Shown in pieces: positions 1 through 63,536 of a DNA stretch of 63,536 bases. The notes under the pieces are model-generated. The model saw nothing but the letters and a program-made list of their open reading frames with translations. It made no database searches and was not told where the DNA came from. The stretch's first letter is position 1. Every line of letters starts with the position of its first letter. Origin of the DNA: Candidatus Avoscillospira avistercoris. Its GTDB lineage: Bacteria; Bacillota; Clostridia; Oscillospirales; Oscillospiraceae. The stretch is from positions 1 through 63,536 of the forward strand of contig DVJJ01000051.1 in assembly GCA_018716875.1 (NCBI GenBank). The letters run 5' to 3'. The position numbers and the translations under genes are program-made.

Positions 1-88
1 CCCACGGAAGCGGCGCTCCGCGGGCCATAGAATGACTATATAAAATAAAAGAGACGATGTCAACGAAAATCGACGGATTTCGCGGTGC

Positions 89-1054
89 TTACCATGTATA
101 ACCTGGGAAATACTGTTCCACAAAATCCACATTCTCCACCTGGAACGTCTTTCCGTCCAGATGGGCAAGGCAGCCGGCGTCGGTGGTGAAGGAGAACGTC
201 AGCTTATAGGAGTAGAGGGCTTGGAATTTTCGGTCGTACCGCTTGTCCAGCTTCCCATACTTGCCGTCACCCAGGAGCGGGTGCCCGGCGGCGGCCATTT
301 GGGCGCGGATTTGATGGGTCCGACCGGTGATCAGCTCGCACTCCACCAGGGACAGGCCGTTGCGGGTACACAGGGTTTTGTAACAGGTCACCGACGTTTT
401 GGAGCCGGGCTGGGGCGTCTTCGTCACATAGACGCGATTTTTGGCGGCGTCCTTGAAAATGTAGCCCTCCAGTTTGTCCTCCGGCGGCTTGGGCGTACCG
501 TGGACGATGCAGAGATATCGCTTGTCCAGCTCCCGGTCCCGGATTTTCTGATTGAGAATCCGCAGGGCCTCGGCGGTCTTGGCGGCGATGACGATGCCGC
601 CGGTGTTCCGGTCGATGCGGTTGCACAGGGCGGGCGTAAAACTGTTTTCCTCCCGGGGACGCCACTCCCGCTTGGCGTAGAGGTACGCCTGGATGTGGTC
701 AATGAGGGTCTTGCCGTATTCTGCGCCGTCGTGGGGGTGAACCGCTTGTCCGGGCTTTTTGTCCACCAGCAGAATGTGTTCATCCTCATAGACAATGTGC
801 AGCTTGGGGGTGGAAACGGTCAAATACGCATTTTCCGCTTTGGGGGTTTCAAAAAACTCGTCGTTAATATATAATTGTAATACGTTGCCCTCCACCAATC
901 GGGTGTCGCGGCTGGCGCCCTTGCCGTTGACTTTGATCCGCTTGAGACGGATGTATTTCTGTAACAGACTGGCCGGCAGAAGGGGAACGGATTTGGCCAC
1001 GAAGCGGTCCAGCCGTTGGCCGGCGTCGTTGCGTCCGATGTGCAGTTCTTTCAT
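89..1054 (-). CDS. RluA-family pseudouridine synthase with N-terminal S4-like domain
   Basis: ORF 321 aa; S4-like N-terminus and catalytic-type motif CNRIDRNTGGIVIAAK, plus GRTHQIRAQ. Confidence 0.92.
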   Translation of the reverse strand: MKELHIGRNDAGQRLDRFVAKSVPLLPASLLQKYIRLKRIKVNGKGASRDTRLVEGNVLQLYINDEFFETPKAENAYLTVSTPKLHIVYEDEHILLVDKKPGQAVHPHDGAEYGKTLIDHIQAYLYAKREWRPREENSFTPALCNRIDRNTGGIVIAAKTAEALRILNQKIRDRELDKRYLCIVHGTPKPPEDKLEGYIFKDAAKNRVYVTKTPQPGSKTSVTCYKTLCTRNGLSLVECELITGRTHQIRAQMAAAGHPLLGDGKYGKLDKRYDRKFQALYSYKLTFSFTTDAGCLAHLDGKTFQVENVDFVEQYFPGYTW

Positions 1055-1155
1055 AGTGTGCCTCCGTTTTTGGTTCGTACTCCCATCATGTACGGTGGAA
1101 CGGGGAATGTCAAGGGGCCGGAATCATATTTTTTAAATTTTTTGTAAAAAAGGGT

Positions 1156-1184
1156 TTGACAATTCCGGGAACATACTATACAAT
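1156..1184 (+). promoter_or_regulatory. Sigma-70-type promoter (TTGACA, 17-nt spacer, TACAAT)
   Basis: TTGACA at 1156-1161, TACAAT at 1179-1184, upstream of the 1220 CDS. Confidence 0.8.
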
Positions 1185-1219
1185 ATATCCTGCACGACTA
1201 ATGGAGTGGGTGAACGCAT

Positions 1220-1717
1220 ATGCTGCTAGGATTGTCCAAGATCATCGACTGCCCCGGTGGCATCGTTCCGTTTGAAATGACACTGGATTTGCGCGAAGAA
1301 ACCTTCGGCGGCGGACGGCCGGTTACGGAGCCGGTACGCTGTACCGGACAGGTTCGCAACACAGCTGGTGTCCTGGTTCTCACCGGCACCCTGGAAACGC
1401 GGCTCAACGGCACTTGCGACCGCTGCGCCACGGAGTTTTCCCGGGAGGTGCGGTTCCCTGTGGAGGCCATTCTGGTCCGGGAGCTGGCCGACGAGGACAA
1501 CGCCGACGAGTGGACGTTCCTGCTGGACGGCGATAACGCCGACCTGGACGACATTATGACTACGGCCTTTGTGTTGTCCATGGATTCCAAGCTCCTGTGC
1601 AGCGAGGACTGTAAAGGACTTTGCGCCAAATGCGGCAAGAACCTCAACGAGGGGCCTTGCCAGTGCAAACCCGATGTGGATCCACGCTTTGCTGCATTGC
1701 AGCAGCTTTTACAATAA
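1220..1717 (+). CDS. YceD/DUF177 family protein
   Basis: ORF 165 aa with CDRCATEF and CSEDCKGLCAKCGKNLNEGPC Cys motifs; directly upstream of rpmF, the classical arrangement. Confidence 0.88.
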   Translation: MLLGLSKIIDCPGGIVPFEMTLDLREETFGGGRPVTEPVRCTGQVRNTAGVLVLTGTLETRLNGTCDRCATEFSREVRFPVEAILVRELADEDNADEWTFLLDGDNADLDDIMTTAFVLSMDSKLLCSEDCKGLCAKCGKNLNEGPCQCKPDVDPRFAALQQLLQ

Positions 1718-1764
1718 TTTACAAGCCCATGCCGAAAGGCATTTAGACCAAGGAGGTGTCACAA

Positions 1765-1950
1765 ATGGCTGTACCCAAGTGTAAAGTTTCCAAGGCAAGA
1801 CGCGACAAGAGACGCAACTCTCACTGGAAGATTTCCATCCCCGGCGTAGTCGCTTGCCCCAAGTGCGGCGCTCCCCGTCTGCCCCACAGAGCATGCAAGG
1901 CTTGCGGAACATACAACGGACGTGAAGTCGTTGCTGTCGAGGCGAAGTAA
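1765..1950 (+). CDS. rpmF: 50S ribosomal protein L32
   Basis: [22 protein letters not shown]...[28 protein letters not shown] at 1765 after AGGAGG (ORF track starts at an upstream GTG). Confidence 0.96.
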
Positions 1951-1970
1951 GTCCCAATGCAAAGAAACTA

Positions 1971-2001
1971 AGAGGCCGGTCCTTGGATCTGCCTCTTTTT
2001 C
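1971..2001 (+). terminator. Putative rho-independent terminator after rpmF
   Basis: AGAGGC ... GCCTCTTTTTC inverted repeat followed by T-rich tract. Confidence 0.6.
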
Positions 2002-2124
2002 TTTTGCCTTCGACAGATATCGAGGGCCTTCCGGTTGACCCATCCGGCGGCCTGTGTCATAATAATAGAAGCAGCGCCGTCCTCCGAGACAGCGCGTTAC
2101 GGAACCCTATTAGGAGGTGTCTGC

Positions 2125-3453
2125 ATGGCAAAGCCCATTGTAGCCATTGTGGGCCGGCCCAACGTGGGCAAGTCCCTGTTATTCAATAAACTGACCGGCC
2201 GCCGGACGGCCATCGTGGAAGACACGCCCGGCGTCACCCGGGACCGTCTTTACGGCGACTGCGAGTGGAACGGCCGGACCTTTTCTCTGGTGGATACCGG
2301 CGGCATCGAGCCGGGCACCGACAGCGAGATGCTGCAGTTCATGCGCCGTCAAGCGGAGATCGCCATTGAGACGGCGGATGTCATCATTATGGTCACCGAT
2401 GTGACCGTGGGCCTCACCGCCGCCGACAGCGCCGTGGGCTCCATGTTGCAGCGCTCCAAAAAGCCTGTGGTTTTGGCCGTCAACAAATGCGACAGCGTGG
2501 GACAGGTCAACGCCGACGTCTACGAGTTCTACGCCCTGGGCCTGGGTGATCCCATCGAGGTTTCCGCCGTCCACGGCCACGGTACTGGTGATTTGCTGGA
2601 CGCCTGTGTGGCTGCCTTCCCCGAGGAAGTGGAGGAGGAAGAGGACGAGGACGTCATCAAGGTGGCCATCATCGGCAAGCCCAACGTGGGTAAGTCCAGT
2701 CTGCTCAATCGCATCCTGGGCGAAGAGCGTGTGATTGTGTCCAATGTGGCTGGTACTACCCGCGATGCCATTGACAGCTATTTTGAAAACGAGCACGGCA
2801 AGTATCTGTTTATTGACACCGCCGGTATGCGCCGGAAGTCCAAGGTGGACGACGCCATTGAGCGGTACAGCAACCTGCGGACCGTCAGCGCCATCGAGCG
2901 GGCCGACGTGTGCTTGATTCTGGTGGATGCCCAGGAGGGTGTCACCGACCAGGACACAAAAATTGCCGGTCTGGCCCATGAGGCCGGTAAGGCCAGCATC
3001 ATCGTGGTCAACAAGTGGGACGCCGTGGAGAAGGACACCAACACCATGGCCAAGATGACCGAGGAAGTCCGCCGGGATCTGGCCTATATGACCTATGCAC
3101 CGGTGGTGTTCCTGTCGGCCCTGACAGGCCAGCGGGTGGACCGGATTTTTGAGGAGATCAACGCTGTGTCCAACGCCGCCGCCATGCGCATTACCACCGG
3201 AATGCTCAATAACATTCTGGAGGACGCCATGGCTCGGGTGCAGCCGCCGTCAGACAAGGGCCGCCGCCTGAAGATTTACTATATGACCCAGGCCGGTGTC
3301 AAGCCGCCCCACTTTATCATCTTCTGTAATGACGCCCGGCTATTCCACTTCTCCTATCAGCGGTATCTGGAAAATCAGATTCGATCCGTGTTTGGCCTGG
3401 TGGGCACGCCGGTGCGTATCACCATCCGGCAGAAAGGGGATAAGGAGGGATGA
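2125..3453 (+). CDS. der: Ribosome biogenesis GTPase Der (EngA)
   Basis: Two G domains (GRPNVGKS and GKPNVGKSSLLNR); ATG at 2125 after TAGGAGGTG. Confidence 0.95.
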   Translation: MAKPIVAIVGRPNVGKSLLFNKLTGRRTAIVEDTPGVTRDRLYGDCEWNGRTFSLVDTGGIEPGTDSEMLQFMRRQAEIAIETADVIIMVTDVTVGLTAADSAVGSMLQRSKKPVVLAVNKCDSVGQVNADVYEFYALGLGDPIEVSAVHGHGTGDLLDACVAAFPEEVEEEEDEDVIKVAIIGKPNVGKSSLLNRILGEERVIVSNVAGTTRDAIDSYFENEHGKYLFIDTAGMRRKSKVDDAIERYSNLRTVSAIERADVCLILVDAQEGVTDQDTKIAGLAHEAGKASIIVVNKWDAVEKDTNTMAKMTEEVRRDLAYMTYAPVVFLSALTGQRVDRIFEEINAVSNAAAMRITTGMLNNILEDAMARVQPPSDKGRRLKIYYMTQAGVKPPHFIIFCNDARLFHFSYQRYLENQIRSVFGLVGTPVRITIRQKGDKEG

Positions 3454-4082
3454 GCTTGTTCTGGCTGTTCTTTGCAATCACGGCGGTTGCGGGATACCTG
3501 CTGGGCAATCTCAACGGCGCCATTCTGATTTCCCGTCTGGTCATGAAGGAGGATGTCCGCACCAAAGGCAGCGGCAATGCGGGCCTGACCAACTTCCACC
3601 GCACCTACGGCGGCCTGTCCACCTTTTTGGTGCTGGGCATCGATGTGGTCAAGGCGGTGGCGGCGTCGCTCCTGGGCACCTGGCTCCTGGGACGGTTTGG
3701 ATATGCGGACCTGGGCCGGATGCTGGGCGGATTCTGCGCGGTTTTGGGTCATATGTTTCCCATTGCGTTCCAGTTCCGCGGCGGTAAGGGCATTCTCAGC
3801 GCCGCCACATTGGCGGCCATGATGGACTGGCGGCTCTTTCTGGCGTTGCTGGTGCTGTTTGTCATCGTGGTCTACTTTACCAAATATGTTTCTTTGGGCT
3901 CCTGCCTGGGTGCGGTCCTGTTTGTCCCGGCTTTCTTTATTCTCTATCCGGGCCAGTGGGCCATTATTGCCCAGGCGGTGGTGCTGGCGGCACTGGTGCT
4001 CTACAAGCACCGGAGTAATATCCGCAGACTACTCAAAGGGGAGGAGAACAAGCTCTCTTTCCACAGAAAACAAAAAAGCTGA
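3450..4082 (+). CDS. plsY: Glycerol-3-phosphate acyltransferase PlsY
   Basis: Hydrophobic protein with GSGNAGLTNFHRTYG and RGGKGI motifs; overlaps der stop, upstream of gpsA. Confidence 0.93.
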   Translation: MSLFWLFFAITAVAGYLLGNLNGAILISRLVMKEDVRTKGSGNAGLTNFHRTYGGLSTFLVLGIDVVKAVAASLLGTWLLGRFGYADLGRMLGGFCAVLGHMFPIAFQFRGGKGILSAATLAAMMDWRLFLALLVLFVIVVYFTKYVSLGSCLGAVLFVPAFFILYPGQWAIIAQAVVLAALVLYKHRSNIRRLLKGEENKLSFHRKQKS

Positions 4083-4109
4083 CTGTGTTGATTCAAGGAG
4101 GCGACGGAT

Positions 4110-5105
4110 ATGGAAATTGCAGTGGTAGGCAGCGGCGGCTGGGGTACGGCTCTGGCACGGCTGCTGGTAAAAAACGGACATGAGGTTACCTTGTGGTCGT
4201 TCCATGCGCAGCAGACCAAGGCGTTGTCAGAGAACCGGGAGAACCGTCTGCTTGAGGGCGTGACGCTGCCGGATATGCACTTTACCAGCGACCCGGCCTG
4301 TGTGGCAGGGAAGCAGATGGTGGTCATGGCGTCGCCGTCCTTTGCCGTGCGTGCCACGGCGGAACGGATAGCGCCCTATCTGCGGGAAGACGCGGTGCTG
4401 GTCTCCGTGTCCAAGGGCATTGAAGCCGGCACGTCCAAGCGGCTCAGCGAGATTCTCCGAGAGGTCACAGGCCGGACGGTGGCGGTGCTCTGCGGTCCGT
4501 CTCACGCCGAGGAGGTGGCACGGGATATCCCCACGGGCTGTGTGGCAGCCTGTGAAGACATTGCTGTGGCAGAGATGGTGCAGGAAGTCTTTATGAATGA
4601 GCGGTTCCGGGTCTACGCCAGTACCGACGTGGTGGGCGTGGAGTTGGGCGCGGCATTGAAAAACGTCATTGCCCTCTGCGCCGGTATCTCCGACGGTATG
4701 GGCTTTGGCGACAACACCAAGGCGCTGCTGATGACCCGCGGTTTGACGGAAGTGGCCCGCCTGGGTGTGGCCATGGGCGGCAAAAAGGAGACCTTTGCCG
4801 GATTGGCTGGCGTGGGCGATCTGATTGTCACCTGCACGTCCATGCACTCCCGCAACCGCCGGGCCGGTATTCTTATCGGCCAGGGCAAGAGTGTCCAAGC
4901 GGCTATGGAAGAGGTGGGCGCTGTGGTGGAGGGCTACTATGCCGCCAAATCCGCCTATGAACTGGCGGAAAAGGCCCATGTGGAGATGCCCATTGTCCGG
5001 CAGGCGTATGCCACCCTTTACGAGGGCTGCGACCCCGGCGAGGCCTTGCATGCTCTGATGGGCCGCGAAAAACGTCATGAATTTGAAGATGCTGGCTGGA
5101 ATTGA
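4110..5105 (+). CDS. gpsA: NAD(P)H-dependent glycerol-3-phosphate dehydrogenase
   Basis: MEIAVVGSGGWGTALARLL; GAALKNVIALCAGISDGMGFGDNTKALLMTRG. Confidence 0.96.
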   Translation: MEIAVVGSGGWGTALARLLVKNGHEVTLWSFHAQQTKALSENRENRLLEGVTLPDMHFTSDPACVAGKQMVVMASPSFAVRATAERIAPYLREDAVLVSVSKGIEAGTSKRLSEILREVTGRTVAVLCGPSHAEEVARDIPTGCVAACEDIAVAEMVQEVFMNERFRVYASTDVVGVELGAALKNVIALCAGISDGMGFGDNTKALLMTRGLTEVARLGVAMGGKKETFAGLAGVGDLIVTCTSMHSRNRRAGILIGQGKSVQAAMEEVGAVVEGYYAAKSAYELAEKAHVEMPIVRQAYATLYEGCDPGEALHALMGREKRHEFEDAGWN

Positions 5106-5167
5106 CAAATGATTGTGATTTTTGTACGATTGAAAGATTAAATTTTGTTTAAGATTCTAATTATTAT

Positions 5168-5196
5168 TGTAAATCGCACAAAGATGCGCTATACTA
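5168..5196 (+). promoter_or_regulatory. Sigma-70-type promoter (TTGTAA, 17 nt, TATACT)
   Basis: Hexamers at 5168-5173 and 5191-5196. Confidence 0.55.
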
Positions 5197-5255
5197 ATGA
5201 CACAAAATCCTAGGGGCGGTAGCGCTGGTTCTCTGCCTGCTGCCCGTCATAAAAG

Positions 5256-5837
5256 GTGATAAAATTGAGGACCATGTTTTATCCGGAGGCCGTGTCGCTC
5301 TCGGTACTGATCAACGTGTTCTTTCTTTACAGCTTTTTGGGATGGCTTATGGAGTGCATCGTCATTCGCCGGGAAAAGGGCCATTGGGAAAACCGCGGCT
5401 TTGCCCACAGTCCCTTCTGCATTATCTACGGCTTCGGCTCCATGCTGGGCTATGCGGCACTGAACCCGTTGGCAGATAATCTGGTGCTGCTGTTTTTTGT
5501 CGGCGCTCTGACGGCTACCGGCTTTGAGTATCTGGTGGGCCGGGCCATGCAGCGGTTGTTCGGTGACTTCTGGTGGGACTATTCGGAGAAGAAATTCAAC
5601 TATAAGGGTATCCTCTGCCTGGAGAGCACCATGGGTTGGGGACTGCTGGCGCTGTTTGTGATTCTGTTTTTGCATAAAACGGTGTTCTGGCTGGTACTCC
5701 GCCTGTCGGACCGGACCAGCTGGTGGCTGTCCTGCGGACTCAGCGTAATCTATCTGGTGGATTTCATTGTCAGTGCCAAGAAGGCACGCCGGGAGTATCG
5801 CGGCGGGCTGGAGATGGAAAAGGAGGAACAGCATTGA
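5256..5837 (+). CDS. Putative ABC transporter permease family (CmpB-like) membrane protein
   Basis: Multi-TM protein with SFLGWLMECIVIRREKGHWENRGFAHSPFCIIYGFGSML. Confidence 0.75.
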   Translation: MIKLRTMFYPEAVSLSVLINVFFLYSFLGWLMECIVIRREKGHWENRGFAHSPFCIIYGFGSMLGYAALNPLADNLVLLFFVGALTATGFEYLVGRAMQRLFGDFWWDYSEKKFNYKGILCLESTMGWGLLALFVILFLHKTVFWLVLRLSDRTSWWLSCGLSVIYLVDFIVSAKKARREYRGGLEMEKEEQH

Positions 5838-6319
5838 GCGTACGGTTGCCCCAGGATCCCCAGTACTGCGCTGCCATTGCCGACCTGTGGGAGCATGAAG
5901 CGGTGCAGTCCATGGCGCAGTTTATGCAGCACGGCACCACCAGCTGCCTGCACCACTGTGTCAACGTGTCCTATCTCAGCTATTGCTATTGCCGGGACCG
6001 GGGACTGGACGCCCGGGCAGCGGCCCGGGGCGGGCTTCTGCATGACCTGTTCCTGTATGACTGGCATACTTACCGCCCGGCCAAGGGCGAATTGCTCCAC
6101 GGCTTTGAGCACCCCCGCAAGGCGCTGCAAAACGCCCGGAAGTATTTTAACCTGACGCCGGTGGAAGAGGATATCATTCTGCGCCATATGTGGCCCCTGA
6201 CCCGCAATCTGCCGGCCACGGCCGAGGGCAGAGTGGTGACCATGTTTGATAAGTATGTCAGTCTTATGGAAACATTCCGCGTGCCGGTGCGGATTTCCAC
6301 GCCGCTGGCGGAACTTTGA
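5834..6319 (+). CDS. HD-domain protein
   Basis: TTG start overlapping the previous stop (AAGGAGG upstream); HHCVNVSYLSY...GGLLHDLFLYDWH...GFEHPRKAL HD-type motifs. Confidence 0.82.
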   Translation: MSVRLPQDPQYCAAIADLWEHEAVQSMAQFMQHGTTSCLHHCVNVSYLSYCYCRDRGLDARAAARGGLLHDLFLYDWHTYRPAKGELLHGFEHPRKALQNARKYFNLTPVEEDIILRHMWPLTRNLPATAEGRVVTMFDKYVSLMETFRVPVRISTPLAEL

Positions 6320-6334
6320 ATCCCAATACTGTGC

Positions 6335-6366
6335 AAAAGCGGACCGCCAGGGCGGTCCGCTTTTCT
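6335..6366 (+). terminator. Rho-independent terminator after HD gene
   Basis: GCGGACCGCC AG GGCGGTCCGC TTTT perfect stem. Confidence 0.85.
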
Positions 6367-6399
6367 GTATCGTTCCATCTGCGTTTGGCAGAGGAGGGG

Positions 6400-6435
6400 A
6401 AAAAGAAAAGCAGACCATCTTTCGATGATCTGCTT
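6400..6435 (-). terminator. Rho-independent terminator of rpmB
   Basis: On minus strand AAGCAGATCATC GAAA GATGGTCTGCTT then TTCTTTTT; GNRA tetraloop. Confidence 0.85.
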
Positions 6436-6455
6436 GACTGTTTGTGGGTGTGTGA

Positions 6456-6644
6456 TTACACAGCGCGCTCGACCTTGTTGGAGCGCAAGCATCTTGTACA
6501 GACGTAAACATGGCGCGGAGTACCGTCAACAATCGCCTTGACGCGCTTGACGTTGGGCTTCCACATCCGGTTGGAACGTCTGTGGGAGTGGGAAACCTTA
6601 ATTCCGAACGCAACACCCTTGCCGCAAATATCGCACTTAGCCAC
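6456..6644 (-). CDS. rpmB: 50S ribosomal protein L28
   Basis: VAKCDICGKGVAFGIKVSHSHRRSNRMWKPNVKRVK...; GTG start at 6644 preceded by AAGGAGGT (ORF track start at 6806 is too long). Confidence 0.95.
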   Translation of the reverse strand: MAKCDICGKGVAFGIKVSHSHRRSNRMWKPNVKRVKAIVDGTPRHVYVCTRCLRSNKVERAV

Positions 6645-6769
6645 TGGCTGCACCTCCTTGCCATGAAAAAATTTAACGCTTTGACACGCAGTAAATATGT
6701 TATCAGATTTTAAGTGAAATTGCAAGAGTTTTTTGCAAGATTTTTGTCTTATTTTTTCAAAGGGATTGG

Positions 6770-6798
6770 TTGCGAAATAGTGTGGTACACGGTATAAT
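6770..6798 (+). promoter_or_regulatory. Sigma-70-type promoter (TTGCGA, 17 nt, TATAAT)
   Basis: Upstream of hprK. Confidence 0.65.
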
Positions 6799-6896
6799 AA
6801 GAACAATCACTCCGCATGGTGAAAAAAACCGGGTTTTTGGCGGTCTGCTGTACCCGTTAAGAAGATTGTTGAGAAAATATATGAGGTGAGAAGATC

Positions 6897-7844
6897 ATGA
6901 TCCATTCTTACAGTGTTGCGCTGACGCAGCTGGTGAAGGAATTTAACTTGCGTCCCATTCATAAGGCTACCGATTATGAACAGATCAACATCACGGTGGA
7001 CGATATCAGCAGACCCGGCCTGCAGCTGGCCGGTTATTTTGACCATTTTGAACCCATGCGCTTACAGGTCATCGGTACGGTGGAGACCACCTACCTCAAC
7101 AAGCTGTCGGCCGATGAGCGCCGCAGCATCTTTGACCGGTATTTTTCCTACAAGATTCCGGCGCTGATCATTTCCCGCGATCTGGACCCCCTGCCGGAGT
7201 GTCTGGAGATGGCGGCCAAGCATGATATCACCATTTTGCAGGGCAGCGAGACTACGTCCTACATTGTCTCCAGCCTGATCTCCGCCCTGAAGGTCTATCT
7301 GGCGCCCCGCATCACCCGCCACGGCGTTCTGGTGGAGGTCTACGGCGAGGGCCTGCTGCTGTTGGGTGAAAGCGGCATTGGTAAGTCCGAGGCGGCAGTG
7401 GAGCTGCTCAAGCGCGGCCACCGGCTCATTGCCGACGATGCCGTGGAGATCAAAAAGGTTTCCTCCAAGAAATGTTTCGGCACCGCGCCGGAGCTGATCC
7501 GGCATTATATCGAGCTGCGCGGTATCGGCGTCATCAACGTGGCCAAGCTCTTCGGTATGGCTGCCGTCAAGGACAGCGCTGATATTGACCTGATTATCAA
7601 CATCGTTCCCTGGCGGGACGGCGAAGCCTATGACCGTCTGGGTCTGGAAAACCAGTATACCGATATTCTGGGCGTCAAGATTCCGTCTTTGACCATTCCC
7701 ATCACTCCGGGCCGTAACCTGGCGGTGATTCTGGAAGTGGCCGCCATGAACAATCGTCAAAAGAAGATGGGCTACAACGCCGCCGCCGAATTTACGGAGC
7801 AGATCAACAAACACTTTGATTCCTCCTTCGGCCAGAGCTTCTAA
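6897..7844 (+). CDS. hprK: HPr kinase/phosphorylase
   Basis: P-loop GESGIGKSEAAVELLKRGHRLIADDAVEI; ELRGIGVINV. Confidence 0.96.
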   Translation: MIHSYSVALTQLVKEFNLRPIHKATDYEQINITVDDISRPGLQLAGYFDHFEPMRLQVIGTVETTYLNKLSADERRSIFDRYFSYKIPALIISRDLDPLPECLEMAAKHDITILQGSETTSYIVSSLISALKVYLAPRITRHGVLVEVYGEGLLLLGESGIGKSEAAVELLKRGHRLIADDAVEIKKVSSKKCFGTAPELIRHYIELRGIGVINVAKLFGMAAVKDSADIDLIINIVPWRDGEAYDRLGLENQYTDILGVKIPSLTIPITPGRNLAVILEVAAMNNRQKKMGYNAAAEFTEQINKHFDSSFGQSF

Positions 7845-7850
7845 AAATTT

Positions 7851-7882
7851 CCGGGCGTCCGCTTGCGGATGCCCGGTTTTTG
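7851..7882 (+). terminator. Rho-independent terminator after hprK
   Basis: CCGGGCGTCCGCTTGCGGATGCCCGGTTTTT. Confidence 0.85.
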
Positions 7883-7977
7883 TCTGCTTTGGCTATTTGC
7901 AAGGGGCCGGACATATGATATGATTATAATTCTAAGAAACCAGCGCCGCCGGAGCGGCAGAGAGGAGCCAGTGAAGT

Positions 7978-8877
7978 ATGGGTGCAGAATGGATTACCGC
8001 CCTGCAAGCAGCGTGTCCTGAAGTGGAGGTGCGTCTGGGGGAACCCATGGCCGAGCATGTGTCGTTCCGGCTGGGCGGCCCGGCGGCGGCCATGGCCTTT
8101 CCCAATCGGGAGGAGCAGGTCCGGCAGCTGTTGGCGTTCTGTGATGCACAGAACATTACGCCCCTGATTCTGGGCGCTGGCACCAATGTGCTGCCGCCGG
8201 ACGGTGGTCTGGAAACGCTGGTCCTTTGCCTGAAAGGCGGCCTGATGACGCTGGAGCGGCAGGGAGACTGCATTGTGGTGGGGGCCGGTGTGACCATGGC
8301 CCAGGCGGCGGCCTTTGCCGCCGACCAGGGATTGGCCGGACTGGAATTTGCCCACGGCATCCCCGGCACCATGGGCGGCGGCGTCTATATGAACGCCGGA
8401 GCCTACGGCGGAGAGCTGTGTCAGGTCTGTGTGGAAACCACCGTGCTGCGGGATGGCGAGCTTGTCACCGTGGCAGGGGAGGACCAGGGGTTTGCATACC
8501 GCCGCAGCGCGTTCCAGAATGATGGCAGTGTGATTCTGCGAACCGTCTGCCGCCTGACGCCGGACGACCCGGTGGTCATCCGGGAGCGGATGCGGGATCT
8601 GGCCCAACGGCGGCGCAATTCCCAACCTCTGGAACTGCCCTCGGCGGGCAGCACCTTCAAACGGCCCGTGGGCGGTTACGCCGCAGCGCTCATTGAACAG
8701 GCTGGGCTCAAGGGCTTTCGTGTGGGCGGCGCGTCGGTGTCTACCAAGCACGCCGGGTTTGTGGTCAATGACGGCGGCGCAACCTGTGCCGATGTGCTGG
8801 CATTGATTGCCGCTGTACAGAAAAAAGTATTGGAACAGTCCGGCATCCAGCTGGAGCCGGAAGTGCGGATTTTGTGA
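7978..8877 (+). CDS. murB: UDP-N-acetylmuramate dehydrogenase
   Basis: ILGAGTNVLPPDGGL; GIPGTMGGGVYMNAGAYGGEL; PSAGSTFKRP. Confidence 0.96.
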   Translation: MGAEWITALQAACPEVEVRLGEPMAEHVSFRLGGPAAAMAFPNREEQVRQLLAFCDAQNITPLILGAGTNVLPPDGGLETLVLCLKGGLMTLERQGDCIVVGAGVTMAQAAAFAADQGLAGLEFAHGIPGTMGGGVYMNAGAYGGELCQVCVETTVLRDGELVTVAGEDQGFAYRRSAFQNDGSVILRTVCRLTPDDPVVIRERMRDLAQRRRNSQPLELPSAGSTFKRPVGGYAAALIEQAGLKGFRVGGASVSTKHAGFVVNDGGATCADVLALIAAVQKKVLEQSGIQLEPEVRIL

Positions 8878-8888
8878 GGTGACAGAGC

Positions 8889-9749
8889 ATGCAATTTCTG
8901 ATTGTGTCCGGTATGTCCGGCGCCGGTAAAAGTAAAGCACTGGACTGTCTGGAGGACCTGGGGTTCTACTGCGTGGACAACATGCCGGAGGATTTGATTC
9001 CCCAGTTTGCCCAGTTGTGTATGGCCACCAAGTCCAAGTTTGAAAAGGTGGCCCTGGTCACCGATATCCGCAGCGGCCTGACCTTTGACGGCCTGTTTAT
9101 GGCGCTGGATTCTCTGGAAAAGATGGAATGTGAATATTCCATCGTCTTTGTGGAGTGCTCCAAGGAAACGCTGGTCAAGCGGTACAAGGAGACGCGGCGC
9201 AAGCACCCGCTGACCAAGGACGGCACGGAGCTGCTGGCCGCCGTGGAGCGGGAGCAGAAGTTGCTGGAGCCCATCCGCAACCGGGCCAATTACATCATCG
9301 ACACCACCAACCTGTCCACGGGTAAGTTGCGGGGCGAGCTGGTGAACCTCTTCGCCGGAGAGCAGCGGGACCATGCCATGACAGTTAACGTCATTTCGTT
9401 TGGGTTTAAATACGGCCTGCCCATGGACGCTGACTTGGTTTTTGACGTGCGCATGCTGCCGAACCCCTACTATATCGCAGAACTAAAACGCCGGACCGGC
9501 CTGGAAAAACCCGTGCGGGACTTTGTCTTTTCCTACCAGCAGACGTTGGATTTTATGGAAAAGCTGGAGGAGATGATGAGTTTTTCTCTGCCCCTCTATG
9601 TGGAGGAGGGTAAGACCAACCTGGTCATTGCCGTTGGCTGTACCGGCGGCCACCACCGGTCCGTGGCCGTGGCCAAGGAGCTGGGCGACCATATCGCCCG
9701 GCTGGGCTTTGTGACCACCGTGGGCCATCGGGACATCTCCCGGGAGTGA
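8889..9749 (+). CDS. rapZ: RNase adapter RapZ / YvcJ-type nucleotide-binding protein
   Basis: VSGMSGAGKSKALDCLEDLGFYCVDNMPEDLIP; CTGGHHRSVAVAKEL. Confidence 0.95.
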   Translation: MQFLIVSGMSGAGKSKALDCLEDLGFYCVDNMPEDLIPQFAQLCMATKSKFEKVALVTDIRSGLTFDGLFMALDSLEKMECEYSIVFVECSKETLVKRYKETRRKHPLTKDGTELLAAVEREQKLLEPIRNRANYIIDTTNLSTGKLRGELVNLFAGEQRDHAMTVNVISFGFKYGLPMDADLVFDVRMLPNPYYIAELKRRTGLEKPVRDFVFSYQQTLDFMEKLEEMMSFSLPLYVEEGKTNLVIAVGCTGGHHRSVAVAKELGDHIARLGFVTTVGHRDISRE

Positions 9750-9761
9750 CAGGAGGCGGCT

Positions 9762-10772
9762 ATGCAGTATTTTGATGAATCGGTTCGGGTCTATGTGCCG
9801 GGGCGGAATAATCCCAAAGTGGTTTGTATCGGCGGCGGCCATGGCCTGTCGGCCATGCTGCGGGGCCTCAAGCGTCATACCCGCAATATCACTGCCATTG
9901 TCACTGTGGCCGACGATGGCGGCGGCTCCGGTATGCTGCGGGAGGACTTGGGCATGCCGCCTCCCGGCGACATCCGAAACTGCATCCTGGCGTTGGCAAA
10001 TACAGAGCCTACCATGGAAAAGCTGCTGAACTACCGGTTCTGTGAGGGCTCCCTCTGCGGTCAGAGCTTCGGCAACCTGTTTCTGGCGGCCATGAACGGC
10101 ATATCCGAGACCTTTGATGAAGCGGTACACCGCATGGGCGAGGTTTTGGCTATCACGGGCCGGGTGTTGCCGGTGACCAATCAAAACGTCCACCTGGAGG
10201 CGGAGTTTGAAAACGGCAGCCGCGTTTTGGGTGAGAGTAAAATCTACTACCACAAAAAGGAAAACGACTGCCGCATTACCCAGGTGCGTCTGGTACCAGA
10301 GCATCCACAAGCGCTGCCGCAGAGTTTGGAGGCCATTGCAGACGCCGATATGATCGTTATGGGCCCCGGCAGTCTCTATACCAGCATCATTCCCAATTTT
10401 CTGGTGGACGGTATTGCGGAGGCCGTGGCAGCGTCTCCAGCCTGTAAGGTCCTGGTGATGAACATCATGACCCAGGAGGGAGAGACGGAAGGGTATACGG
10501 GCGCCGACCATGTGCGGGCGCTGCTGCGCCACGGCGGCCCCAATATCATCGACGTGTGCGTGGCCAACAGTACGCCGGTGCCGGAGGATGTGTCCGACGC
10601 CTACCGGGTGGAGGACGCGGAACAGTTGGTCCTGTGCCGGGAGGAGATTGAAGCCATGGGCATTCAAGTTCGGTGCCACCCGCTGCTGGCCATGGGCCAG
10701 CGGGCCCGCCACGACTCGGCGGCACTGGCGACGGTGCTGATGGACGTGCTGCGGAACTACGCCGTCGGATAG
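9762..10772 (+). CDS. YvcK-family gluconeogenesis factor
   Basis: VVCIGGGHGLSAMLRGLK; VTVADDGGGSGMLREDLGMPPPGDIRNCI; between rapZ and whiA. Confidence 0.94.
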   Translation: MQYFDESVRVYVPGRNNPKVVCIGGGHGLSAMLRGLKRHTRNITAIVTVADDGGGSGMLREDLGMPPPGDIRNCILALANTEPTMEKLLNYRFCEGSLCGQSFGNLFLAAMNGISETFDEAVHRMGEVLAITGRVLPVTNQNVHLEAEFENGSRVLGESKIYYHKKENDCRITQVRLVPEHPQALPQSLEAIADADMIVMGPGSLYTSIIPNFLVDGIAEAVAASPACKVLVMNIMTQEGETEGYTGADHVRALLRHGGPNIIDVCVANSTPVPEDVSDAYRVEDAEQLVLCREEIEAMGIQVRCHPLLAMGQRARHDSAALATVLMDVLRNYAVG

Positions 10773-10783
10773 GAGGGAACGCC

Positions 10784-11677
10784 ATGTCCTTTGCATCCAA
10801 TATCAAGCAGGAATTGTGCCGCCACCCGGTCCAGAAGCGGTGCTGCGCCGTGGCCGAAGCGTTCGGTATTCTGCTCTATGGCAACACCTTTACACCGTCC
10901 CTGATTAAAATTGTCACCGAGAGCGCGGACTTTGCCGAACGGCTGCCCAAGGTGTTCCGCAAGGCGTTCAATCTGCGGTTTGACAGCGAACCGGAGGAGG
11001 GAACCGGAAAACGGACCTTTCTGATCACAGACCGGGAGAAAATCGAGCGGATTTTTGAGACCTTTGATCTGGTGGCCGGGGAGAGCGTGACACTCCATGT
11101 CAACTACGGGATGTTGGAGGAGGAATGCTGCCGCAACGCCTTCCTGCGGGGGGCGTTTCTGTCCGGCGGCAGCGTCACAGACCCGGAAAAGCGGTATCAC
11201 CTGGAATTCTGCACCACCCATCAGAAGGTGGGCTTGGAGACGGAAGCGCTGCTGCTGGATATGGGCTTTTATCCCAAAGACACCCTGCGCAGCGGTACCT
11301 GCGTTATCTATTTCAAGCAAAGCGACGCCATTGCCGATATTCTGACCTATTTGGGCGCACCGGTGGGCGGCATGGCGATTCTGGAAGCCAAGGTGGAAAA
11401 GGAGCTGCGCAACGGTGTCAACCGCCGGGTCAACTGTGACACGGCCAATCTGACCAAGGTGGTGGACGCGGCCCAGGATCAGATTGCCGCCATCCGCCGT
11501 TTGGAGGAGACGGGGCAGCTGGATCAGCTGCCGGAGAAGCTGCGCCAGACGGCCAAACTCCGGGTCCAGCACCCGGAGGCCACGCTGTCGGAGCTGGCGG
11601 GAATGCTGGACCCGCCCCTGACCAAATCGGCGTTGAATCACCGCATGAGAAAATTGATGGAATTGTCAAAACAGTGA
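10784..11677 (+). CDS. whiA: WhiA family regulator
   Basis: MSFASNIKQELCRH; C-terminal HTH LSELAGMLDPPLTKSALNHRMRKL; ATG 10784 after AGGAGGG. Confidence 0.94.
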   Translation: MSFASNIKQELCRHPVQKRCCAVAEAFGILLYGNTFTPSLIKIVTESADFAERLPKVFRKAFNLRFDSEPEEGTGKRTFLITDREKIERIFETFDLVAGESVTLHVNYGMLEEECCRNAFLRGAFLSGGSVTDPEKRYHLEFCTTHQKVGLETEALLLDMGFYPKDTLRSGTCVIYFKQSDAIADILTYLGAPVGGMAILEAKVEKELRNGVNRRVNCDTANLTKVVDAAQDQIAAIRRLEETGQLDQLPEKLRQTAKLRVQHPEATLSELAGMLDPPLTKSALNHRMRKLMELSKQ

Positions 11678-11690
11678 AAGGAAGTTGTCT

Positions 11691-14600
11691 ATGGCATTCG
11701 TACATCTCCACGTCCATACGGAATACAGTCTTCTGGATGGCGCCTGTCGGATTGGCCGCATGATGGAGCGGGTCAAGGAGTTGGGGCAAGAGGCCGTGGC
11801 TATCACGGACCACGGTGTTATGTACGGTGTCATCGACTTTTACCGGGCGGCCAAGAAGGCCGGCATCAAACCCATCATCGGCTGTGAGGTCTATGTGGCC
11901 CCGCGGAGCCGTCATGACAAGGTCCACGGTACAGACCGGGAGGCGTACCACCTCATTCTCCTGTGCATGAATGAGACCGGCTACCAGAACCTCAGCTACA
12001 TGGTGTCTCAGGGCTTTCTCGATGGGTTCTATGGCAAACCCCGCGTGGATATGGAGCTGCTGCGGGCCCACAGTGAGGGCCTGATCTGCCTGTCAGCCTG
12101 TGTGGCGGGACAGGTGCCCCAGCTGTTGCTCCACGATGACTACGAAGCCGCCAAGGCCAAGGCTCTGGAGTTTGCGGCAATTTTCCCCGGCCGGTATTAT
12201 CTCGAATTGCAGGACCACGGTCTGGATGTCCAGACCCGCGTCAATCAGGGGATTCTGCGGTTGGCCAAGGAGACGGGCCTGCCCCTGGTGGCCACCAATG
12301 ATGCCCACTATCTGCGCCGGGAGGAGAGCGAACTCCAGGATGTGCTCATGTGCATTCAGATGCAGAAGACTGTGGAGGACCAGGACCGCATGCGCTTTGA
12401 GACGGAGGAATTCTATCTCAAGAGCGAGGAGGAGATGGCGTCCCTCTTTCCCAATGTGCCCGAGGCGCTGGAAAACACGGTCCGCATTGCGGAACAGTGC
12501 AACTTGGAGTTTACCTTCGGCAATTACCATTTGCCGGAGTTCAAACTGCCTCCTGGAGAAACCAACGTGGGCTATTTCCGTAAGCTGTGTCTTCAGGGCT
12601 TTGCCAAACGGTATCCCAACCCCACGGAGCAGCATACAAAGCAGCTGGAATACGAAATGCAGATGATTGAGAAAATGGGCTACGTGGACTATTTTCTCAT
12701 TGTGGCGGACTTTGTGGACTTTGCCAAGCGGTCCGGCATTCCCGTGGGGCCGGGCCGCGGCAGCGCCGCCGGTGCCATTGTGTCTTATTGCCTGTTTATC
12801 ACTGACCTGGACCCCATGCAGTACGGCCTGGTGTTTGAACGGTTCCTGAACCCGGAGCGGGTCAGTATGCCGGATATCGATATGGACTTCTGCCAGGCCC
12901 GCCGGGGTGAGGTCATCGATTATGTCATGGAGAAGTACGGCAGCGACCATGTGGCCCAGATTGTCACCTTTGGTACTATGGCGGCCCGGGCCGCCATCCG
13001 GGACGTGGGCCGTGCCATGAACTTTACCTATGCCGAGACTGACGCTGTGGCAAAGCTGGTGCCCACAACGCTCCACATCACCATTGAGGAAGCGCTGAAG
13101 GTCTCGCCCCAGCTGAAAGCCATGTATGACGCTGACGAGCGTATCCGCCGTCTCATCGATATGGCCCAGGCGTTGGAGGGTATGCCCCGCAATACCTCCA
13201 CCCATGCCGCCGGTGTGGTTATCACAAAGCTGCCGGTCTATGACTATGTGCCTTTGGCCCGCAACGACGATACCATTGTCACCCAGTTTACCATGACGAC
13301 GCTGGAAGAGCTGGGACTTTTGAAAATGGACTTTTTGGGTCTGCGGAACTTGACGGTCATCGACGATGCCCAAAAGCTCATTCGGCTCCGGGAGCCGGAC
13401 TTTGCCATTGAGAAGGTGGCTGATGGGGACAAGCTGACCTATGCCATGCTGGCTGAGGGAAAGACAGCCGGTGTGTTCCAGATGGAATCCGCCGGCATCA
13501 CTGGTGTCTGTGTGGGCATGAAGCCGGAGTCCATCGAAGACCTGACGGCCATAGTGGCGCTGTACCGCCCCGGTCCTATGGACTCTATCCCCAAATTTAT
13601 CCGCTCTAAGCAGAATCCCAAAACCATCACCTACCGCCATCCCAAGTTGGTGTCCATTTTATCGGTCACCTATGGTTGTATCGTATATCAGGAACAGGTC
13701 ATTGAGATTTTCCGCCAGCTGGGCGGCTATACCCTGGGGCAGGCCGACAATATGCGCCGGGCCATCTCCAAGAAAAAACAGGCCTTTATTTTGGAGGAGC
13801 GGAAAGCCTTCGTCTACGGCGACGCGGAGCGGGGGATTCCCGGCGCCATCGCCAACGGAGTGGAGGAGAAAATTGCCCAGGAAATCTATGATGAAATTCT
13901 TGATTTTGCCAACTATGCCTTTAATAAGGCACACGCCGTCTGCTATGCGCTGATTTCCTATCAGACGGCCTATCTCAAGGCCCATTACCCCAGAGAGTAT
14001 ATGGCGGCGCTGATGACATCGGTGCTGGACAGCTCCACCAAGATTTCCGGCTATATCGCAGAGTGCAAAAATCTGGATATTTCGGTGCTGCCGCCGGATA
14101 TCAACGAATCCTATGACAACTTCACAGTCGTGGATGGGGGAATCCGCTTCGGACTGGCCGCCGTTAAGAATATCGGCCGTGGCTTTATCCGGCAGGTGGT
14201 CAAGGAGCGCCAGAGCGGCGGCCCGTTCCGCAGCCTGGAGGACCTGTGCAGCCGTTTGTACGGCGCCGATCTCAACAAGCGGGCATTGGAAAACCTCATC
14301 AAATGCGGTGCACTGGACAGCCTGGGACTGTACCGCTCCCAAATGCTGGCTATGCACGAGATGGTGCTGGACGCAGTGACGGCGGCCAAACGGAAAAACC
14401 TCGATGGACAGATGGGCATGTTCGACCTGGGCGGCAGTCAGGAGGACGCCTTGCCGTCGGTGCCGGTACCGAAGATTCCGGAGATGAGCCCCCAGGAGCG
14501 CATGAGCTACGAAAAAGAGACCACGGGCCTGTATTTGACGGGCCACCCCATGGACGAGTACCGGGCCCGGCTCCGGGGTGCATCTGTGGTGGCATTGGGC

Positions 14601-15152
14601 TCCATTATGGAGAGTTTTGCCGATAATACCGGCGCGTTCCAGGACGAACAGCAGGTGGTGGTGGCCGGTGTGGTTCAGACTGTCAAAATGAAAACCACCC
14701 GCAATAATTCCATGATGGCCTATGTGACCTTGGAGGACGATACGGCGTCCATGGAGCTGCTGGTCTTTTCCAATGCCCTCAGTGAGTTCGGCGGCTTTCT
14801 GGCGGAAAATGCCGCCGTGGTGGTCTGGGGCAAGCTGTCGGTGCGGGATGAAAAGGAACCGCAGATGATTCTCAACCGCGCCCTGCCCATCGACGACTAT
14901 CAGCCGGGCCCCGTACCGGCCCCGGCAGCCCCTACGCCGGCTGCGGGCAAGCTGTATGTGCGGCTGGACAGTGAGACGGCGCCGGTGTACCGGAAAGTCC
15001 GGGCTGTCCTGCAAATGTTCCCCGGCACCATGCCGGTAGTGCTCTATTTTGCTGATACCAAACAGCGGTTGGCAGGTACGTGCCTGCCGGACCCGGACCT
15101 GTTTCGGGAATTGCAAGAACTGCTGGGTGGGGAAAACGTCGTGATAAAATAG
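11691..15152 (+). CDS. dnaE: DNA polymerase III subunit alpha (DnaE)
   Basis: PHP motif FVHLHVHTEYSLLDGA; MPDIDMDF; GPGRGSAAGAIVSY; likely ATG at 11691. Confidence 0.95.
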   Translation: MAFVHLHVHTEYSLLDGACRIGRMMERVKELGQEAVAITDHGVMYGVIDFYRAAKKAGIKPIIGCEVYVAPRSRHDKVHGTDREAYHLILLCMNETGYQNLSYMVSQGFLDGFYGKPRVDMELLRAHSEGLICLSACVAGQVPQLLLHDDYEAAKAKALEFAAIFPGRYYLELQDHGLDVQTRVNQGILRLAKETGLPLVATNDAHYLRREESELQDVLMCIQMQKTVEDQDRMRFETEEFYLKSEEEMASLFPNVPEALENTVRIAEQCNLEFTFGNYHLPEFKLPPGETNVGYFRKLCLQGFAKRYPNPTEQHTKQLEYEMQMIEKMGYVDYFLIVADFVDFAKRSGIPVGPGRGSAAGAIVSYCLFITDLDPMQYGLVFERFLNPERVSMPDIDMDFCQARRGEVIDYVMEKYGSDHVAQIVTFGTMAARAAIRDVGRAMNFTYAETDAVAKLVPTTLHITIEEALKVSPQLKAMYDADERIRRLIDMAQALEGMPRNTSTHAAGVVITKLPVYDYVPLARNDDTIVTQFTMTTLEELGLLKMDFLGLRNLTVIDDAQKLIRLREPDFAIEKVADGDKLTYAMLAEGKTAGVFQMESAGITGVCVGMKPESIEDLTAIVALYRPGPMDSIPKFIRSKQNPKTITYRHPKLVSILSVTYGCIVYQEQVIEIFRQLGGYTLGQADNMRRAISKKKQAFILEERKAFVYGDAERGIPGAIANGVEEKIAQEIYDEILDFANYAFNKAHAVCYALISYQTAYLKAHYPREYMAALMTSVLDSSTKISGYIAECKNLDISVLPPDINESYDNFTVVDGGIRFGLAAVKNIGRGFIRQVVKERQSGGPFRSLEDLCSRLYGADLNKRALENLIKCGALDSLGLYRSQMLAMHEMVLDAVTAAKRKNLDGQMGMFDLGGSQEDALPSVPVPKIPEMSPQERMSYEKETTGLYLTGHPMDEYRARLRGASVVALGSIMESFADNTGAFQDEQQVVVAGVVQTVKMKTTRNNSMMAYVTLEDDTASMELLVFSNALSEFGGFLAENAAVVVWGKLSVRDEKEPQMILNRALPIDDYQPGPVPAPAAPTPAAGKLYVRLDSETAPVYRKVRAVLQMFPGTMPVVLYFADTKQRLAGTCLPDPDLFRELQELLGGENVVIK

Positions 15153-15213
15153 CTGCAATTTTAGAAAAAGTGTGGTATAATCAAACGGATACGGGAAAGG
15201 AGGCAGACGGAAC

Positions 15214-16554
15214 ATGGTAAAAAAAGCAATTTTGCTGACGCTGCTGGCCTGTGCCATGGCGCTGGCCCTGTCCGGCTGCCTGTTTCAGGGGACCGAGGAA
15301 CTCTATGCCCTGCCCAAGCAGTCGGAGGAATACTACGAACTGCAATCGGAGATTGAGCTGCTGCTGACGGATCAGACCTCCTACGCTGCCCCCACCTCCG
15401 GCACCAACCAGCAGTCGGTGCAGCTGGCCGACCTGGACGGCGACACGGAGGACGAGGCCATCGTCTTTCTGCGGACCACCGGCGAAAAACCCCTGCGGGC
15501 CTACATCTTTGACCGTATTGGGGAGGACTTCCGCAATGTGGCCGTTATCGAGGGCGACGGCAGCAGCTTTGCCAGCGTGGAATATGTACAGATCGACGGC
15601 CAGCCGGGTCTGGAAATGGTTCTGGGCCGCCAGATCAGCGACCAGGTGCCCCAGGCCCTCAGTGTCTACGCCCTGCGGGAAAACCGGGTAGTGGAGCTGA
15701 TGAGCGCCAACTACAACGAATATACCACAGTGGACCTGGACCGGGACGGCAAAATGGACATTTTCCTGCTGCGGTTCAGCACCGAGGTCCGGTCCGGCGT
15801 GGCGGAGTATTACCGTCATACGGGCAGCCAGATTGAGCGGGCCCCCGAGTCCCTGCTGTCCACCGGCGTGGAGAATGTCCGCCGCATCATTACCGGCTAT
15901 GTGGATACGGGCGTTCCGGCGGTGTTTGTGGCCAGTATGTATGATGAAAACAGTGTGGTCACCGATATTTTCGCCCTGCGGGATGGTGCCTTTGTCAATA
16001 TCACCGCCGAGGGTGCCAGCGGCACCAGCGCCCAGACCGTCCGCAATTATTACGTTTACGCCGCCGATATTGATAACGACGGTCTGATTGAATTGCCCCA
16101 GCCCAAGCAGCTGCCCCAGGCGGAGACGGCGGCGGAGGACGAAGCCTACTGGATCATCGATTGGTGCCATCTGTCCATCGACGGCCAGCGGGAGAAGAAG
16201 CTGACCACCTACCACAACTATTCCGGCGGTTGGTTCCTGGTGCTGCCGGAGGAATGGGAGGATCAGCTGACTATCACCTACGATGAGGCAGAGCAGGGGA
16301 TGCACGGCTATACCTTCCACCAGTGGAAAGGCTACGGTCAGGAGACGGAGCCCATTTTCACCATTTACGCATTGTCCGGCGAGGACCGGAAAGCGGTGGC
16401 GTCCAGCGATGGCCGCTTCCCCCTGGGCGACAAGGGCGATGTGACCTACGCCGCGTCCTTTGGTACATCGGAGCTGGCCGATGATCTGACGCAGGCGGAT
16501 TTGGTGGGCATGTTCAAGTATATTCAGATCGACTGGAATTCCGGCGAGGTATAA
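15214..16554 (+). CDS. Lipoprotein with FG-GAP/VCBS-like DxDxDxxxE/D repeats
   Basis: Signal peptide plus lipobox ALSGC; repeats DLDGDTEDEA, DLDRDGKMDI, DIDNDGLIE. Confidence 0.75.
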   Translation: MVKKAILLTLLACAMALALSGCLFQGTEELYALPKQSEEYYELQSEIELLLTDQTSYAAPTSGTNQQSVQLADLDGDTEDEAIVFLRTTGEKPLRAYIFDRIGEDFRNVAVIEGDGSSFASVEYVQIDGQPGLEMVLGRQISDQVPQALSVYALRENRVVELMSANYNEYTTVDLDRDGKMDIFLLRFSTEVRSGVAEYYRHTGSQIERAPESLLSTGVENVRRIITGYVDTGVPAVFVASMYDENSVVTDIFALRDGAFVNITAEGASGTSAQTVRNYYVYAADIDNDGLIELPQPKQLPQAETAAEDEAYWIIDWCHLSIDGQREKKLTTYHNYSGGWFLVLPEEWEDQLTITYDEAEQGMHGYTFHQWKGYGQETEPIFTIYALSGEDRKAVASSDGRFPLGDKGDVTYAASFGTSELADDLTQADLVGMFKYIQIDWNSGEV

Positions 16555-16568
16555 GGAGGAACAGGGAA

Positions 16569-17258
16569 ATGAAAAAGGTATTGATTATGGAGGATGAGGT
16601 CAGCATCCGCAGCTTTGTGGTCATCAATCTCAAGCGGGCCGGTTATGAGGCCATTGAGGCCGGCACCGGCGCCGAGGCCCTGGAGCAGCTGAAAAACAAC
16701 CCGGATATCGGTGTTGCCATCCTCGATATCATGGTGCCCGGCGATATGGACGGCTTTGAGGTCTGCCGCACCATCCGTACCACCAATAAGTCCATCGGCA
16801 TCATCATGCTGACGGCCCGGACCCAGGAGATGGACAAGGTCACCGGACTGATGACCGGTGCCGACGACTATGTGACCAAGCCCTTTTCTCCGGCGGAGCT
16901 GACGGCCCGTATCGACGCCCTGTATCGCCGCATCGGCGGCGACGGCGGCAGCGACGGAGCCGAGCAGCAGCAGGGGCCCTTTGTCCTCAACACCCGCAAC
17001 CGCACCCTGGACAAAAACGGAAAGCGTATCAAGCTGACCCAGGTGGAGTATTCCATCATGAAGCTGTTTATGCAGAATCCCGGCCGGGCCCTGTCCCGGG
17101 AGGATATTCTCACCAGCGTGTGGGGCCGGGATTTTGACGGTGAGCTGAAGATTGTGGACGTCAATATCCGTCGTCTGCGCATCAAGATCGAAGACGATAC
17201 AGCCAACCCCACCTATATTACCACCGTGTGGGGCTTCGGCTACAAGTGGGGCGCGTGA
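16569..17258 (+). CDS. OmpR/PhoB-family response regulator
   Basis: Receiver domain MEDEVSIRSFV...AILDIMVPGDMDG...TKPF plus winged-helix C-terminus. Confidence 0.95.
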   Translation: MKKVLIMEDEVSIRSFVVINLKRAGYEAIEAGTGAEALEQLKNNPDIGVAILDIMVPGDMDGFEVCRTIRTTNKSIGIIMLTARTQEMDKVTGLMTGADDYVTKPFSPAELTARIDALYRRIGGDGGSDGAEQQQGPFVLNTRNRTLDKNGKRIKLTQVEYSIMKLFMQNPGRALSREDILTSVWGRDFDGELKIVDVNIRRLRIKIEDDTANPTYITTVWGFGYKWGA

Positions 17259-17292
17259 CGGCCCGTAAACGCAAGAGAAGGGAGGGGACCGG

Positions 17293-18711
17293 ATGAAAAA
17301 GATTGCCGGCATCCAGAAACGCTGGATTGTCAATAACCTCAGCATTGTCATTCTGCTGGTTATCGTCTGTATTGTCGTCGTGTCCCTGTCCTTTACCACC
17401 TATTACTATTCCAGCATGCAGTCAGGGCTGGAGTCCAAGGCCAAGACCACCACGGACTTTTTCAGCAACTACATCGGCCAAAGCTACGGGGAGTATTATC
17501 AATCCTGTATTCTGGTGGCCCAGACCTTTGAGGAAAAGGATACGCTGGAGCTGCAATTCATCAATCTCAGCGGCCGCATTGTGGCGTCCTCCTACGGTCA
17601 GTGGGGCGGCGGAGACCCGCAGACGCCGGAAATCCAGGAGGCCATTACCACCAAGGAGATGCGCCCCTATGTGGGCAAAAATCCCAGTACCGGCGAACGG
17701 ATTATGGCTGTATCCAGTCCTATGATCTATACCAACGGCGAGGTTATCGGCGTTCTGCGGTTTGTCACCAGCTTGAAAAACGTGGACCGGCAGCTGATGG
17801 TCATTACAGGTCTGGCAGTGCTGGTAGGACTGGTTTTTATCGGTCTCATTATGTACAGCAGTAAGTTTTTCATCCGCTCCATCATCGGCCCCGTGGCGGA
17901 GATCACCGCCACAGCCAAACGCATCGCCGCCGGCAGCTATGGCATCCAGATTCAGAAGAAATTTGACGATGAAATCGGTGAGCTGGCTGATACCATCAAC
18001 GATATGTCGGTGAAAATCGGCCAGGCGGAGAAAATGCAGTCGGAGTTTGTGTCCTCCGTGTCCCATGAGCTGCGGACGCCTCTGACGGCCATTTCCGGTT
18101 GGGGAGAAACGCTGCTGTCGGCGGAGACCATGGATCCGGTGGAAACCCGGCGGGGCATGCTGATTATTCTCAGCGAGACCCGGCGGCTCACCTCTATGGT
18201 GGAGGAACTGCTGGAGTTTACCCGCATGCAGGACGGCCGGTTCACCCTCAATGTGCAGCCCGCCGATCTCCGGGCGGAGTTTGAGGACACAGTCTTTATG
18301 TACGGCAGCCGTTTGAAACAGGATGGCATTACCTTGGACTATCTGGAAAATGACGATGAGATTCCGGAAATTCCCTGTGATGTGGCACGGCTGCGGCAGG
18401 TGTTCCTCAATATTCTCGACAACGCCGCCAAGCACGGCGGCCAGGGGCAGCGGATTACAGCGTCCATTTCCTATGAAGAGGGATTTGTGGTTATCCGTAT
18501 TCGGGATTTTGGTCCCGGCATCCCCGAAGACGAGCTGCCCCATGTGAAGATGAAATTCTACAAGGGCAGCTCCACGGCCCGCGGCAGCGGCATTGGATTG
18601 GCGGTCTGCGAGGAGATCGTCACCATGCACGGCGGGTCCCTGACCCTGGAAAACGCCGACGGCGGCGGCACTCTGGTGACGGTGCGCATTCCCGGCGGAG
18701 AAGCAGTATAA
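17293..18711 (+). CDS. HAMP-containing sensor histidine kinase
   Basis: TM segments, H-box SSVSHELRTPLTAISGWGE, N-box, G-box DFGPGIPEDE / GSGIGLAVCEEIV. Confidence 0.95.
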   Translation: MKKIAGIQKRWIVNNLSIVILLVIVCIVVVSLSFTTYYYSSMQSGLESKAKTTTDFFSNYIGQSYGEYYQSCILVAQTFEEKDTLELQFINLSGRIVASSYGQWGGGDPQTPEIQEAITTKEMRPYVGKNPSTGERIMAVSSPMIYTNGEVIGVLRFVTSLKNVDRQLMVITGLAVLVGLVFIGLIMYSSKFFIRSIIGPVAEITATAKRIAAGSYGIQIQKKFDDEIGELADTINDMSVKIGQAEKMQSEFVSSVSHELRTPLTAISGWGETLLSAETMDPVETRRGMLIILSETRRLTSMVEELLEFTRMQDGRFTLNVQPADLRAEFEDTVFMYGSRLKQDGITLDYLENDDEIPEIPCDVARLRQVFLNILDNAAKHGGQGQRITASISYEEGFVVIRIRDFGPGIPEDELPHVKMKFYKGSSTARGSGIGLAVCEEIVTMHGGSLTLENADGGGTLVTVRIPGGEAV

Positions 18712-18744
18712 ATCGAGCCGCCCCGGGCGGCGCAGGAGGCATCC

Positions 18745-19710
18745 ATGGCAAAACAAAAGGAAACACAGGGCTGCTGTGAGCAGTTCAAAACATTGATTGG
18801 CGGACAGGCTCTTATTGAGGGCATCCTCATGCGGGGCCCTGATAAACAGGCCATTGTGGTTCGTTCCAAGGATGGTCTGGTGAAAAAAGTCGATGATCTG
18901 AAGCTGACGAAAAAGCGTTCCGCGCTGGCCAGAGTGCCGTTTATCCGCGGCATTTTCACCTTCGGCGGCTCCATGGTCAACGGTATTCGGGCGCTGCTGT
19001 TTTCTGCTGAGTATTTTCCCGAGGAGGAGGGCGGCAGCGGCGAACCGTCCAAGCTGGAGCGCTGGATTGAACAGCATTTCGGATCGGAAAAACTGGAACA
19101 GTTTATCATCTATTCGGCGGCGGTTTTGGGTATCGGACTGTCGGTTGGCCTGTTTATTCTGCTGCCCACCCTGATCAGCGGCTTGATTCCCGGCCTGTAT
19201 GATAACCACATGGCCCGAAATTTGGTGGAGGGTCTGCTGAAAATTATTATTTTCATGGGGTATATGATTCTGGTGTCCCAGATGAAGGATATGAAACGGG
19301 TGTTCAGCTATCACGGCGCGGAACATAAAACCATCCGCTGCTATGAGGCCCGGCTGCCCCTGACCGTGGAAAATGTGCGGCCCATGTCCCGGTTCCACCC
19401 CCGGTGCGGCACCAGCTTTCTGCTGGTGGTGGTCTGCATCAGCATTCTCTGCGGCGCGGCTATCCAGGTCAGTAATACGCTGCTGCGTATGGGCCTGCAC
19501 CTGCTGATGCTGCCGATTATTGTGGGTATCAGTTATGAGATTAACCGCTTTGCCGGCCGCCACGACAACTGGTTTACCCATATGTTGTCGGCTCCCGGTA
19601 TGGCTATGCAGAAGTTCACCACCCAGGAGCCCGATGACTCTATGATTGAAGTGGCTATTGAGGCCATGCGGGAGGTCATTCCCGAACAGGAGGGAGAGGA
19701 CCAGTGGTGA
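18745..19710 (+). CDS. DUF1385 family (YqhQ-like) membrane protein
   Basis: IGGQALIEGILMRGP; FSYHGAEHKTIRCYE; RFHPRCGTSFL. Confidence 0.92.
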   Translation: MAKQKETQGCCEQFKTLIGGQALIEGILMRGPDKQAIVVRSKDGLVKKVDDLKLTKKRSALARVPFIRGIFTFGGSMVNGIRALLFSAEYFPEEEGGSGEPSKLERWIEQHFGSEKLEQFIIYSAAVLGIGLSVGLFILLPTLISGLIPGLYDNHMARNLVEGLLKIIIFMGYMILVSQMKDMKRVFSYHGAEHKTIRCYEARLPLTVENVRPMSRFHPRCGTSFLLVVVCISILCGAAIQVSNTLLRMGLHLLMLPIIVGISYEINRFAGRHDNWFTHMLSAPGMAMQKFTTQEPDDSMIEVAIEAMREVIPEQEGEDQW

Positions 19711-20576
19711 AGACATACAGTGAATTGTACCATGAGGTTCGCCACGCATTGTTTGAAACCCAGGGGGCCGACGCCTCCCAGATTGCTCGGGAGCTGGTCT
19801 GTGCCGCTTCGGGCCTGCCCATTTCGGAGATTGTCTCCGGTCGCACCACCCACGCCGACGCGGCGGCAACCCAAAAGCTGCAAAGCTATGTGGAGCGGAT
19901 TCAAAACGGCGAACCTCTGGCCTACGTATTGGGAGAATGGGACTTCTGCGGCATGACGCTGACCATCACGCCGGATGTATTGATTCCCCGGGACGATACC
20001 ATGGCCGTTACAGAACTGGCTATGAAAAAAGCCATGTTTCTGTCCCAAAACCCGAGAATTCTCGATTTGTGCGCCGGAAGCGGCTGCATCGGTCTGGCCC
20101 TTGCCCATCGGGTCAAGGATGCCCGGGTGACCTTGGGCGAGTTGTCCCCGGCTGCCATCCGCGTGGCCAAGAAAAACATTGTGGACCAGCGGCTTACGGG
20201 CCGTGTCAACTGCATCACCGTCGACGCCATGAAACCGGCGTCGAAGTTTTTGGGCACCTTTGATATGATCGTGTCCAACCCGCCCTACGTCACCGACGAG
20301 GAATACGAGCGGCTGGACCCGTCGGTGCGGGACTTCGAGCCGAAAATGGCCCTGGTGGGCGGAGCGGACGGCCTGGACTTTTATCGGGCCATCGTCAAGA
20401 ACTTTTCGTCGGCGCTGAAGCCCGGCGGGTTCCTCTGTTTTGAATTCGGCATGGGACAGCATGACGCTGTCCGGGAGATTTTGGAACAGCACAGATACAA
20501 CGTACTGCAAATGCGCGAGGACACGGGGAACATCATCCGCGCCGTGCTTGCACAGTACAAAGGAGAGGAAACATAA
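19704..20576 (+). CDS. prmC: Peptide chain release factor N5-glutamine methyltransferase
   Basis: SAM motif ILDLCAGSGCIGLAL and catalytic SNPPYV. Confidence 0.95.
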   Translation: MVKTYSELYHEVRHALFETQGADASQIARELVCAASGLPISEIVSGRTTHADAAATQKLQSYVERIQNGEPLAYVLGEWDFCGMTLTITPDVLIPRDDTMAVTELAMKKAMFLSQNPRILDLCAGSGCIGLALAHRVKDARVTLGELSPAAIRVAKKNIVDQRLTGRVNCITVDAMKPASKFLGTFDMIVSNPPYVTDEEYERLDPSVRDFEPKMALVGGADGLDFYRAIVKNFSSALKPGGFLCFEFGMGQHDAVREILEQHRYNVLQMREDTGNIIRAVLAQYKGEET

Positions 20577-21683
20577 ATGGCAAAGGCAAAAACCCCCTAC
20601 GAGAGCCCCACACCGGCCAGTGATAAGAAAAAGGCCCTGGAGACGGCTCTGCATCAGATTGAAAAGAACTTCGGTAAGGGCGCCGTCATGCGCCTGGGCG
20701 ACAAGCCGGAAATGGTAGTGGACGCCATCCCCACCGGCTCCCTGGCGTTGGATGCCGCCCTGGGCATCGGCGGTGTGCCCCGCGGCCGAATCATCGAGAT
20801 TTACGGCCCGGAATCCTCCGGTAAAACCACCCTGGCCCTGCACATTTTGGCCCAGGCCCAGAAGATGGGCGGCGAAGTGGCTTTCGTGGACGCTGAGCAC
20901 GCTCTGGACCCGGAGTACGCCGCGGCCCTGGGCGTGGATATTGACTCCATGCTGGTGTCCCAGCCGGATACCGGTGAGCAGGCCTTGGAGATTACCGACG
21001 CATTGGTGCGCTCCGGTGCGGTGGACGCCATTGTGGTGGACTCCGTGGCGGCCTTGACGCCACGGGCGGAAATTGAGGGCGAAATGGGCGACAGCTTTGT
21101 GGGTCTCCAGGCCCGTCTCATGTCCCAGGCTTTGAGAAAACTGGCCGGTACCATTGCCAAGACCAACTGTGTCGTTATTTTCATCAACCAGATTCGTCTG
21201 AAAATCGGCGTCATGTACGGCAACCCCGAAACCACCACCGGCGGCAACGCGCTGAAATTCTACGCTTCGGTGCGTATTGATATCCGCCGGGTGGAGGCCA
21301 TCAAGGACGGCAGTGATATCATCGGCAACCGGACCCGTGCCAAGATCATCAAAAACAAGGTGGCGCCGCCGTTCCGCGAGGCCATTTTCGATATCATGTA
21401 CGGCGAGGGCATTTCCAAGTACGGCGAAATGATTGATCTGGGCGTGCAGCTGGACTTGGTTCAGAAGAGCGGCAGCTGGTTCTCCATTGGGGAGGAGCGC
21501 ATTGGTCAGGGCCGCGACAATGCCAAGCAATATCTGATTGACCATCCGGAGCTGACGGAGCAGCTGGAGCAGGGCATCCGGGAGAACTTCTATAAACTCC
21601 AGGGCGCACGGCCCAGAACGCCGCTGCGTCCGGCGGAGAAGCCCGTGGACGTAAGCGCCGACGATTTCAACGATGAAGATTGA
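20577..21683 (+). CDS. recA: Recombinase RecA
   Basis: [41 protein letters not shown]-type motif. Confidence 0.98.
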
Positions 21684-22305
21684 GTCTCTGCGGGAGCCGA
21701 CGGTCCGGGGCGGACGGTATACCGTCACCCTGGACGACGGCCGCCGCCTACGGCTGGAACAGGCCACCGTGGGGGAGTTCGCCCTGTATCCGGGCCGGGA
21801 ACTCACAGCGGAGGAACTGGACCAGATCCGTGCCGCCAATCAGCGGGCTTCGGCCAAGGCCCGGGCAGTCCGCATTATCTCTGCCACCAACGTGTCCAAA
21901 AAGGATTTGGAGCGGCGATTGGTGCAGAAAGGGGAGACGCCGGAACTGGCTTCCGAGGCTGTGCAATGGCTGACAGAGCTGAACCTGCTGGATGACCTGG
22001 AGACGGCCCGGCAGTTGGCCCAGTCGGCGGCCCGCAAGGGTTACGGTGCCGCCCGTATCCGGCAGATTCTCTATCAAAAGGGCATCGACCGGCAGTTGTG
22101 GGACGAGGCCATGGAGGAGCTGCCGGAGCCGGACGACGCCATTGACCGGTTCCTGCAATCCCGCTTCAAGGGAGAGAAGCCCGATGAGCGGGAGACGAAA
22201 CGGGCCGTGGACGCATTGCTGCGCCGCGGCCATCGCTGGGCGGATATTCGCTCGGCCATGGCGCGTTATACCGACGCGCTCAACGATATCATGGAGGAAT
22301 TTTAA
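21673..22305 (+). CDS. recX: Regulatory protein RecX
   Basis: [28 protein letters not shown]; overlaps recA end by 11 nt. Confidence 0.9.
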
Positions 22306-22306
22306 T

Positions 22307-23644
22307 ATGTCCTATTCCGTTGGTTTTGTGTCCCTGGGCTGTGCCAAAAACCAGGTCAACACGGAGCAGATGATCTATTTGCTGCGGGAGGCCGGCTATT
22401 CCATTTCCGAGGTCCCCGACCAGGTGGATTTGGCGGTGATCAACACCTGCGGCTTTATTGACGCGGCAAAGTCCGAGGCCATTGAAAACATTCTGCTGCT
22501 GGCCCAGGCCAAGGCTGAGGGCCGTGTGGGCAAGATTCTGGTGACGGGCTGCCTCAGCCAGCGTTACCAGTCGGAGATTCTGGAGGAGATGCCCGAGGTG
22601 GACGGCATCCTGGGTACCGGCAGCTACAGCGACATTGTGGAGGCTGCCAACCGGGTTTTGGATGGGGAGGAGCATCTGCAATTCTTCGGCAACATCAACG
22701 AGACCGAGGAGCCCCAGCGGATTCTCACCACGCCGGAGCATTACGCCTATCTGCGCATTGCTGAGGGCTGCGACAACCACTGTGCCTTCTGCATCATCCC
22801 GAAGCTGCGGGGCAAGTACCGCAGCCGCCCCATGGAAGAACTCATCGACGAGGCCCGCTCCCTGGCAGCTTCCGGTGTCAAGGAGCTGATTGTTATCGCC
22901 CAGGATACCAGCCGCTACGGCATCGACCTGTACGGTGAACGGCGTCTGGATGTGTTGTTAGAAGCCCTATGTAAAATTGAGGGCTTTACCTGGATTCGGA
23001 TTCACTACCTGTACCCCGATGAAATGTCCGACCATCTCATTGACGTCATCGCACGGGAGCCGAAGATTGTCAAATATCTGGATATTCCCATTCAGCACGT
23101 CAATGATACCATCCTCAAGCGTATGAACCGCCGGGGCGACCATGCGTATCTGGACCAGCTGTTTACAAAGCTGCGGGATCGGATTCCCGGCCTGGTGCTG
23201 CGGACCAGCCTGATTGCGGGTCTGCCCGGCGAGGGCGAAGCGGAGTTCGAGGAGCTGTGCGACTTCCTCCGCAAGCACAAGCTGGAGCGCGTCGGCGCGT
23301 TTGTGTTCTCTCCCGAGGAGGGCACCGCCGCCGCCCGCATGGAGTACCCGCCCACGGAGGTGGCCCAGCAGCGTGCCGAGTTCCTGGCGGAACTGGAATC
23401 CCGTGTTATTGACGAGTACCACGATAGCCGCATGGGCCAAAAAGAATTGGTACTTTGCGAGGGCTACAGCGAAGAGGACGAGGCATATTTCGGCCGCAGC
23501 TACGCCGAATCTCCCGACATCGACGGAAAAATCTGGTTTACCTCGGAAACACCCGTGGCTCCCGGTCAGTTTGTCACTGTGGAACTGGAGGACGTGGTGG
23601 ACGGCGAGCCGGTGGGCACTGTCTGTGAGGAGGAAGCGCTGTGA
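22307..23644 (+). CDS. rimO: Ribosomal protein S12 methylthiotransferase RimO
   Basis: VSLGCAKNQVNTEQM; radical SAM CDNHCAFCIIP; ATG at 22307 (ORF track over-extends to 21992). Confidence 0.95.
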   Translation: MSYSVGFVSLGCAKNQVNTEQMIYLLREAGYSISEVPDQVDLAVINTCGFIDAAKSEAIENILLLAQAKAEGRVGKILVTGCLSQRYQSEILEEMPEVDGILGTGSYSDIVEAANRVLDGEEHLQFFGNINETEEPQRILTTPEHYAYLRIAEGCDNHCAFCIIPKLRGKYRSRPMEELIDEARSLAASGVKELIVIAQDTSRYGIDLYGERRLDVLLEALCKIEGFTWIRIHYLYPDEMSDHLIDVIAREPKIVKYLDIPIQHVNDTILKRMNRRGDHAYLDQLFTKLRDRIPGLVLRTSLIAGLPGEGEAEFEELCDFLRKHKLERVGAFVFSPEEGTAAARMEYPPTEVAQQRAEFLAELESRVIDEYHDSRMGQKELVLCEGYSEEDEAYFGRSYAESPDIDGKIWFTSETPVAPGQFVTVELEDVVDGEPVGTVCEEEAL

Positions 23645-24153
23645 CAACTGCAACCAAATTGACGCTGCTGCGTGTCATTATGATTCCGGCTTTTATGGCC
23701 GTCTTCCTGCTGGGCTATAACTGGGTGGCTTTGGCCATTTTCATTTTGGCAAGTGTCACAGACTTTGTGGACGGCTATGTGGCCCGCCATTACAACCAGG
23801 TCAGCGATTTCGGCAAGTTCCTGGACCCCTTGGCGGATAAGCTGCTGGTGACCTCTGCCATGCTGATTTTTGTCCAGTGGGGGAGAATGCCTTCCTGGGC
23901 CGTCATGCTGGTACTGACGCGGGAGTTTGCCATCAGCGGTCTGCGGATGGTGGCCGCCTCCAAGGGTACCGTCATGGCCGCCGCCTGGAGCGGCAAGATC
24001 AAGACCGCCTGTACCATGGTGGGTCTGTGCCTGATGATGGTCTTTATGAACACCCCGCTGGTGGATACCGTTGTCACTTGGGTCATTGTGGTGACCACCC
24101 TGTACTCCGGTATTGAGTATTTCGTCAAGAACTGGAAGTGCTTGGGTCTGTAA
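23641..24153 (+). CDS. pgsA: CDP-diacylglycerol--glycerol-3-phosphate 3-phosphatidyltransferase
   Basis: SVTDFVDGYVARHYNQVSDFGKFLDPLADKLL: CDP-alcohol phosphatidyltransferase signature. Confidence 0.93.
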   Translation: MTTATKLTLLRVIMIPAFMAVFLLGYNWVALAIFILASVTDFVDGYVARHYNQVSDFGKFLDPLADKLLVTSAMLIFVQWGRMPSWAVMLVLTREFAISGLRMVAASKGTVMAAAWSGKIKTACTMVGLCLMMVFMNTPLVDTVVTWVIVVTTLYSGIEYFVKNWKCLGL

Positions 24154-24168
24154 AAACAGGAATCACTC

Positions 24169-24197
24169 TTGACACCTTTTACGATTGATGGTAATAT
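24169..24197 (+). promoter_or_regulatory. Sigma-70-type promoter for T-box leader (TTGACA, 17 nt, TAATAT)
   Basis: TTGACA 24169-24174; TAATAT 24192-24197. Confidence 0.75.
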
Positions 24198-24204
24198 ACT
24201 GATA

Positions 24205-24430
24205 CTGAATTGAATATCGCGTTGATCGAAAAGAGTAACGGCAACGAAGCGATAGAGAATCTCCGTCATCGGCTGGAAGCGGGGAGCGTGGACTGCTGTG
24301 AACGTGCGTTCGGGAGCGAGGGGAGACCCCGTCAGGGCTGCGTTATGCCCAAAGTAAGAAATCAGAGTGGAACCGCGAGTAATTTTTGCCCGCCTCTTGA
24401 GAACTTGTTCAAGAGGCGGGCTTTTTGTAT
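24205..24430 (+). promoter_or_regulatory. T-box leader (probably tRNA-Cys responsive) upstream of cysE-cysS
   Basis: Conserved T-box AGTGGAACCGCGAGT at 24366-24380; AGAGA/CTGGAAGC stem I elements; terminator GCCCGCCTCTTGA..TTCAAGAGGCGGGCTTTTT at 24388-24426; candidate specifier TGC at 24294-24296. Confidence 0.92.
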
Positions 24431-24451
24431 GCGGCGACCGGGGAGGACTTT

Positions 24452-25081
24452 ATGCATTTGATCGAAGATATCCAGGCCTACCGTAGAAATGATCCGGCAG
24501 CCCGCAGCGTGCTGGAGGTACTGCTGCTTTACAACGGACTCCACGCCACAATTCAGTATCGGATTGCCCACTGGTTTCATGAGCACAAGCGATATTTTAT
24601 TGCCCGCTGGATTTCGCAGATGACCAAGTGGTTCACCGGCATTGAAATCCATCCGGCGGCCAAAATTGGACGGCGGCTGGTCATCGACCACGGCACAGGC
24701 ATTGTCATCGGCGCCACTACGGAGATTGGGGATGACTGTCTGCTGTACCAGGGCGTCACCTTGGGCGGTACCGGCAAGGACAAAGGAAAGCGTCACCCCA
24801 CCTTGGGCAATAATATTATGGTGGGCGCCGGTGCCAAGGTTCTGGGTCCTTTCAAAGTGGGGGATAATGCCCGCATTGCCGCCAATTCCGTGGTGCTGCG
24901 GGAGGTACCGGAAAATGCCACAGTCGTCGGCGTGCCGGGCCGAATCGTCAAAATCAGCGGTGAAAAGCTGGACCATATCCATACGCCGGACCCCATGATG
25001 CTGGAAATTGAACGGCTCCAGAAGCGTCTTAGCCGCTTGGAGAAGATGCTGGGCGACGAGGACGACCGCCGCTGCGACTAA
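24452..25081 (+). CDS. cysE: Serine O-acetyltransferase
   Basis: DIQAYRRNDPAARS; left-handed beta-helix repeats GIEIHPAAKIGRRLVIDHGTGIVIG; ATG 24452 after GGGAGGA. Confidence 0.94.
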   Translation: MHLIEDIQAYRRNDPAARSVLEVLLLYNGLHATIQYRIAHWFHEHKRYFIARWISQMTKWFTGIEIHPAAKIGRRLVIDHGTGIVIGATTEIGDDCLLYQGVTLGGTGKDKGKRHPTLGNNIMVGAGAKVLGPFKVGDNARIAANSVVLREVPENATVVGVPGRIVKISGEKLDHIHTPDPMMLEIERLQKRLSRLEKMLGDEDDRRCD

Positions 25082-25127
25082 TACAAACGGAAACGGTTAC
25101 CATACCGTCCGATAGGAGGAACTGACC

Positions 25128-26573
25128 ATGTATCTTTACAACTCTGCCAGCCACAAGAAAGAGGAATTCGTTCCCAACCATCCCGACATTGTCAAAATGT
25201 ATACCTGCGGTCCCACGGTGTACCACTTTGCCCACATCGGCAATCTCCGCAGCTATATCATGGAGGATGTGCTGGAGAAGTATCTGCGCTATCAGGGCTA
25301 CAACGTCAAGCGCGTTATGAATATCACCGACGTGGGCCATCTCAGCTCCGACGCCGACACCGGAGAAGATAAGATGCTCAAGGGCGCCAAGCGGGAGCAC
25401 AAGACCGTCATGGAGATTGCCCAGTACTATACGGACGCCTTTTTCTCCGACTGCAAAAAGCTGAACATCAAACGGCCTGATGTGGTGGAGCCCGCCACCA
25501 ACTGCATTGCCGAGTATATCGAGATTGTCTCCAAGCTGCTGGAGAAAGGGTTTGCCTATGAGGCCGGCGGCAATGTCTATTTTGACACCTCCAAGCTGGA
25601 CCAGTACTATGTCTTCAACGACCATGACGAAGAGGATTTGGCCGTGGGCGTCCGGGAGGGCGTGGAAGAGGACACCAGCAAGCGTAACAAGAACGACTTT
25701 GTTCTCTGGTTCACTAAATCCAAGTTTGAGGATCAAGCCCTCAAATGGGATTCTCCCTGGGGTGTGGGCTATCCCGGCTGGCACATTGAGTGCTCCGGCA
25801 TCAGCATGAAGCACTTGGGGGAGGACTTGGATCTCCATTGCGGCGGCATCGACAATGCTTTTCCCCACCACACCAATGAAATCGCCCAGTCTGAGGCGTA
25901 TTTGGGCCACCATTGGTGCAACTACTGGTTCCATGTCCACCATCTGAATACCAATACCGGTAAGATGTCCAAGTCCAAGGGCGAATTTCTGACTGTGTCC
26001 CTGCTGGAGGAAAAGGGCTATGACCCGCTGGCCTACCGTCTGTTCTGCCTGCAATCCCACTACCGCCGCAGTCTGGTCTTTTCCTGGGAAAATCTCGACA
26101 ATGCCGTGACTACCTACCAGAAGCTCATTAACAAGATTGCAGCGCTGGATGACAGTGACAAGACGGTGGACCAGGCCCAGTTTGACGCCCTCAAGGAGAA
26201 GTTCAACAACGCGCTGAGCAACGATTTGAATACGTCTCTGGCCATCACCGCTGTTTATGATGTGCTGAAAGCCAAGACCAACGATGGTACCAAGCTGGCC
26301 CTGTTGGGCGACTTCGACAAGGTTTTAGGCTTGGACCTGCTGGAAAAAGCTGCTGCCAAGCGGGCCGAGCAGGCCAAGACTAAGACAGCCACCACCGGCG
26401 GCTATACCATCCAGGGCGAGGGGGACCCGGCCATTGACGCGCTGGTGCTCCAGCGGGCCGAGGCCAAGAAGGCCAAAAACTTTGCAGAGGCCGACCGCAT
26501 CCGCGATGAGCTGAAAGCCCAGGGTATCGAGATCATCGATGTGCCCGGCGGCGCTCAGTGGAAGCGCGTTTAA
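25128..26573 (+). CDS. cysS: Cysteinyl-tRNA synthetase
   Basis: MYTCGPTVYHFAHIGNLRSYI; GWHIECSGIS; KMSKSKGEFLT. Confidence 0.97.
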   Translation: MYLYNSASHKKEEFVPNHPDIVKMYTCGPTVYHFAHIGNLRSYIMEDVLEKYLRYQGYNVKRVMNITDVGHLSSDADTGEDKMLKGAKREHKTVMEIAQYYTDAFFSDCKKLNIKRPDVVEPATNCIAEYIEIVSKLLEKGFAYEAGGNVYFDTSKLDQYYVFNDHDEEDLAVGVREGVEEDTSKRNKNDFVLWFTKSKFEDQALKWDSPWGVGYPGWHIECSGISMKHLGEDLDLHCGGIDNAFPHHTNEIAQSEAYLGHHWCNYWFHVHHLNTNTGKMSKSKGEFLTVSLLEEKGYDPLAYRLFCLQSHYRRSLVFSWENLDNAVTTYQKLINKIAALDDSDKTVDQAQFDALKEKFNNALSNDLNTSLAITAVYDVLKAKTNDGTKLALLGDFDKVLGLDLLEKAAAKRAEQAKTKTATTGGYTIQGEGDPAIDALVLQRAEAKKAKNFAEADRIRDELKAQGIEIIDVPGGAQWKRV

Positions 26574-26597
26574 GCAGAAAAATATAAAAGTTTTACT

Positions 26598-26721
26598 CGA
26601 TTTTTTTCAAAAAATCGCGGTTTCCAAAGGCAGAGCCTTTGGTCGCCCGCCGCAGCGGGCGAAATTCCCATGTGTCCTAAAGCGCCCGTCGCAACGGGCG
26701 CAATTCCCGCGGCAAAGCCGC
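26598..26721. repeat. Array of short intergenic hairpins with a degenerate duplicated unit
   Basis: CGATTTTTT/AAAAAATCG; CCAAAGGC-AGA-GCCTTTGG; CGCCCGC-CGCA-GCGGGCG; GCGCCCGT-CGCA-ACGGGCGC; GCGGC-AAA-GCCGC in succession. Confidence 0.8.
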
Positions 26722-26723
26722 AA

Positions 26724-26769
26724 GCCTGCCGTCTCCACCCTAACATGGGTGGCAGACGGCAGGCTTTTT
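26724..26769 (+). terminator. Strong terminator between cysS and polA
   Basis: GCCTGCCGTCT (CCACCC taacat GGGTGG) c AGACGGCAGGC TTTTT: nested long stem. Confidence 0.88.
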
Positions 26770-26840
26770 CTGTTTGCCAGGTGGAAAAACGGTAAAATCC
26801 GTGGTATACTGTATTGTATGATATAAAGGGGGTTCTACCC

Positions 26841-29357
26841 ATGAAGCTGATGATTTTAGACGGCAACAGTGTCATCAACCGGGCATTTTACGGCATCCGG
26901 CCCCTGACCACCCGGGAAGGGCTGTACACCAACGCCGTCTATGGATTTTTGAATATCCTCCATAAATTTATGGGGGAAGAGCGGCCTGACGGCGTCTGTG
27001 TGGCCTTCGATTTAAAAGCACCCACGTTCCGCCATTTGCAGTATGAGGGCTACAAGGCCACACGCCACGGAATGCCCGATGAGCTGGCCCAGCAGATGCC
27101 CGTGATGAAGGATGTTTTACGGGCCATGTCCATTCCCATCTATGAACAGGAGGGATGGGAGGCCGATGATATTTTAGGCACAGTGGGCCGAATCTGCGCC
27201 GAGTCCGGCTGGGAATGCGTCATTCTCACCGGTGACCGGGACAGCTTGCAGCTGGTGGATGACCATGTGACCGTGCGGCTGGTGTCCAGCAAAGCGGGCC
27301 AAACCCTTGCCACTCGCTATACGCCGGAGACCTTCCGGGAGGAGTACGGCTTTGACCCCATCCGTCTGGTGGACTGTAAGGCCCTTATGGGTGATTCCTC
27401 CGACAATATCCCCGGTGTCCCCGGCGTGGGCAAGAAGACGGCGGGGGATTTGCTGGCGGCGTTCGGCAGTCTCGACGCCATCTATGACCATCTGGACAGC
27501 GACGCCATCAAACCGGCGGTGAAAAAGAAGCTGGAAGCCGGAAAGGATTCGGCCTATCTGTCCTATGACCTGGCGACCATCCGGAAAACAGCGCCCATCG
27601 AGTTTGTACCGGCGGATAATGTCTGCAAACCCGTGGATAAACCGGCATTGCGGGCGCTGTTTGAAAAGCTGGAGTTTGTCCGGCTGATGGACCGCTACGG
27701 CCTGTACGATGTGAAGGAAGTGCCGCAGCCTGCGGAACCGGCTGCCGTCGTGTGTACGCTGGCGTGTTTGCCGCCGGTGGGGACGCCCTGCGCACTGGTC
27801 CTGGACGGCGACCAAGCGGCCATTGCCACTGCTGACGGCGTCTGTGTTACTGCGGTTTCCTGCTGCGAACCGCTGCTGACGGCAGAGACACCCAAGGTCT
27901 GCGCAGACTATAAAACACTGTGGCACCAGCTGGACCAGCTGGGACTGCCAAAGGACGGCTTTGTGTTCGATGTGAGTTTGGCGGGATACGTTCTGGACCC
28001 GTCGGATACCCGGTACAGCCCTGACGAGCTGGCGAAACGGTATCTCAATCAGGAGGGACAGTTGGAAAGCCTGTCAGACCGGGCCGCCGCTGTCTTTGCC
28101 CTGTGGAAGCCCCTCCAATCCCTTATGGCGGAACAGAATATGACCACTCTCTATGAGACGGTGGAGTTTCCGCTTTGCGCCGTTTTGGCCCGTATGGAGC
28201 GGGAGGGCATCGCCGTGGACCGGATGGCGTTGCTGGCCTTCGGCAACCTGCTGACGGAGCGTATCAACGCATTGACGGAGCAAATCTACGACATGGCAGG
28301 GGAGACCTTCAATATCAATTCCACCCAGCAGTTGGGCGTCATCCTCTTTGAGAAGCTGGGCCTGCCGCCGGTGAAAAAGACAAAAACCGGCTACTCCACC
28401 AACGCCGAAGTTCTGGAAAAGCTGAAAAACAAACACCCCATCATCGAGGCCATCATGGATTATCGCATGGTGACCAAGCTCAATTCCACCTATGCTGAGG
28501 GGTTGGTCAAGGTCATCGGAGACGATGAGCGGATTCACACCACGTTCCAGAACATGGTCACTGCCACGGGGCGGCTGTCGTCCACAGAACCCAACCTGCA
28601 AAATATTCCTGTCCGCACGGAACTGGGCAGCGAAATCCGCAAAATGTTTGTCCCGAAAGATGGTTGTGTACTCATTGATGCTGACTATTCTCAGATTGAA
28701 TTGCGGGTTCTGTCGCATATCGCCAATGATCAGATTATGCAGGAGGCGTTCCGCAGCGGCGAGGATGTCCACCGAGTTACGGCTTCTCAGGTCTTTGGCG
28801 TGGCTCCAGAGGATGTCACCAGCCTGATGCGCCGCCATGCCAAGGCGGTCAACTTCGGCATTGTATACGGTATTTCTGATTTTTCTTTGGCCGATGATAT
28901 CGGCGTGACCCGGAAAGAAGCCAAGGCCTATATTGAGAGTTATTTGGAGAAATACGCCGGTGTCCGTCAGTATATGCACGACGTGGTAGAACAGGCAAAA
29001 GCCGACGGCTATGTGACGACGCTCATGGGCCGCCGCCGCTATTTGCCGGAGCTTAAAAGCAAGAATTTCAATCTTCGCTCCTTTGGGGAGCGCTGCGCCA
29101 TGAATACCCCCATCCAGGGAACCGCCGCCGATATCATCAAGCTGGCCATGATCCGGGTGGACGCGGTCCTAGCGAAACAGTACCCCCAGGCCCGTCTGGT
29201 TTTGCAGGTCCATGACGAATTGATTGTCGAGTGCCCGCTGGACCAGGCTGACGATGTAAAGCAGCTGGTGGAGCGGGAGATGGAGCAGGTGATGGAATTG
29301 CGGGTGCCTTTGTTGGCCGAGGCCAAAAGCGGCGCCAGCTGGTATGAGGCCAAGTGA
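26841..29357 (+). CDS. polA: DNA polymerase I
   Basis: 5' nuclease domain (MILDGNSVINRAFYG) and polymerase motifs DADYSQIELRVLSH, RRHAKAVNFGIVYG, QVHDELIVE; ATG 26841. Confidence 0.96.
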   Translation: MKLMILDGNSVINRAFYGIRPLTTREGLYTNAVYGFLNILHKFMGEERPDGVCVAFDLKAPTFRHLQYEGYKATRHGMPDELAQQMPVMKDVLRAMSIPIYEQEGWEADDILGTVGRICAESGWECVILTGDRDSLQLVDDHVTVRLVSSKAGQTLATRYTPETFREEYGFDPIRLVDCKALMGDSSDNIPGVPGVGKKTAGDLLAAFGSLDAIYDHLDSDAIKPAVKKKLEAGKDSAYLSYDLATIRKTAPIEFVPADNVCKPVDKPALRALFEKLEFVRLMDRYGLYDVKEVPQPAEPAAVVCTLACLPPVGTPCALVLDGDQAAIATADGVCVTAVSCCEPLLTAETPKVCADYKTLWHQLDQLGLPKDGFVFDVSLAGYVLDPSDTRYSPDELAKRYLNQEGQLESLSDRAAAVFALWKPLQSLMAEQNMTTLYETVEFPLCAVLARMEREGIAVDRMALLAFGNLLTERINALTEQIYDMAGETFNINSTQQLGVILFEKLGLPPVKKTKTGYSTNAEVLEKLKNKHPIIEAIMDYRMVTKLNSTYAEGLVKVIGDDERIHTTFQNMVTATGRLSSTEPNLQNIPVRTELGSEIRKMFVPKDGCVLIDADYSQIELRVLSHIANDQIMQEAFRSGEDVHRVTASQVFGVAPEDVTSLMRRHAKAVNFGIVYGISDFSLADDIGVTRKEAKAYIESYLEKYAGVRQYMHDVVEQAKADGYVTTLMGRRRYLPELKSKNFNLRSFGERCAMNTPIQGTAADIIKLAMIRVDAVLAKQYPQARLVLQVHDELIVECPLDQADDVKQLVEREMEQVMELRVPLLAEAKSGASWYEAK

Positions 29358-29358
29358 C

Positions 29359-29799
29359 ATGGAACTGATCCCAATGAACCCATCTCATGTAGCCCAGGTG
29401 GCAGCTCTGGAACGCGTTTGTTTTACCGACCCTTGGAGCGAAGCGTCAGTGGCCGGAGAGCTGGACAACGAGCTGAGTCTGTGGCTGGTGGCCGTGGAGG
29501 GGGAGACCGTTCTGGGCTATGTGGGCAGCCAGACGGTGCTGGACAGTACTGATATTCTGAATGTGGCTGTGTCCCCGGACCACCGGGGCTGCGGCATTGG
29601 CCGGGCGCTGCTGACGGAATTGGAACAACGGCTGCGGCAGCAGGGGGTGACGGAAGTGCTTCTGGAGGTGCGGCCCTCCAACGCACCGGCCATCGCCCTG
29701 TATACATCTTTGGGCTTTGTCCAGGTGGGCAGACGGCCCAACTACTATTTGAATCCCCGGGAGGACGCGTTGATCCTCAAAAAGGAGTGGAACACTTGA
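29359..29799 (+). CDS. rimI: Ribosomal protein S18-alanine N-acetyltransferase-like GNAT
   Basis: GNAT fold motif VSPDHRGCGIGRALLTELE; EVRPSNAPAIALYTSLGF; overlaps tsaD. Confidence 0.92.
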   Translation: MELIPMNPSHVAQVAALERVCFTDPWSEASVAGELDNELSLWLVAVEGETVLGYVGSQTVLDSTDILNVAVSPDHRGCGIGRALLTELEQRLRQQGVTEVLLEVRPSNAPAIALYTSLGFVQVGRRPNYYLNPREDALILKKEWNT

Positions 29800-30800
29800 A
29801 TATTTTAGCCATTGAATCCTCCTGCGACGAGACGGCAGTGGCCGTAGTTCGGGATGGCCGGACGGTGCTGGCCGACTGCATCGCGTCTCAGGTGGCTATC
29901 CATAAGACCTACGGCGGCGTGGTGCCGGAAATCGCCTCCCGCAAGCACATTGAAGCCATTTATGGTCTGGCTGACCAGGCTTTGGAGACGGCAGGTATCA
30001 CCCGGCAGGACATTGACGCCGTCGGCGTCACCTATGCGCCGGGCCTCATCGGTGCGGTGCTGGTGGGTGTCAACTTTGCCAAGGCAGCGGCCATGGCTTT
30101 GCAGGTCCCGCTAATTCCGGTCCATCATATCCGGGGTCATATCGCTGCCAATTATCTGGCCTTTCCGGAGCTGGAACCGCCGTTTCTCTGTCTGGTGGTG
30201 TCCGGCGGCCACAGTATGATAGTGGATGTCCAGGATTATACCAAACTGAAAATTCTCGGCTCTACACGGGATGACGCGGCGGGGGAGTGCTTTGACAAGG
30301 TAGCCCGTGTCCTGGGGATGCCCTATCCAGGCGGCGCGGCGCTGGACAAGCTGGCCCGCACCGGCACGGAGGGCAAATACCCCATGCCCGTGGCCCATGT
30401 CAGCGGCAGCGATTTGGACATGTCGTTCTCCGGCCTGAAGACGGCGGCGCTGAATCTCATTCACAACGCCGGGCAGAAGGGTGAAACCCTGGACGTGCCG
30501 GACCTTTGCGCCGATTTTTCTAAAGCCGTCAGCGATACGCTGGTGCCCCGCACCATGGCCGCTCTGGAGCAGACCGGCTATAAAAAGTTAGCCATTGCCG
30601 GCGGCGTGGCTGCCAACAGCCGCATTCGCGGTGACTTTGAGACAGCATGCGCCAAGCTGGGCGCAGAGTTATATCTGCCGCCGCTGAAACTCTGTGGCGA
30701 TAATGGCGCCATGATTGGCGCCCAAGCGTATTATGAGTACCTGGCCGGACATACGGCGGGCCAGGACCTCAATGCCTATGCCACCATGTCCATAGAATAA
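29787..30800 (+). CDS. tsaD: tRNA N6-adenosine threonylcarbamoyltransferase TsaD
   Basis: ILAIESSCDETAVAVV; HHIRGHIAANYL; VSGGHSMIV. Confidence 0.97.
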   Translation: MEHLNILAIESSCDETAVAVVRDGRTVLADCIASQVAIHKTYGGVVPEIASRKHIEAIYGLADQALETAGITRQDIDAVGVTYAPGLIGAVLVGVNFAKAAAMALQVPLIPVHHIRGHIAANYLAFPELEPPFLCLVVSGGHSMIVDVQDYTKLKILGSTRDDAAGECFDKVARVLGMPYPGGAALDKLARTGTEGKYPMPVAHVSGSDLDMSFSGLKTAALNLIHNAGQKGETLDVPDLCADFSKAVSDTLVPRTMAALEQTGYKKLAIAGGVAANSRIRGDFETACAKLGAELYLPPLKLCGDNGAMIGAQAYYEYLAGHTAGQDLNAYATMSIE

Positions 30801-30805
30801 TCCAT

Positions 30806-30837
30806 GCGGACCGGAACTCAGTTCCGGTCCGCGTTTT
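30806..30837. terminator. Terminator of tsaD, overlapping 3' end of convergent glycosyltransferase gene
   Basis: GCGGACCGGAAC TCA GTTCCGGTCCGC GTTTT. Confidence 0.8.
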
Positions 30838-31897
30838 GCTGGGCAATGCGGTCAAAATAGGCGCGGTTGTAGGCACAGGCCGGAGACTGGGGCCGCAGAC
30901 GGCAGGCCGCTTCATTATAGGCCGCCGCTTTTCGCCAATCGCCTAAGCGGTCATGACAGACGCATAATTGCAGCAGAGGAATGTAATTCCGACAGTCCGG
31001 CAGCGTAAAACCCAGGTGCTCCGGACGGTTCATGGCCTGTTCATACCAATAGATGGCCGCCTCCCACTGTTCCAGTTCCAGATACCGTTGGCCCAACGCG
31101 CAGCACAGCTCCGGCGTTGGCGCATCGAAGCACAGCCCCAGCACCAGAGACGGCAAAATTTGTTCCGGCTGTTCCAAACGCCGGTAACAGTCGGCCAAAT
31201 CCATGGCGGCCTGGATGCTGTCCGGCGCCCAACCGCCGCCGGTGCGCAGGAAGTCGGCAAACTGTGCCGCTGCTTCCCAATCTCGGCCATGGTACGTCAG
31301 CTCCCGTGCATAATAGAACTGTTCCCGGGGCGTCAAGGGCCGACGGGCCCGAAGCCCTTCCAGTATCCGTAGGTTTCGGTCCGGGTCGCCGGGGCCGGTT
31401 TTGCGGTGGGTCACCGCGCCGTCGCCGTACCGGACCACACCACGGGGAGCAATGGCTTCATGGACCACCCCTTCCCAGCGAAATCCGGCGTGATTGCGGA
31501 TGAGCCGCTCCCGATAACAGGTGAACGTGGGGATACCGTCGGCGTCAAAGGCTGTATGATAGGGCAGCATGACCATGTCGATGTCCGGCGGCAGCGTTTC
31601 TTTCGTGGACAGCAATTTGGACAGATCTTCTGGCAATATGATGTCGTCGGCGTCCAGCCACAGACAGTAGTCCATGGAAGCAGCGTCGAAGGAAAAATTC
31701 CGCGCGGCGGAGAAGTCGTCCCGCCAGGGAAATAAGAACACCTGTGCCCCAAACTGCCGGGCAATTTCTGTAGTGCCGTCGGTGCTGCCGGTGTCCACCA
31801 CAATAATCTCATCTGCCAGGGGCGCGGCTGATTGGAGACAGCGCTCCAGAACGGCCTCCTCATTTTTTACAATCATACAAAGACTGATGGTGATCAC
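30818..31897 (-). CDS. Family 2 glycosyltransferase with TPR-like C-terminus
   Basis: ISLCMIVKNEEAVLERCLQSA...VDTGSTDGTTEIA...LWLDADD; likely GTG start at 31897 after GGAGGG (ORF track over-extends). Confidence 0.88.
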   Translation of the reverse strand: MITISLCMIVKNEEAVLERCLQSAAPLADEIIVVDTGSTDGTTEIARQFGAQVFLFPWRDDFSAARNFSFDAASMDYCLWLDADDIILPEDLSKLLSTKETLPPDIDMVMLPYHTAFDADGIPTFTCYRERLIRNHAGFRWEGVVHEAIAPRGVVRYGDGAVTHRKTGPGDPDRNLRILEGLRARRPLTPREQFYYARELTYHGRDWEAAAQFADFLRTGGGWAPDSIQAAMDLADCYRRLEQPEQILPSLVLGLCFDAPTPELCCALGQRYLELEQWEAAIYWYEQAMNRPEHLGFTLPDCRNYIPLLQLCVCHDRLGDWRKAAAYNEAACRLRPQSPACAYNRAYFDRIAQQNADRN

Positions 31898-32001
31898 ACT
31901 CCATCCCTCCATCCGGAAAGCATAGTACAGTCTATGATGCTGCTGTATAAAGGGTGCAGAAATTGCATATAGCTGTTTTATGGAAGGAAGGAGGAGCAAC
32001 C

Positions 32002-32466
32002 TTGAAAAAGTGGACTTATCTGTGGCTGCCGCTGTTGGCGCTGGCCGTTGGGTTTCTGGCGTCGTCCCTGACCCGGCAGGGCATGGAGACCATTTACCCC
32101 ACCTGGGTAAAACCGGCCCTGACACCGCCGGAGATTGTCTTTCCCATTGTCTGGACCATTCTCTATATTCTGATGGGCCTGGGATTGGCTATGGTGCTGC
32201 GACAGGGCGGCGCGTCGGCCAAACCGGCGACCATTGTGTGGGGCGTCCAGCTGGCATTGAACTTCGTTTGGACCCTGGTGTTTTTTGGAGCGGGCAAGCC
32301 CTTGGCGGCCTTTTTTGTTTTGCTGCTGCTGTGGCTGGCCATTCTGGTGATGATTCGGTCATTCCGTCAATTTTCCACCTTGGCGGCGGTTTTGCAGGTC
32401 CCGTATCTGTTGTGGGTGACCTTTGCGGGCTATCTCAATCTGGCAATTTTCTATCTGAACCGATAA
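32002..32466 (+). CDS. TspO/MBR family protein
   Basis: WVKPALTPPEIVFPIVWTILYILMGLGLAMV; hydrophobic five-helix pattern; TTG start 32002 after GGAGG. Confidence 0.88.
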   Translation: MKKWTYLWLPLLALAVGFLASSLTRQGMETIYPTWVKPALTPPEIVFPIVWTILYILMGLGLAMVLRQGGASAKPATIVWGVQLALNFVWTLVFFGAGKPLAAFFVLLLLWLAILVMIRSFRQFSTLAAVLQVPYLLWVTFAGYLNLAIFYLNR

Positions 32467-32470
32467 AAAA

Positions 32471-32498
32471 TACCCCGTTCCAACTGTGGAACGGGGTA
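32471..32498. terminator. Bidirectional terminator between convergent tspO-like and HAD genes
   Basis: TACCCCGTTCCA ACTG TGGAACGGGGTA with flanking A-tract. Confidence 0.85.
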
Positions 32499-32515
32499 TC
32501 GCTTGTCATATGAAA

Positions 32516-33172
32516 TTACAGAATCAGGTCCAGAGCTTGGGACCAGTGCTCCAACCGGTAGTCAGCTAGCACGGCCATTTCTGCCCAGCGGGCTTCGGAA
32601 ACACCCTCGTCGTAGATGGCCGCCACCCGATATCCGGCATTTTTGGCCGTGCGGATGGCATAGGGAGCGTCTTCATAGACAACGGTCTCCGATGGAGTAC
32701 CGCCCAGACGGGACACGGCAATATTATAAATATCAGGCCGGTCCTTGCCATAGCCCACTTCCTCACAGGACAGGAGAAAGGCGAATCGGTCCAGAATACC
32801 CAGACGCTCTAAGCACAGCTCAATCAGGGGCTTGTCCGTGGCGGAAGCCACGCAGAGGGCAACGCCACGGCGCTGCAACTCGTCCAGATACTCTACGATG
32901 CCATCTTTCAGAAGCACGTCTTGCCCGTAATGGACGGCCATTAGATCGTTCATCTCCGCCAGAATTTCCTCCGGCGTGTCGGGCAGGTGAAAGGCGTCGG
33001 CAAACAACGTGGTGGACTGGGCCAGCGTCATAGGCCGCAGCATCCGGAGCATGTCCGGCGGAATCTCCGTTACGCCTTTGCTGTGCAGATATTCCACGCC
33101 CAGCTGGCGCCAGTAGCCCATGGAATCCACCAGAGTGCCGTCCATGTCAAAAATACCGTATTTTTGCTTCAT
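32516..33172 (-). CDS. HAD-superfamily hydrolase (beta-phosphoglucomutase/phosphatase-like)
   Basis: YGIFDMDGTLVDS; VVYEDAPYAIRTAKNAGY; start ATG 33172. Confidence 0.9.
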   Translation of the reverse strand: MKQKYGIFDMDGTLVDSMGYWRQLGVEYLHSKGVTEIPPDMLRMLRPMTLAQSTTLFADAFHLPDTPEEILAEMNDLMAVHYGQDVLLKDGIVEYLDELQRRGVALCVASATDKPLIELCLERLGILDRFAFLLSCEEVGYGKDRPDIYNIAVSRLGGTPSETVVYEDAPYAIRTAKNAGYRVAAIYDEGVSEARWAEMAVLADYRLEHWSQALDLIL

Positions 33173-33256
33173 AGTCCGCTCCTTGCTTTTGGGGGACGGC
33201 GCCGCCGCCCATGTCATATGGTCCATTATACGGCGGGCGGCAGAGAAACGCAAGGC

Positions 33257-34180
33257 TCAGGTAGGGGAGATGGGGGCGTCAGCAATGCGCTGAATCTGGG
33301 CTTTGCGATATTTTACCGGTGACAGACCGGTGGCCTCGGAGAAACGGCGGATAAAGTGGCTGGTGTTGCAGAAGCCCAGGGATTCCGCGATGGAGTCAAT
33401 GGACAAGTTGGTCTGCACCAGGGTGTACTGGGCCTTTTTAATCCGCTGGTTCATGATATACTCCTGGGGCGTCTGGTGATAGTGCTCCTTGAACTGTTTG
33501 ATAAAGTGCTGGAGACTGATGCCGCACAGATCGGCCAGCTCGGCATTGGCGATTTTCCGGGACATATGGGCATTGATATACGCTTCCACCAACAGGAAAT
33601 TCATGGCGCTGTCCTCGGTCAGCTGCAAGGGGCTGGAGACCTCGCTGTATTGCAGCATGGACAGCAGCACCCGATAGATTTCCAGCGACGGCTGATAGTA
33701 GCTGTTGACCATCAAGCGCTGCTGGATGAGACAGACCTGGGCACAGATATCGGGAAAAAGGGGACCTTCCAGCACTGGCCCATGGAGTCCAATGAGATGG
33801 CGAATCAAATCGGTGGTGTTGGCGCCGTAGAATTCCAGCCATACCTTACCCATGGGGTCGTTGGGGTCGTTCCGGTATTTGTGAGGCTCATGGGCCGGCA
33901 GCAGCACCAGCTGATTCCGGTGCAGTTCATACGTCTTGCCGTCATATTCCAGATAACCGTGGCCCGACAGGATACAGAAGATTTCACAGTAGATGGTGGA
34001 GGCGCTGCGCTCCACGGCAAAAAGCGTTGGCAGCGCGTGGACAATACCGGTGCGGTGGACCCGATACAGCAGGGAGTTTTCATCCGGCTGGAACGGAGAG
34101 ACGTAATGATAGTCGTGAAAATCACCGTCGCCGTCACAGAGGAACACGTCGGAATAAGAAGCATCTCGAATCATTTCCAT
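33257..34180 (-). CDS. AraC-family transcriptional regulator
   Basis: N-terminal cupin-like domain (HEPHKYRNDP), C-terminal double HTH DSIAESLGFCNTSHFIRRFSEATGLSPVKYR; SD GGAGG before ATG 34180. Confidence 0.92.
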   Translation of the reverse strand: MEMIRDASYSDVFLCDGDGDFHDYHYVSPFQPDENSLLYRVHRTGIVHALPTLFAVERSASTIYCEIFCILSGHGYLEYDGKTYELHRNQLVLLPAHEPHKYRNDPNDPMGKVWLEFYGANTTDLIRHLIGLHGPVLEGPLFPDICAQVCLIQQRLMVNSYYQPSLEIYRVLLSMLQYSEVSSPLQLTEDSAMNFLLVEAYINAHMSRKIANAELADLCGISLQHFIKQFKEHYHQTPQEYIMNQRIKKAQYTLVQTNLSIDSIAESLGFCNTSHFIRRFSEATGLSPVKYRKAQIQRIADAPISPT

Positions 34181-34333
34181 AGTAGGACCTCCCATCTTCT
34201 ATATTCATCTTACTGGTATTATATCATAAAAATCGCATACAGGGAAGAGCGGGAAGCACGCTCAAAAAGTGCTTCCCGCCCGGCAGGATGATTCGTCGTT
34301 CTGTGTGCTGTGCTGGCGGTGCTCCCGGCGTGC

Positions 34334-35719
34334 TCAGTAGCTTTTGGAGAAACCGGCCTGGGCCACCTGTACCATAATCGCGCATTCGATGCGCTTGCGG
34401 AACAGCTGACAGCCATATTCATAGATGCCCTTGATGCTGCCGGTGGCGTGGTAGGCGTTGGCCGCACAGCCGCCGGAGCAGTAGAGACGGGCCCAGCAGT
34501 CCTTGCAGTCGGGACGGGCGTAGGCGTTGCATAGCTTGAACTCATCCCGCAGCGCCGTGCTGGTGACGCCGTCCCAGACGTTGCCCATGCTGTAGGCCGG
34601 ATCGCCCACAAACTGATGGCAGGGGAACAGCTCACCCCAGGGGGTGACGGCCAGGTATTCGGTACCGCTGCCGCAGCCGGAAATCCGCTTGTAGATGCAG
34701 GGGCCGCCCTTGAGGTCAATCATGTAATGGTAGAAGGTGAAGCCGTTGCCGGCCTCATGGCGGCGGATCATCTCTGTTGCAAGAATCTCATATTGCTCAA
34801 ACAGCTTGGGCAGGTCTTCTTCCGTCAGGGCGTAGGGCTCGTCGGGGGCGGAGACCACCGGCTCCATGGACAGCTCCGTAAAACCCAGATCAGCCATGTG
34901 GAAAATGTCGTTGGTGAAATCCACATTGTCGTGGGTAAAGGTGCCGCGCATGTAGTAGCCCTTGCCGCCGCGGCTCTCCACCAGCTTTTTGAACTTGGGC
35001 AGGATGATGTCATAGCTGCCCTTGTCGTTGACAGTCCGGCGCAGACGGTCGTGGACTTCTTTCCGGCCATCCAGACTCAGGACCACATTGTGCATTTCCT
35101 TGTTGGCAAACTCGATGACATCGTCATCGATCAGCAGGCCGTTGGTGGTCAGGGTGAACCGGAAATTCTTGTTGTGGAGTTTCTCCTGCTCTCGGGCGTA
35201 GGCCACCACATCTTTGACCATCTGCCAGTTCATCAGTGGCTCGCCGCCAAAGAAATCCACCTCCAGATTCCGGCGGGTGCCGGAGTGGGCAATGAGGAAG
35301 TCGATGGCCTGTTTGCCCACCTCCAGGGACATGAGAGCCCGGTCGCCCTGGTATTTGCCCTGACTGGCAAAGCAGTAGTTGCAGGTCAGGTTGCAGGTGT
35401 GGGCCACATGGAGACACAGGGCTTTGATAACCGTATTGCGTTCCTTGAAATCAAAGGCCATGTCGGCGTACTGGTCCGGGGCGAAGAGCTTGCCGTTCTT
35501 TTTCAGCTCCTCAATGCTGTCCAGAACTTGACGCAGCTCCTCTTCGGTGACGTCGGGCTGATCGTGATACTTCTCCAGCATTTGCCGGATGATCTCCTCG
35601 GGAGCGGTGGTCTCATAGAGGGCGATAACGTCATAGGCCACCGGGTCCACCACATGGACTGAGCCGCTGTAGATGTCCAGCACGATGCAGTAGCCGTTGA
35701 GTTTGTACTGATGAATCAT
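34334..35719 (-). CDS. scfB: Radical SAM SCIFF (ranthipeptide) maturase
   Basis: CNLTCNYCFASQGKY radical SAM motif and C-terminal SPASM-like Cys cluster CNAYARPDCKDCWARLYCSGGCAANAYHATG; adjacent to six-Cys peptide. Confidence 0.94.
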   Translation of the reverse strand: MIHQYKLNGYCIVLDIYSGSVHVVDPVAYDVIALYETTAPEEIIRQMLEKYHDQPDVTEEELRQVLDSIEELKKNGKLFAPDQYADMAFDFKERNTVIKALCLHVAHTCNLTCNYCFASQGKYQGDRALMSLEVGKQAIDFLIAHSGTRRNLEVDFFGGEPLMNWQMVKDVVAYAREQEKLHNKNFRFTLTTNGLLIDDDVIEFANKEMHNVVLSLDGRKEVHDRLRRTVNDKGSYDIILPKFKKLVESRGGKGYYMRGTFTHDNVDFTNDIFHMADLGFTELSMEPVVSAPDEPYALTEEDLPKLFEQYEILATEMIRRHEAGNGFTFYHYMIDLKGGPCIYKRISGCGSGTEYLAVTPWGELFPCHQFVGDPAYSMGNVWDGVTSTALRDEFKLCNAYARPDCKDCWARLYCSGGCAANAYHATGSIKGIYEYGCQLFRKRIECAIMVQVAQAGFSKSY

Positions 35720-35790
35720 AAGGTTCCTCTTTCTGTTATGTGAAAATCCTAAACTTACCGATGTATTCGGCCCAAAGACATGAAAAATCG

Positions 35791-35816
35791 CCGCCGGCCG
35801 CGCTAGGCGCGGCGGG
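35791..35816 (-). terminator. GC-rich imperfect hairpin plus T-tract between precursor and maturase (possible leaky terminator)
   Basis: Minus strand CCCCGCCGCGCCTAGCGCGGCCGGCGGCGATTTTT. Confidence 0.55.
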
Positions 35817-35839
35817 GCAGCGACCCTTCCAAAATCAAA

Positions 35840-35992
35840 TTACTTGTTCTCGCTGCTCTTCTCGCAGGGCTGGTTGGCAACGCCGCAGGAAGTCTTGCAG
35901 GCAGACTGGCAGGAAGTCTGGCACTCGCCGCAACCGCCGTTGTGAGCGCTCTGGGCCAGGTCACGGGTCTCCAAGGTCTGAATCCGATTCAT
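35840..35992 (-). CDS. scfA: Six-cysteine SCIFF/ranthipeptide precursor (50 aa), absent from ORF track
   Basis: Translated by eye: MNRIQTLETRDLAQSAHNGGCGECQTSCQSACKTSCGVANQPCEKSSENK; six Cys; RBS AAAGGAGG upstream. Confidence 0.95.
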   Translation of the reverse strand: MNRIQTLETRDLAQSAHNGGCGECQTSCQSACKTSCGVANQPCEKSSENK

Positions 35993-36095
35993 GGTAATGG
36001 GCCTCCTTTTAATGAAAGATACAGTGACGGCAATGCCGCCCGGTAAACGATTCCATGGCGCGGCACAAAGGTGCGCGCCCGTTTCCCTTTTATCT

Positions 36096-36124
36096 ATTCA
36101 ATCATAAATCCGTCCGTCTGTCAA
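36096..36124 (-). promoter_or_regulatory. Candidate promoter for scfA-scfB (TTGACA, 17 nt, TTGAAT)
   Basis: Minus strand TTGACA at 36124-36119, TTGAAT at 36101-36096. Confidence 0.5.
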
Positions 36125-36150
36125 TTACAACCGTGTGGATTTGTGAAATT

Positions 36151-37584
36151 TTATCCTGTCGCCGCTGCCAGAACCCTGTGGGGTGCCAAACCGCTGTCGC
36201 TGTAAAGCTGCACGCCGCTGTCGGCAATGTCATGAAGAGCCTGTACAATATCCGCAGTCAGAACCTCACCGGGGACCACCAGAGGGATACCGGGCGGGTA
36301 CATCCAAAGACTTTCCGCCATGGTGCGTCCAATAGCCTCCGCCATGGGCAGAGGGACGGTGGGAAGCTGCCGGGCTTGGGCGATGGTATACCGGACCGGG
36401 GGCAAAGGAGGTGTTGGACGAATGCAGGGGACGCTGATGTTGTGACAAAGACCATCAAGCTCTAACAGAACGGCAGCAAAGCGTTCCAAGGTCTCCGCCG
36501 TGTCGCAACAGCTGGTCATAGCTAAAACGCCCTGGGGGGCGGCCATCTCCGGCTCAATGCCCCGCTGCCGCAGCAGGGCTGCCAGCTGGGGACCCGTCAG
36601 GTCGGTGCCGTGGGTACTGACAAACAGCTTCCCAGGGTCAAAGGCGAAGAAATCGGGATGGCGGCTGCAATGATCCGCGCCATGACAAAGAACCCGCAGA
36701 TGGTGCAGCGCTTCCAACCGCCGGTCCAGATGTTGCAGATTCCGGGCATAGTCGGCAAACAGTGCCGGGCCACGGTGCTCCAACAGCTTGAGGCAGCGGT
36801 GGATGGAACCCATCAGCAGATAGGAGGGGCTGCTGGTTTGGAAGACGGCCAGAAAGTGGGCCAGCCGTTGGGGGTCCACCAGATTGCCCTGTACATGGGC
36901 AAGGGCTGTTTGGGTCAAACTGGGCAGCGTCTTGTGAACACTCTGAATGACGAGATCCGCTCCAGCTGTCACAGCCCCGCTGGAAAAAGCCGGATGGAAA
37001 TAGAGATGGGCCCCGTGGGCCTCATCCACCAACAGGGGGATACCCCGCCGGTGACAGACGGCGGCAATGGCGGCAATGTCGCTGATAACGCCCTCGTAGG
37101 TGGGACTGGTGAGAACCACCAAACGGACATCCGGATGCTGTGCCAGAGCCGATTCCACCGCTTCGGGCGGCAGGGAAGCGGACACGGCAAAGGATGGGTC
37201 CACCGGCGGCGTCAGATAGAGCGGCTCCAGATGCAGCAATTCCACGGCGTGATAGACCGATTTGTGGCAGCCTCGAGCCATAAGAATCCGGCTGCCGAAA
37301 GGAGCTGCGGCGGCAATGGCCGCCAAAATGCCGCCGGAAGAGCCGTTGACCAGATAAAAGGCACGGGCGGAGCCGTACAACCGGGCGGCCAATTCCATGC
37401 CGTCTTTCAGAATCCCCTCGGCTTCGTGGAGATTGTCGAAGCCGTCGATTTCCGTAATATCCAGCTGCCAGGGCAGTTCCTCACCGCCCAAAGCGGTACG
37501 CTTGTGGCCGGGCATGTGCATGGGCAGAAAACCGGTGGCATCGTACTGAGCCAGCTGTTCCAACAGATCGTCGTAGCCTGCCAT
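36151..37584 (-). CDS. Orn/Lys/Arg decarboxylase-family PLP enzyme
   Basis: MPGHKR motif, FLVNGSSGGILAAI, PLP-lysine region ADLVIQSVHKTLPSLTQ. Confidence 0.92.
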   Translation of the reverse strand: MAGYDDLLEQLAQYDATGFLPMHMPGHKRTALGGEELPWQLDITEIDGFDNLHEAEGILKDGMELAARLYGSARAFYLVNGSSGGILAAIAAAAPFGSRILMARGCHKSVYHAVELLHLEPLYLTPPVDPSFAVSASLPPEAVESALAQHPDVRLVVLTSPTYEGVISDIAAIAAVCHRRGIPLLVDEAHGAHLYFHPAFSSGAVTAGADLVIQSVHKTLPSLTQTALAHVQGNLVDPQRLAHFLAVFQTSSPSYLLMGSIHRCLKLLEHRGPALFADYARNLQHLDRRLEALHHLRVLCHGADHCSRHPDFFAFDPGKLFVSTHGTDLTGPQLAALLRQRGIEPEMAAPQGVLAMTSCCDTAETLERFAAVLLELDGLCHNISVPCIRPTPPLPPVRYTIAQARQLPTVPLPMAEAIGRTMAESLWMYPPGIPLVVPGEVLTADIVQALHDIADSGVQLYSDSGLAPHRVLAAATG

Positions 37585-37586
37585 GG

Positions 37587-38039
37587 TTAGCCCTCATTGG
37601 AGAAAAGCATCTGCTCCACAATGGCGGCGGCATCACCAATGCACCGTTCACAGGGACGGCTTTCATAGTATTCTGCGGTCCGTTTGGCAGGGGTGGGGCA
37701 GTCGGGACCCTCCGATAAACCCAACAGGTCCCGGCAAAGAATGGTGCCGTGGATGGCGCGGAATTGCTCCGCAATTTCCTGCACCTGGGCATATTGGCGG
37801 GCTTTGGCCTCGTCGTCGGTGGGGGAACTGTAGCCCTCCCGCAGTCCTAAAATCAAAAAAGAGGCGCTGAGGGCGCCGCAGACCTCCCGCAGCCGGCCCA
37901 TACCACCGCCGAAGGACGAAGCCATCCGGGCGGAGTCCTCTTTTGTCAGTCCCAAATCCGGCGCAAAGGCCAGAAGTACCGATTGGGCGCAGTTGTAACC
38001 CTCCAGAAAATAGGCTTGTGCCTGTGTTGCGTGATCCAT
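37587..38039 (-). CDS. C-GCAxxG-C-C family protein
   Basis: EGYNCAQSVLLAFAPDLGL...SSFGGGMGRLREVCGALSA; Cys-rich C-terminus; ATG 38039. Confidence 0.85.
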   Translation of the reverse strand: MDHATQAQAYFLEGYNCAQSVLLAFAPDLGLTKEDSARMASSFGGGMGRLREVCGALSASFLILGLREGYSSPTDDEAKARQYAQVQEIAEQFRAIHGTILCRDLLGLSEGPDCPTPAKRTAEYYESRPCERCIGDAAAIVEQMLFSNEG

Positions 38040-38178
38040 GGGAGAACCGCTCCTTTCGTGCAAACAGATGGAATTAGGATACCGCCGGAATATCACCGTG
38101 TCAAGGTGGGCATGTCCATAAAATTTTGCGGGGATGGTGGCTTTTTTTCACGGAGAATGGTATACTATGGATGGAATT

Positions 38179-38214
38179 CCGCATACCGGACAGCCCAAGG
38201 CCGCCGGTGTGCGG
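38179..38214 (+). promoter_or_regulatory. Stable 5'-leader hairpin upstream of cysteine-desulfidase-like gene
   Basis: CCGCATACCGG - 14-nt loop - CCGGTGTGCGG, 11 bp with one G-U. Confidence 0.5.
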
Positions 38215-38265
38215 ATCGCACGGAAAACGGGAAACATCATCTGATAGATACAAGGAGTTTTTGCA

Positions 38266-39540
38266 GTGGAACAAATGATGTATGACGGTTTTGTTCGCAT
38301 TCTGAAAAAAGAACTGGTTCCCGCATTGGGCTGTACGGAGCCCATCGCCCTGGCCTATGCCGCCGCCAAAGCGCGGCAGGTGTTGGGGGCGTTTCCGGAG
38401 CGGGTGGTCACCACCTGCAGCGGCAATATCATTAAAAATGTCAAGGGCGTCGTGGTGCCTGCCACCGGCGGTCTCCGGGGCATTGAAGCGGCCACGCTCA
38501 TCGGTACCGTCGGCGGCGATCCTGAGCGGAAACTGGAGGTGCTCACCGGTGTCACCGACGAGGACCGGGGCAGAGTCCGCCAACTGCTGGCAGAGAACCT
38601 CTGCACCGTCAAGCTGTCGGACAGCAGCGCCAAACTCCATATCATCGTGGAGATGGCGGTGGGAGACGATACGGCCCTGGTGGAGATTCTCCACAGTCAT
38701 ACCAATATTGTTCGGATTGAGAAAAATGGACAAACCCTGTTCCGCCAGAGCGGAGAGGAGGAGACACCGTCCGAGGAGGACCCGGACTACGCTTTGCTGG
38801 ACCTGGAGCATATTCTGGAGTTTGCCGAAACGGTGCAGATTGACGATGTCCGGGAGGTTCTGGACCGGCAGATTCAGTATAATTTGAAAATTGCCGAAGC
38901 CGGTCTGACCGGTACTTATGGTGGCAATGTGGGCAAAACGCTGCGGGAAGCCTACGGCGACAGCTTTGATGTTATGGCGCGTGCGCTGCCTGCCGCCGGG
39001 TCCGATGCCAGAATGAGCGGCTGTGAACTGCCGGTGGTCATCAACTGCGGCAGCGGCAACCAGGGCATGACGGCGTCGCTGCCGGTCATTGCCTGTGCCA
39101 AAGAGCTGGGCGTCAGTGACGAGAAACGGTACCGTGCTCTGTGTGTCTCCAACCTGACGGCGGTCTATCAGAAACGGGATATCGGACGGCTGTCGGCCTA
39201 TTGCGGCGCTGTCAGTGCCGCCGCTGGTGCCGGTGTGGGTATGATGTATCTGCGGGGCGGCAGTCTGGAGGATATGGCCAACGTGCTCACCTGTACCCTG
39301 GCCGATGTGGGCGGCATCCTCTGCGACGGCGCTAAATCCTCCTGTGCTGCCAAAATCGCCTCCTCTGTGGAAGCGGCGCTGCTGGCTATCCGTATGACGG
39401 AGAAGCGGCGGGGCTTCGGCAGCGGCGAGGGCTTTATCAAAGACACCATCGGTGAAACGGTGGCGGCCATCTCGGCCATTGCCCGGGAGGGTATGCAGGT
39501 CACCGATGAGGTCATTCTCGATGTGATGGTCAACCGCTGA
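38266..39540 (+). CDS. UPF0597/CyuA-like L-cysteine desulfidase or serine dehydratase-like protein
   Basis: LVPALGCTEPIALAYAAAKAR; TCSGNIIKNVKGVVVPATGGLRGIEAA; conserved Cys residues. Confidence 0.88.
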   Translation: MEQMMYDGFVRILKKELVPALGCTEPIALAYAAAKARQVLGAFPERVVTTCSGNIIKNVKGVVVPATGGLRGIEAATLIGTVGGDPERKLEVLTGVTDEDRGRVRQLLAENLCTVKLSDSSAKLHIIVEMAVGDDTALVEILHSHTNIVRIEKNGQTLFRQSGEEETPSEEDPDYALLDLEHILEFAETVQIDDVREVLDRQIQYNLKIAEAGLTGTYGGNVGKTLREAYGDSFDVMARALPAAGSDARMSGCELPVVINCGSGNQGMTASLPVIACAKELGVSDEKRYRALCVSNLTAVYQKRDIGRLSAYCGAVSAAAGAGVGMMYLRGGSLEDMANVLTCTLADVGGILCDGAKSSCAAKIASSVEAALLAIRMTEKRRGFGSGEGFIKDTIGETVAAISAIAREGMQVTDEVILDVMVNR

Positions 39541-39643
39541 GACGGTGCCGTCATGGTCCGACGCCTCCAGGTTCCCCCTTGTAAACTGTGCGGATTTGTG
39601 CTATCCTAGGGAAAATGCCTGTCAAAGAGGTGCCGATACATTG

Positions 39644-40042
39644 ATGAAAATATACGAATCTGCGGAGGATTATCTGGAGGCGATTCTGGTGCTCCGGGAG
39701 CGCATCGGTCTGGTACGCTCCATCGACGTGGTCAATGAACTGGGATATTCCAAGCCCAGCGTCAGCGTGGCCATGAAGAAACTCCGGGAAAATGGCTATG
39801 TAGTGGTGGACGGGGAAGGCCATATCCGCCTGACCGAGGACGGCGAGGCCATCGCCAGCCGCGTCTACAGCAGACACCGCCTGCTGACCCAGTTTTTTAT
39901 CCGGCTGGGCGTCTCGCCGGAAGTGGCGGCAGCCGACGCCTGTAAAATTGAGCACGATCTCAGTGAGGAGACCTTTGAGAAGATCAAGGCCCATGCGCAG
40001 CAGCATGGGGGAACGTTTGAAACGGAGCATCCGGAAACATAA
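39644..40042 (+). CDS. DtxR/MntR-family metal-dependent regulator
   Basis: SAEDYLEAILVLRERIGLVRSIDVVNELGYSKPSVSVAMKKLRENGYV; CKIEHDLSEETFEKI metal ligands; ATG 39644. Confidence 0.92.
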   Translation: MKIYESAEDYLEAILVLRERIGLVRSIDVVNELGYSKPSVSVAMKKLRENGYVVVDGEGHIRLTEDGEAIASRVYSRHRLLTQFFIRLGVSPEVAAADACKIEHDLSEETFEKIKAHAQQHGGTFETEHPET

Positions 40043-40053
40043 ATCCGGCAGAA

Positions 40054-40098
40054 TGCCCGAAACCAGCGGTGGAACCACCGTGGGTTTCGGGCATTTTT
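40054..40098 (+). terminator. Rho-independent terminator with nested stems
   Basis: TGCCCGAAACC agCGGTGGaaCCACCGt gGGTTTCGGGCA TTTTT. Confidence 0.88.
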
Positions 40099-40356
40099 GC
40101 ATGGGAAGGCTTCCAAGAAAATTGTGCAACCTCAATAATAGATATGGGAGAAAATCAAGCACAATGACAGATTTTCAAAATGTCAATGGATTCTTTCGGA
40201 TTTCTATCAAGAAAAATTCAAGAAAAAAGTTTTGGTAATCACGATTATTTTTTAAAATTTACTGATTTTGTGCAGAGATTCGGAGACGTTGTATAGAACG
40301 ACGAATATTTAAGGAAAAATGGGCTGTATTTTATACAAATATAAATGTATCGATAG

Positions 40357-40385
40357 TTGTATACTGAAAAATGCAGTGCTATAAT
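40357..40385 (+). promoter_or_regulatory. Sigma-70-type promoter (TTGTAT, 17 nt, TATAAT) for the MDH/Fum/Hdr/Flx/Frd operon
   Basis: TTGTAT 40357-40362; TATAAT 40380-40385. Confidence 0.7.
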
Positions 40386-40478
40386 AAGGAAAAGAATCCG
40401 GCGAACGGCAGAGCGGATAGCCTGGGTTCTTTGTTGGATCAGTGTGTATTATTTTGAATGATTGCGAGGGTACTATTT

Positions 40479-41423
40479 ATGAGAAAAATCACTATCATCG
40501 GCGCAGGCAGTGTGGGTTCCGCCATTGCCAACAATATGATGACCACGGGTATCGCCACGGAGATTCTTATGATTGACGTCAACAAGCCCAAGGCCTTTGG
40601 CGAGGCGCTGGACGTGTATCAGGGCGTTACGTTCTGCGCACCGGCCATCGTCCGCAGCGGTGAATACGCCGATGCCAAGGATTCCGACATCGTGATCATC
40701 ACCTCCGGTATTGCCAGAAAGCCCGGCCAGACCCGTCTGGAGCTGGCACAGACCAACGTCAACATCCTCAAGGATATCGCGCCCCAGATCGTGGCTGCGG
40801 CTCCCAACGCCATCTATATTATTGTTTCCAACCCCGTGGACGTGCTGACCTATGTGTTCCACAAGATTTCCGGTGTGCCTGAGAGCCACATCATCGGTTC
40901 CGGCACCGTGCTGGATACGGCCCGTCTGCAGTCTGAGCTGGCCCGCCGGTTCCATGTGAATCCCCATAACGTCCACGCCAGCGTCTACGGTGAGCACGGC
41001 GATTCCTCGTTTGTGCCCTGGTCTCTGGCTACTATCACCAACACCCACATCGACGCTTATAAGGACTGCTGCCCCGAGCCCGAGAATATCAAGTGGGAGC
41101 AGAACTATGAGGAACTGGAGGAGTTTGTCCGCACCTCTGGCGGCAAGGTCATCAAGTCCAAGGGCGCCACGTTCTACGCTGTGGCTATTTCCGTGTGCCA
41201 TATCTGCAAGTGCATCGCCAACGGTTCCGGCACAGCCCTGACTGTTTCCACCCTGATGCACGGCGAATACGGTGTAGACGATGTGTGCCTGAGCACTCTG
41301 GCCCTGGTGGACGCCAACGGCGTTCGCGGCAAGATCCTCAGCAAGCTGACCCCCGAGGAGGAGGCCAAGCTGCAGAACAGCGCCAATAAGTTGAAGGAAG
41401 TCATCCACAACATCGAGATCTGA
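40479..41423 (+). CDS. Lactate/malate dehydrogenase family; specificity-loop Arg suggests malate dehydrogenase
   Basis: MRKITIIGAGSVGSAIA; active-site GEHGDSSF; specificity loop SGIARKPGQTRLELAQTNV; ATG 40479. Confidence 0.85.
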   Translation: MRKITIIGAGSVGSAIANNMMTTGIATEILMIDVNKPKAFGEALDVYQGVTFCAPAIVRSGEYADAKDSDIVIITSGIARKPGQTRLELAQTNVNILKDIAPQIVAAAPNAIYIIVSNPVDVLTYVFHKISGVPESHIIGSGTVLDTARLQSELARRFHVNPHNVHASVYGEHGDSSFVPWSLATITNTHIDAYKDCCPEPENIKWEQNYEELEEFVRTSGGKVIKSKGATFYAVAISVCHICKCIANGSGTALTVSTLMHGEYGVDDVCLSTLALVDANGVRGKILSKLTPEEEAKLQNSANKLKEVIHNIEI

Positions 41424-41469
41424 TGCGCGGCCCTGGGGCGGCGACTGACGACGAGAAAGGAGAACACAG

Positions 41470-42846
<1,377 letters not shown>

Positions 42847-42865
42847 GAGGAAGGAAAGACAGACT

Positions 42866-43645
42866 ATGGTTTTTAGCTATTTCCCTGGGTGCACGTTGAA
42901 GACCAAGGCCAAGGACCTGGACCTCTATACGAGAAAGTCCGCCGAGGCCCTGGGCATCACCCTGGAAGAATTGCCGGATTGGCAGTGCTGCGGCGCGGTC
43001 TATCCCCAGGCAAAAGATGAAATTGCAACCAAGCTGTCGTCCATTCGGTCCCTGGCTTCGGCCAGGGACTTGGGCTACAGCCTGGTCACAGTATGTTCCG
43101 CATGTCATCACGTCATCAAGCGCGTGAACCACGACATGCAAACCGACGAGGACATTGTCCTCCGGGCCAACAATTACTTACAGCTGGACACCCCCTATCA
43201 CGGGGAGACCAAGGTCCTGCACTATCTGGAAGTCCTGCGGGACGAACTGGGCTTCGACGAGCTGGCCAAACGGGTCAAGAACCCCCTGACAGGCCGGAAG
43301 ATCGGCGCCTATTATGGCTGCCTGCTGCTGCGTCCCAGCGGCGAGATGCAGTTTGATAACCCTGAGAAGCCCACCATTCTGGAGGACTTCATCCGGGCCA
43401 TCGGCGCGGAGCCGGTGATCTACGCCAACCGCAACGAGTGCTGCGGCGGCTATATTACGCTGGAAAACAAGCCCCTGGCAGTCAAGAAGGCCAGCGCTGT
43501 GACGGCGTCGGCCAAGGCCAATGGAGCAGAATGTCTGATTACGGCCTGTCCTCTGTGTCTCTACAATCTGAAAGAGAACGCCGAGGGGGATATGCCTGTT
43601 TATTACTTCACCGAGCTGCTGGCTGAAGCGCTCGGCGTGAAATAA
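42866..43645 (+). CDS. hdrB: HdrB-like protein (two CCG domains)
   Basis: YFPGCTLKTKAKDLD...WQCCGAVY...CSACHHVIK and ...NECCGGYITL...CPLCLYNLK. Confidence 0.93.
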   Translation: MVFSYFPGCTLKTKAKDLDLYTRKSAEALGITLEELPDWQCCGAVYPQAKDEIATKLSSIRSLASARDLGYSLVTVCSACHHVIKRVNHDMQTDEDIVLRANNYLQLDTPYHGETKVLHYLEVLRDELGFDELAKRVKNPLTGRKIGAYYGCLLLRPSGEMQFDNPEKPTILEDFIRAIGAEPVIYANRNECCGGYITLENKPLAVKKASAVTASAKANGAECLITACPLCLYNLKENAEGDMPVYYFTELLAEALGVK

Positions 43646-43658
43646 AGGAGGTGGCGTC

Positions 43659-44054
43659 ATGCAGAAGAATCAGGAATTGGAGTTGACCGCCACCATCAAA
43701 CGCATCAGCGGCGTCAACCCCAGGCTGTGCATGAAGTGCGGCAAATGCTCCGCCACCTGCCCGGCCTTTGACGAAATGGATTACCATCCCCATCAGTTTG
43801 TCGATCTGGTCGATAAGGGCCAGATTGAAAAGCTGATGAACTCCAAGGGCATCTGGAATTGTCTTTCCTGCTTTGCCTGTCTGGAGCGCTGTCCGAGAAT
43901 GGTGGAGCCTGCCAAGCTCATTGAGGCCGTCCGTCTGGCGGTGATCCGTCAGCAGGGCCAGAACCATCTCAAACCCGAACAGATCCCGGACCTCCTCGAT
44001 GAGAACCTGCCCCAGCAGGCCATCACCAGTGCGTTCCGGAAATACGCGAAGTAA
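43659..44054 (+). CDS. hdrC: HdrC-like 4Fe-4S dicluster protein
   Basis: CMKCGKCSATCPAFDEMDYHPHQFVDLVDKG and CLSCFACLERCPRM. Confidence 0.92.
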   Translation: MQKNQELELTATIKRISGVNPRLCMKCGKCSATCPAFDEMDYHPHQFVDLVDKGQIEKLMNSKGIWNCLSCFACLERCPRMVEPAKLIEAVRLAVIRQQGQNHLKPEQIPDLLDENLPQQAITSAFRKYAK

Positions 44055-44069
44055 GGGGAGGACAACGGA

Positions 44070-46058
44070 ATGCAAAGAATCGGCGTATTCGTCTGTTGGT
44101 GCGGTACCAACATCGCCGCCACGGTGGATGTAAAGGCCGTGGCCGAGGCCCTTGGCAAAGAGCCTGGCGTGGTATTCGCCACAGACTATCAATATATGTG
44201 CTCCCAGGCGGGCCAGGATATGATCCGGGACGCCATCCAGGAGCACAACCTGGGCGGCGTGGTTATCTGCTCCTGCTCGCCCCGTATGCACGAGACCACC
44301 TTCCGTAAGACGGCGGAAAAGGCCGGTCTCAACCCCTACATGGTGGAAATCGCCAATATCCGCGAACAGTGCTCGTGGATTCATAAGGATATGCCCACGG
44401 CCACGGAAAAGGCCATTATCCTGGGCCGGGCTGCCATTGCCAAAGTACATCTCAACGCGCCCCTGACGGCAGGCGAAAGCCCCGTCACCAAGCGAGCCCT
44501 GGTCATCGGCGGCGGTATCGCCGGTATCCAGACCGCTCTGGACATTGCCGATGCTGGTTTCCCTGTGGATATCGTGGAAAAGAAACCCACCATCGGCGGT
44601 AAGATGACGCAGATCGACAAGACGTTCCCAACGCTGGACTGCGCCGCCTGTATTTTGACCCCCAAGATGGTGGAGGCCGCTCAGAACGAGAAGATCCGGA
44701 TTTTCTCCTATTCGGAAGTGGATTCCGTCAAGGGCTTCGTGGGCAACTTCCATGCCACTATCCGCCGCAAGGCCCGCTATGTCAAGGAGGACGTCTGCAC
44801 CGGCTGCGGCCTGTGCACAGAAAAATGTCCCCAGAAGAAAGTCCCCAACGAATTCAACCTGGGTCTGGATAACCGACGGGCTATCTATATCCCCTTTGCT
44901 CAGGCTGTGCCCAAGGTGGCAACCATCGACCCCAACTACTGCACCATGCTCAAAAGCGGCAAGTGCGGCGTCTGCGCCAAGGTCTGTACGGCGGGTGCCA
45001 TCGACTATAAGCAGAAAGACGAGTTGATCGAAGAGGATTACGGCGCCATTGTCGTGGCTACCGGCTTTAATCCCATCAAGCTGGACCGCTATGATGAGTA
45101 TGCGTACTCTCAGAGCCCCGACGTGGTGACGTCTCTGGAGTTTGAGCGTCTCATGAACGCTGCCGGCCCCACCGCCGGTACGCTGCTGCGTCCTTCTGAT
45201 GGAGAGCATCCCCATACGCTGGTCTTTGTCCAGTGTGTCGGCTCCCGTGAGACGAGAGACTGCGGCAAACCCTACTGCTCCAAAATCTGCTGCATGTACA
45301 CAGCCAAGCACGCCATGCTGTGCAGAGAAAAATACCCTGATACGGAGGTCTATGTGTTCTACATTGACGTCCGTACTCCCGGTAAGAACTTCGACGAGTT
45401 CTACCGCCGTGCCGTGGAGGAATACGGCGTCCATTACATCAAGGGCATGGTGGGCAAGGTGGTGCCCGAAAACGGAAAGCTGAAAGTCCAGGCGTCGGAT
45501 TTGCTGAGCAATGAGCAAATCCATATCGATGCCGATATGGTCATTCTGGCTGCGGCCATCGAGCCTGACGAAAGCGCCCGCTCCATCGCCACCATGCTGA
45601 CGGCGTCCATGGATACCAACGACTTTTTTACCGAGGCCCATCCCAAGCTGCGTCCCGTGGAAAGCCCCACCGCCGGTATCTTCCTGTCCGGCGTCTGCCA
45701 GGGCCCCAAGGATATCCCCGAGACCGTGGCCCAGGCCGGTGCTGCCGCCTCCAAGGTCATCGGCCTGCTGGCGAAAGACCATCTTATGTGCAACCCCTGT
45801 GTGGCGGAAGCCAATGAGCTCATGTGCAACGGCTGCTCCAGCTGTGAAAAGGTCTGCCCCTACGGCGCCATCACCTACAGCGATAAGGAGTTCCCTGGAC
45901 CCAGCCGCACCCGCGTGCTGCGCCGGGTGGCGTCGGTCAATCCGGCGGTCTGCCAGGGCTGCGGCGCCTGTACGGTGGCCTGTCCCAGCGGCGCCATGGA
46001 CCTGAAGGGATTCTCGACGAGCCAGATCATGGCGGAGGTGGATGCCATATGCAAATAA
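44070..46058 (+). CDS. hdrA: HdrA-like FAD/iron-sulfur subunit
   Basis: IGVFVCWCGTNIA; VIGGGIAGIQTALDIADAGFPVDIVEKKPTIGGKM; CAACILTPKM; four ferredoxin-type Cys motifs. Confidence 0.95.
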   Translation: MQRIGVFVCWCGTNIAATVDVKAVAEALGKEPGVVFATDYQYMCSQAGQDMIRDAIQEHNLGGVVICSCSPRMHETTFRKTAEKAGLNPYMVEIANIREQCSWIHKDMPTATEKAIILGRAAIAKVHLNAPLTAGESPVTKRALVIGGGIAGIQTALDIADAGFPVDIVEKKPTIGGKMTQIDKTFPTLDCAACILTPKMVEAAQNEKIRIFSYSEVDSVKGFVGNFHATIRRKARYVKEDVCTGCGLCTEKCPQKKVPNEFNLGLDNRRAIYIPFAQAVPKVATIDPNYCTMLKSGKCGVCAKVCTAGAIDYKQKDELIEEDYGAIVVATGFNPIKLDRYDEYAYSQSPDVVTSLEFERLMNAAGPTAGTLLRPSDGEHPHTLVFVQCVGSRETRDCGKPYCSKICCMYTAKHAMLCREKYPDTEVYVFYIDVRTPGKNFDEFYRRAVEEYGVHYIKGMVGKVVPENGKLKVQASDLLSNEQIHIDADMVILAAAIEPDESARSIATMLTASMDTNDFFTEAHPKLRPVESPTAGIFLSGVCQGPKDIPETVAQAGAAASKVIGLLAKDHLMCNPCVAEANELMCNGCSSCEKVCPYGAITYSDKEFPGPSRTRVLRRVASVNPAVCQGCGACTVACPSGAMDLKGFSTSQIMAEVDAICK

Positions 46059-46486
46059 ACAATGAATTCAAGCCCACCATTGTGGCATTCTGCTGCAACT
46101 GGTGTTCCTATGCCGGTGCCGACCTGTCGGGCACCAACCGCCTGAACTATCCGGCCAACGTGAAGATCATCCGCGTGCCTTGCTCCTGCCGCGTGAACCC
46201 CATGTTCATCCTGCGGGCCTTTCAGCGGGGCGCGGACGGCGTGATTCTCTGCGGCTGCCATCCCGGCGACTGCCACTATACCACCGGCAACTATTACGCC
46301 CGCCGCCGTATGACGCTGCTGTTCTCCATGCTGGATTACCTTGGCATTGAGAAGGGCCGCACCCGCGTGGAATGGGTCTCCGCCGCCGAAGGCGCCAAGT
46401 TCGCCGCCACCATGAATGAGTTTGTGGAGACGGTGACCAAGCTGGGCGAGAACAAGAGACTGGAGGACCTGAGATGCAAGAACTGA
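46049..46486 (+). CDS. MvhD/FlxD-like iron-sulfur protein
   Basis: FCCNWCSYAGADLSGTNRLNYPANVKIIRVPCSCRVNPMFILRAFQRGADGVILCGCHPGDCHYTTGNY. Confidence 0.94.
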   Translation: MQINNEFKPTIVAFCCNWCSYAGADLSGTNRLNYPANVKIIRVPCSCRVNPMFILRAFQRGADGVILCGCHPGDCHYTTGNYYARRRMTLLFSMLDYLGIEKGRTRVEWVSAAEGAKFAATMNEFVETVTKLGENKRLEDLRCKN

Positions 46487-47454
46487 TCAAAGCAAAGGCC
46501 ATCGAGCTGCTGGAAAACGGCACGGTGGACCGGGTCCTGGGCTGGAAAGCCGGTGAATTCTTCTATGACCTGACCCCGGCGGTGTTCACCAGCCGGGAGG
46601 AGATCGAGAAGGACTTTGTCTACTCCGTGTTCTCCGGCGCCAACCTCTCCAAATATCTTGTCAAGGAGAGCCGTAAGGACGGCAAGGTGGCGGCATTTTT
46701 GAAGCCCTGCGACACCTATTCCTTTAATCAGCTTTTGAAAGAGCACCGCATCTGGCGGGACCATGTCCATGTGGTCGGCATCGCCTGTGACGGTATGTGC
46801 GACATGGAGAAAATCCGTGCTGCCGGTGCGAAAGGCGTGCTCAGTGTGGAGCGGGACGGCGATACCCTGAAACTTGAGACCCTTTACGGCCCCATGACCA
46901 TGAACAAGGCCGACGCCGAGGCCGAACGCTGCGTCTGCTGCAAGAGCCGCAAGCTGGTGGCCTATGACGAGAAAATCGGTGAGGACGGCGACGTGATCGA
47001 GAACTCCGGCCGCTTCGATATGGTGGCCAAGCTGGAGGCCATGACCCCCGATGAGCGGTACGCGTTTTGGCAGGGCGAGCTGAGTAAATGTATCCGCTGC
47101 AATGCCTGCCGCGACGTCTGCCCCGCCTGTACCTGTGAGAAGTGCGTCTTCGACAATCCCAAGTCCGGCATTGCCCAAAAGGCTGCCGTCAACAGCTTTG
47201 AGGAGAGCATGTACCACATTATCCGGGCATTCCACGTGGCGTCCCGCTGTACCGACTGCGGCGAATGTTCCCGGGTCTGTCCTCAGAACATCCCCCTGCA
47301 CCTGCTGAACCGGAAGTTCATCAAGGATATCAATGAGCTGTACGGCGAATATCAGTCCGGCGCGGACCTGGAGACGCGGCCCCCGCTGATGAACTTCACC
47401 CAGGAGGACTGTGAGCCCTCTGTGATCTATGAGAGAGGAGGGAAGCAGGCATGA
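46474..47454 (+). CDS. 4Fe-4S protein, Hdr/Flx-associated (FlxB/FlxC-like)
   Basis: CIRCNACRDVCPACTCEKCVFD and CTDCGECSRVCPQNIPLHLL; FrhB-like N-terminal region; start overlaps FlxD-like stop. Confidence 0.8.
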   Translation: MQELIKAKAIELLENGTVDRVLGWKAGEFFYDLTPAVFTSREEIEKDFVYSVFSGANLSKYLVKESRKDGKVAAFLKPCDTYSFNQLLKEHRIWRDHVHVVGIACDGMCDMEKIRAAGAKGVLSVERDGDTLKLETLYGPMTMNKADAEAERCVCCKSRKLVAYDEKIGEDGDVIENSGRFDMVAKLEAMTPDERYAFWQGELSKCIRCNACRDVCPACTCEKCVFDNPKSGIAQKAAVNSFEESMYHIIRAFHVASRCTDCGECSRVCPQNIPLHLLNRKFIKDINELYGEYQSGADLETRPPLMNFTQEDCEPSVIYERGGKQA

Positions 47455-48470
47455 AGCAGCTGGCCCTTTCCAAGCTGAATGAGCTGTTTGCTGCCATGGC
47501 GGCCCAGCAACAGCTGTACATCCCCGCCGATAATGGCGGCCAGGCCCAGTTCTTGCCCTATGTGGATGGCATGGAGCTGACCAAGTCTCTGAATACGGCC
47601 CGTAGCGCCAAGGACTTGTTCTTCCCTCAGACCGAGGATATTGTGGGATTCCAGGTCAAGGGCACAGAGATCACCATAGAGGAAACTCGGGACCCCGGTG
47701 CACCTTTTGTGGTCTTCGGCGTCCGGGCCTGCGACGCCAGAAGCTTTGACATTCTCGACCGGGTGTTTCTCAGTGATCCGGTGGATACCTTCTATGAGAC
47801 CCGCCGGGCCAACGGCATCGTGGTGACCTTGGCCTGCACCCATCCCGAGGAGACCTGCTTCTGCGGTGCCTTTGGTATCGACCCGGCTAACCCTGGCGGC
47901 GACGTAGCTGCCTGGATGGCAGGGGAGACCCTGTATTTGCGCGCCAACACCGAAAAGGGCGAGAAGCTGCTGAGCAGTTTGCCGCTGCTGTCTGACTGCG
48001 ACGACAATGCCGTGAAGACGGTCCAGGCGGAGATTCACGCCATTACCGAAAAGCTGCCCCTGAACAAGCTGGATTTGACCGGCTTCGACGGCGACCATCT
48101 GATGGAGCACTTCAACAATCCCGCCTGGTCCAAGCTGTCCGAGTCCTGCCTGGGCTGCGGCACCTGTACCTTTGTCTGCCCCACCTGCCAGTGCTATGAC
48201 GTCCGGGACTTCGATACGGGCCACGGCGTCCGCCGGTTCCGCTGCTGGGACAGCTGCATGTATTCCGACTTTACTATGATGGCCCACGGTACCAACCGTC
48301 CGACACAGAAGGAGCGGTTCCGCCAGCGGTTTATGCATAAGCTGGTGTACTTCCCGTCCAATAACGACGGTATCTATGGCTGTGTCGGCTGCGGCCGCTG
48401 TCTGGCCAAGTGCCCCATTTCCATGAACATTGTAAAAGTCGCCAAGACGCTGGGGGAGGGAACGAAATGA
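47451..48470 (+). CDS. 4Fe-4S dicluster protein, Flx-type / anaerobic sulfite reductase A-like
   Basis: CLGCGTCTFVCPTCQCYDVRDFD and CVGCGRCLAKCPISMNIVKV; FGVRACDARSFDILDRVF; ATGA overlap with previous gene. Confidence 0.85.
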   Translation: MKQLALSKLNELFAAMAAQQQLYIPADNGGQAQFLPYVDGMELTKSLNTARSAKDLFFPQTEDIVGFQVKGTEITIEETRDPGAPFVVFGVRACDARSFDILDRVFLSDPVDTFYETRRANGIVVTLACTHPEETCFCGAFGIDPANPGGDVAAWMAGETLYLRANTEKGEKLLSSLPLLSDCDDNAVKTVQAEIHAITEKLPLNKLDLTGFDGDHLMEHFNNPAWSKLSESCLGCGTCTFVCPTCQCYDVRDFDTGHGVRRFRCWDSCMYSDFTMMAHGTNRPTQKERFRQRFMHKLVYFPSNNDGIYGCVGCGRCLAKCPISMNIVKVAKTLGEGTK

Positions 48471-49300
48471 CAATGAGAAAGGACCCTCTGATCCCCATGA
48501 TCGGCGTGGTCACCGACATCCGTATGGACACGCCGGACGTCAAGACCTTCCGGGTGGTGGGCCTGGACGGTAAAAAGCCCTTTGAGCATATTCCCGGCCA
48601 GTGCGCCATGCTGTCCATGCCGGGCATCGGCGAGGCGCTGTTCTCCATCACCTCGTCGCCCACCAATGAGGACTATCTGGAATTCTCCATCAAAAAGTGC
48701 GGCTGTGTCACCACTTGGCTCCATGAGATGGAGCCGGGCCGTCAGGTGACGCTCCGCGGCCCCTACGGCAACGGTTTTCCCGTGGATACGGAGCTGAAGG
48801 GGAAGGATTTGCTGATTATCGCCGGCGGTATCGGTCTGGCTCCGGTCCGGTCCGTCATCAACTACGTCCGGGCCAACCGGGCCAATTACGGCACCTTGGA
48901 TATCGTCTACGGCTCCCGCAGCAAGGAAGATTTGGTGGACTATGCCGAGATCATCGACGAGTGGTGCAAGGAGGACGGCATCAACGTCCATCTGACCATC
49001 GACCGGGAGCAGGAGGACTGGGACGGCCATGTGGGCTTCGTTCCCAACTACGTCAAGGAGCTGAACTTCGACACCTCCAAAACCGTGGTCATGTGCGGTC
49101 CCCCCATTATGATCAAATTCACCCTGGCGGGCCTGGAGGAATTGGGCTTCCGGCGGGATCAGGTGTACACCACCTTTGAGTTGAAAATGAAGTGTGCCCT
49201 GGGCAAGTGCGGCCGGTGCAACATCGGTGACAAGTATGTTTGCAAGGATGGCCCCGTGTTCCGCCTGGACCAGATGAGCGAACTGCCGGATGAATATTAA
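48467..49300 (+). CDS. FlxA-like FAD/NAD(P)-binding oxidoreductase with C-terminal [2Fe-2S] motif
   Basis: FEHIPGQCAMLSMPG; AGGIGLAPVRSVINY; CGPPIMIKF; CALGKCGRCNIGDKYVCKDGP; ATGA overlap with previous stop. Confidence 0.9.
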   Translation: MTMRKDPLIPMIGVVTDIRMDTPDVKTFRVVGLDGKKPFEHIPGQCAMLSMPGIGEALFSITSSPTNEDYLEFSIKKCGCVTTWLHEMEPGRQVTLRGPYGNGFPVDTELKGKDLLIIAGGIGLAPVRSVINYVRANRANYGTLDIVYGSRSKEDLVDYAEIIDEWCKEDGINVHLTIDREQEDWDGHVGFVPNYVKELNFDTSKTVVMCGPPIMIKFTLAGLEELGFRRDQVYTTFELKMKCALGKCGRCNIGDKYVCKDGPVFRLDQMSELPDEY

Positions 49301-49311
49301 GGAGAATTTCG

Positions 49312-49986
49312 ATGGAACAAATGGTTAACGTCTTCCTGTTCGGAAAGAAATATGAAGTCCCGGAAAGCCTGACCATCATGGAGGCCATGGAGTATTCCGG
49401 CTATCAGCTGGTGCGGGGCTGCGGCTGCCGCAACGGCTTCTGCGGCGCCTGCGCCACCATTTACCGTATTGCCGGTGACCGGGAGTTGAAAGCTTGTCTG
49501 GCTTGCTCCACCAAGGTGGAGAACAATATGTACGTGGCCACGCTGCCGTATTTCCCCTTGGTCAAAGAGGTTTACGATATTGAGAAGGTGAAGCCCACAG
49601 AGCAGATCATGATGCAGCTGTACCCGGAGATCTATTCCTGTGTCGGCTGCAACGCCTGCACCAAGGCATGCTCTCAGGGGCTCAATGTCATGCAGTACAT
49701 CGCCTACGCCCAGCGGGGCGAATATGAGAAGTGCGCCGAGGAGTCCTTCGACTGCGTCATGTGCGGCATCTGCTCCTCCCGCTGTCCCGCCGGCATCTCC
49801 CATCCCCAGGTGGCCATGCTGGCCCGCCGTCTCAACGGCAAGTATCTGGCTCCCCACTGCGATCATCTGGACGACCGCATCCGGGAAATCGCCGAGGGCA
49901 AGTATGAGAAACTCATTGAGGACCTCATGCAGAAGCCTCTCAGCGAGATCAAGGAGCTGTACAACAACCGTGAGATCGAGAAATAA
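49312..49986 (+). CDS. Succinate dehydrogenase/fumarate reductase iron-sulfur subunit-like (FrdB-like)
   Basis: [2Fe-2S]-type CGCRNGFCGACATIY...CLAC, then CVGCNACTKACSQG and CVMCGICSSRCPAG. Confidence 0.85.
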   Translation: MEQMVNVFLFGKKYEVPESLTIMEAMEYSGYQLVRGCGCRNGFCGACATIYRIAGDRELKACLACSTKVENNMYVATLPYFPLVKEVYDIEKVKPTEQIMMQLYPEIYSCVGCNACTKACSQGLNVMQYIAYAQRGEYEKCAEESFDCVMCGICSSRCPAGISHPQVAMLARRLNGKYLAPHCDHLDDRIREIAEGKYEKLIEDLMQKPLSEIKELYNNREIEK

Positions 49987-50000
49987 GGAGGGAGCTTCCC

Positions 50001-51599
50001 ATGTATCAGGATAAAATCATGCAGGAGTCCATCCGCAAGGTGGAGGCGGCCCGGGCGGAGAACGTCAAGCTGGACCCCAGAAGAATGACGGCCGAGGAGA
50101 AGGAACAGCTGTTGGCCACCTATCACCCTGACTACCGTCAGGAGCAGTTTACCAACCTGCAAATGGGCCCCAACAAGGGCGACAAGGTGCCGGTGGAACT
50201 GGCGGCACTGCTGCAAGCCCATTCCCGCATCCGCGATTTGACCATTGATCTGGAGCACCCCGACTATGACGTGGATGTGCTGGTCATCGGCGGCGGCGGC
50301 GCGGGCGCGTCAGCGGCTATCGAGGCCCACAACGGCGGCGCCAACGTTATGGTGGTTACCAAGCTGCGCATGGGCGACGCCAATACCATGATGGCCGAGG
50401 GCGGCATCCAGGCTGCCGACAAGCCTAATGACAGCCCGGCCCAGCACTTCCTGGATGCCTTCGGCGGCGGCCACTTCGCGGCTCAGAAGGATCTGCTGCA
50501 AAAACTGGTCACCGAGGCCCCCGAGGCCATCCGTTGGCTCAGCGAGCTGGGCGTGGAGTTTGACAAGGCCCCCGACGGCACCATGATCACCACCCACGGC
50601 GGCGGTACCTCCCGGAAGCGCATGCACGCTGCCAAGGATTACTCCGGCGCGGAAATCATGCGGACCCTCCGGGATGAAGTGCTGAACCGGGGTATTCCTG
50701 TGGTGGACTTCACTGCCGCCATTGAGCTGATTAAAGACGAGGACGGCAAGTGTGCCGGTGCAGTGCTCCGCAACATGGAGACCGAGGAGATTCTGGTGGC
50801 TCGCGCCAAGACGGTCATCATCGCCACCGGCGGCGCGGGACGGCTCCATTACCAGGGCTTCCCCACATCCAACCACTACGGCGCCACCGCCGACGGCCTG
50901 ATTCTGGGCTACCGTGCCGGTGCAAAATTGTTGTACCCCGATACCCTCCAGTACCATCCCACCGGCGCGGCGTTCCCGGCGCAGATTTTCGGTGCGCTCG
51001 TGACGGAGAAGGTCCGCTCCATTGGCGCCATGCTGATTAACGTCAACGGCGAAGCCTTTATGAATCCGCTGGAGACCCGCGACGTGGCTGCCGCTTCCAT
51101 CATCCGGGAGTGCTCTGACCGAAATAACGGCGTCAAGACACCGGCTGGTTATGCTGTGTGGCTGGATACGCCTATGATTGAGATGAAGCACGGTGAGGGT
51201 ACCATCGAGAAGCGGATTCCCGCCATGATGCGCATGTTCGGCAAGTTCGGCATTGATATCCGCAAGGAGCCCATTCTCGTCTATCCGACGCTCCACTATC
51301 AGAACGGTGGTCTGAAAATCACCAGTGACGGCATGACCGACGTGGAGAATCTGTTTGTGGCCGGTGAGGCCGTCGGCGGCATCCATGGCCGGAACCGCCT
51401 TATGGGCAACAGCCTGTTGGATATCATCGTCTTTGGCCGCAATGCCGGCCGCAATGCTTCAGCCAAGGCCAAGGGCGTTACCGTTGGCAAGCTGACCCTG
51501 TCCCATGTGGCGCAGTTTGAAAAGGAGCTGGCTGACGCCGGTATCGAAACCGAGGCCGTGTCTCCCAAGCTGCTGCCCGACTACGCCCGCCGCGGCTAA
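50001..51599 (+). CDS. Fumarate reductase/succinate dehydrogenase flavoprotein-like (FrdA-like) with ~90-aa N-terminal extension
   Basis: FAD motif DVDVLVIGGGGAGASAAIEA; QYHPTG; LVTEKVRSIGAMLIN; HYQNGG; IHGRNRLMGNSLLDIIVFGRNAG. Confidence 0.88.
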   Translation: MYQDKIMQESIRKVEAARAENVKLDPRRMTAEEKEQLLATYHPDYRQEQFTNLQMGPNKGDKVPVELAALLQAHSRIRDLTIDLEHPDYDVDVLVIGGGGAGASAAIEAHNGGANVMVVTKLRMGDANTMMAEGGIQAADKPNDSPAQHFLDAFGGGHFAAQKDLLQKLVTEAPEAIRWLSELGVEFDKAPDGTMITTHGGGTSRKRMHAAKDYSGAEIMRTLRDEVLNRGIPVVDFTAAIELIKDEDGKCAGAVLRNMETEEILVARAKTVIIATGGAGRLHYQGFPTSNHYGATADGLILGYRAGAKLLYPDTLQYHPTGAAFPAQIFGALVTEKVRSIGAMLINVNGEAFMNPLETRDVAAASIIRECSDRNNGVKTPAGYAVWLDTPMIEMKHGEGTIEKRIPAMMRMFGKFGIDIRKEPILVYPTLHYQNGGLKITSDGMTDVENLFVAGEAVGGIHGRNRLMGNSLLDIIVFGRNAGRNASAKAKGVTVGKLTLSHVAQFEKELADAGIETEAVSPKLLPDYARRG

Positions 51600-51607
51600 T
51601 TCCCATA

Positions 51608-51646
51608 CAGCAAATGCGTCACTTTTAGTGGCGCTTTTGCTGTTTC
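51608..51646 (+). terminator. Terminator after the FrdA-like gene
   Basis: CAGCAAATGCGTCAC TTTTA GTGGCGCTTTTGCTG TTT. Confidence 0.75.
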
Positions 51647-51671
51647 TGAAAGCAAGGAAGGTTTTACAAGT

Positions 51672-52493
51672 ATGTATCCCATCATTGACGCCCACTGTCA
51701 TATCTACCCCGAGGCCATCGCCCGGAAGGCGGCCAACGCCACGGGCCGGTTTTACGACGGCCTGCCGTCCACCTGTGACGGCACTGTGGATACGCTGCTG
51801 CGGGAAGGGGAACAGTGCGGCATAACGCATTTTCTGGTTCAGTCTGTGGCCACCAAGCCGGAACAGGTCCGCTCCATCAACGAATTTATTGCCAAGGAAG
51901 TGGCGGCCCATCCGGGCAAGCTGACGGGCTTCGGAACGCTGCACCCGGACAGCCCTGACATTGAAGGGAATGTGAACCATCTGTTGGAGCTGGGGCTTAA
52001 AGGCGTCAAGCTTCATCCCGATATCCAACAGTTCAAAATTGACGATTACCGCTGTCTGTGGATTTACGATCTGTGTGAGGGACGGCTGCCCATCCTGATG
52101 CACACCGGCGACAGCCGTTTTGATTACTCCAATCCCAACCGGCTGTTGCCGGTGCTGGAAATCTACAAGAATCTCACGGTCATAGGCGCCCACTTCGGCG
52201 GATATTCTGTGTGGGATGAGGCCGAGTCCCGGCTGGTGGGGTTGCCCAACCTGTATGTGGACTGCTCTTCCACCCGATTCGCCGTGTCGGATGAAAAGGT
52301 GGTGGAGCTGATCCGGGCCTATGGCAGCGACAGGGTCTTGTTCGGCACCGATTATCCCATGTGGTCTCCGGTGGAGGAGACGGCGTGGTTCCTGGGACTG
52401 CCCCTGACAGAGGAGGAGCGCCGCCGGATTCTCTATGAGAACGTCTGCAACCTGCTGTCCATTCCGGTACCGGCTCCGGTGGAGCGGCAGTAA
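51672..52493 (+). CDS. Amidohydrolase-family protein
   Basis: MYPIIDAHCHIYPEAIA; GVKLHPDIQQFKID; HTGDSRFDYSNP; FGTDYPMWSP. Confidence 0.88.
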   Translation: MYPIIDAHCHIYPEAIARKAANATGRFYDGLPSTCDGTVDTLLREGEQCGITHFLVQSVATKPEQVRSINEFIAKEVAAHPGKLTGFGTLHPDSPDIEGNVNHLLELGLKGVKLHPDIQQFKIDDYRCLWIYDLCEGRLPILMHTGDSRFDYSNPNRLLPVLEIYKNLTVIGAHFGGYSVWDEAESRLVGLPNLYVDCSSTRFAVSDEKVVELIRAYGSDRVLFGTDYPMWSPVEETAWFLGLPLTEEERRRILYENVCNLLSIPVPAPVERQ

Positions 52494-52756
52494 AAAAGTC
52501 ACTGTCCGTCGGGGACCAACGGAGGGCAGTGGACAGGGCATGTTGTGGTTTGCCGGTGCAACACACGGCGCAGCAGGGAAGGGACGTCTGGAAAATTGCC
52601 GAATTTCTCAGTTGTGGCAGCTGGGAGCGGTGGATTGACCACTTTTTTTCGGACAACACGCCGCCGTAACAGCGCAGCAGCGGAAAAACAGGAGCAGTTG
52701 TATGTGGATTTTTGAAAAACAACACAAAACCACAAATTTGATTTTGCTGAAAAAGG

Positions 52757-52820
52757 TTTGAACTTTTCGGTTTTCCGAAAAAAATAACCGCAGACGCTCT
52801 GTGAAGTTTTTTGAACTTTT
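52757..52820 (+). promoter_or_regulatory. Candidate regulatory region: two TTTGAACTTTT direct repeats and palindrome TTTTCGG-TTTT-CCGAAAA
   Basis: TTTGAACTTTT at 52757-52767 and 52810-52820; palindrome at 52764-52781. Confidence 0.45.
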
Positions 52821-52861
52821 TCACCACTATGAAAAAAATGTGGATTATCGGGGTTTTGGTG

Positions 52862-52890
52862 TTGACATTGTGTTTGGTTTGGCGTACAAT
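52862..52890 (+). promoter_or_regulatory. Near-consensus sigma-70 promoter (TTGACA, 17 nt, TACAAT)
   Basis: TTGACA 52862-52867; TACAAT 52885-52890, ~95 nt upstream of CDS. Confidence 0.82.
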
Positions 52891-52986
52891 ACAAATGAAA
52901 CAATACAATACAACATTTTGGAGCCTATTGAAACCGCCAAAGACAGCTATGCAGCGCGGTATCGTCATAGAAAGGATGAAAACAAC

Positions 52987-54243
52987 ATGAAAACAAGAGC
53001 AGTTCGTCTGTACGGCAAAGAGGACCTTCGCCTGGAGGAGTTTGAGCTTCCGGCCATCAAGGACGATGAGATCCTGGCCCGCGTGGTCTCCGACAGCATC
53101 TGCATGTCCTCCTTCAAGGCAGCCGAGCAGGGCGCCGATCACAAGCGCGTTCCCAACAATGTGGCGGAGAATCCCGTCATCATCGGCCATGAGTTCTGCG
53201 GCGAGATCGTGGAAGTGGGCGCCAAGTGGCAAAGCCAGTTCAAGGTTGGTCAGAAGTTTGCCATCCAGCCCGCTCTGAACTACAAGGGCAGCCTGGACGC
53301 GCCCGGCTACTCCTATCAGTACATCGGCGGTGACGCCACCTATATCATTATCCCCCATGAGGTTATGGAAATGGGCTGCCTGCTGCCCTATGAGGCAGAC
53401 AGCTTCTTCGGCGGCTCCCTGACCGAGCCCCTGAGCTGTGTCATCGGTACCTTCCATGCCATGTACCATACGGTCCGCGGCTCCTATGACCATGTCATGG
53501 GCATCAAGGAAGGCGGCAGTATGGCCATTCTGGCCGGTGTGGGACCCATGGGTCTGGCCGCTATTGATTACATCATCCACTGTGATCGCCGTCCTGGTTT
53601 CCTGGTAGTCACCGATATCGATGACGCCCGTCTGGCCCGTGCGGAGAAGCTGCTGAGCCCCGAGGAGGCCAAGAAGAACGGCGTCACTCTGGTTTACAAG
53701 AACACCCGTGAGGGTGATCCCGTGGCGGAGCTGAAGGAGCTTAACGGCGGCAAGGGCTATGACGATGTCCTGTGCTTCGCTCCCGTGGCCGCTGTGGTGC
53801 AGCAGGCCGACGCCCTGTTGGGTGATGACGGCTGCCTGAACTTCTTTGCCGGTCCCCAGGACCCCAAGTTCTCCGCCATGTTCAATTTCTACAATGTCCA
53901 TTACGCCTCTACCCACGTGGTTGGCACCTCCGGCGGCAACACTGCCGACATGATCGAGGCTCTGGAGATGATTGGCCAGGGCAAGCTGGACCCCTCCATC
54001 CTGGTTACCCATATCGGCGGCCTCAATGCCGTTATCGAGACGACCCTGAACCTGCCCAAGGTTCCCGGCGGCAAGAAGCTCATCTACACCGGCATTGAAA
54101 TGCCCTTGACGGCTATTGCCGACTTTGAGGAGAAGGGCAAGACCGATCCCATGTATGCCGAGCTGGCCAAGCTGGTGGCCAAGACCAACGGCCTGTGGAA
54201 CGCGGAGGCAGAGGCATACCTGCTGAAAACTTTGACGAAATAA
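52987..54243 (+). CDS. Zinc-binding medium-chain dehydrogenase/reductase (L-sorbose-1-phosphate reductase-like)
   Basis: MKTRAVRLYGKEDLRLEEFELP; IIGHEFCGEIVEVG; AGVGPMGLAAIDYII; ATG 52987. Confidence 0.85.
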   Translation: MKTRAVRLYGKEDLRLEEFELPAIKDDEILARVVSDSICMSSFKAAEQGADHKRVPNNVAENPVIIGHEFCGEIVEVGAKWQSQFKVGQKFAIQPALNYKGSLDAPGYSYQYIGGDATYIIIPHEVMEMGCLLPYEADSFFGGSLTEPLSCVIGTFHAMYHTVRGSYDHVMGIKEGGSMAILAGVGPMGLAAIDYIIHCDRRPGFLVVTDIDDARLARAEKLLSPEEAKKNGVTLVYKNTREGDPVAELKELNGGKGYDDVLCFAPVAAVVQQADALLGDDGCLNFFAGPQDPKFSAMFNFYNVHYASTHVVGTSGGNTADMIEALEMIGQGKLDPSILVTHIGGLNAVIETTLNLPKVPGGKKLIYTGIEMPLTAIADFEEKGKTDPMYAELAKLVAKTNGLWNAEAEAYLLKTLTK

Positions 54244-54264
54244 TATCTTAGGAGTGAAAATAGT

Positions 54265-56280
54265 ATGGCAGAAGGAGTTCTGATGCCCAAAGTAGGCATC
54301 ACCGTAGAATCCTGTATTATCGGCCAGTGGAAGAAGAACGTCGGCGACCCGGTGGCCGTGGGCGATGTCCTCTTCACCTATGAAACCGACAAAGCGGAAT
54401 TTGAGTGCGAATCCACCGCCGCCGGCATCCTGTTGGAGCAGTTCTATCAGGAGGGCGACGAGGTGCCCTGCCTGGTGAACGTCTGTGCCGTGGGTAACCC
54501 TGGCGAGGATGTTTCCGCCCTAAAGGGCGCCGGCTCCGCTGAACCCGCTCCGGTTCCTGCCGCAGCCCCCGCTGCTGCTCCGGCTCCCGCCGCTGCTGCC
54601 CCTGCCGCTTCCGGCCCCATGGCCCAGCCTGTGGTCATGCCCAAGGCTGGCATCACCGTGGAGTCCTGCATCATCGGCCAGTGGAAGAAGAATGTGGGCG
54701 ACGCCGTGGCCGTGGGCGATATCCTCTTTACTTACGAGACCGACAAGGCAGAGTTTGAATGCGAATCCACCGCCGCCGGTACGCTGCTGGCGAAGTTCTA
54801 CGAGGACGGAGATGAGGTGCCCTGCCTGGTGAACGTTTGCGCCGTGGGTAATCCCGGCGAGGACTTCGATTGCCTGCGGGGTGGTTCCGGCGCTCCCGCC
54901 GCCGCCCCTGCTGCTGCCCCCGCCGCTGCGGCTCCTGCTGCCGCTGCTCCGGCTGCTGCCGCCCCGGCTGGTCCTGCTGCTGTGGCTGTGGTTATGCCCA
55001 AGGCTGGCATTACCGTGGAATCCTGCATCATCGGCCAGTGGAAGAAGAATGTGGGCGACGCTGTGGCCGTAGGCGATATCCTCTTTACTTACGAGACCGA
55101 CAAGGCGGAGTTTGAATGCGAATCCACCGCCGCCGGTACGCTGCTGGCGAAGTTCTACGAGGACGGCGACGAAGTGCCCTGCTTGGACAATGTCTGTGCT
55201 GTGGGTAATCCCGGCGACGCTTTTGAGTTCCTGCGTCCCGGCTCCACCGAGGCCGCTCCCGCTCCTGTGGCTGCCCCTGCCGCTGCCGCAGCTGCTCCGG
55301 CCGCTGCCGTTCCGGCTGCCGCTGCCGTTCCGGCTGCCGCTGCCGGCGTGCCCGCCGATCCTGCGGCCATTTCGCCCAGAGCCCGTGCCCTGGCCAAGAG
55401 TGCCGGTGTGCCTGCCGGTTACGCCACCGGTACCGGCCCCAACGGCCGTGTCATCGAGCGCGATATCCGCAAGCTGATGGAAGAGGGCGTCCCGGCCCCC
55501 GCCGTGGCTGCTCCCGCACCGGCTGCCGCTGCGGCTCCTGCTGCTGCTCCGACCCCTGCCGCCGCTCCTACTCCTGCTGTCGAGGCCGAGTACGAGGACG
55601 TGAAGTTCAACGCCGTTCGCCGTGCCACCGCCAAGGGCATGATGAAGTCCCTGAGCACCATGGCCCAGCTGTCCCTGCAGTTCAGCTTTGATGCTACGCA
55701 GGTCCAGGCGTACCGCAAGATGCTCAAGGCCATGGACGGCTCCATGAGCAAGATTTCCCTCAACGACATGGTACTCTTTGCTGTCTCCCGGACCATCCTG
55801 GGCCACAGCGACCTGAACGCCAATGTCATCGAGGAAAATTCTGTCCGCCGCTTCAAGCATGTCCATCTGGGCTTCGCCTGCGACACGCCGCGCGGCCTGC
55901 TGGTGCCCACCATCTTCAACGCTGAAAAGAAGTCTCTGCTGGAGATCTCCATGGAGTGCAAGGCCCTGGCTGCCGAGGCCAGAGATGGCGCCATTGCCCC
56001 CGACAAGCTCCAGGGCGCAACCTTCACCGTTTCCAACCTGGGCTCCATGGGCTGCGAAGCCTTTACCCCCGTTATCAACCCGCCCCAGACCGGTATTCTG
56101 GGCGTCTGCAACATCGAGACGAAGATCAAGTCGGCCAAGGACGGCGTCATTGAGACGTATCCCGCCATGGGCCTGTCCCTGACCTTCGACCACCGTGTGG
56201 TGGACGGCGCGCCTGCTGCCCGCTTTATGTCGGAGCTGTGCAAGAACCTGGAGAACTTCATGACACTGTTGGCCCAATGA
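54265..56280 (+). CDS. 2-oxo acid dehydrogenase E2 acyltransferase with three lipoyl domains
   Basis: Three copies of ...FTYETDKAEFECESTAAG...; Ala/Pro linkers; PSBD ISPRARALAKSAGV...GTGPNGRVIERDI; catalytic DHRVVDG. Confidence 0.95.
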   Translation: MAEGVLMPKVGITVESCIIGQWKKNVGDPVAVGDVLFTYETDKAEFECESTAAGILLEQFYQEGDEVPCLVNVCAVGNPGEDVSALKGAGSAEPAPVPAAAPAAAPAPAAAAPAASGPMAQPVVMPKAGITVESCIIGQWKKNVGDAVAVGDILFTYETDKAEFECESTAAGTLLAKFYEDGDEVPCLVNVCAVGNPGEDFDCLRGGSGAPAAAPAAAPAAAAPAAAAPAAAAPAGPAAVAVVMPKAGITVESCIIGQWKKNVGDAVAVGDILFTYETDKAEFECESTAAGTLLAKFYEDGDEVPCLDNVCAVGNPGDAFEFLRPGSTEAAPAPVAAPAAAAAAPAAAVPAAAAVPAAAAGVPADPAAISPRARALAKSAGVPAGYATGTGPNGRVIERDIRKLMEEGVPAPAVAAPAPAAAAAPAAAPTPAAAPTPAVEAEYEDVKFNAVRRATAKGMMKSLSTMAQLSLQFSFDATQVQAYRKMLKAMDGSMSKISLNDMVLFAVSRTILGHSDLNANVIEENSVRRFKHVHLGFACDTPRGLLVPTIFNAEKKSLLEISMECKALAAEARDGAIAPDKLQGATFTVSNLGSMGCEAFTPVINPPQTGILGVCNIETKIKSAKDGVIETYPAMGLSLTFDHRVVDGAPAARFMSELCKNLENFMTLLAQ

Positions 56281-56292
56281 GACAGGAGTGAA

Positions 56293-57669
56293 ATGCCTAT
56301 GGATAAATTTGATGTAGTGGTGATTGGCGGCGGTCCCGGCGGTTATCTTTGCGCCGAACGGGCGGCCCAGGGCGGCCTCAAGGCGGCGGTCATCGAACAG
56401 AGAAGCCTTGGAGGCGTCTGCGTCAACGAGGGCTGTATTCCCACCAAGAGTCTGCTCTACTGCGCCAAGCAGTATGCGGCGGCCCGCCACGGCGCCGACT
56501 ACGGCGTGCTCACCGGGGAGGTCCGGTACGATCATGCCAAGGTGGTCCAGCGGAAGGATAAAGTCATTAAAACGCTGATTTCCGGCATCGGCGTCACCAT
56601 GTCGAGCCACAACATCAAGGTATATTCGGCGACGGCCCGCATTGAGGGCCGCGCCGCAGACGGAACCTTTACGGTGTACGCCGGAGAGGAGTTGATTGCC
56701 GCGGACCGGCTGGTGATTGCCACCGGTTCCGTGACGGCAGTCCCGCCTGTAACGGGATTGAAAGAGGGATTGGAGTCCGGATTTGTCCTGACCAACCGGG
56801 AGATTTTGGACTTGCAGGAGTTGCCGGACAGTCTGGTCTGCATCGGCGGCGGTGTCATCGGTCTGGAAATGGCCTGTTACTTCGCCACCGTGGGTGTCAA
56901 GGTGACGGTCATCGAAATGATGGACAAGATTGCCGGCCCCACTGACGCAGACATCTGCAAAACGCTGATGAAGACGTATGAGAAAGAGGGCATGGAATTC
57001 AAGCTGTCGGCCAAGGTGCTGGAAATCGGCAAGGATTCCGTGACCTACGAGGACGCGGCAGGGAAGCATACCCTGACCTGCGGTAAAGTCCTCCTGTCCG
57101 CCGGACGGCGGGCCAATGTGGAGGGCGTAGGTCTGGAGGTCCTGGGGGTGGAAACGGTGCGCGGCGCGGTGGTCACTGACCGGCACCTGTGCACCAACGT
57201 CCCCGGCGTCTACGCCATCGGCGATTGCAATGGCAAATTGATGCTGGCCCATACGGCCTATCGGGAGGCCGAGGTGGCCGTCAACCACATGCTGGGCATC
57301 AAGGATGAAATGCGGTACGAAGCCGTTCCCTCTGTCATCTACACCAATCCGGAAGTGGCCTTTGTCGGTGAGACCAAGGCCAGCGCCGAGCAGAAGGGGA
57401 TGCGAGTCCAGGAGGTTAAAGCCCCCATGATGTACTCTGGCCGCTATGTGGCCGAGACCATGAACGGCGACGGCTTCTGTAAGCTGGTCTATGACCTGGA
57501 CCGCAATTGTCTGGTGGGCGTCCATATGATTGGTCCCTATGCGTCGGAGATGATCTATGGCGCGGCCATGATGCTGGAAACCCAGCTGCCGGCTTCCCAG
57601 CTGAAAAAGATTGTCTTCCCGCACCCCACCGTCTGCGAAGTCATCCGAGAGGCATTGTTCAAGCTGTAA
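56293..57669 (+). CDS. lpdA: Dihydrolipoyl dehydrogenase (E3)
   Basis: VVVIGGGPGGYLCAERAAQ; redox motif GGVCVNEGCIPTKS; C-terminal FPHPTVCEVIREAL. Confidence 0.95.
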   Translation: MPMDKFDVVVIGGGPGGYLCAERAAQGGLKAAVIEQRSLGGVCVNEGCIPTKSLLYCAKQYAAARHGADYGVLTGEVRYDHAKVVQRKDKVIKTLISGIGVTMSSHNIKVYSATARIEGRAADGTFTVYAGEELIAADRLVIATGSVTAVPPVTGLKEGLESGFVLTNREILDLQELPDSLVCIGGGVIGLEMACYFATVGVKVTVIEMMDKIAGPTDADICKTLMKTYEKEGMEFKLSAKVLEIGKDSVTYEDAAGKHTLTCGKVLLSAGRRANVEGVGLEVLGVETVRGAVVTDRHLCTNVPGVYAIGDCNGKLMLAHTAYREAEVAVNHMLGIKDEMRYEAVPSVIYTNPEVAFVGETKASAEQKGMRVQEVKAPMMYSGRYVAETMNGDGFCKLVYDLDRNCLVGVHMIGPYASEMIYGAAMMLETQLPASQLKKIVFPHPTVCEVIREALFKL

Positions 57670-57724
57670 CTTGGTAATGAAAGCCATCTGAATAGAATCC
57701 ATAATAGAAAGGATCGTAATTTCC

Positions 57725-60196
57725 ATGCCAAAGTCTTTGTATGTCGATCCGGTAGCCACCAGAGCACCGGGCAAAATCCACTTTGAGGACATTCCTGTTT
57801 GCGCCTACAACAAGACCATCGCCGAGGAGCGCGCCAACTTCTCCGATGCGGATTTGGTCCGCATCTACCGCGATATCACCATTCTCCGCGAGTTCGAGAA
57901 CATGCTGAACCTGATCAAGACCCAGGCCAGCTACAACGGCATCGACACCACCTATCCCGGCCCTGCCCACCTGTCCCTGGGCCAGGAAGCCTCCTGCGTT
58001 GGCGAGGCCTATCTGCTGGATAAGGATGACTATATCTTCGGATCCCACAGAAGCCACTCCGAGATTCTGGCCAAGAGCCTCAGCTGCATCGAGAAGATGA
58101 GCGACGAGGAGCTCATGAACGTCATGGAGAACTTCCTGGGCGGCAAGACGTTGCGGGCTGTGGAGAAGTTCGGCAAGTGCGACAATGTCAAGGAGCTGGC
58201 AATCCGCTTCGTGCTGTACGGCACCCTGGCTGAAATCTTCGCCCGCGAAGCTGGTTTCCATCATGGCATGGGCGGCTCCATGCACGCATTCTTCTTGCCC
58301 TTTGGCGTGTACCCCAACAACGCCATCGTCGGCGGCAGCGGCACCATCGCCGCCGGTGCGGCCCTCTATAAGAAGGTCAACAAGAAGAAGGGCATTGTGG
58401 TCTGCAACATCGGTGATGCCTCCCTGGGCTGCGGCCCCGTTTGGGAAGCCTTCAACTTTGCCGCCATGGACCAGCTGAAGACTCTGTGGGAAGAGGGCAT
58501 GAAGGGTGGTCTGCCGGTCATCTTCAACGTCTTCAACAACTCCTACGGCATGGGCGGCCAGACCCGCGGCGAGACCATGGCCTATGACCTGCTGGCCCGT
58601 ATCGGCGCTGGTATCACCCCCAACCAGATGCACGCCGAGCGTATCGACGGCTGGAATCCCCTGGCTGTCATCGACGCCTACAAGCGCAAGATGGAGCTGC
58701 TGAAGAACAACGACGGCCCTGTCCTGCTGGATGTGGTCACTTACCGTCTGCTGGGCCACTCCACCTCCGATCAGAATGCCTACCGTACCAAGGAGGAGAT
58801 CGAGGATTGGAGAAGCTATGATCCCATTATCAAGTATCGCCAGTCCTTGGTGGAGGCCGGTGTGGCCGAGGACTCCAAGTTTGAGGAAATCCTCAAGGAG
58901 ACCTCCGAGCGCATGACCATGATCTGCAAGGCCGCTTCCGACAAGGAGATTTCTCCCTATGTGGACTTTGTCAAGGAGCCCGACTATGTGGCCAACCTGA
59001 TGTTCTCCAACCAGACGGTCCGCTCCATGGACCACGAGGGCGAGATTCGCGTGGATACCCCCAAGGAGGAGAACTCCCGCTGGAAGGCGGTCCAGGGCAA
59101 GGAGCGCAGCGCCTTCAAGAACGGCCAGCCCGTCTCCAAGATGAAGGTCTACAACATTCGTGACGCCATCTTCGAGCCCATGTTCAACAAGTACTATGAG
59201 GACCCGACCCTTATCGCTTACGGCGAAGATGTCCGCGACTGGGGCGGCGCTTATGCAGTCTACCGCGGCATGATGGAGTCCATCCCGTACTCCCGTCTGT
59301 TCAACTCGCCCATCTCCGAGGCAGCCATTGTGGGTTCCGGTGTCGGCTACGCCATGTGCGGCGGCCGTGCAGTCATCGAGCTGATGTACTGCGACTTCAT
59401 CGGCCGTGCTGGTGACGAAGTGTTCAACCAGATGTCCAAGTGGCAGGCCATGTCTGCCGGTATCCTGAAGATGCCGCTGGTCCTCCGCGTCTCCGTGGGC
59501 GCCAAGTACGGTGCTCAGCACTCTCAGGACTGGGTGGCCATCGTCTCCCATATCCCCGGCCTGAAGGTCATGTTCCCCGCCACGCCTTACGAGGCCAAGG
59601 GTATCATGCAGGCTGCTCTGAACGGCACCGATCCCGTCATTATCTTCGAGTCCCAGCGTATCTACGACAAGGGCGAGGAGTTCCACGAGGGCGGCGTGCC
59701 TGTGGAGGAGTACGAGTGGCAGCCCGGTGCCGTCAACAAGGTGCGTGACGGCAAGGACCTGACCATTCTCACCATCGGTGCTACCCTGTACCGTGCACTG
59801 GATGCCGCCAAGGAGCTGTCCGAGAAGTACGGCATGGAAGCCGACGTCATCAACATGCCTTCTCTGGTGCCCCTGGATTACACCGATATCATCGCCTCCG
59901 TCAAGAAGACCGGCCGTGTGATTCTGGCTTCCGATGCCTGCGCCAGAGGCTCCTTCCTCAACGATGTGGCCCAGAATATCAGCAATCTCTGCTTCGATTA
60001 TCTGGATGCACCTCCTGTGGTGGTGGGCGCCAAGAACTGGATCACGCCTCCCTATGAGTTCGACGAGTTCTTCTTCCCGCAGGCTGAGTGGATCGTCGAT
60101 GCGGTCAACGCCAAGATCGTTCCCTTGAATGGTTACGTTTCCAAGATCACGCCCACCGAGGCCCAGTTCCTCAAGAACGCCAAGGCAGGAGTGTAA
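57725..60196 (+). CDS. 2-oxo acid/acetoin dehydrogenase-type E1, alpha and beta fused (823 aa)
   Basis: E1-alpha region HHGMGGSMHAF...GDASLGCGPVWEAFNFAAM...FNNSYGMGGQTRGE followed by E1-beta region DPTLIAYGEDVRDWGGAYAVYRGM...SPISEAAIVGSGVGYAMCGGRAVIELMYCDF. Confidence 0.93.
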   Translation: MPKSLYVDPVATRAPGKIHFEDIPVCAYNKTIAEERANFSDADLVRIYRDITILREFENMLNLIKTQASYNGIDTTYPGPAHLSLGQEASCVGEAYLLDKDDYIFGSHRSHSEILAKSLSCIEKMSDEELMNVMENFLGGKTLRAVEKFGKCDNVKELAIRFVLYGTLAEIFAREAGFHHGMGGSMHAFFLPFGVYPNNAIVGGSGTIAAGAALYKKVNKKKGIVVCNIGDASLGCGPVWEAFNFAAMDQLKTLWEEGMKGGLPVIFNVFNNSYGMGGQTRGETMAYDLLARIGAGITPNQMHAERIDGWNPLAVIDAYKRKMELLKNNDGPVLLDVVTYRLLGHSTSDQNAYRTKEEIEDWRSYDPIIKYRQSLVEAGVAEDSKFEEILKETSERMTMICKAASDKEISPYVDFVKEPDYVANLMFSNQTVRSMDHEGEIRVDTPKEENSRWKAVQGKERSAFKNGQPVSKMKVYNIRDAIFEPMFNKYYEDPTLIAYGEDVRDWGGAYAVYRGMMESIPYSRLFNSPISEAAIVGSGVGYAMCGGRAVIELMYCDFIGRAGDEVFNQMSKWQAMSAGILKMPLVLRVSVGAKYGAQHSQDWVAIVSHIPGLKVMFPATPYEAKGIMQAALNGTDPVIIFESQRIYDKGEEFHEGGVPVEEYEWQPGAVNKVRDGKDLTILTIGATLYRALDAAKELSEKYGMEADVINMPSLVPLDYTDIIASVKKTGRVILASDACARGSFLNDVAQNISNLCFDYLDAPPVVVGAKNWITPPYEFDEFFFPQAEWIVDAVNAKIVPLNGYVSKITPTEAQFLKNAKAGV

Positions 60197-60199
60197 TTC

Positions 60200-60862
60200 A
60201 TGAGCGATACCCAGGTGAAAGCTGTTCTGTTTGATCTGGACGGTACCCTCCTGGATACGGTCAAAGACATCGGCACAGGTGCGAATCTCGCCCTGTGCCG
60301 ATGCGGCTGTCCGGAATATCCGTTGGAGGACTACCGCGGCTTTGTGGGCCACGGCATCAAAAATCTGTTCCGTAAAATTGTGCCGGCCTCAGCCGGGGAG
60401 GAAGTCTATCAAAAAGCGCTGGACTTTTACCTCTCCTATTATCCGGATCACTGTATGGACCATACCGAGTTGTTTCCCGGCATCCGGGAACTGCTGCACA
60501 AGCTGCAGGCAGCGGGCTATCAATTGGGCGTCATCACCAATAAGACCCAGGAGACGGCTCAGAAGATTATGGACCACTATTTTCCGGAGGTGGACTTTGC
60601 TTTTGTGTGGGGGCGCAGCGGCGACCGTCCGTTAAAGCCGGACCCGGCGGCGGGCAAATTGGCTTGTGCGGAGCTGGGTGTCCAGCCGGAGGAAGTGCTG
60701 TTTTTTGGCGACGGCGATACCGACATGGAATTTGCTGTCAATTCCGGCTTTTGGCCGGTGGCCTGTAGTTGGGGCTACCGCAGCCGGGAAGAGCTGACAG
60801 CAGCAGGCGCTCGCCAGATTGTGGACACCACGGCGGAACTGGAGCATATTCTGCATCTTTAA
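60200..60862 (+). CDS. HAD-family phosphatase (phosphoglycolate phosphatase-like)
   Basis: AVLFDLDGTLLDTVKDI; KPDPAAGKLACAELGVQPEEVLFFGDGDTDMEFA. Confidence 0.9.
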   Translation: MSDTQVKAVLFDLDGTLLDTVKDIGTGANLALCRCGCPEYPLEDYRGFVGHGIKNLFRKIVPASAGEEVYQKALDFYLSYYPDHCMDHTELFPGIRELLHKLQAAGYQLGVITNKTQETAQKIMDHYFPEVDFAFVWGRSGDRPLKPDPAAGKLACAELGVQPEEVLFFGDGDTDMEFAVNSGFWPVACSWGYRSREELTAAGARQIVDTTAELEHILHL

Positions 60863-60864
60863 TG

Positions 60865-60896
60865 GAAACGCTCTCTTCGGAGAGCGTTTCTTTTTT
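60865..60896 (+). terminator. Rho-independent terminator with UUCG tetraloop
   Basis: GAAACGCTCTC TTCG GAGAGCGTTTC TTTTTT. Confidence 0.93.
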
Positions 60897-60986
60897 ACGG
60901 AAAACACATTGCGGATTTCATAAGAATGTGATACGATACTATCGTAGAAAACAACCCATATACGAGACGGAAACGAGGTCGGAATC

Positions 60987-61769
60987 ATGATAAATCTCAA
61001 GGAGAAAAAAGGCTTCCTGTGCGATATGGACGGCGTCATCTACCACGGCGAACGTCTGCTGCCCGGCGTCAAGGAATTTGTGGAATGGATGGTCAGCAAC
61101 GATAAAAAGTTCCTGTTTCTGACCAATGCCAGCAGCCGCAGTCCCAAGGAACTGCAAATGCGCCTGGCCCGCATGGGTTTGGACATCGACGAGAGCCATT
61201 TTTATACCAGCGCCATGGCCACGGCGCAGTTCCTCAATACCCAGTCCCCCGGATGCAGCGCCTATGTGGTGGGGGATCCGGGCCTGTACAATGCCCTCTA
61301 TGAAAAGGGCATCACCACCAATGATGTCAACCCCGACTATGTGGTCATTGGTGAGACTGTCAACTACAATTTCGATACCATCACCAAGGCCATGCGCCAT
61401 GTGATGAACGGCGCCCGGCTCATCGGCACCAATACGGACCTGACCGGCCCCTCCGACACGGGCTTGCTGCCCGCCTGCCGCGCTTTGGTGGCGCCCATTG
61501 AGGCCACCACCGGCAAGAAAGCCTATTTTGTCGGCAAGCCCAACCCTCTGATGATGCGCACGGGTCTGCATCTGCTGGGCGTCCATTCCGGCGAGGCCTG
61601 CATGGTGGGCGACCGCATGGATACGGACGTCATCGCCGGTATCGAATCCGGCATGGACTCCATTCTGGTGCTCAGCGGCGTTACCAGCCGGGAGACCATT
61701 GAGCAGTATCCCTACCGTCCCAGACTCATTCTGGACGGTGTGGGCGACATTGCCCGCCTGGGTGGATAA
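60987..61769 (+). CDS. HAD-IIA family hydrolase (NagD/AraL-like)
   Basis: GFLCDMDGVIYHGERLLPGVKEFVEW; FLTNASSRSPKEL; VGDRMDTDVIAGIESGMDSILVLSGV. Confidence 0.92.
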   Translation: MINLKEKKGFLCDMDGVIYHGERLLPGVKEFVEWMVSNDKKFLFLTNASSRSPKELQMRLARMGLDIDESHFYTSAMATAQFLNTQSPGCSAYVVGDPGLYNALYEKGITTNDVNPDYVVIGETVNYNFDTITKAMRHVMNGARLIGTNTDLTGPSDTGLLPACRALVAPIEATTGKKAYFVGKPNPLMMRTGLHLLGVHSGEACMVGDRMDTDVIAGIESGMDSILVLSGVTSRETIEQYPYRPRLILDGVGDIARLGG

Positions 61770-61878
61770 GGATTGTAATTTTAGCGGAGATGCTCTTTTG
61801 GGCGTCTCCGCTTTTATGCTTGCATGGAGGAATCTGTCTGTGATAGAATGAGAGAAACCACAGGAGAGGGGATACCAT

Positions 61879-63536
61879 ATGAAAAAGTTGATCAGTGCTG
61901 TCCTGGCAATTCTCTGCGTGATGCAGGTCAGTCTGCCGGTCATGGCTCAGGACTTGGAGCAGACTCCGGCAGCGGTTGCAGAGAACACCGCCGGGCAGGA
62001 GACAGGGGAGAACGGCCAGGAAACCGGAGAAGTCCCGGCGGCGGAGGAGACGGCGCCGGGAGACACGGAAACCGTCCCGGCAGATAATACGGAAACCGGG
62101 ACGGAAGAACCAGAGACAACACCGGAAGAGGAGTCCACAGAGAGTGAGAAGCCCTCTGAGGATGGCAGCGAGACCCCAGCCGAAGAGGAACAGGAACCTC
62201 CTGCTCTTTCAGAGACACCGGCGGATTGGGCTGCCGATGCCGTTTACTTCTGCGTGGAGAATGGCATCATTGACGCACAGAATTTGCGGCTTAGCGCTCA
62301 GGCCACCCGGGCGGAGCTGGCCACCATGCTGACACGGCTGCTGGCTGTGGAACGGCAGGCAGATTTGCGCGGCTACGTGGATATCGCGCCGGGGGACTGG
62401 TATTATGAAGCTGTATCCCAGGCTGTGGCCGCTGGTATTCTGACGGGCAGCGGCAACCAGTTGAAGCCCGGTTATACGGTGACACGCCAGGAGGCTATGG
62501 TTATGCTTTCCCGGTGTTTCGGCGCTGGGGCGGGCAACACAGCGCTGCTCAACAGTTACAGTGATTGTGCCAGTGTGGAGCCTTGGGCCGCCGGAGCCGT
62601 GGCCGGATTGATTGAGCAGGGCATTGTCAGCGGATACGGCCAAGAGCTGAGCCCCAAGAAACCCATTACCCGGCAAGAATTGATTCGCCTGATTTATGAC
62701 ATGGCCGGTCAGGTGCAAACGGAGCAGCCGGAAGCGGAAACAGTCCTGACAGGCAACGTGGTTTATCAGGGCGATTCCCTGCACGATGTGACCATTGATG
62801 GCAATCTCTACTTGGGCGGCGCAGCAGAGGAACAGCGCCAGCTGGACAATGTACAGGTCAACGGCGCCATTGTCTGCTATGGCGGCAGCGTTGCTTTGAC
62901 GGAGAATGTCACTGCCAGTGAGATTATTCTGGCCGGTGAGGAAGTGGAACTGACCACGTCTGGTGATGCCGCTGTGGTGGTCCAGGGCAGTAATGCCGTG
63001 GTGTCCGGCGGTGGAACGGTAGAGACCATCCGGGATGTGACGCTGCAAAACGGCGTATATGACCAGGTCAGCGTGGAGCAGGGGACCGTGACCGTGGAGA
63101 CCGACGCCACGGTGAATACGGCGGAGCTGTGGAGCGCAGCCAGTACCATCACCGGCGACGGAACCGTGGAGACCGCCGTATGCTATCACGAGGACGCCGC
63201 TGTAAAAACCGCAGAGACGGAAGTCCAGGAGATTCTGGACCATGCGTTGGGCCAAACGGAGCTGCAAGTGACCCGTTGGGCCAATAACGTGATGCCGGGC
63301 AAGCAAACCATTGAGACTACGATACAATTTACCAACGTGCCCAATGACGGGACGCCGCGGCTGTGCGATGTGGCCTGGTATGTGGACGGCGTAGTGCAGA
63401 AGCGACAGTTTCAGGTGCCGGTCACAGAGGGTACGACGGTTACATATTCCCACTGGGTACCCTTTGAAGAGCTGTTCCAGCCGACGAAATCCATTATGCT
63501 GGAGGTTACCTGTAATGGGGAGACCCGTTATCTGTC
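61879..63536 (+). CDS. SLH-domain surface protein, truncated by window end (absent from ORF track)
   Basis: Signal peptide MKKLISAVLAILCVMQVSLPVMA; Glu/Thr/Pro-rich linker; three SLH-like modules (DWAADAVYFCVENGIID, DWYYEAVSQAVAAGILTGSGNQLKPGYTVTRQEAMVML, PWAAGAVAGLIEQGIVSGYGQELSPKKPITRQELIRLI); frame open to 63536. Confidence 0.9.
   Translation, partial: MKKLISAVLAILCVMQVSLPVMAQDLEQTPAAVAENTAGQETGENGQETGEVPAAEETAPGDTETVPADNTETGTEEPETTPEEESTESEKPSEDGSETPAEEEQEPPALSETPADWAADAVYFCVENGIIDAQNLRLSAQATRAELATMLTRLLAVERQADLRGYVDIAPGDWYYEAVSQAVAAGILTGSGNQLKPGYTVTRQEAMVMLSRCFGAGAGNTALLNSYSDCASVEPWAAGAVAGLIEQGIVSGYGQELSPKKPITRQELIRLIYDMAGQVQTEQPEAETVLTGNVVYQGDSLHDVTIDGNLYLGGAAEEQRQLDNVQVNGAIVCYGGSVALTENVTASEIILAGEEVELTTSGDAAVVVQGSNAVVSGGGTVETIRDVTLQNGVYDQVSVEQGTVTVETDATVNTAELWSAASTITGDGTVETAVCYHEDAAVKTAETEVQEILDHALGQTELQVTRWANNVMPGKQTIETTIQFTNVPNDGTPRLCDVAWYVDGVVQKRQFQVPVTEGTTVTYSHWVPFEELFQPTKSIMLEVTCNGETRYL

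What the first reader, a model, noticed from the sequence alone, without database searches (positions are those of the whole stretch)
35840..35992. SCIFF ranthipeptide precursor missed by the ORF track, next to its radical SAM maturase
The 50-aa MNRIQTLETRDLAQSAHNGGCGECQTSCQSACKTSCGVANQPCEKSSENK has exactly six Cys and a strong AAAGGAGG RBS. It sits immediately upstream of a SPASM-type radical SAM protein (34334-35719). This matches the 'six cysteines in forty-five' Clostridia-wide system, in which the maturase installs Cys thioether crosslinks. The family is known, but its function is largely unresolved.
Basis: partly seen in the sequence, partly recalled or inferred. Interest (0 to 1): 0.6.

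Follow-up and report, generated by a model that had tools for sequence, protein, structure and literature searches.

The report
SCIFF thioether peptide and its maturase
This is an ordinary, intact member of a very common Clostridia gene pair, a tiny cysteine-rich peptide and the enzyme that ties it into a ring, but it belongs to a sub-lineage in which one of the two disputed attachment sites is naturally missing, so it helps decide where the ring closes.

Summary
The 50-codon ORF at 35992-35840(-) has a strong ribosome site and is a SCIFF ranthipeptide precursor, well above the curated cut-offs of TIGR03973 and PF13165. The next gene (35719-34334) is its SCIFF maturase (TIGR03974, 781 bits; cut-off 425). 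The system is known and common: 322 of 391 sampled genomes of the class carry SCIFF.

(1) Residue 37, the crosslink acceptor first reported for Tte1186a/CteA, is Gly here. Among 322 SCIFF genomes it is Thr in 249, Gly in 69, Ser in 3 and Ala in 1, while Thr34 never varies. Thr/Gly separates on the maturase tree with one change.
(2) A hairpin with a T-run lies between precursor and maturase here and in most relatives, suggesting excess precursor over enzyme.
(3) Gly37 loci usually sit beside an Orn/Lys/Arg-decarboxylase-like gene on the same strand, as here; Thr37 loci sit in the yajC-TIGR04086-secDF region instead.
(4) Three genomes carry a third type that lacks Cys32.

Crosslinking and function are inferred, not shown.

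The parts
35840..35992 (-). SCIFF ranthipeptide precursor, 50 aa; leader about residues 1-20 (MNRIQTLETRDLAQSAHNGG), core from Cys21; Cys32, Thr34, Gly37
   Evidence: TIGR03973 80.9 bits, PF13165 79.4 bits; sequence
36002..36010 (-). Shine-Dalgarno AAAAGGAGG of the precursor
   Evidence: sequence
36101..36130 (-). promoter-like site TTGTAA-18-TATGAT upstream of the precursor (consensus match only)
   Evidence: weak, 9 of 12
35782..35829 (-). GC-rich hairpin with T-run between precursor and maturase: partial terminator / mRNA 3' end (inferred role)
   Evidence: z -3.3 for the gap; same kind of hairpin in 125 of 144 relatives' gaps against 75 of 720 shuffles at -10 kcal/mol
34334..35719 (-). SCIFF maturase, radical SAM/SPASM, 461 aa; PqqD/RRE-like N-terminus, CX3CX2C at C109-C113-C116, SPASM Cys 349-437
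   Evidence: TIGR03974 781 bits; PF04055, weak PqqD and SPASM; 5wgg; invariant Cys
36151..37584 (-). Orn/Lys/Arg-decarboxylase-like PLP enzyme, 477 aa, conserved neighbour of Gly37-type SCIFF; possible partner, role unknown
   Evidence: PF01276 176.9 bits; 2x3l; neighbourhood counts

Best explanation
A known two-gene RiPP system. The 50-residue SCIFF precursor is made in excess because most transcripts stop at the hairpin after it and only some read on into the maturase (inferred). The maturase's N-terminal PqqD-like domain holds the leader (by analogy with CteB), its radical SAM cluster generates the 5'-deoxyadenosyl radical, and it joins the sulphur of Cys32 to the gamma carbon of Thr34 (inferred from the published CteA/CteB co-expression result). 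Residue 37 is Gly, so the alternative Cys32-Thr37 bond cannot form. The product is most likely a conserved signal, as suggested for solventogenic clostridia, rather than an antibiotic. The adjacent decarboxylase-like gene is a plausible functional neighbour in this sub-lineage, with unknown role.
For: Family scores. Maturase homologous over its full length to 5wgg. Near-identical core CGECQTSCQSACKTSC across 141 distinct precursors, with Thr34 invariant and residue 37 only Gly (91) or Thr (50). Class-wide 249 Thr, 69 Gly, 3 Ser, 1 Ala in 322 genomes. Thr/Gly changes once on the maturase tree, support 100. Literature conflict Cys32-Thr37 against Cys32-Thr34 described in PMC8326336 and PMC8172795. 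Hairpin enrichment.
Against: No mass or expression data, so the crosslink, its position and the excess of precursor are inferred. The residues around Thr34 are just as invariant, so Thr34 conservation alone does not prove it is the acceptor. The patchy presence in the genus (3 of 7 genomes) shows that the system is dispensable. The PqqD and SPASM Pfam hits are just under their cut-offs.
Confidence: 0.85

Rival explanations
1. The crosslink is different in the Gly37 lineage: the maturase joins another Cys/acceptor pair (for example Cys28-Thr26, Cys36-Thr34 or an alpha-thioether to Gly37), so Gly37 SCIFFs are chemically a separate product.
For: Thr26 is invariant in Gly37 types (91 of 91) but not in Thr37 types (40 of 50). 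Three maturase residues are diagnostic of the two types: 108 (next to the first cluster Cys) T/D, 330 Y/F, 332 Y/F. A third type lacks Cys32 altogether and still has a maturase.
Against: Cys32 and Thr34 are kept in all Gly37 types seen, and the maturase is otherwise a normal TIGR03974 member. A glycine offers no beta or gamma carbon.
Confidence: 0.2
2. The peptide is a metal-binding or redox peptide whose other Cys act as free thiols or disulfides, with the crosslink only a lock on the fold.
For: Only one of the six Cys is reported crosslinked (PMC8326336), yet the other five are invariant.
Against: No direct evidence for metal binding; the Cys-rich redox gene near it in this window is not a conserved neighbour.
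Confidence: 0.15
3. The decarboxylase-like gene next to SCIFF is a bystander kept by slow rearrangement.
For: A promoter-like site lies in the gap before SCIFF, and 24 of 72 Gly37 rows lack the gene nearby, some perhaps because contigs end.
Against: It is on the same strand in 52 of 52 cases, upstream in some and downstream in others. The window's subfamily occurs on either side, in G284 and G442, two deeply separate subfamilies are used, and in the genus the orthologue and SCIFF are present together (3 of 3) or absent together (4 of 4).
Confidence: 0.4

Closest known systems
CteA/CteB (thermocellin) of Clostridium thermocellum
   Same: Precursor numbering matches (fourth Cys = Cys32, Thr34); maturase is a full-length homologue of 5wgg
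   Different: Residue 37 is Gly, not Thr; maturase positions 108/330/332 are T/Y/Y, not D/F/F as in Thr37 types; gene neighbourhood differs from the Sec-linked Thr37 type
Tte1186a/Tte1186 of Caldanaerobacter subterraneus
   Same: SCIFF family and maturase family
   Different: The reported in-vitro Cys32-Thr37 bond cannot form here
Freyrasin PapA/PapB
   Same: Ranthipeptide radical SAM/SPASM maturase superfamily; PapB model matches at 275 bits
   Different: Below the PapB cut-off (340); no Cys-X3-Asp repeats in this precursor
QhpD (quinohemoprotein amine dehydrogenase maturation)
   Same: Homologous radical SAM/SPASM thioether-forming enzyme, 277 bits
   Different: Below its cut-off (453)

Membership tests
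SCIFF (TIGR03973 / PF13165) | Score above curated cut-off | tested here: met
   80.9 vs 50 and 79.4 vs 27 bits
SCIFF (TIGR03973 / PF13165) | Six Cys within about 45 residues | tested here: met
   C21, C24, C28, C32, C36, C43
SCIFF (TIGR03973 / PF13165) | Partner maturase TIGR03974 nearby | tested here: met
   781 vs 425 bits, 120 nt downstream
SCIFF maturase (TIGR03974) | Radical SAM CX3CX2C and seven-Cys SPASM | tested here: met
   C109, C113, C116; C349, C367, C405, C408, C414, C418, C437 conserved in over 97% of 147 rows
SCIFF maturase (TIGR03974) | PqqD/RRE leader-binding domain | tested here: inconclusive
   PqqD 22.8 bits, cut-off 23.4; full-length homology to 5wgg covers it
Ranthipeptide | Non-alpha-carbon thioether in the mature peptide | not testable with these tools
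   needs co-expression and MS/NMR
Tte1186a-type Cys32-Thr37 product | Thr at position 37 as acceptor | tested here: not met
   Gly37; Gly in 69 of 322 SCIFF genomes
CteA-type Cys32-Thr34 product | Cys32 and Thr34 present | tested here: met
   the bond itself was not tested

The most novel reading that the evidence does not exclude
SCIFF splits into chemically and functionally distinct types. A Thr37 type sits in the Sec region. A Gly37 type (this window) can only form the Cys32-Thr34 bond or a new one, and is tied to an Orn/Lys/Arg-decarboxylase-like PLP enzyme with which the peptide works. A rare Ser32/Ser37 type has lost the known donor cysteine and must be crosslinked elsewhere.
Probability: 0.3. 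Interest if true: 0.6.

Novelty: new member of a known kind. Interest (0 to 1): 0.35.

Why it matters
SCIFF is in most Clostridia sampled, but its product and role are still argued over. Natural variants at the disputed residue, and the lineage without Cys32, turn the conflict between the two published crosslink assignments into a direct test by co-expressing three gene pairs. The decarboxylase linkage gives a concrete partner to test for a function.

Tried and rejected
A second SCIFF copy in this genome: none. C39 peptidase/exporter in the assembly: none, but the assembly is 83% complete, so this is not proof of absence. A known Rfam element between the genes: none. A structured leader before the precursor: the fold is no better than shuffles. 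A terminator after the maturase: a pattern match only, not supported by folding. The AraC-type gene downstream as dedicated regulator: not a conserved neighbour. The primary papers on CteA, Hudson 2019, Chen 2020 and Haft 2011 are not held, so those results are cited through reviews. A literature search for the decarboxylase or Sec linkage found nothing relevant in the open-access library, which does not show that it is unreported.

Full report
OBSERVATION. The ORF at 35992-35840 on the minus strand encodes MNRIQTLETRDLAQSAHNGGCGECQTSCQSACKTSCGVANQPCEKSSENK, starts with ATG and is preceded by AAAAGGAGG nine bases upstream. It scores 80.9 bits against TIGR03973 (cut-off 50) and 79.4 against PF13165 (cut-off 27). 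The gene 120 nt downstream, 35719-34334, scores 781 bits against TIGR03974, the SCIFF maturase (cut-off 425), and aligns over its full length with the chain of PDB 5wgg/5why (that this entry is CteB is my own knowledge).

DISTRIBUTION. In a sample of 391 genomes of the class, 322 have a SCIFF match. Among 60 relatives, 39 have a maturase over the cut-off. The nearest named relatives by maturase identity are Anaerofilum (85%) and Fournierella (78%). Within the genus only 3 of 7 genomes carry it. The four without it are 80-90% complete, so real loss or gain is likely.

RESIDUE 37. Reviews describe two conflicting assignments for the SCIFF bond: Cys32-Thr37 from in-vitro work on Tte1186a and CteA, and Cys32-Thr34 through the gamma carbon from co-expression (PMC8326336; PMC8172795). 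The window precursor has the same numbering (fourth Cys is Cys32), with Thr34 and Gly37. In 141 distinct precursors residue 37 is Gly in 91 and Thr in 50, and residues 27-36 do not vary. Class-wide, two DNA patterns that include codons for Ala-Cys-Lys-Thr-Ser-Cys followed by Gly or Thr match 69 and 249 genomes. I picked out by eye the four SCIFF genomes with neither pattern; they have Ser37 (three) or Ala37 (one). The sum is 322, and all four keep Lys-Thr34-Ser-Cys. On a maturase tree of 147 rows Thr/Gly needs a single change, branch support 100 (the tree is a quick one and the Gly side is over-sampled with near relatives of the window). Glycine has no beta or gamma carbon, so a ranthipeptide bond at 37 is impossible in this lineage. 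This favours Thr34 as the general acceptor but does not prove it, because the neighbouring residues are equally invariant.

MATURASE RESIDUES. Three positions separate the two types: 108 (the residue before the first cluster Cys) T against D, 330 Y against F, 332 Y against F. In the three Ser37-type maturases, position 108 is D, D and G, 330 is Y, F and Y, and 332 is Y in all. These are candidates for substrate positioning; their place in the structure was not examined.

HAIRPIN. The 120-nt gap folds with a 14-pair GC-rich outer stem at 35829-35782, with a T-run in its 3' arm (z -3.3). With a stricter test, 125 of 144 distinct gaps from relatives hold a single hairpin of -10 kcal/mol or better ending at a T-run, against 75 of 720 dinucleotide shuffles. 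The sequences differ widely, so what is conserved is the presence of a hairpin, not its sequence. The only promoter-like match in the gap overlaps the maturase start codon. The likely role is partial termination giving more precursor than enzyme; this is inference.

NEIGHBOURHOOD. In 28 Thr37 loci the pair lies with YajC, the TIGR04086 membrane protein or SecD/SecF within five genes in every case by my reading of the printed map (within four genes: SecDF 21, TIGR04086 20, YajC 17). In 76 Gly37 loci including the window none of these was found within four genes, but 51 have an Orn/Lys/Arg-decarboxylase-like gene there. With one row per distinct maturase, 48 of 72 Gly37 and 0 of 21 Thr37 rows have it within -3 to +2, and all 52 copies are on the SCIFF strand. 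The upstream and downstream copies form two deeply separate subfamilies. Yet the window's subfamily occurs upstream in G284 and downstream in G442. In two genomes with the other subfamily (G378, G136) the copy beside SCIFF is the only homologue found in the assembly. In the window's genus the orthologue and SCIFF are present together in 3 genomes and absent together in 4; single-block loss would also explain this. I therefore treat functional linkage as plausible, not shown.

OTHER TYPES. Three genomes (G284, G442, G410) have Cys32 replaced by Ser, residue 37 Ser and an extra C-terminal Cys, with a maturase next to the precursor. On the tree they sit as a weakly supported group (71) between the Gly and Thr sides. 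Several genomes encode two SCIFF cores in one ORF (L082, L095; L188, L198, L200).

MECHANISM AND FUNCTION. Shown: both genes intact, catalytic cysteines conserved, family identity. Inferred: leader binding, radical formation, Cys32-Thr34 bond, excess precursor. For function, disruption of a SCIFF locus in C. beijerinckii lowered sporulation genes and raised agr (Chen et al. 2020 as reported in PMC8102284). The near-identity of the core across a whole class fits a conserved signal or cellular role better than an antibiotic; a review makes the same point from its wide spread (PMC8326336).

VERDICT. An ordinary new member of a known system. The added value is that its lineage lacks one of two disputed acceptors and has a recurrent decarboxylase-like neighbour.

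Noticed in passing
L226, L227, L228 (same genes in L258, L259, L260): SCIFF precursors with Cys32 replaced by Ser (SASKTSCS), Ser at 37 and an additional C-terminal Cys; maturase present next door. The published donor cysteine is missing.
   Followed up: partly
L082, L095, L188, L198, L200: Two full SCIFF leader-core units fused in one ORF of about 90 aa
   Followed up: no
L187 / L261: SCIFF precursor with Ala37 and no maturase found within about 7 kb: possible orphan
   Followed up: no
37587-38096 and 38266-39540: A C-GCAxxG-C-C putative redox protein and an SDH_alpha-family (serine dehydratase alpha chain) gene lie just beyond the decarboxylase-like gene; not conserved SCIFF neighbours
   Followed up: partly
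L143-L182 (Thr37 loci): SCIFF lies between yajC/TIGR04086 and secD/secF across many families, an old association with the Sec region that the Gly37 lineage lacks
   Followed up: partly
genomes G001, G002, G004, G005 (same genus): SCIFF, its maturase and the orthologue of the decarboxylase-like gene are absent together in four of seven genomes of the genus
   Followed up: partly
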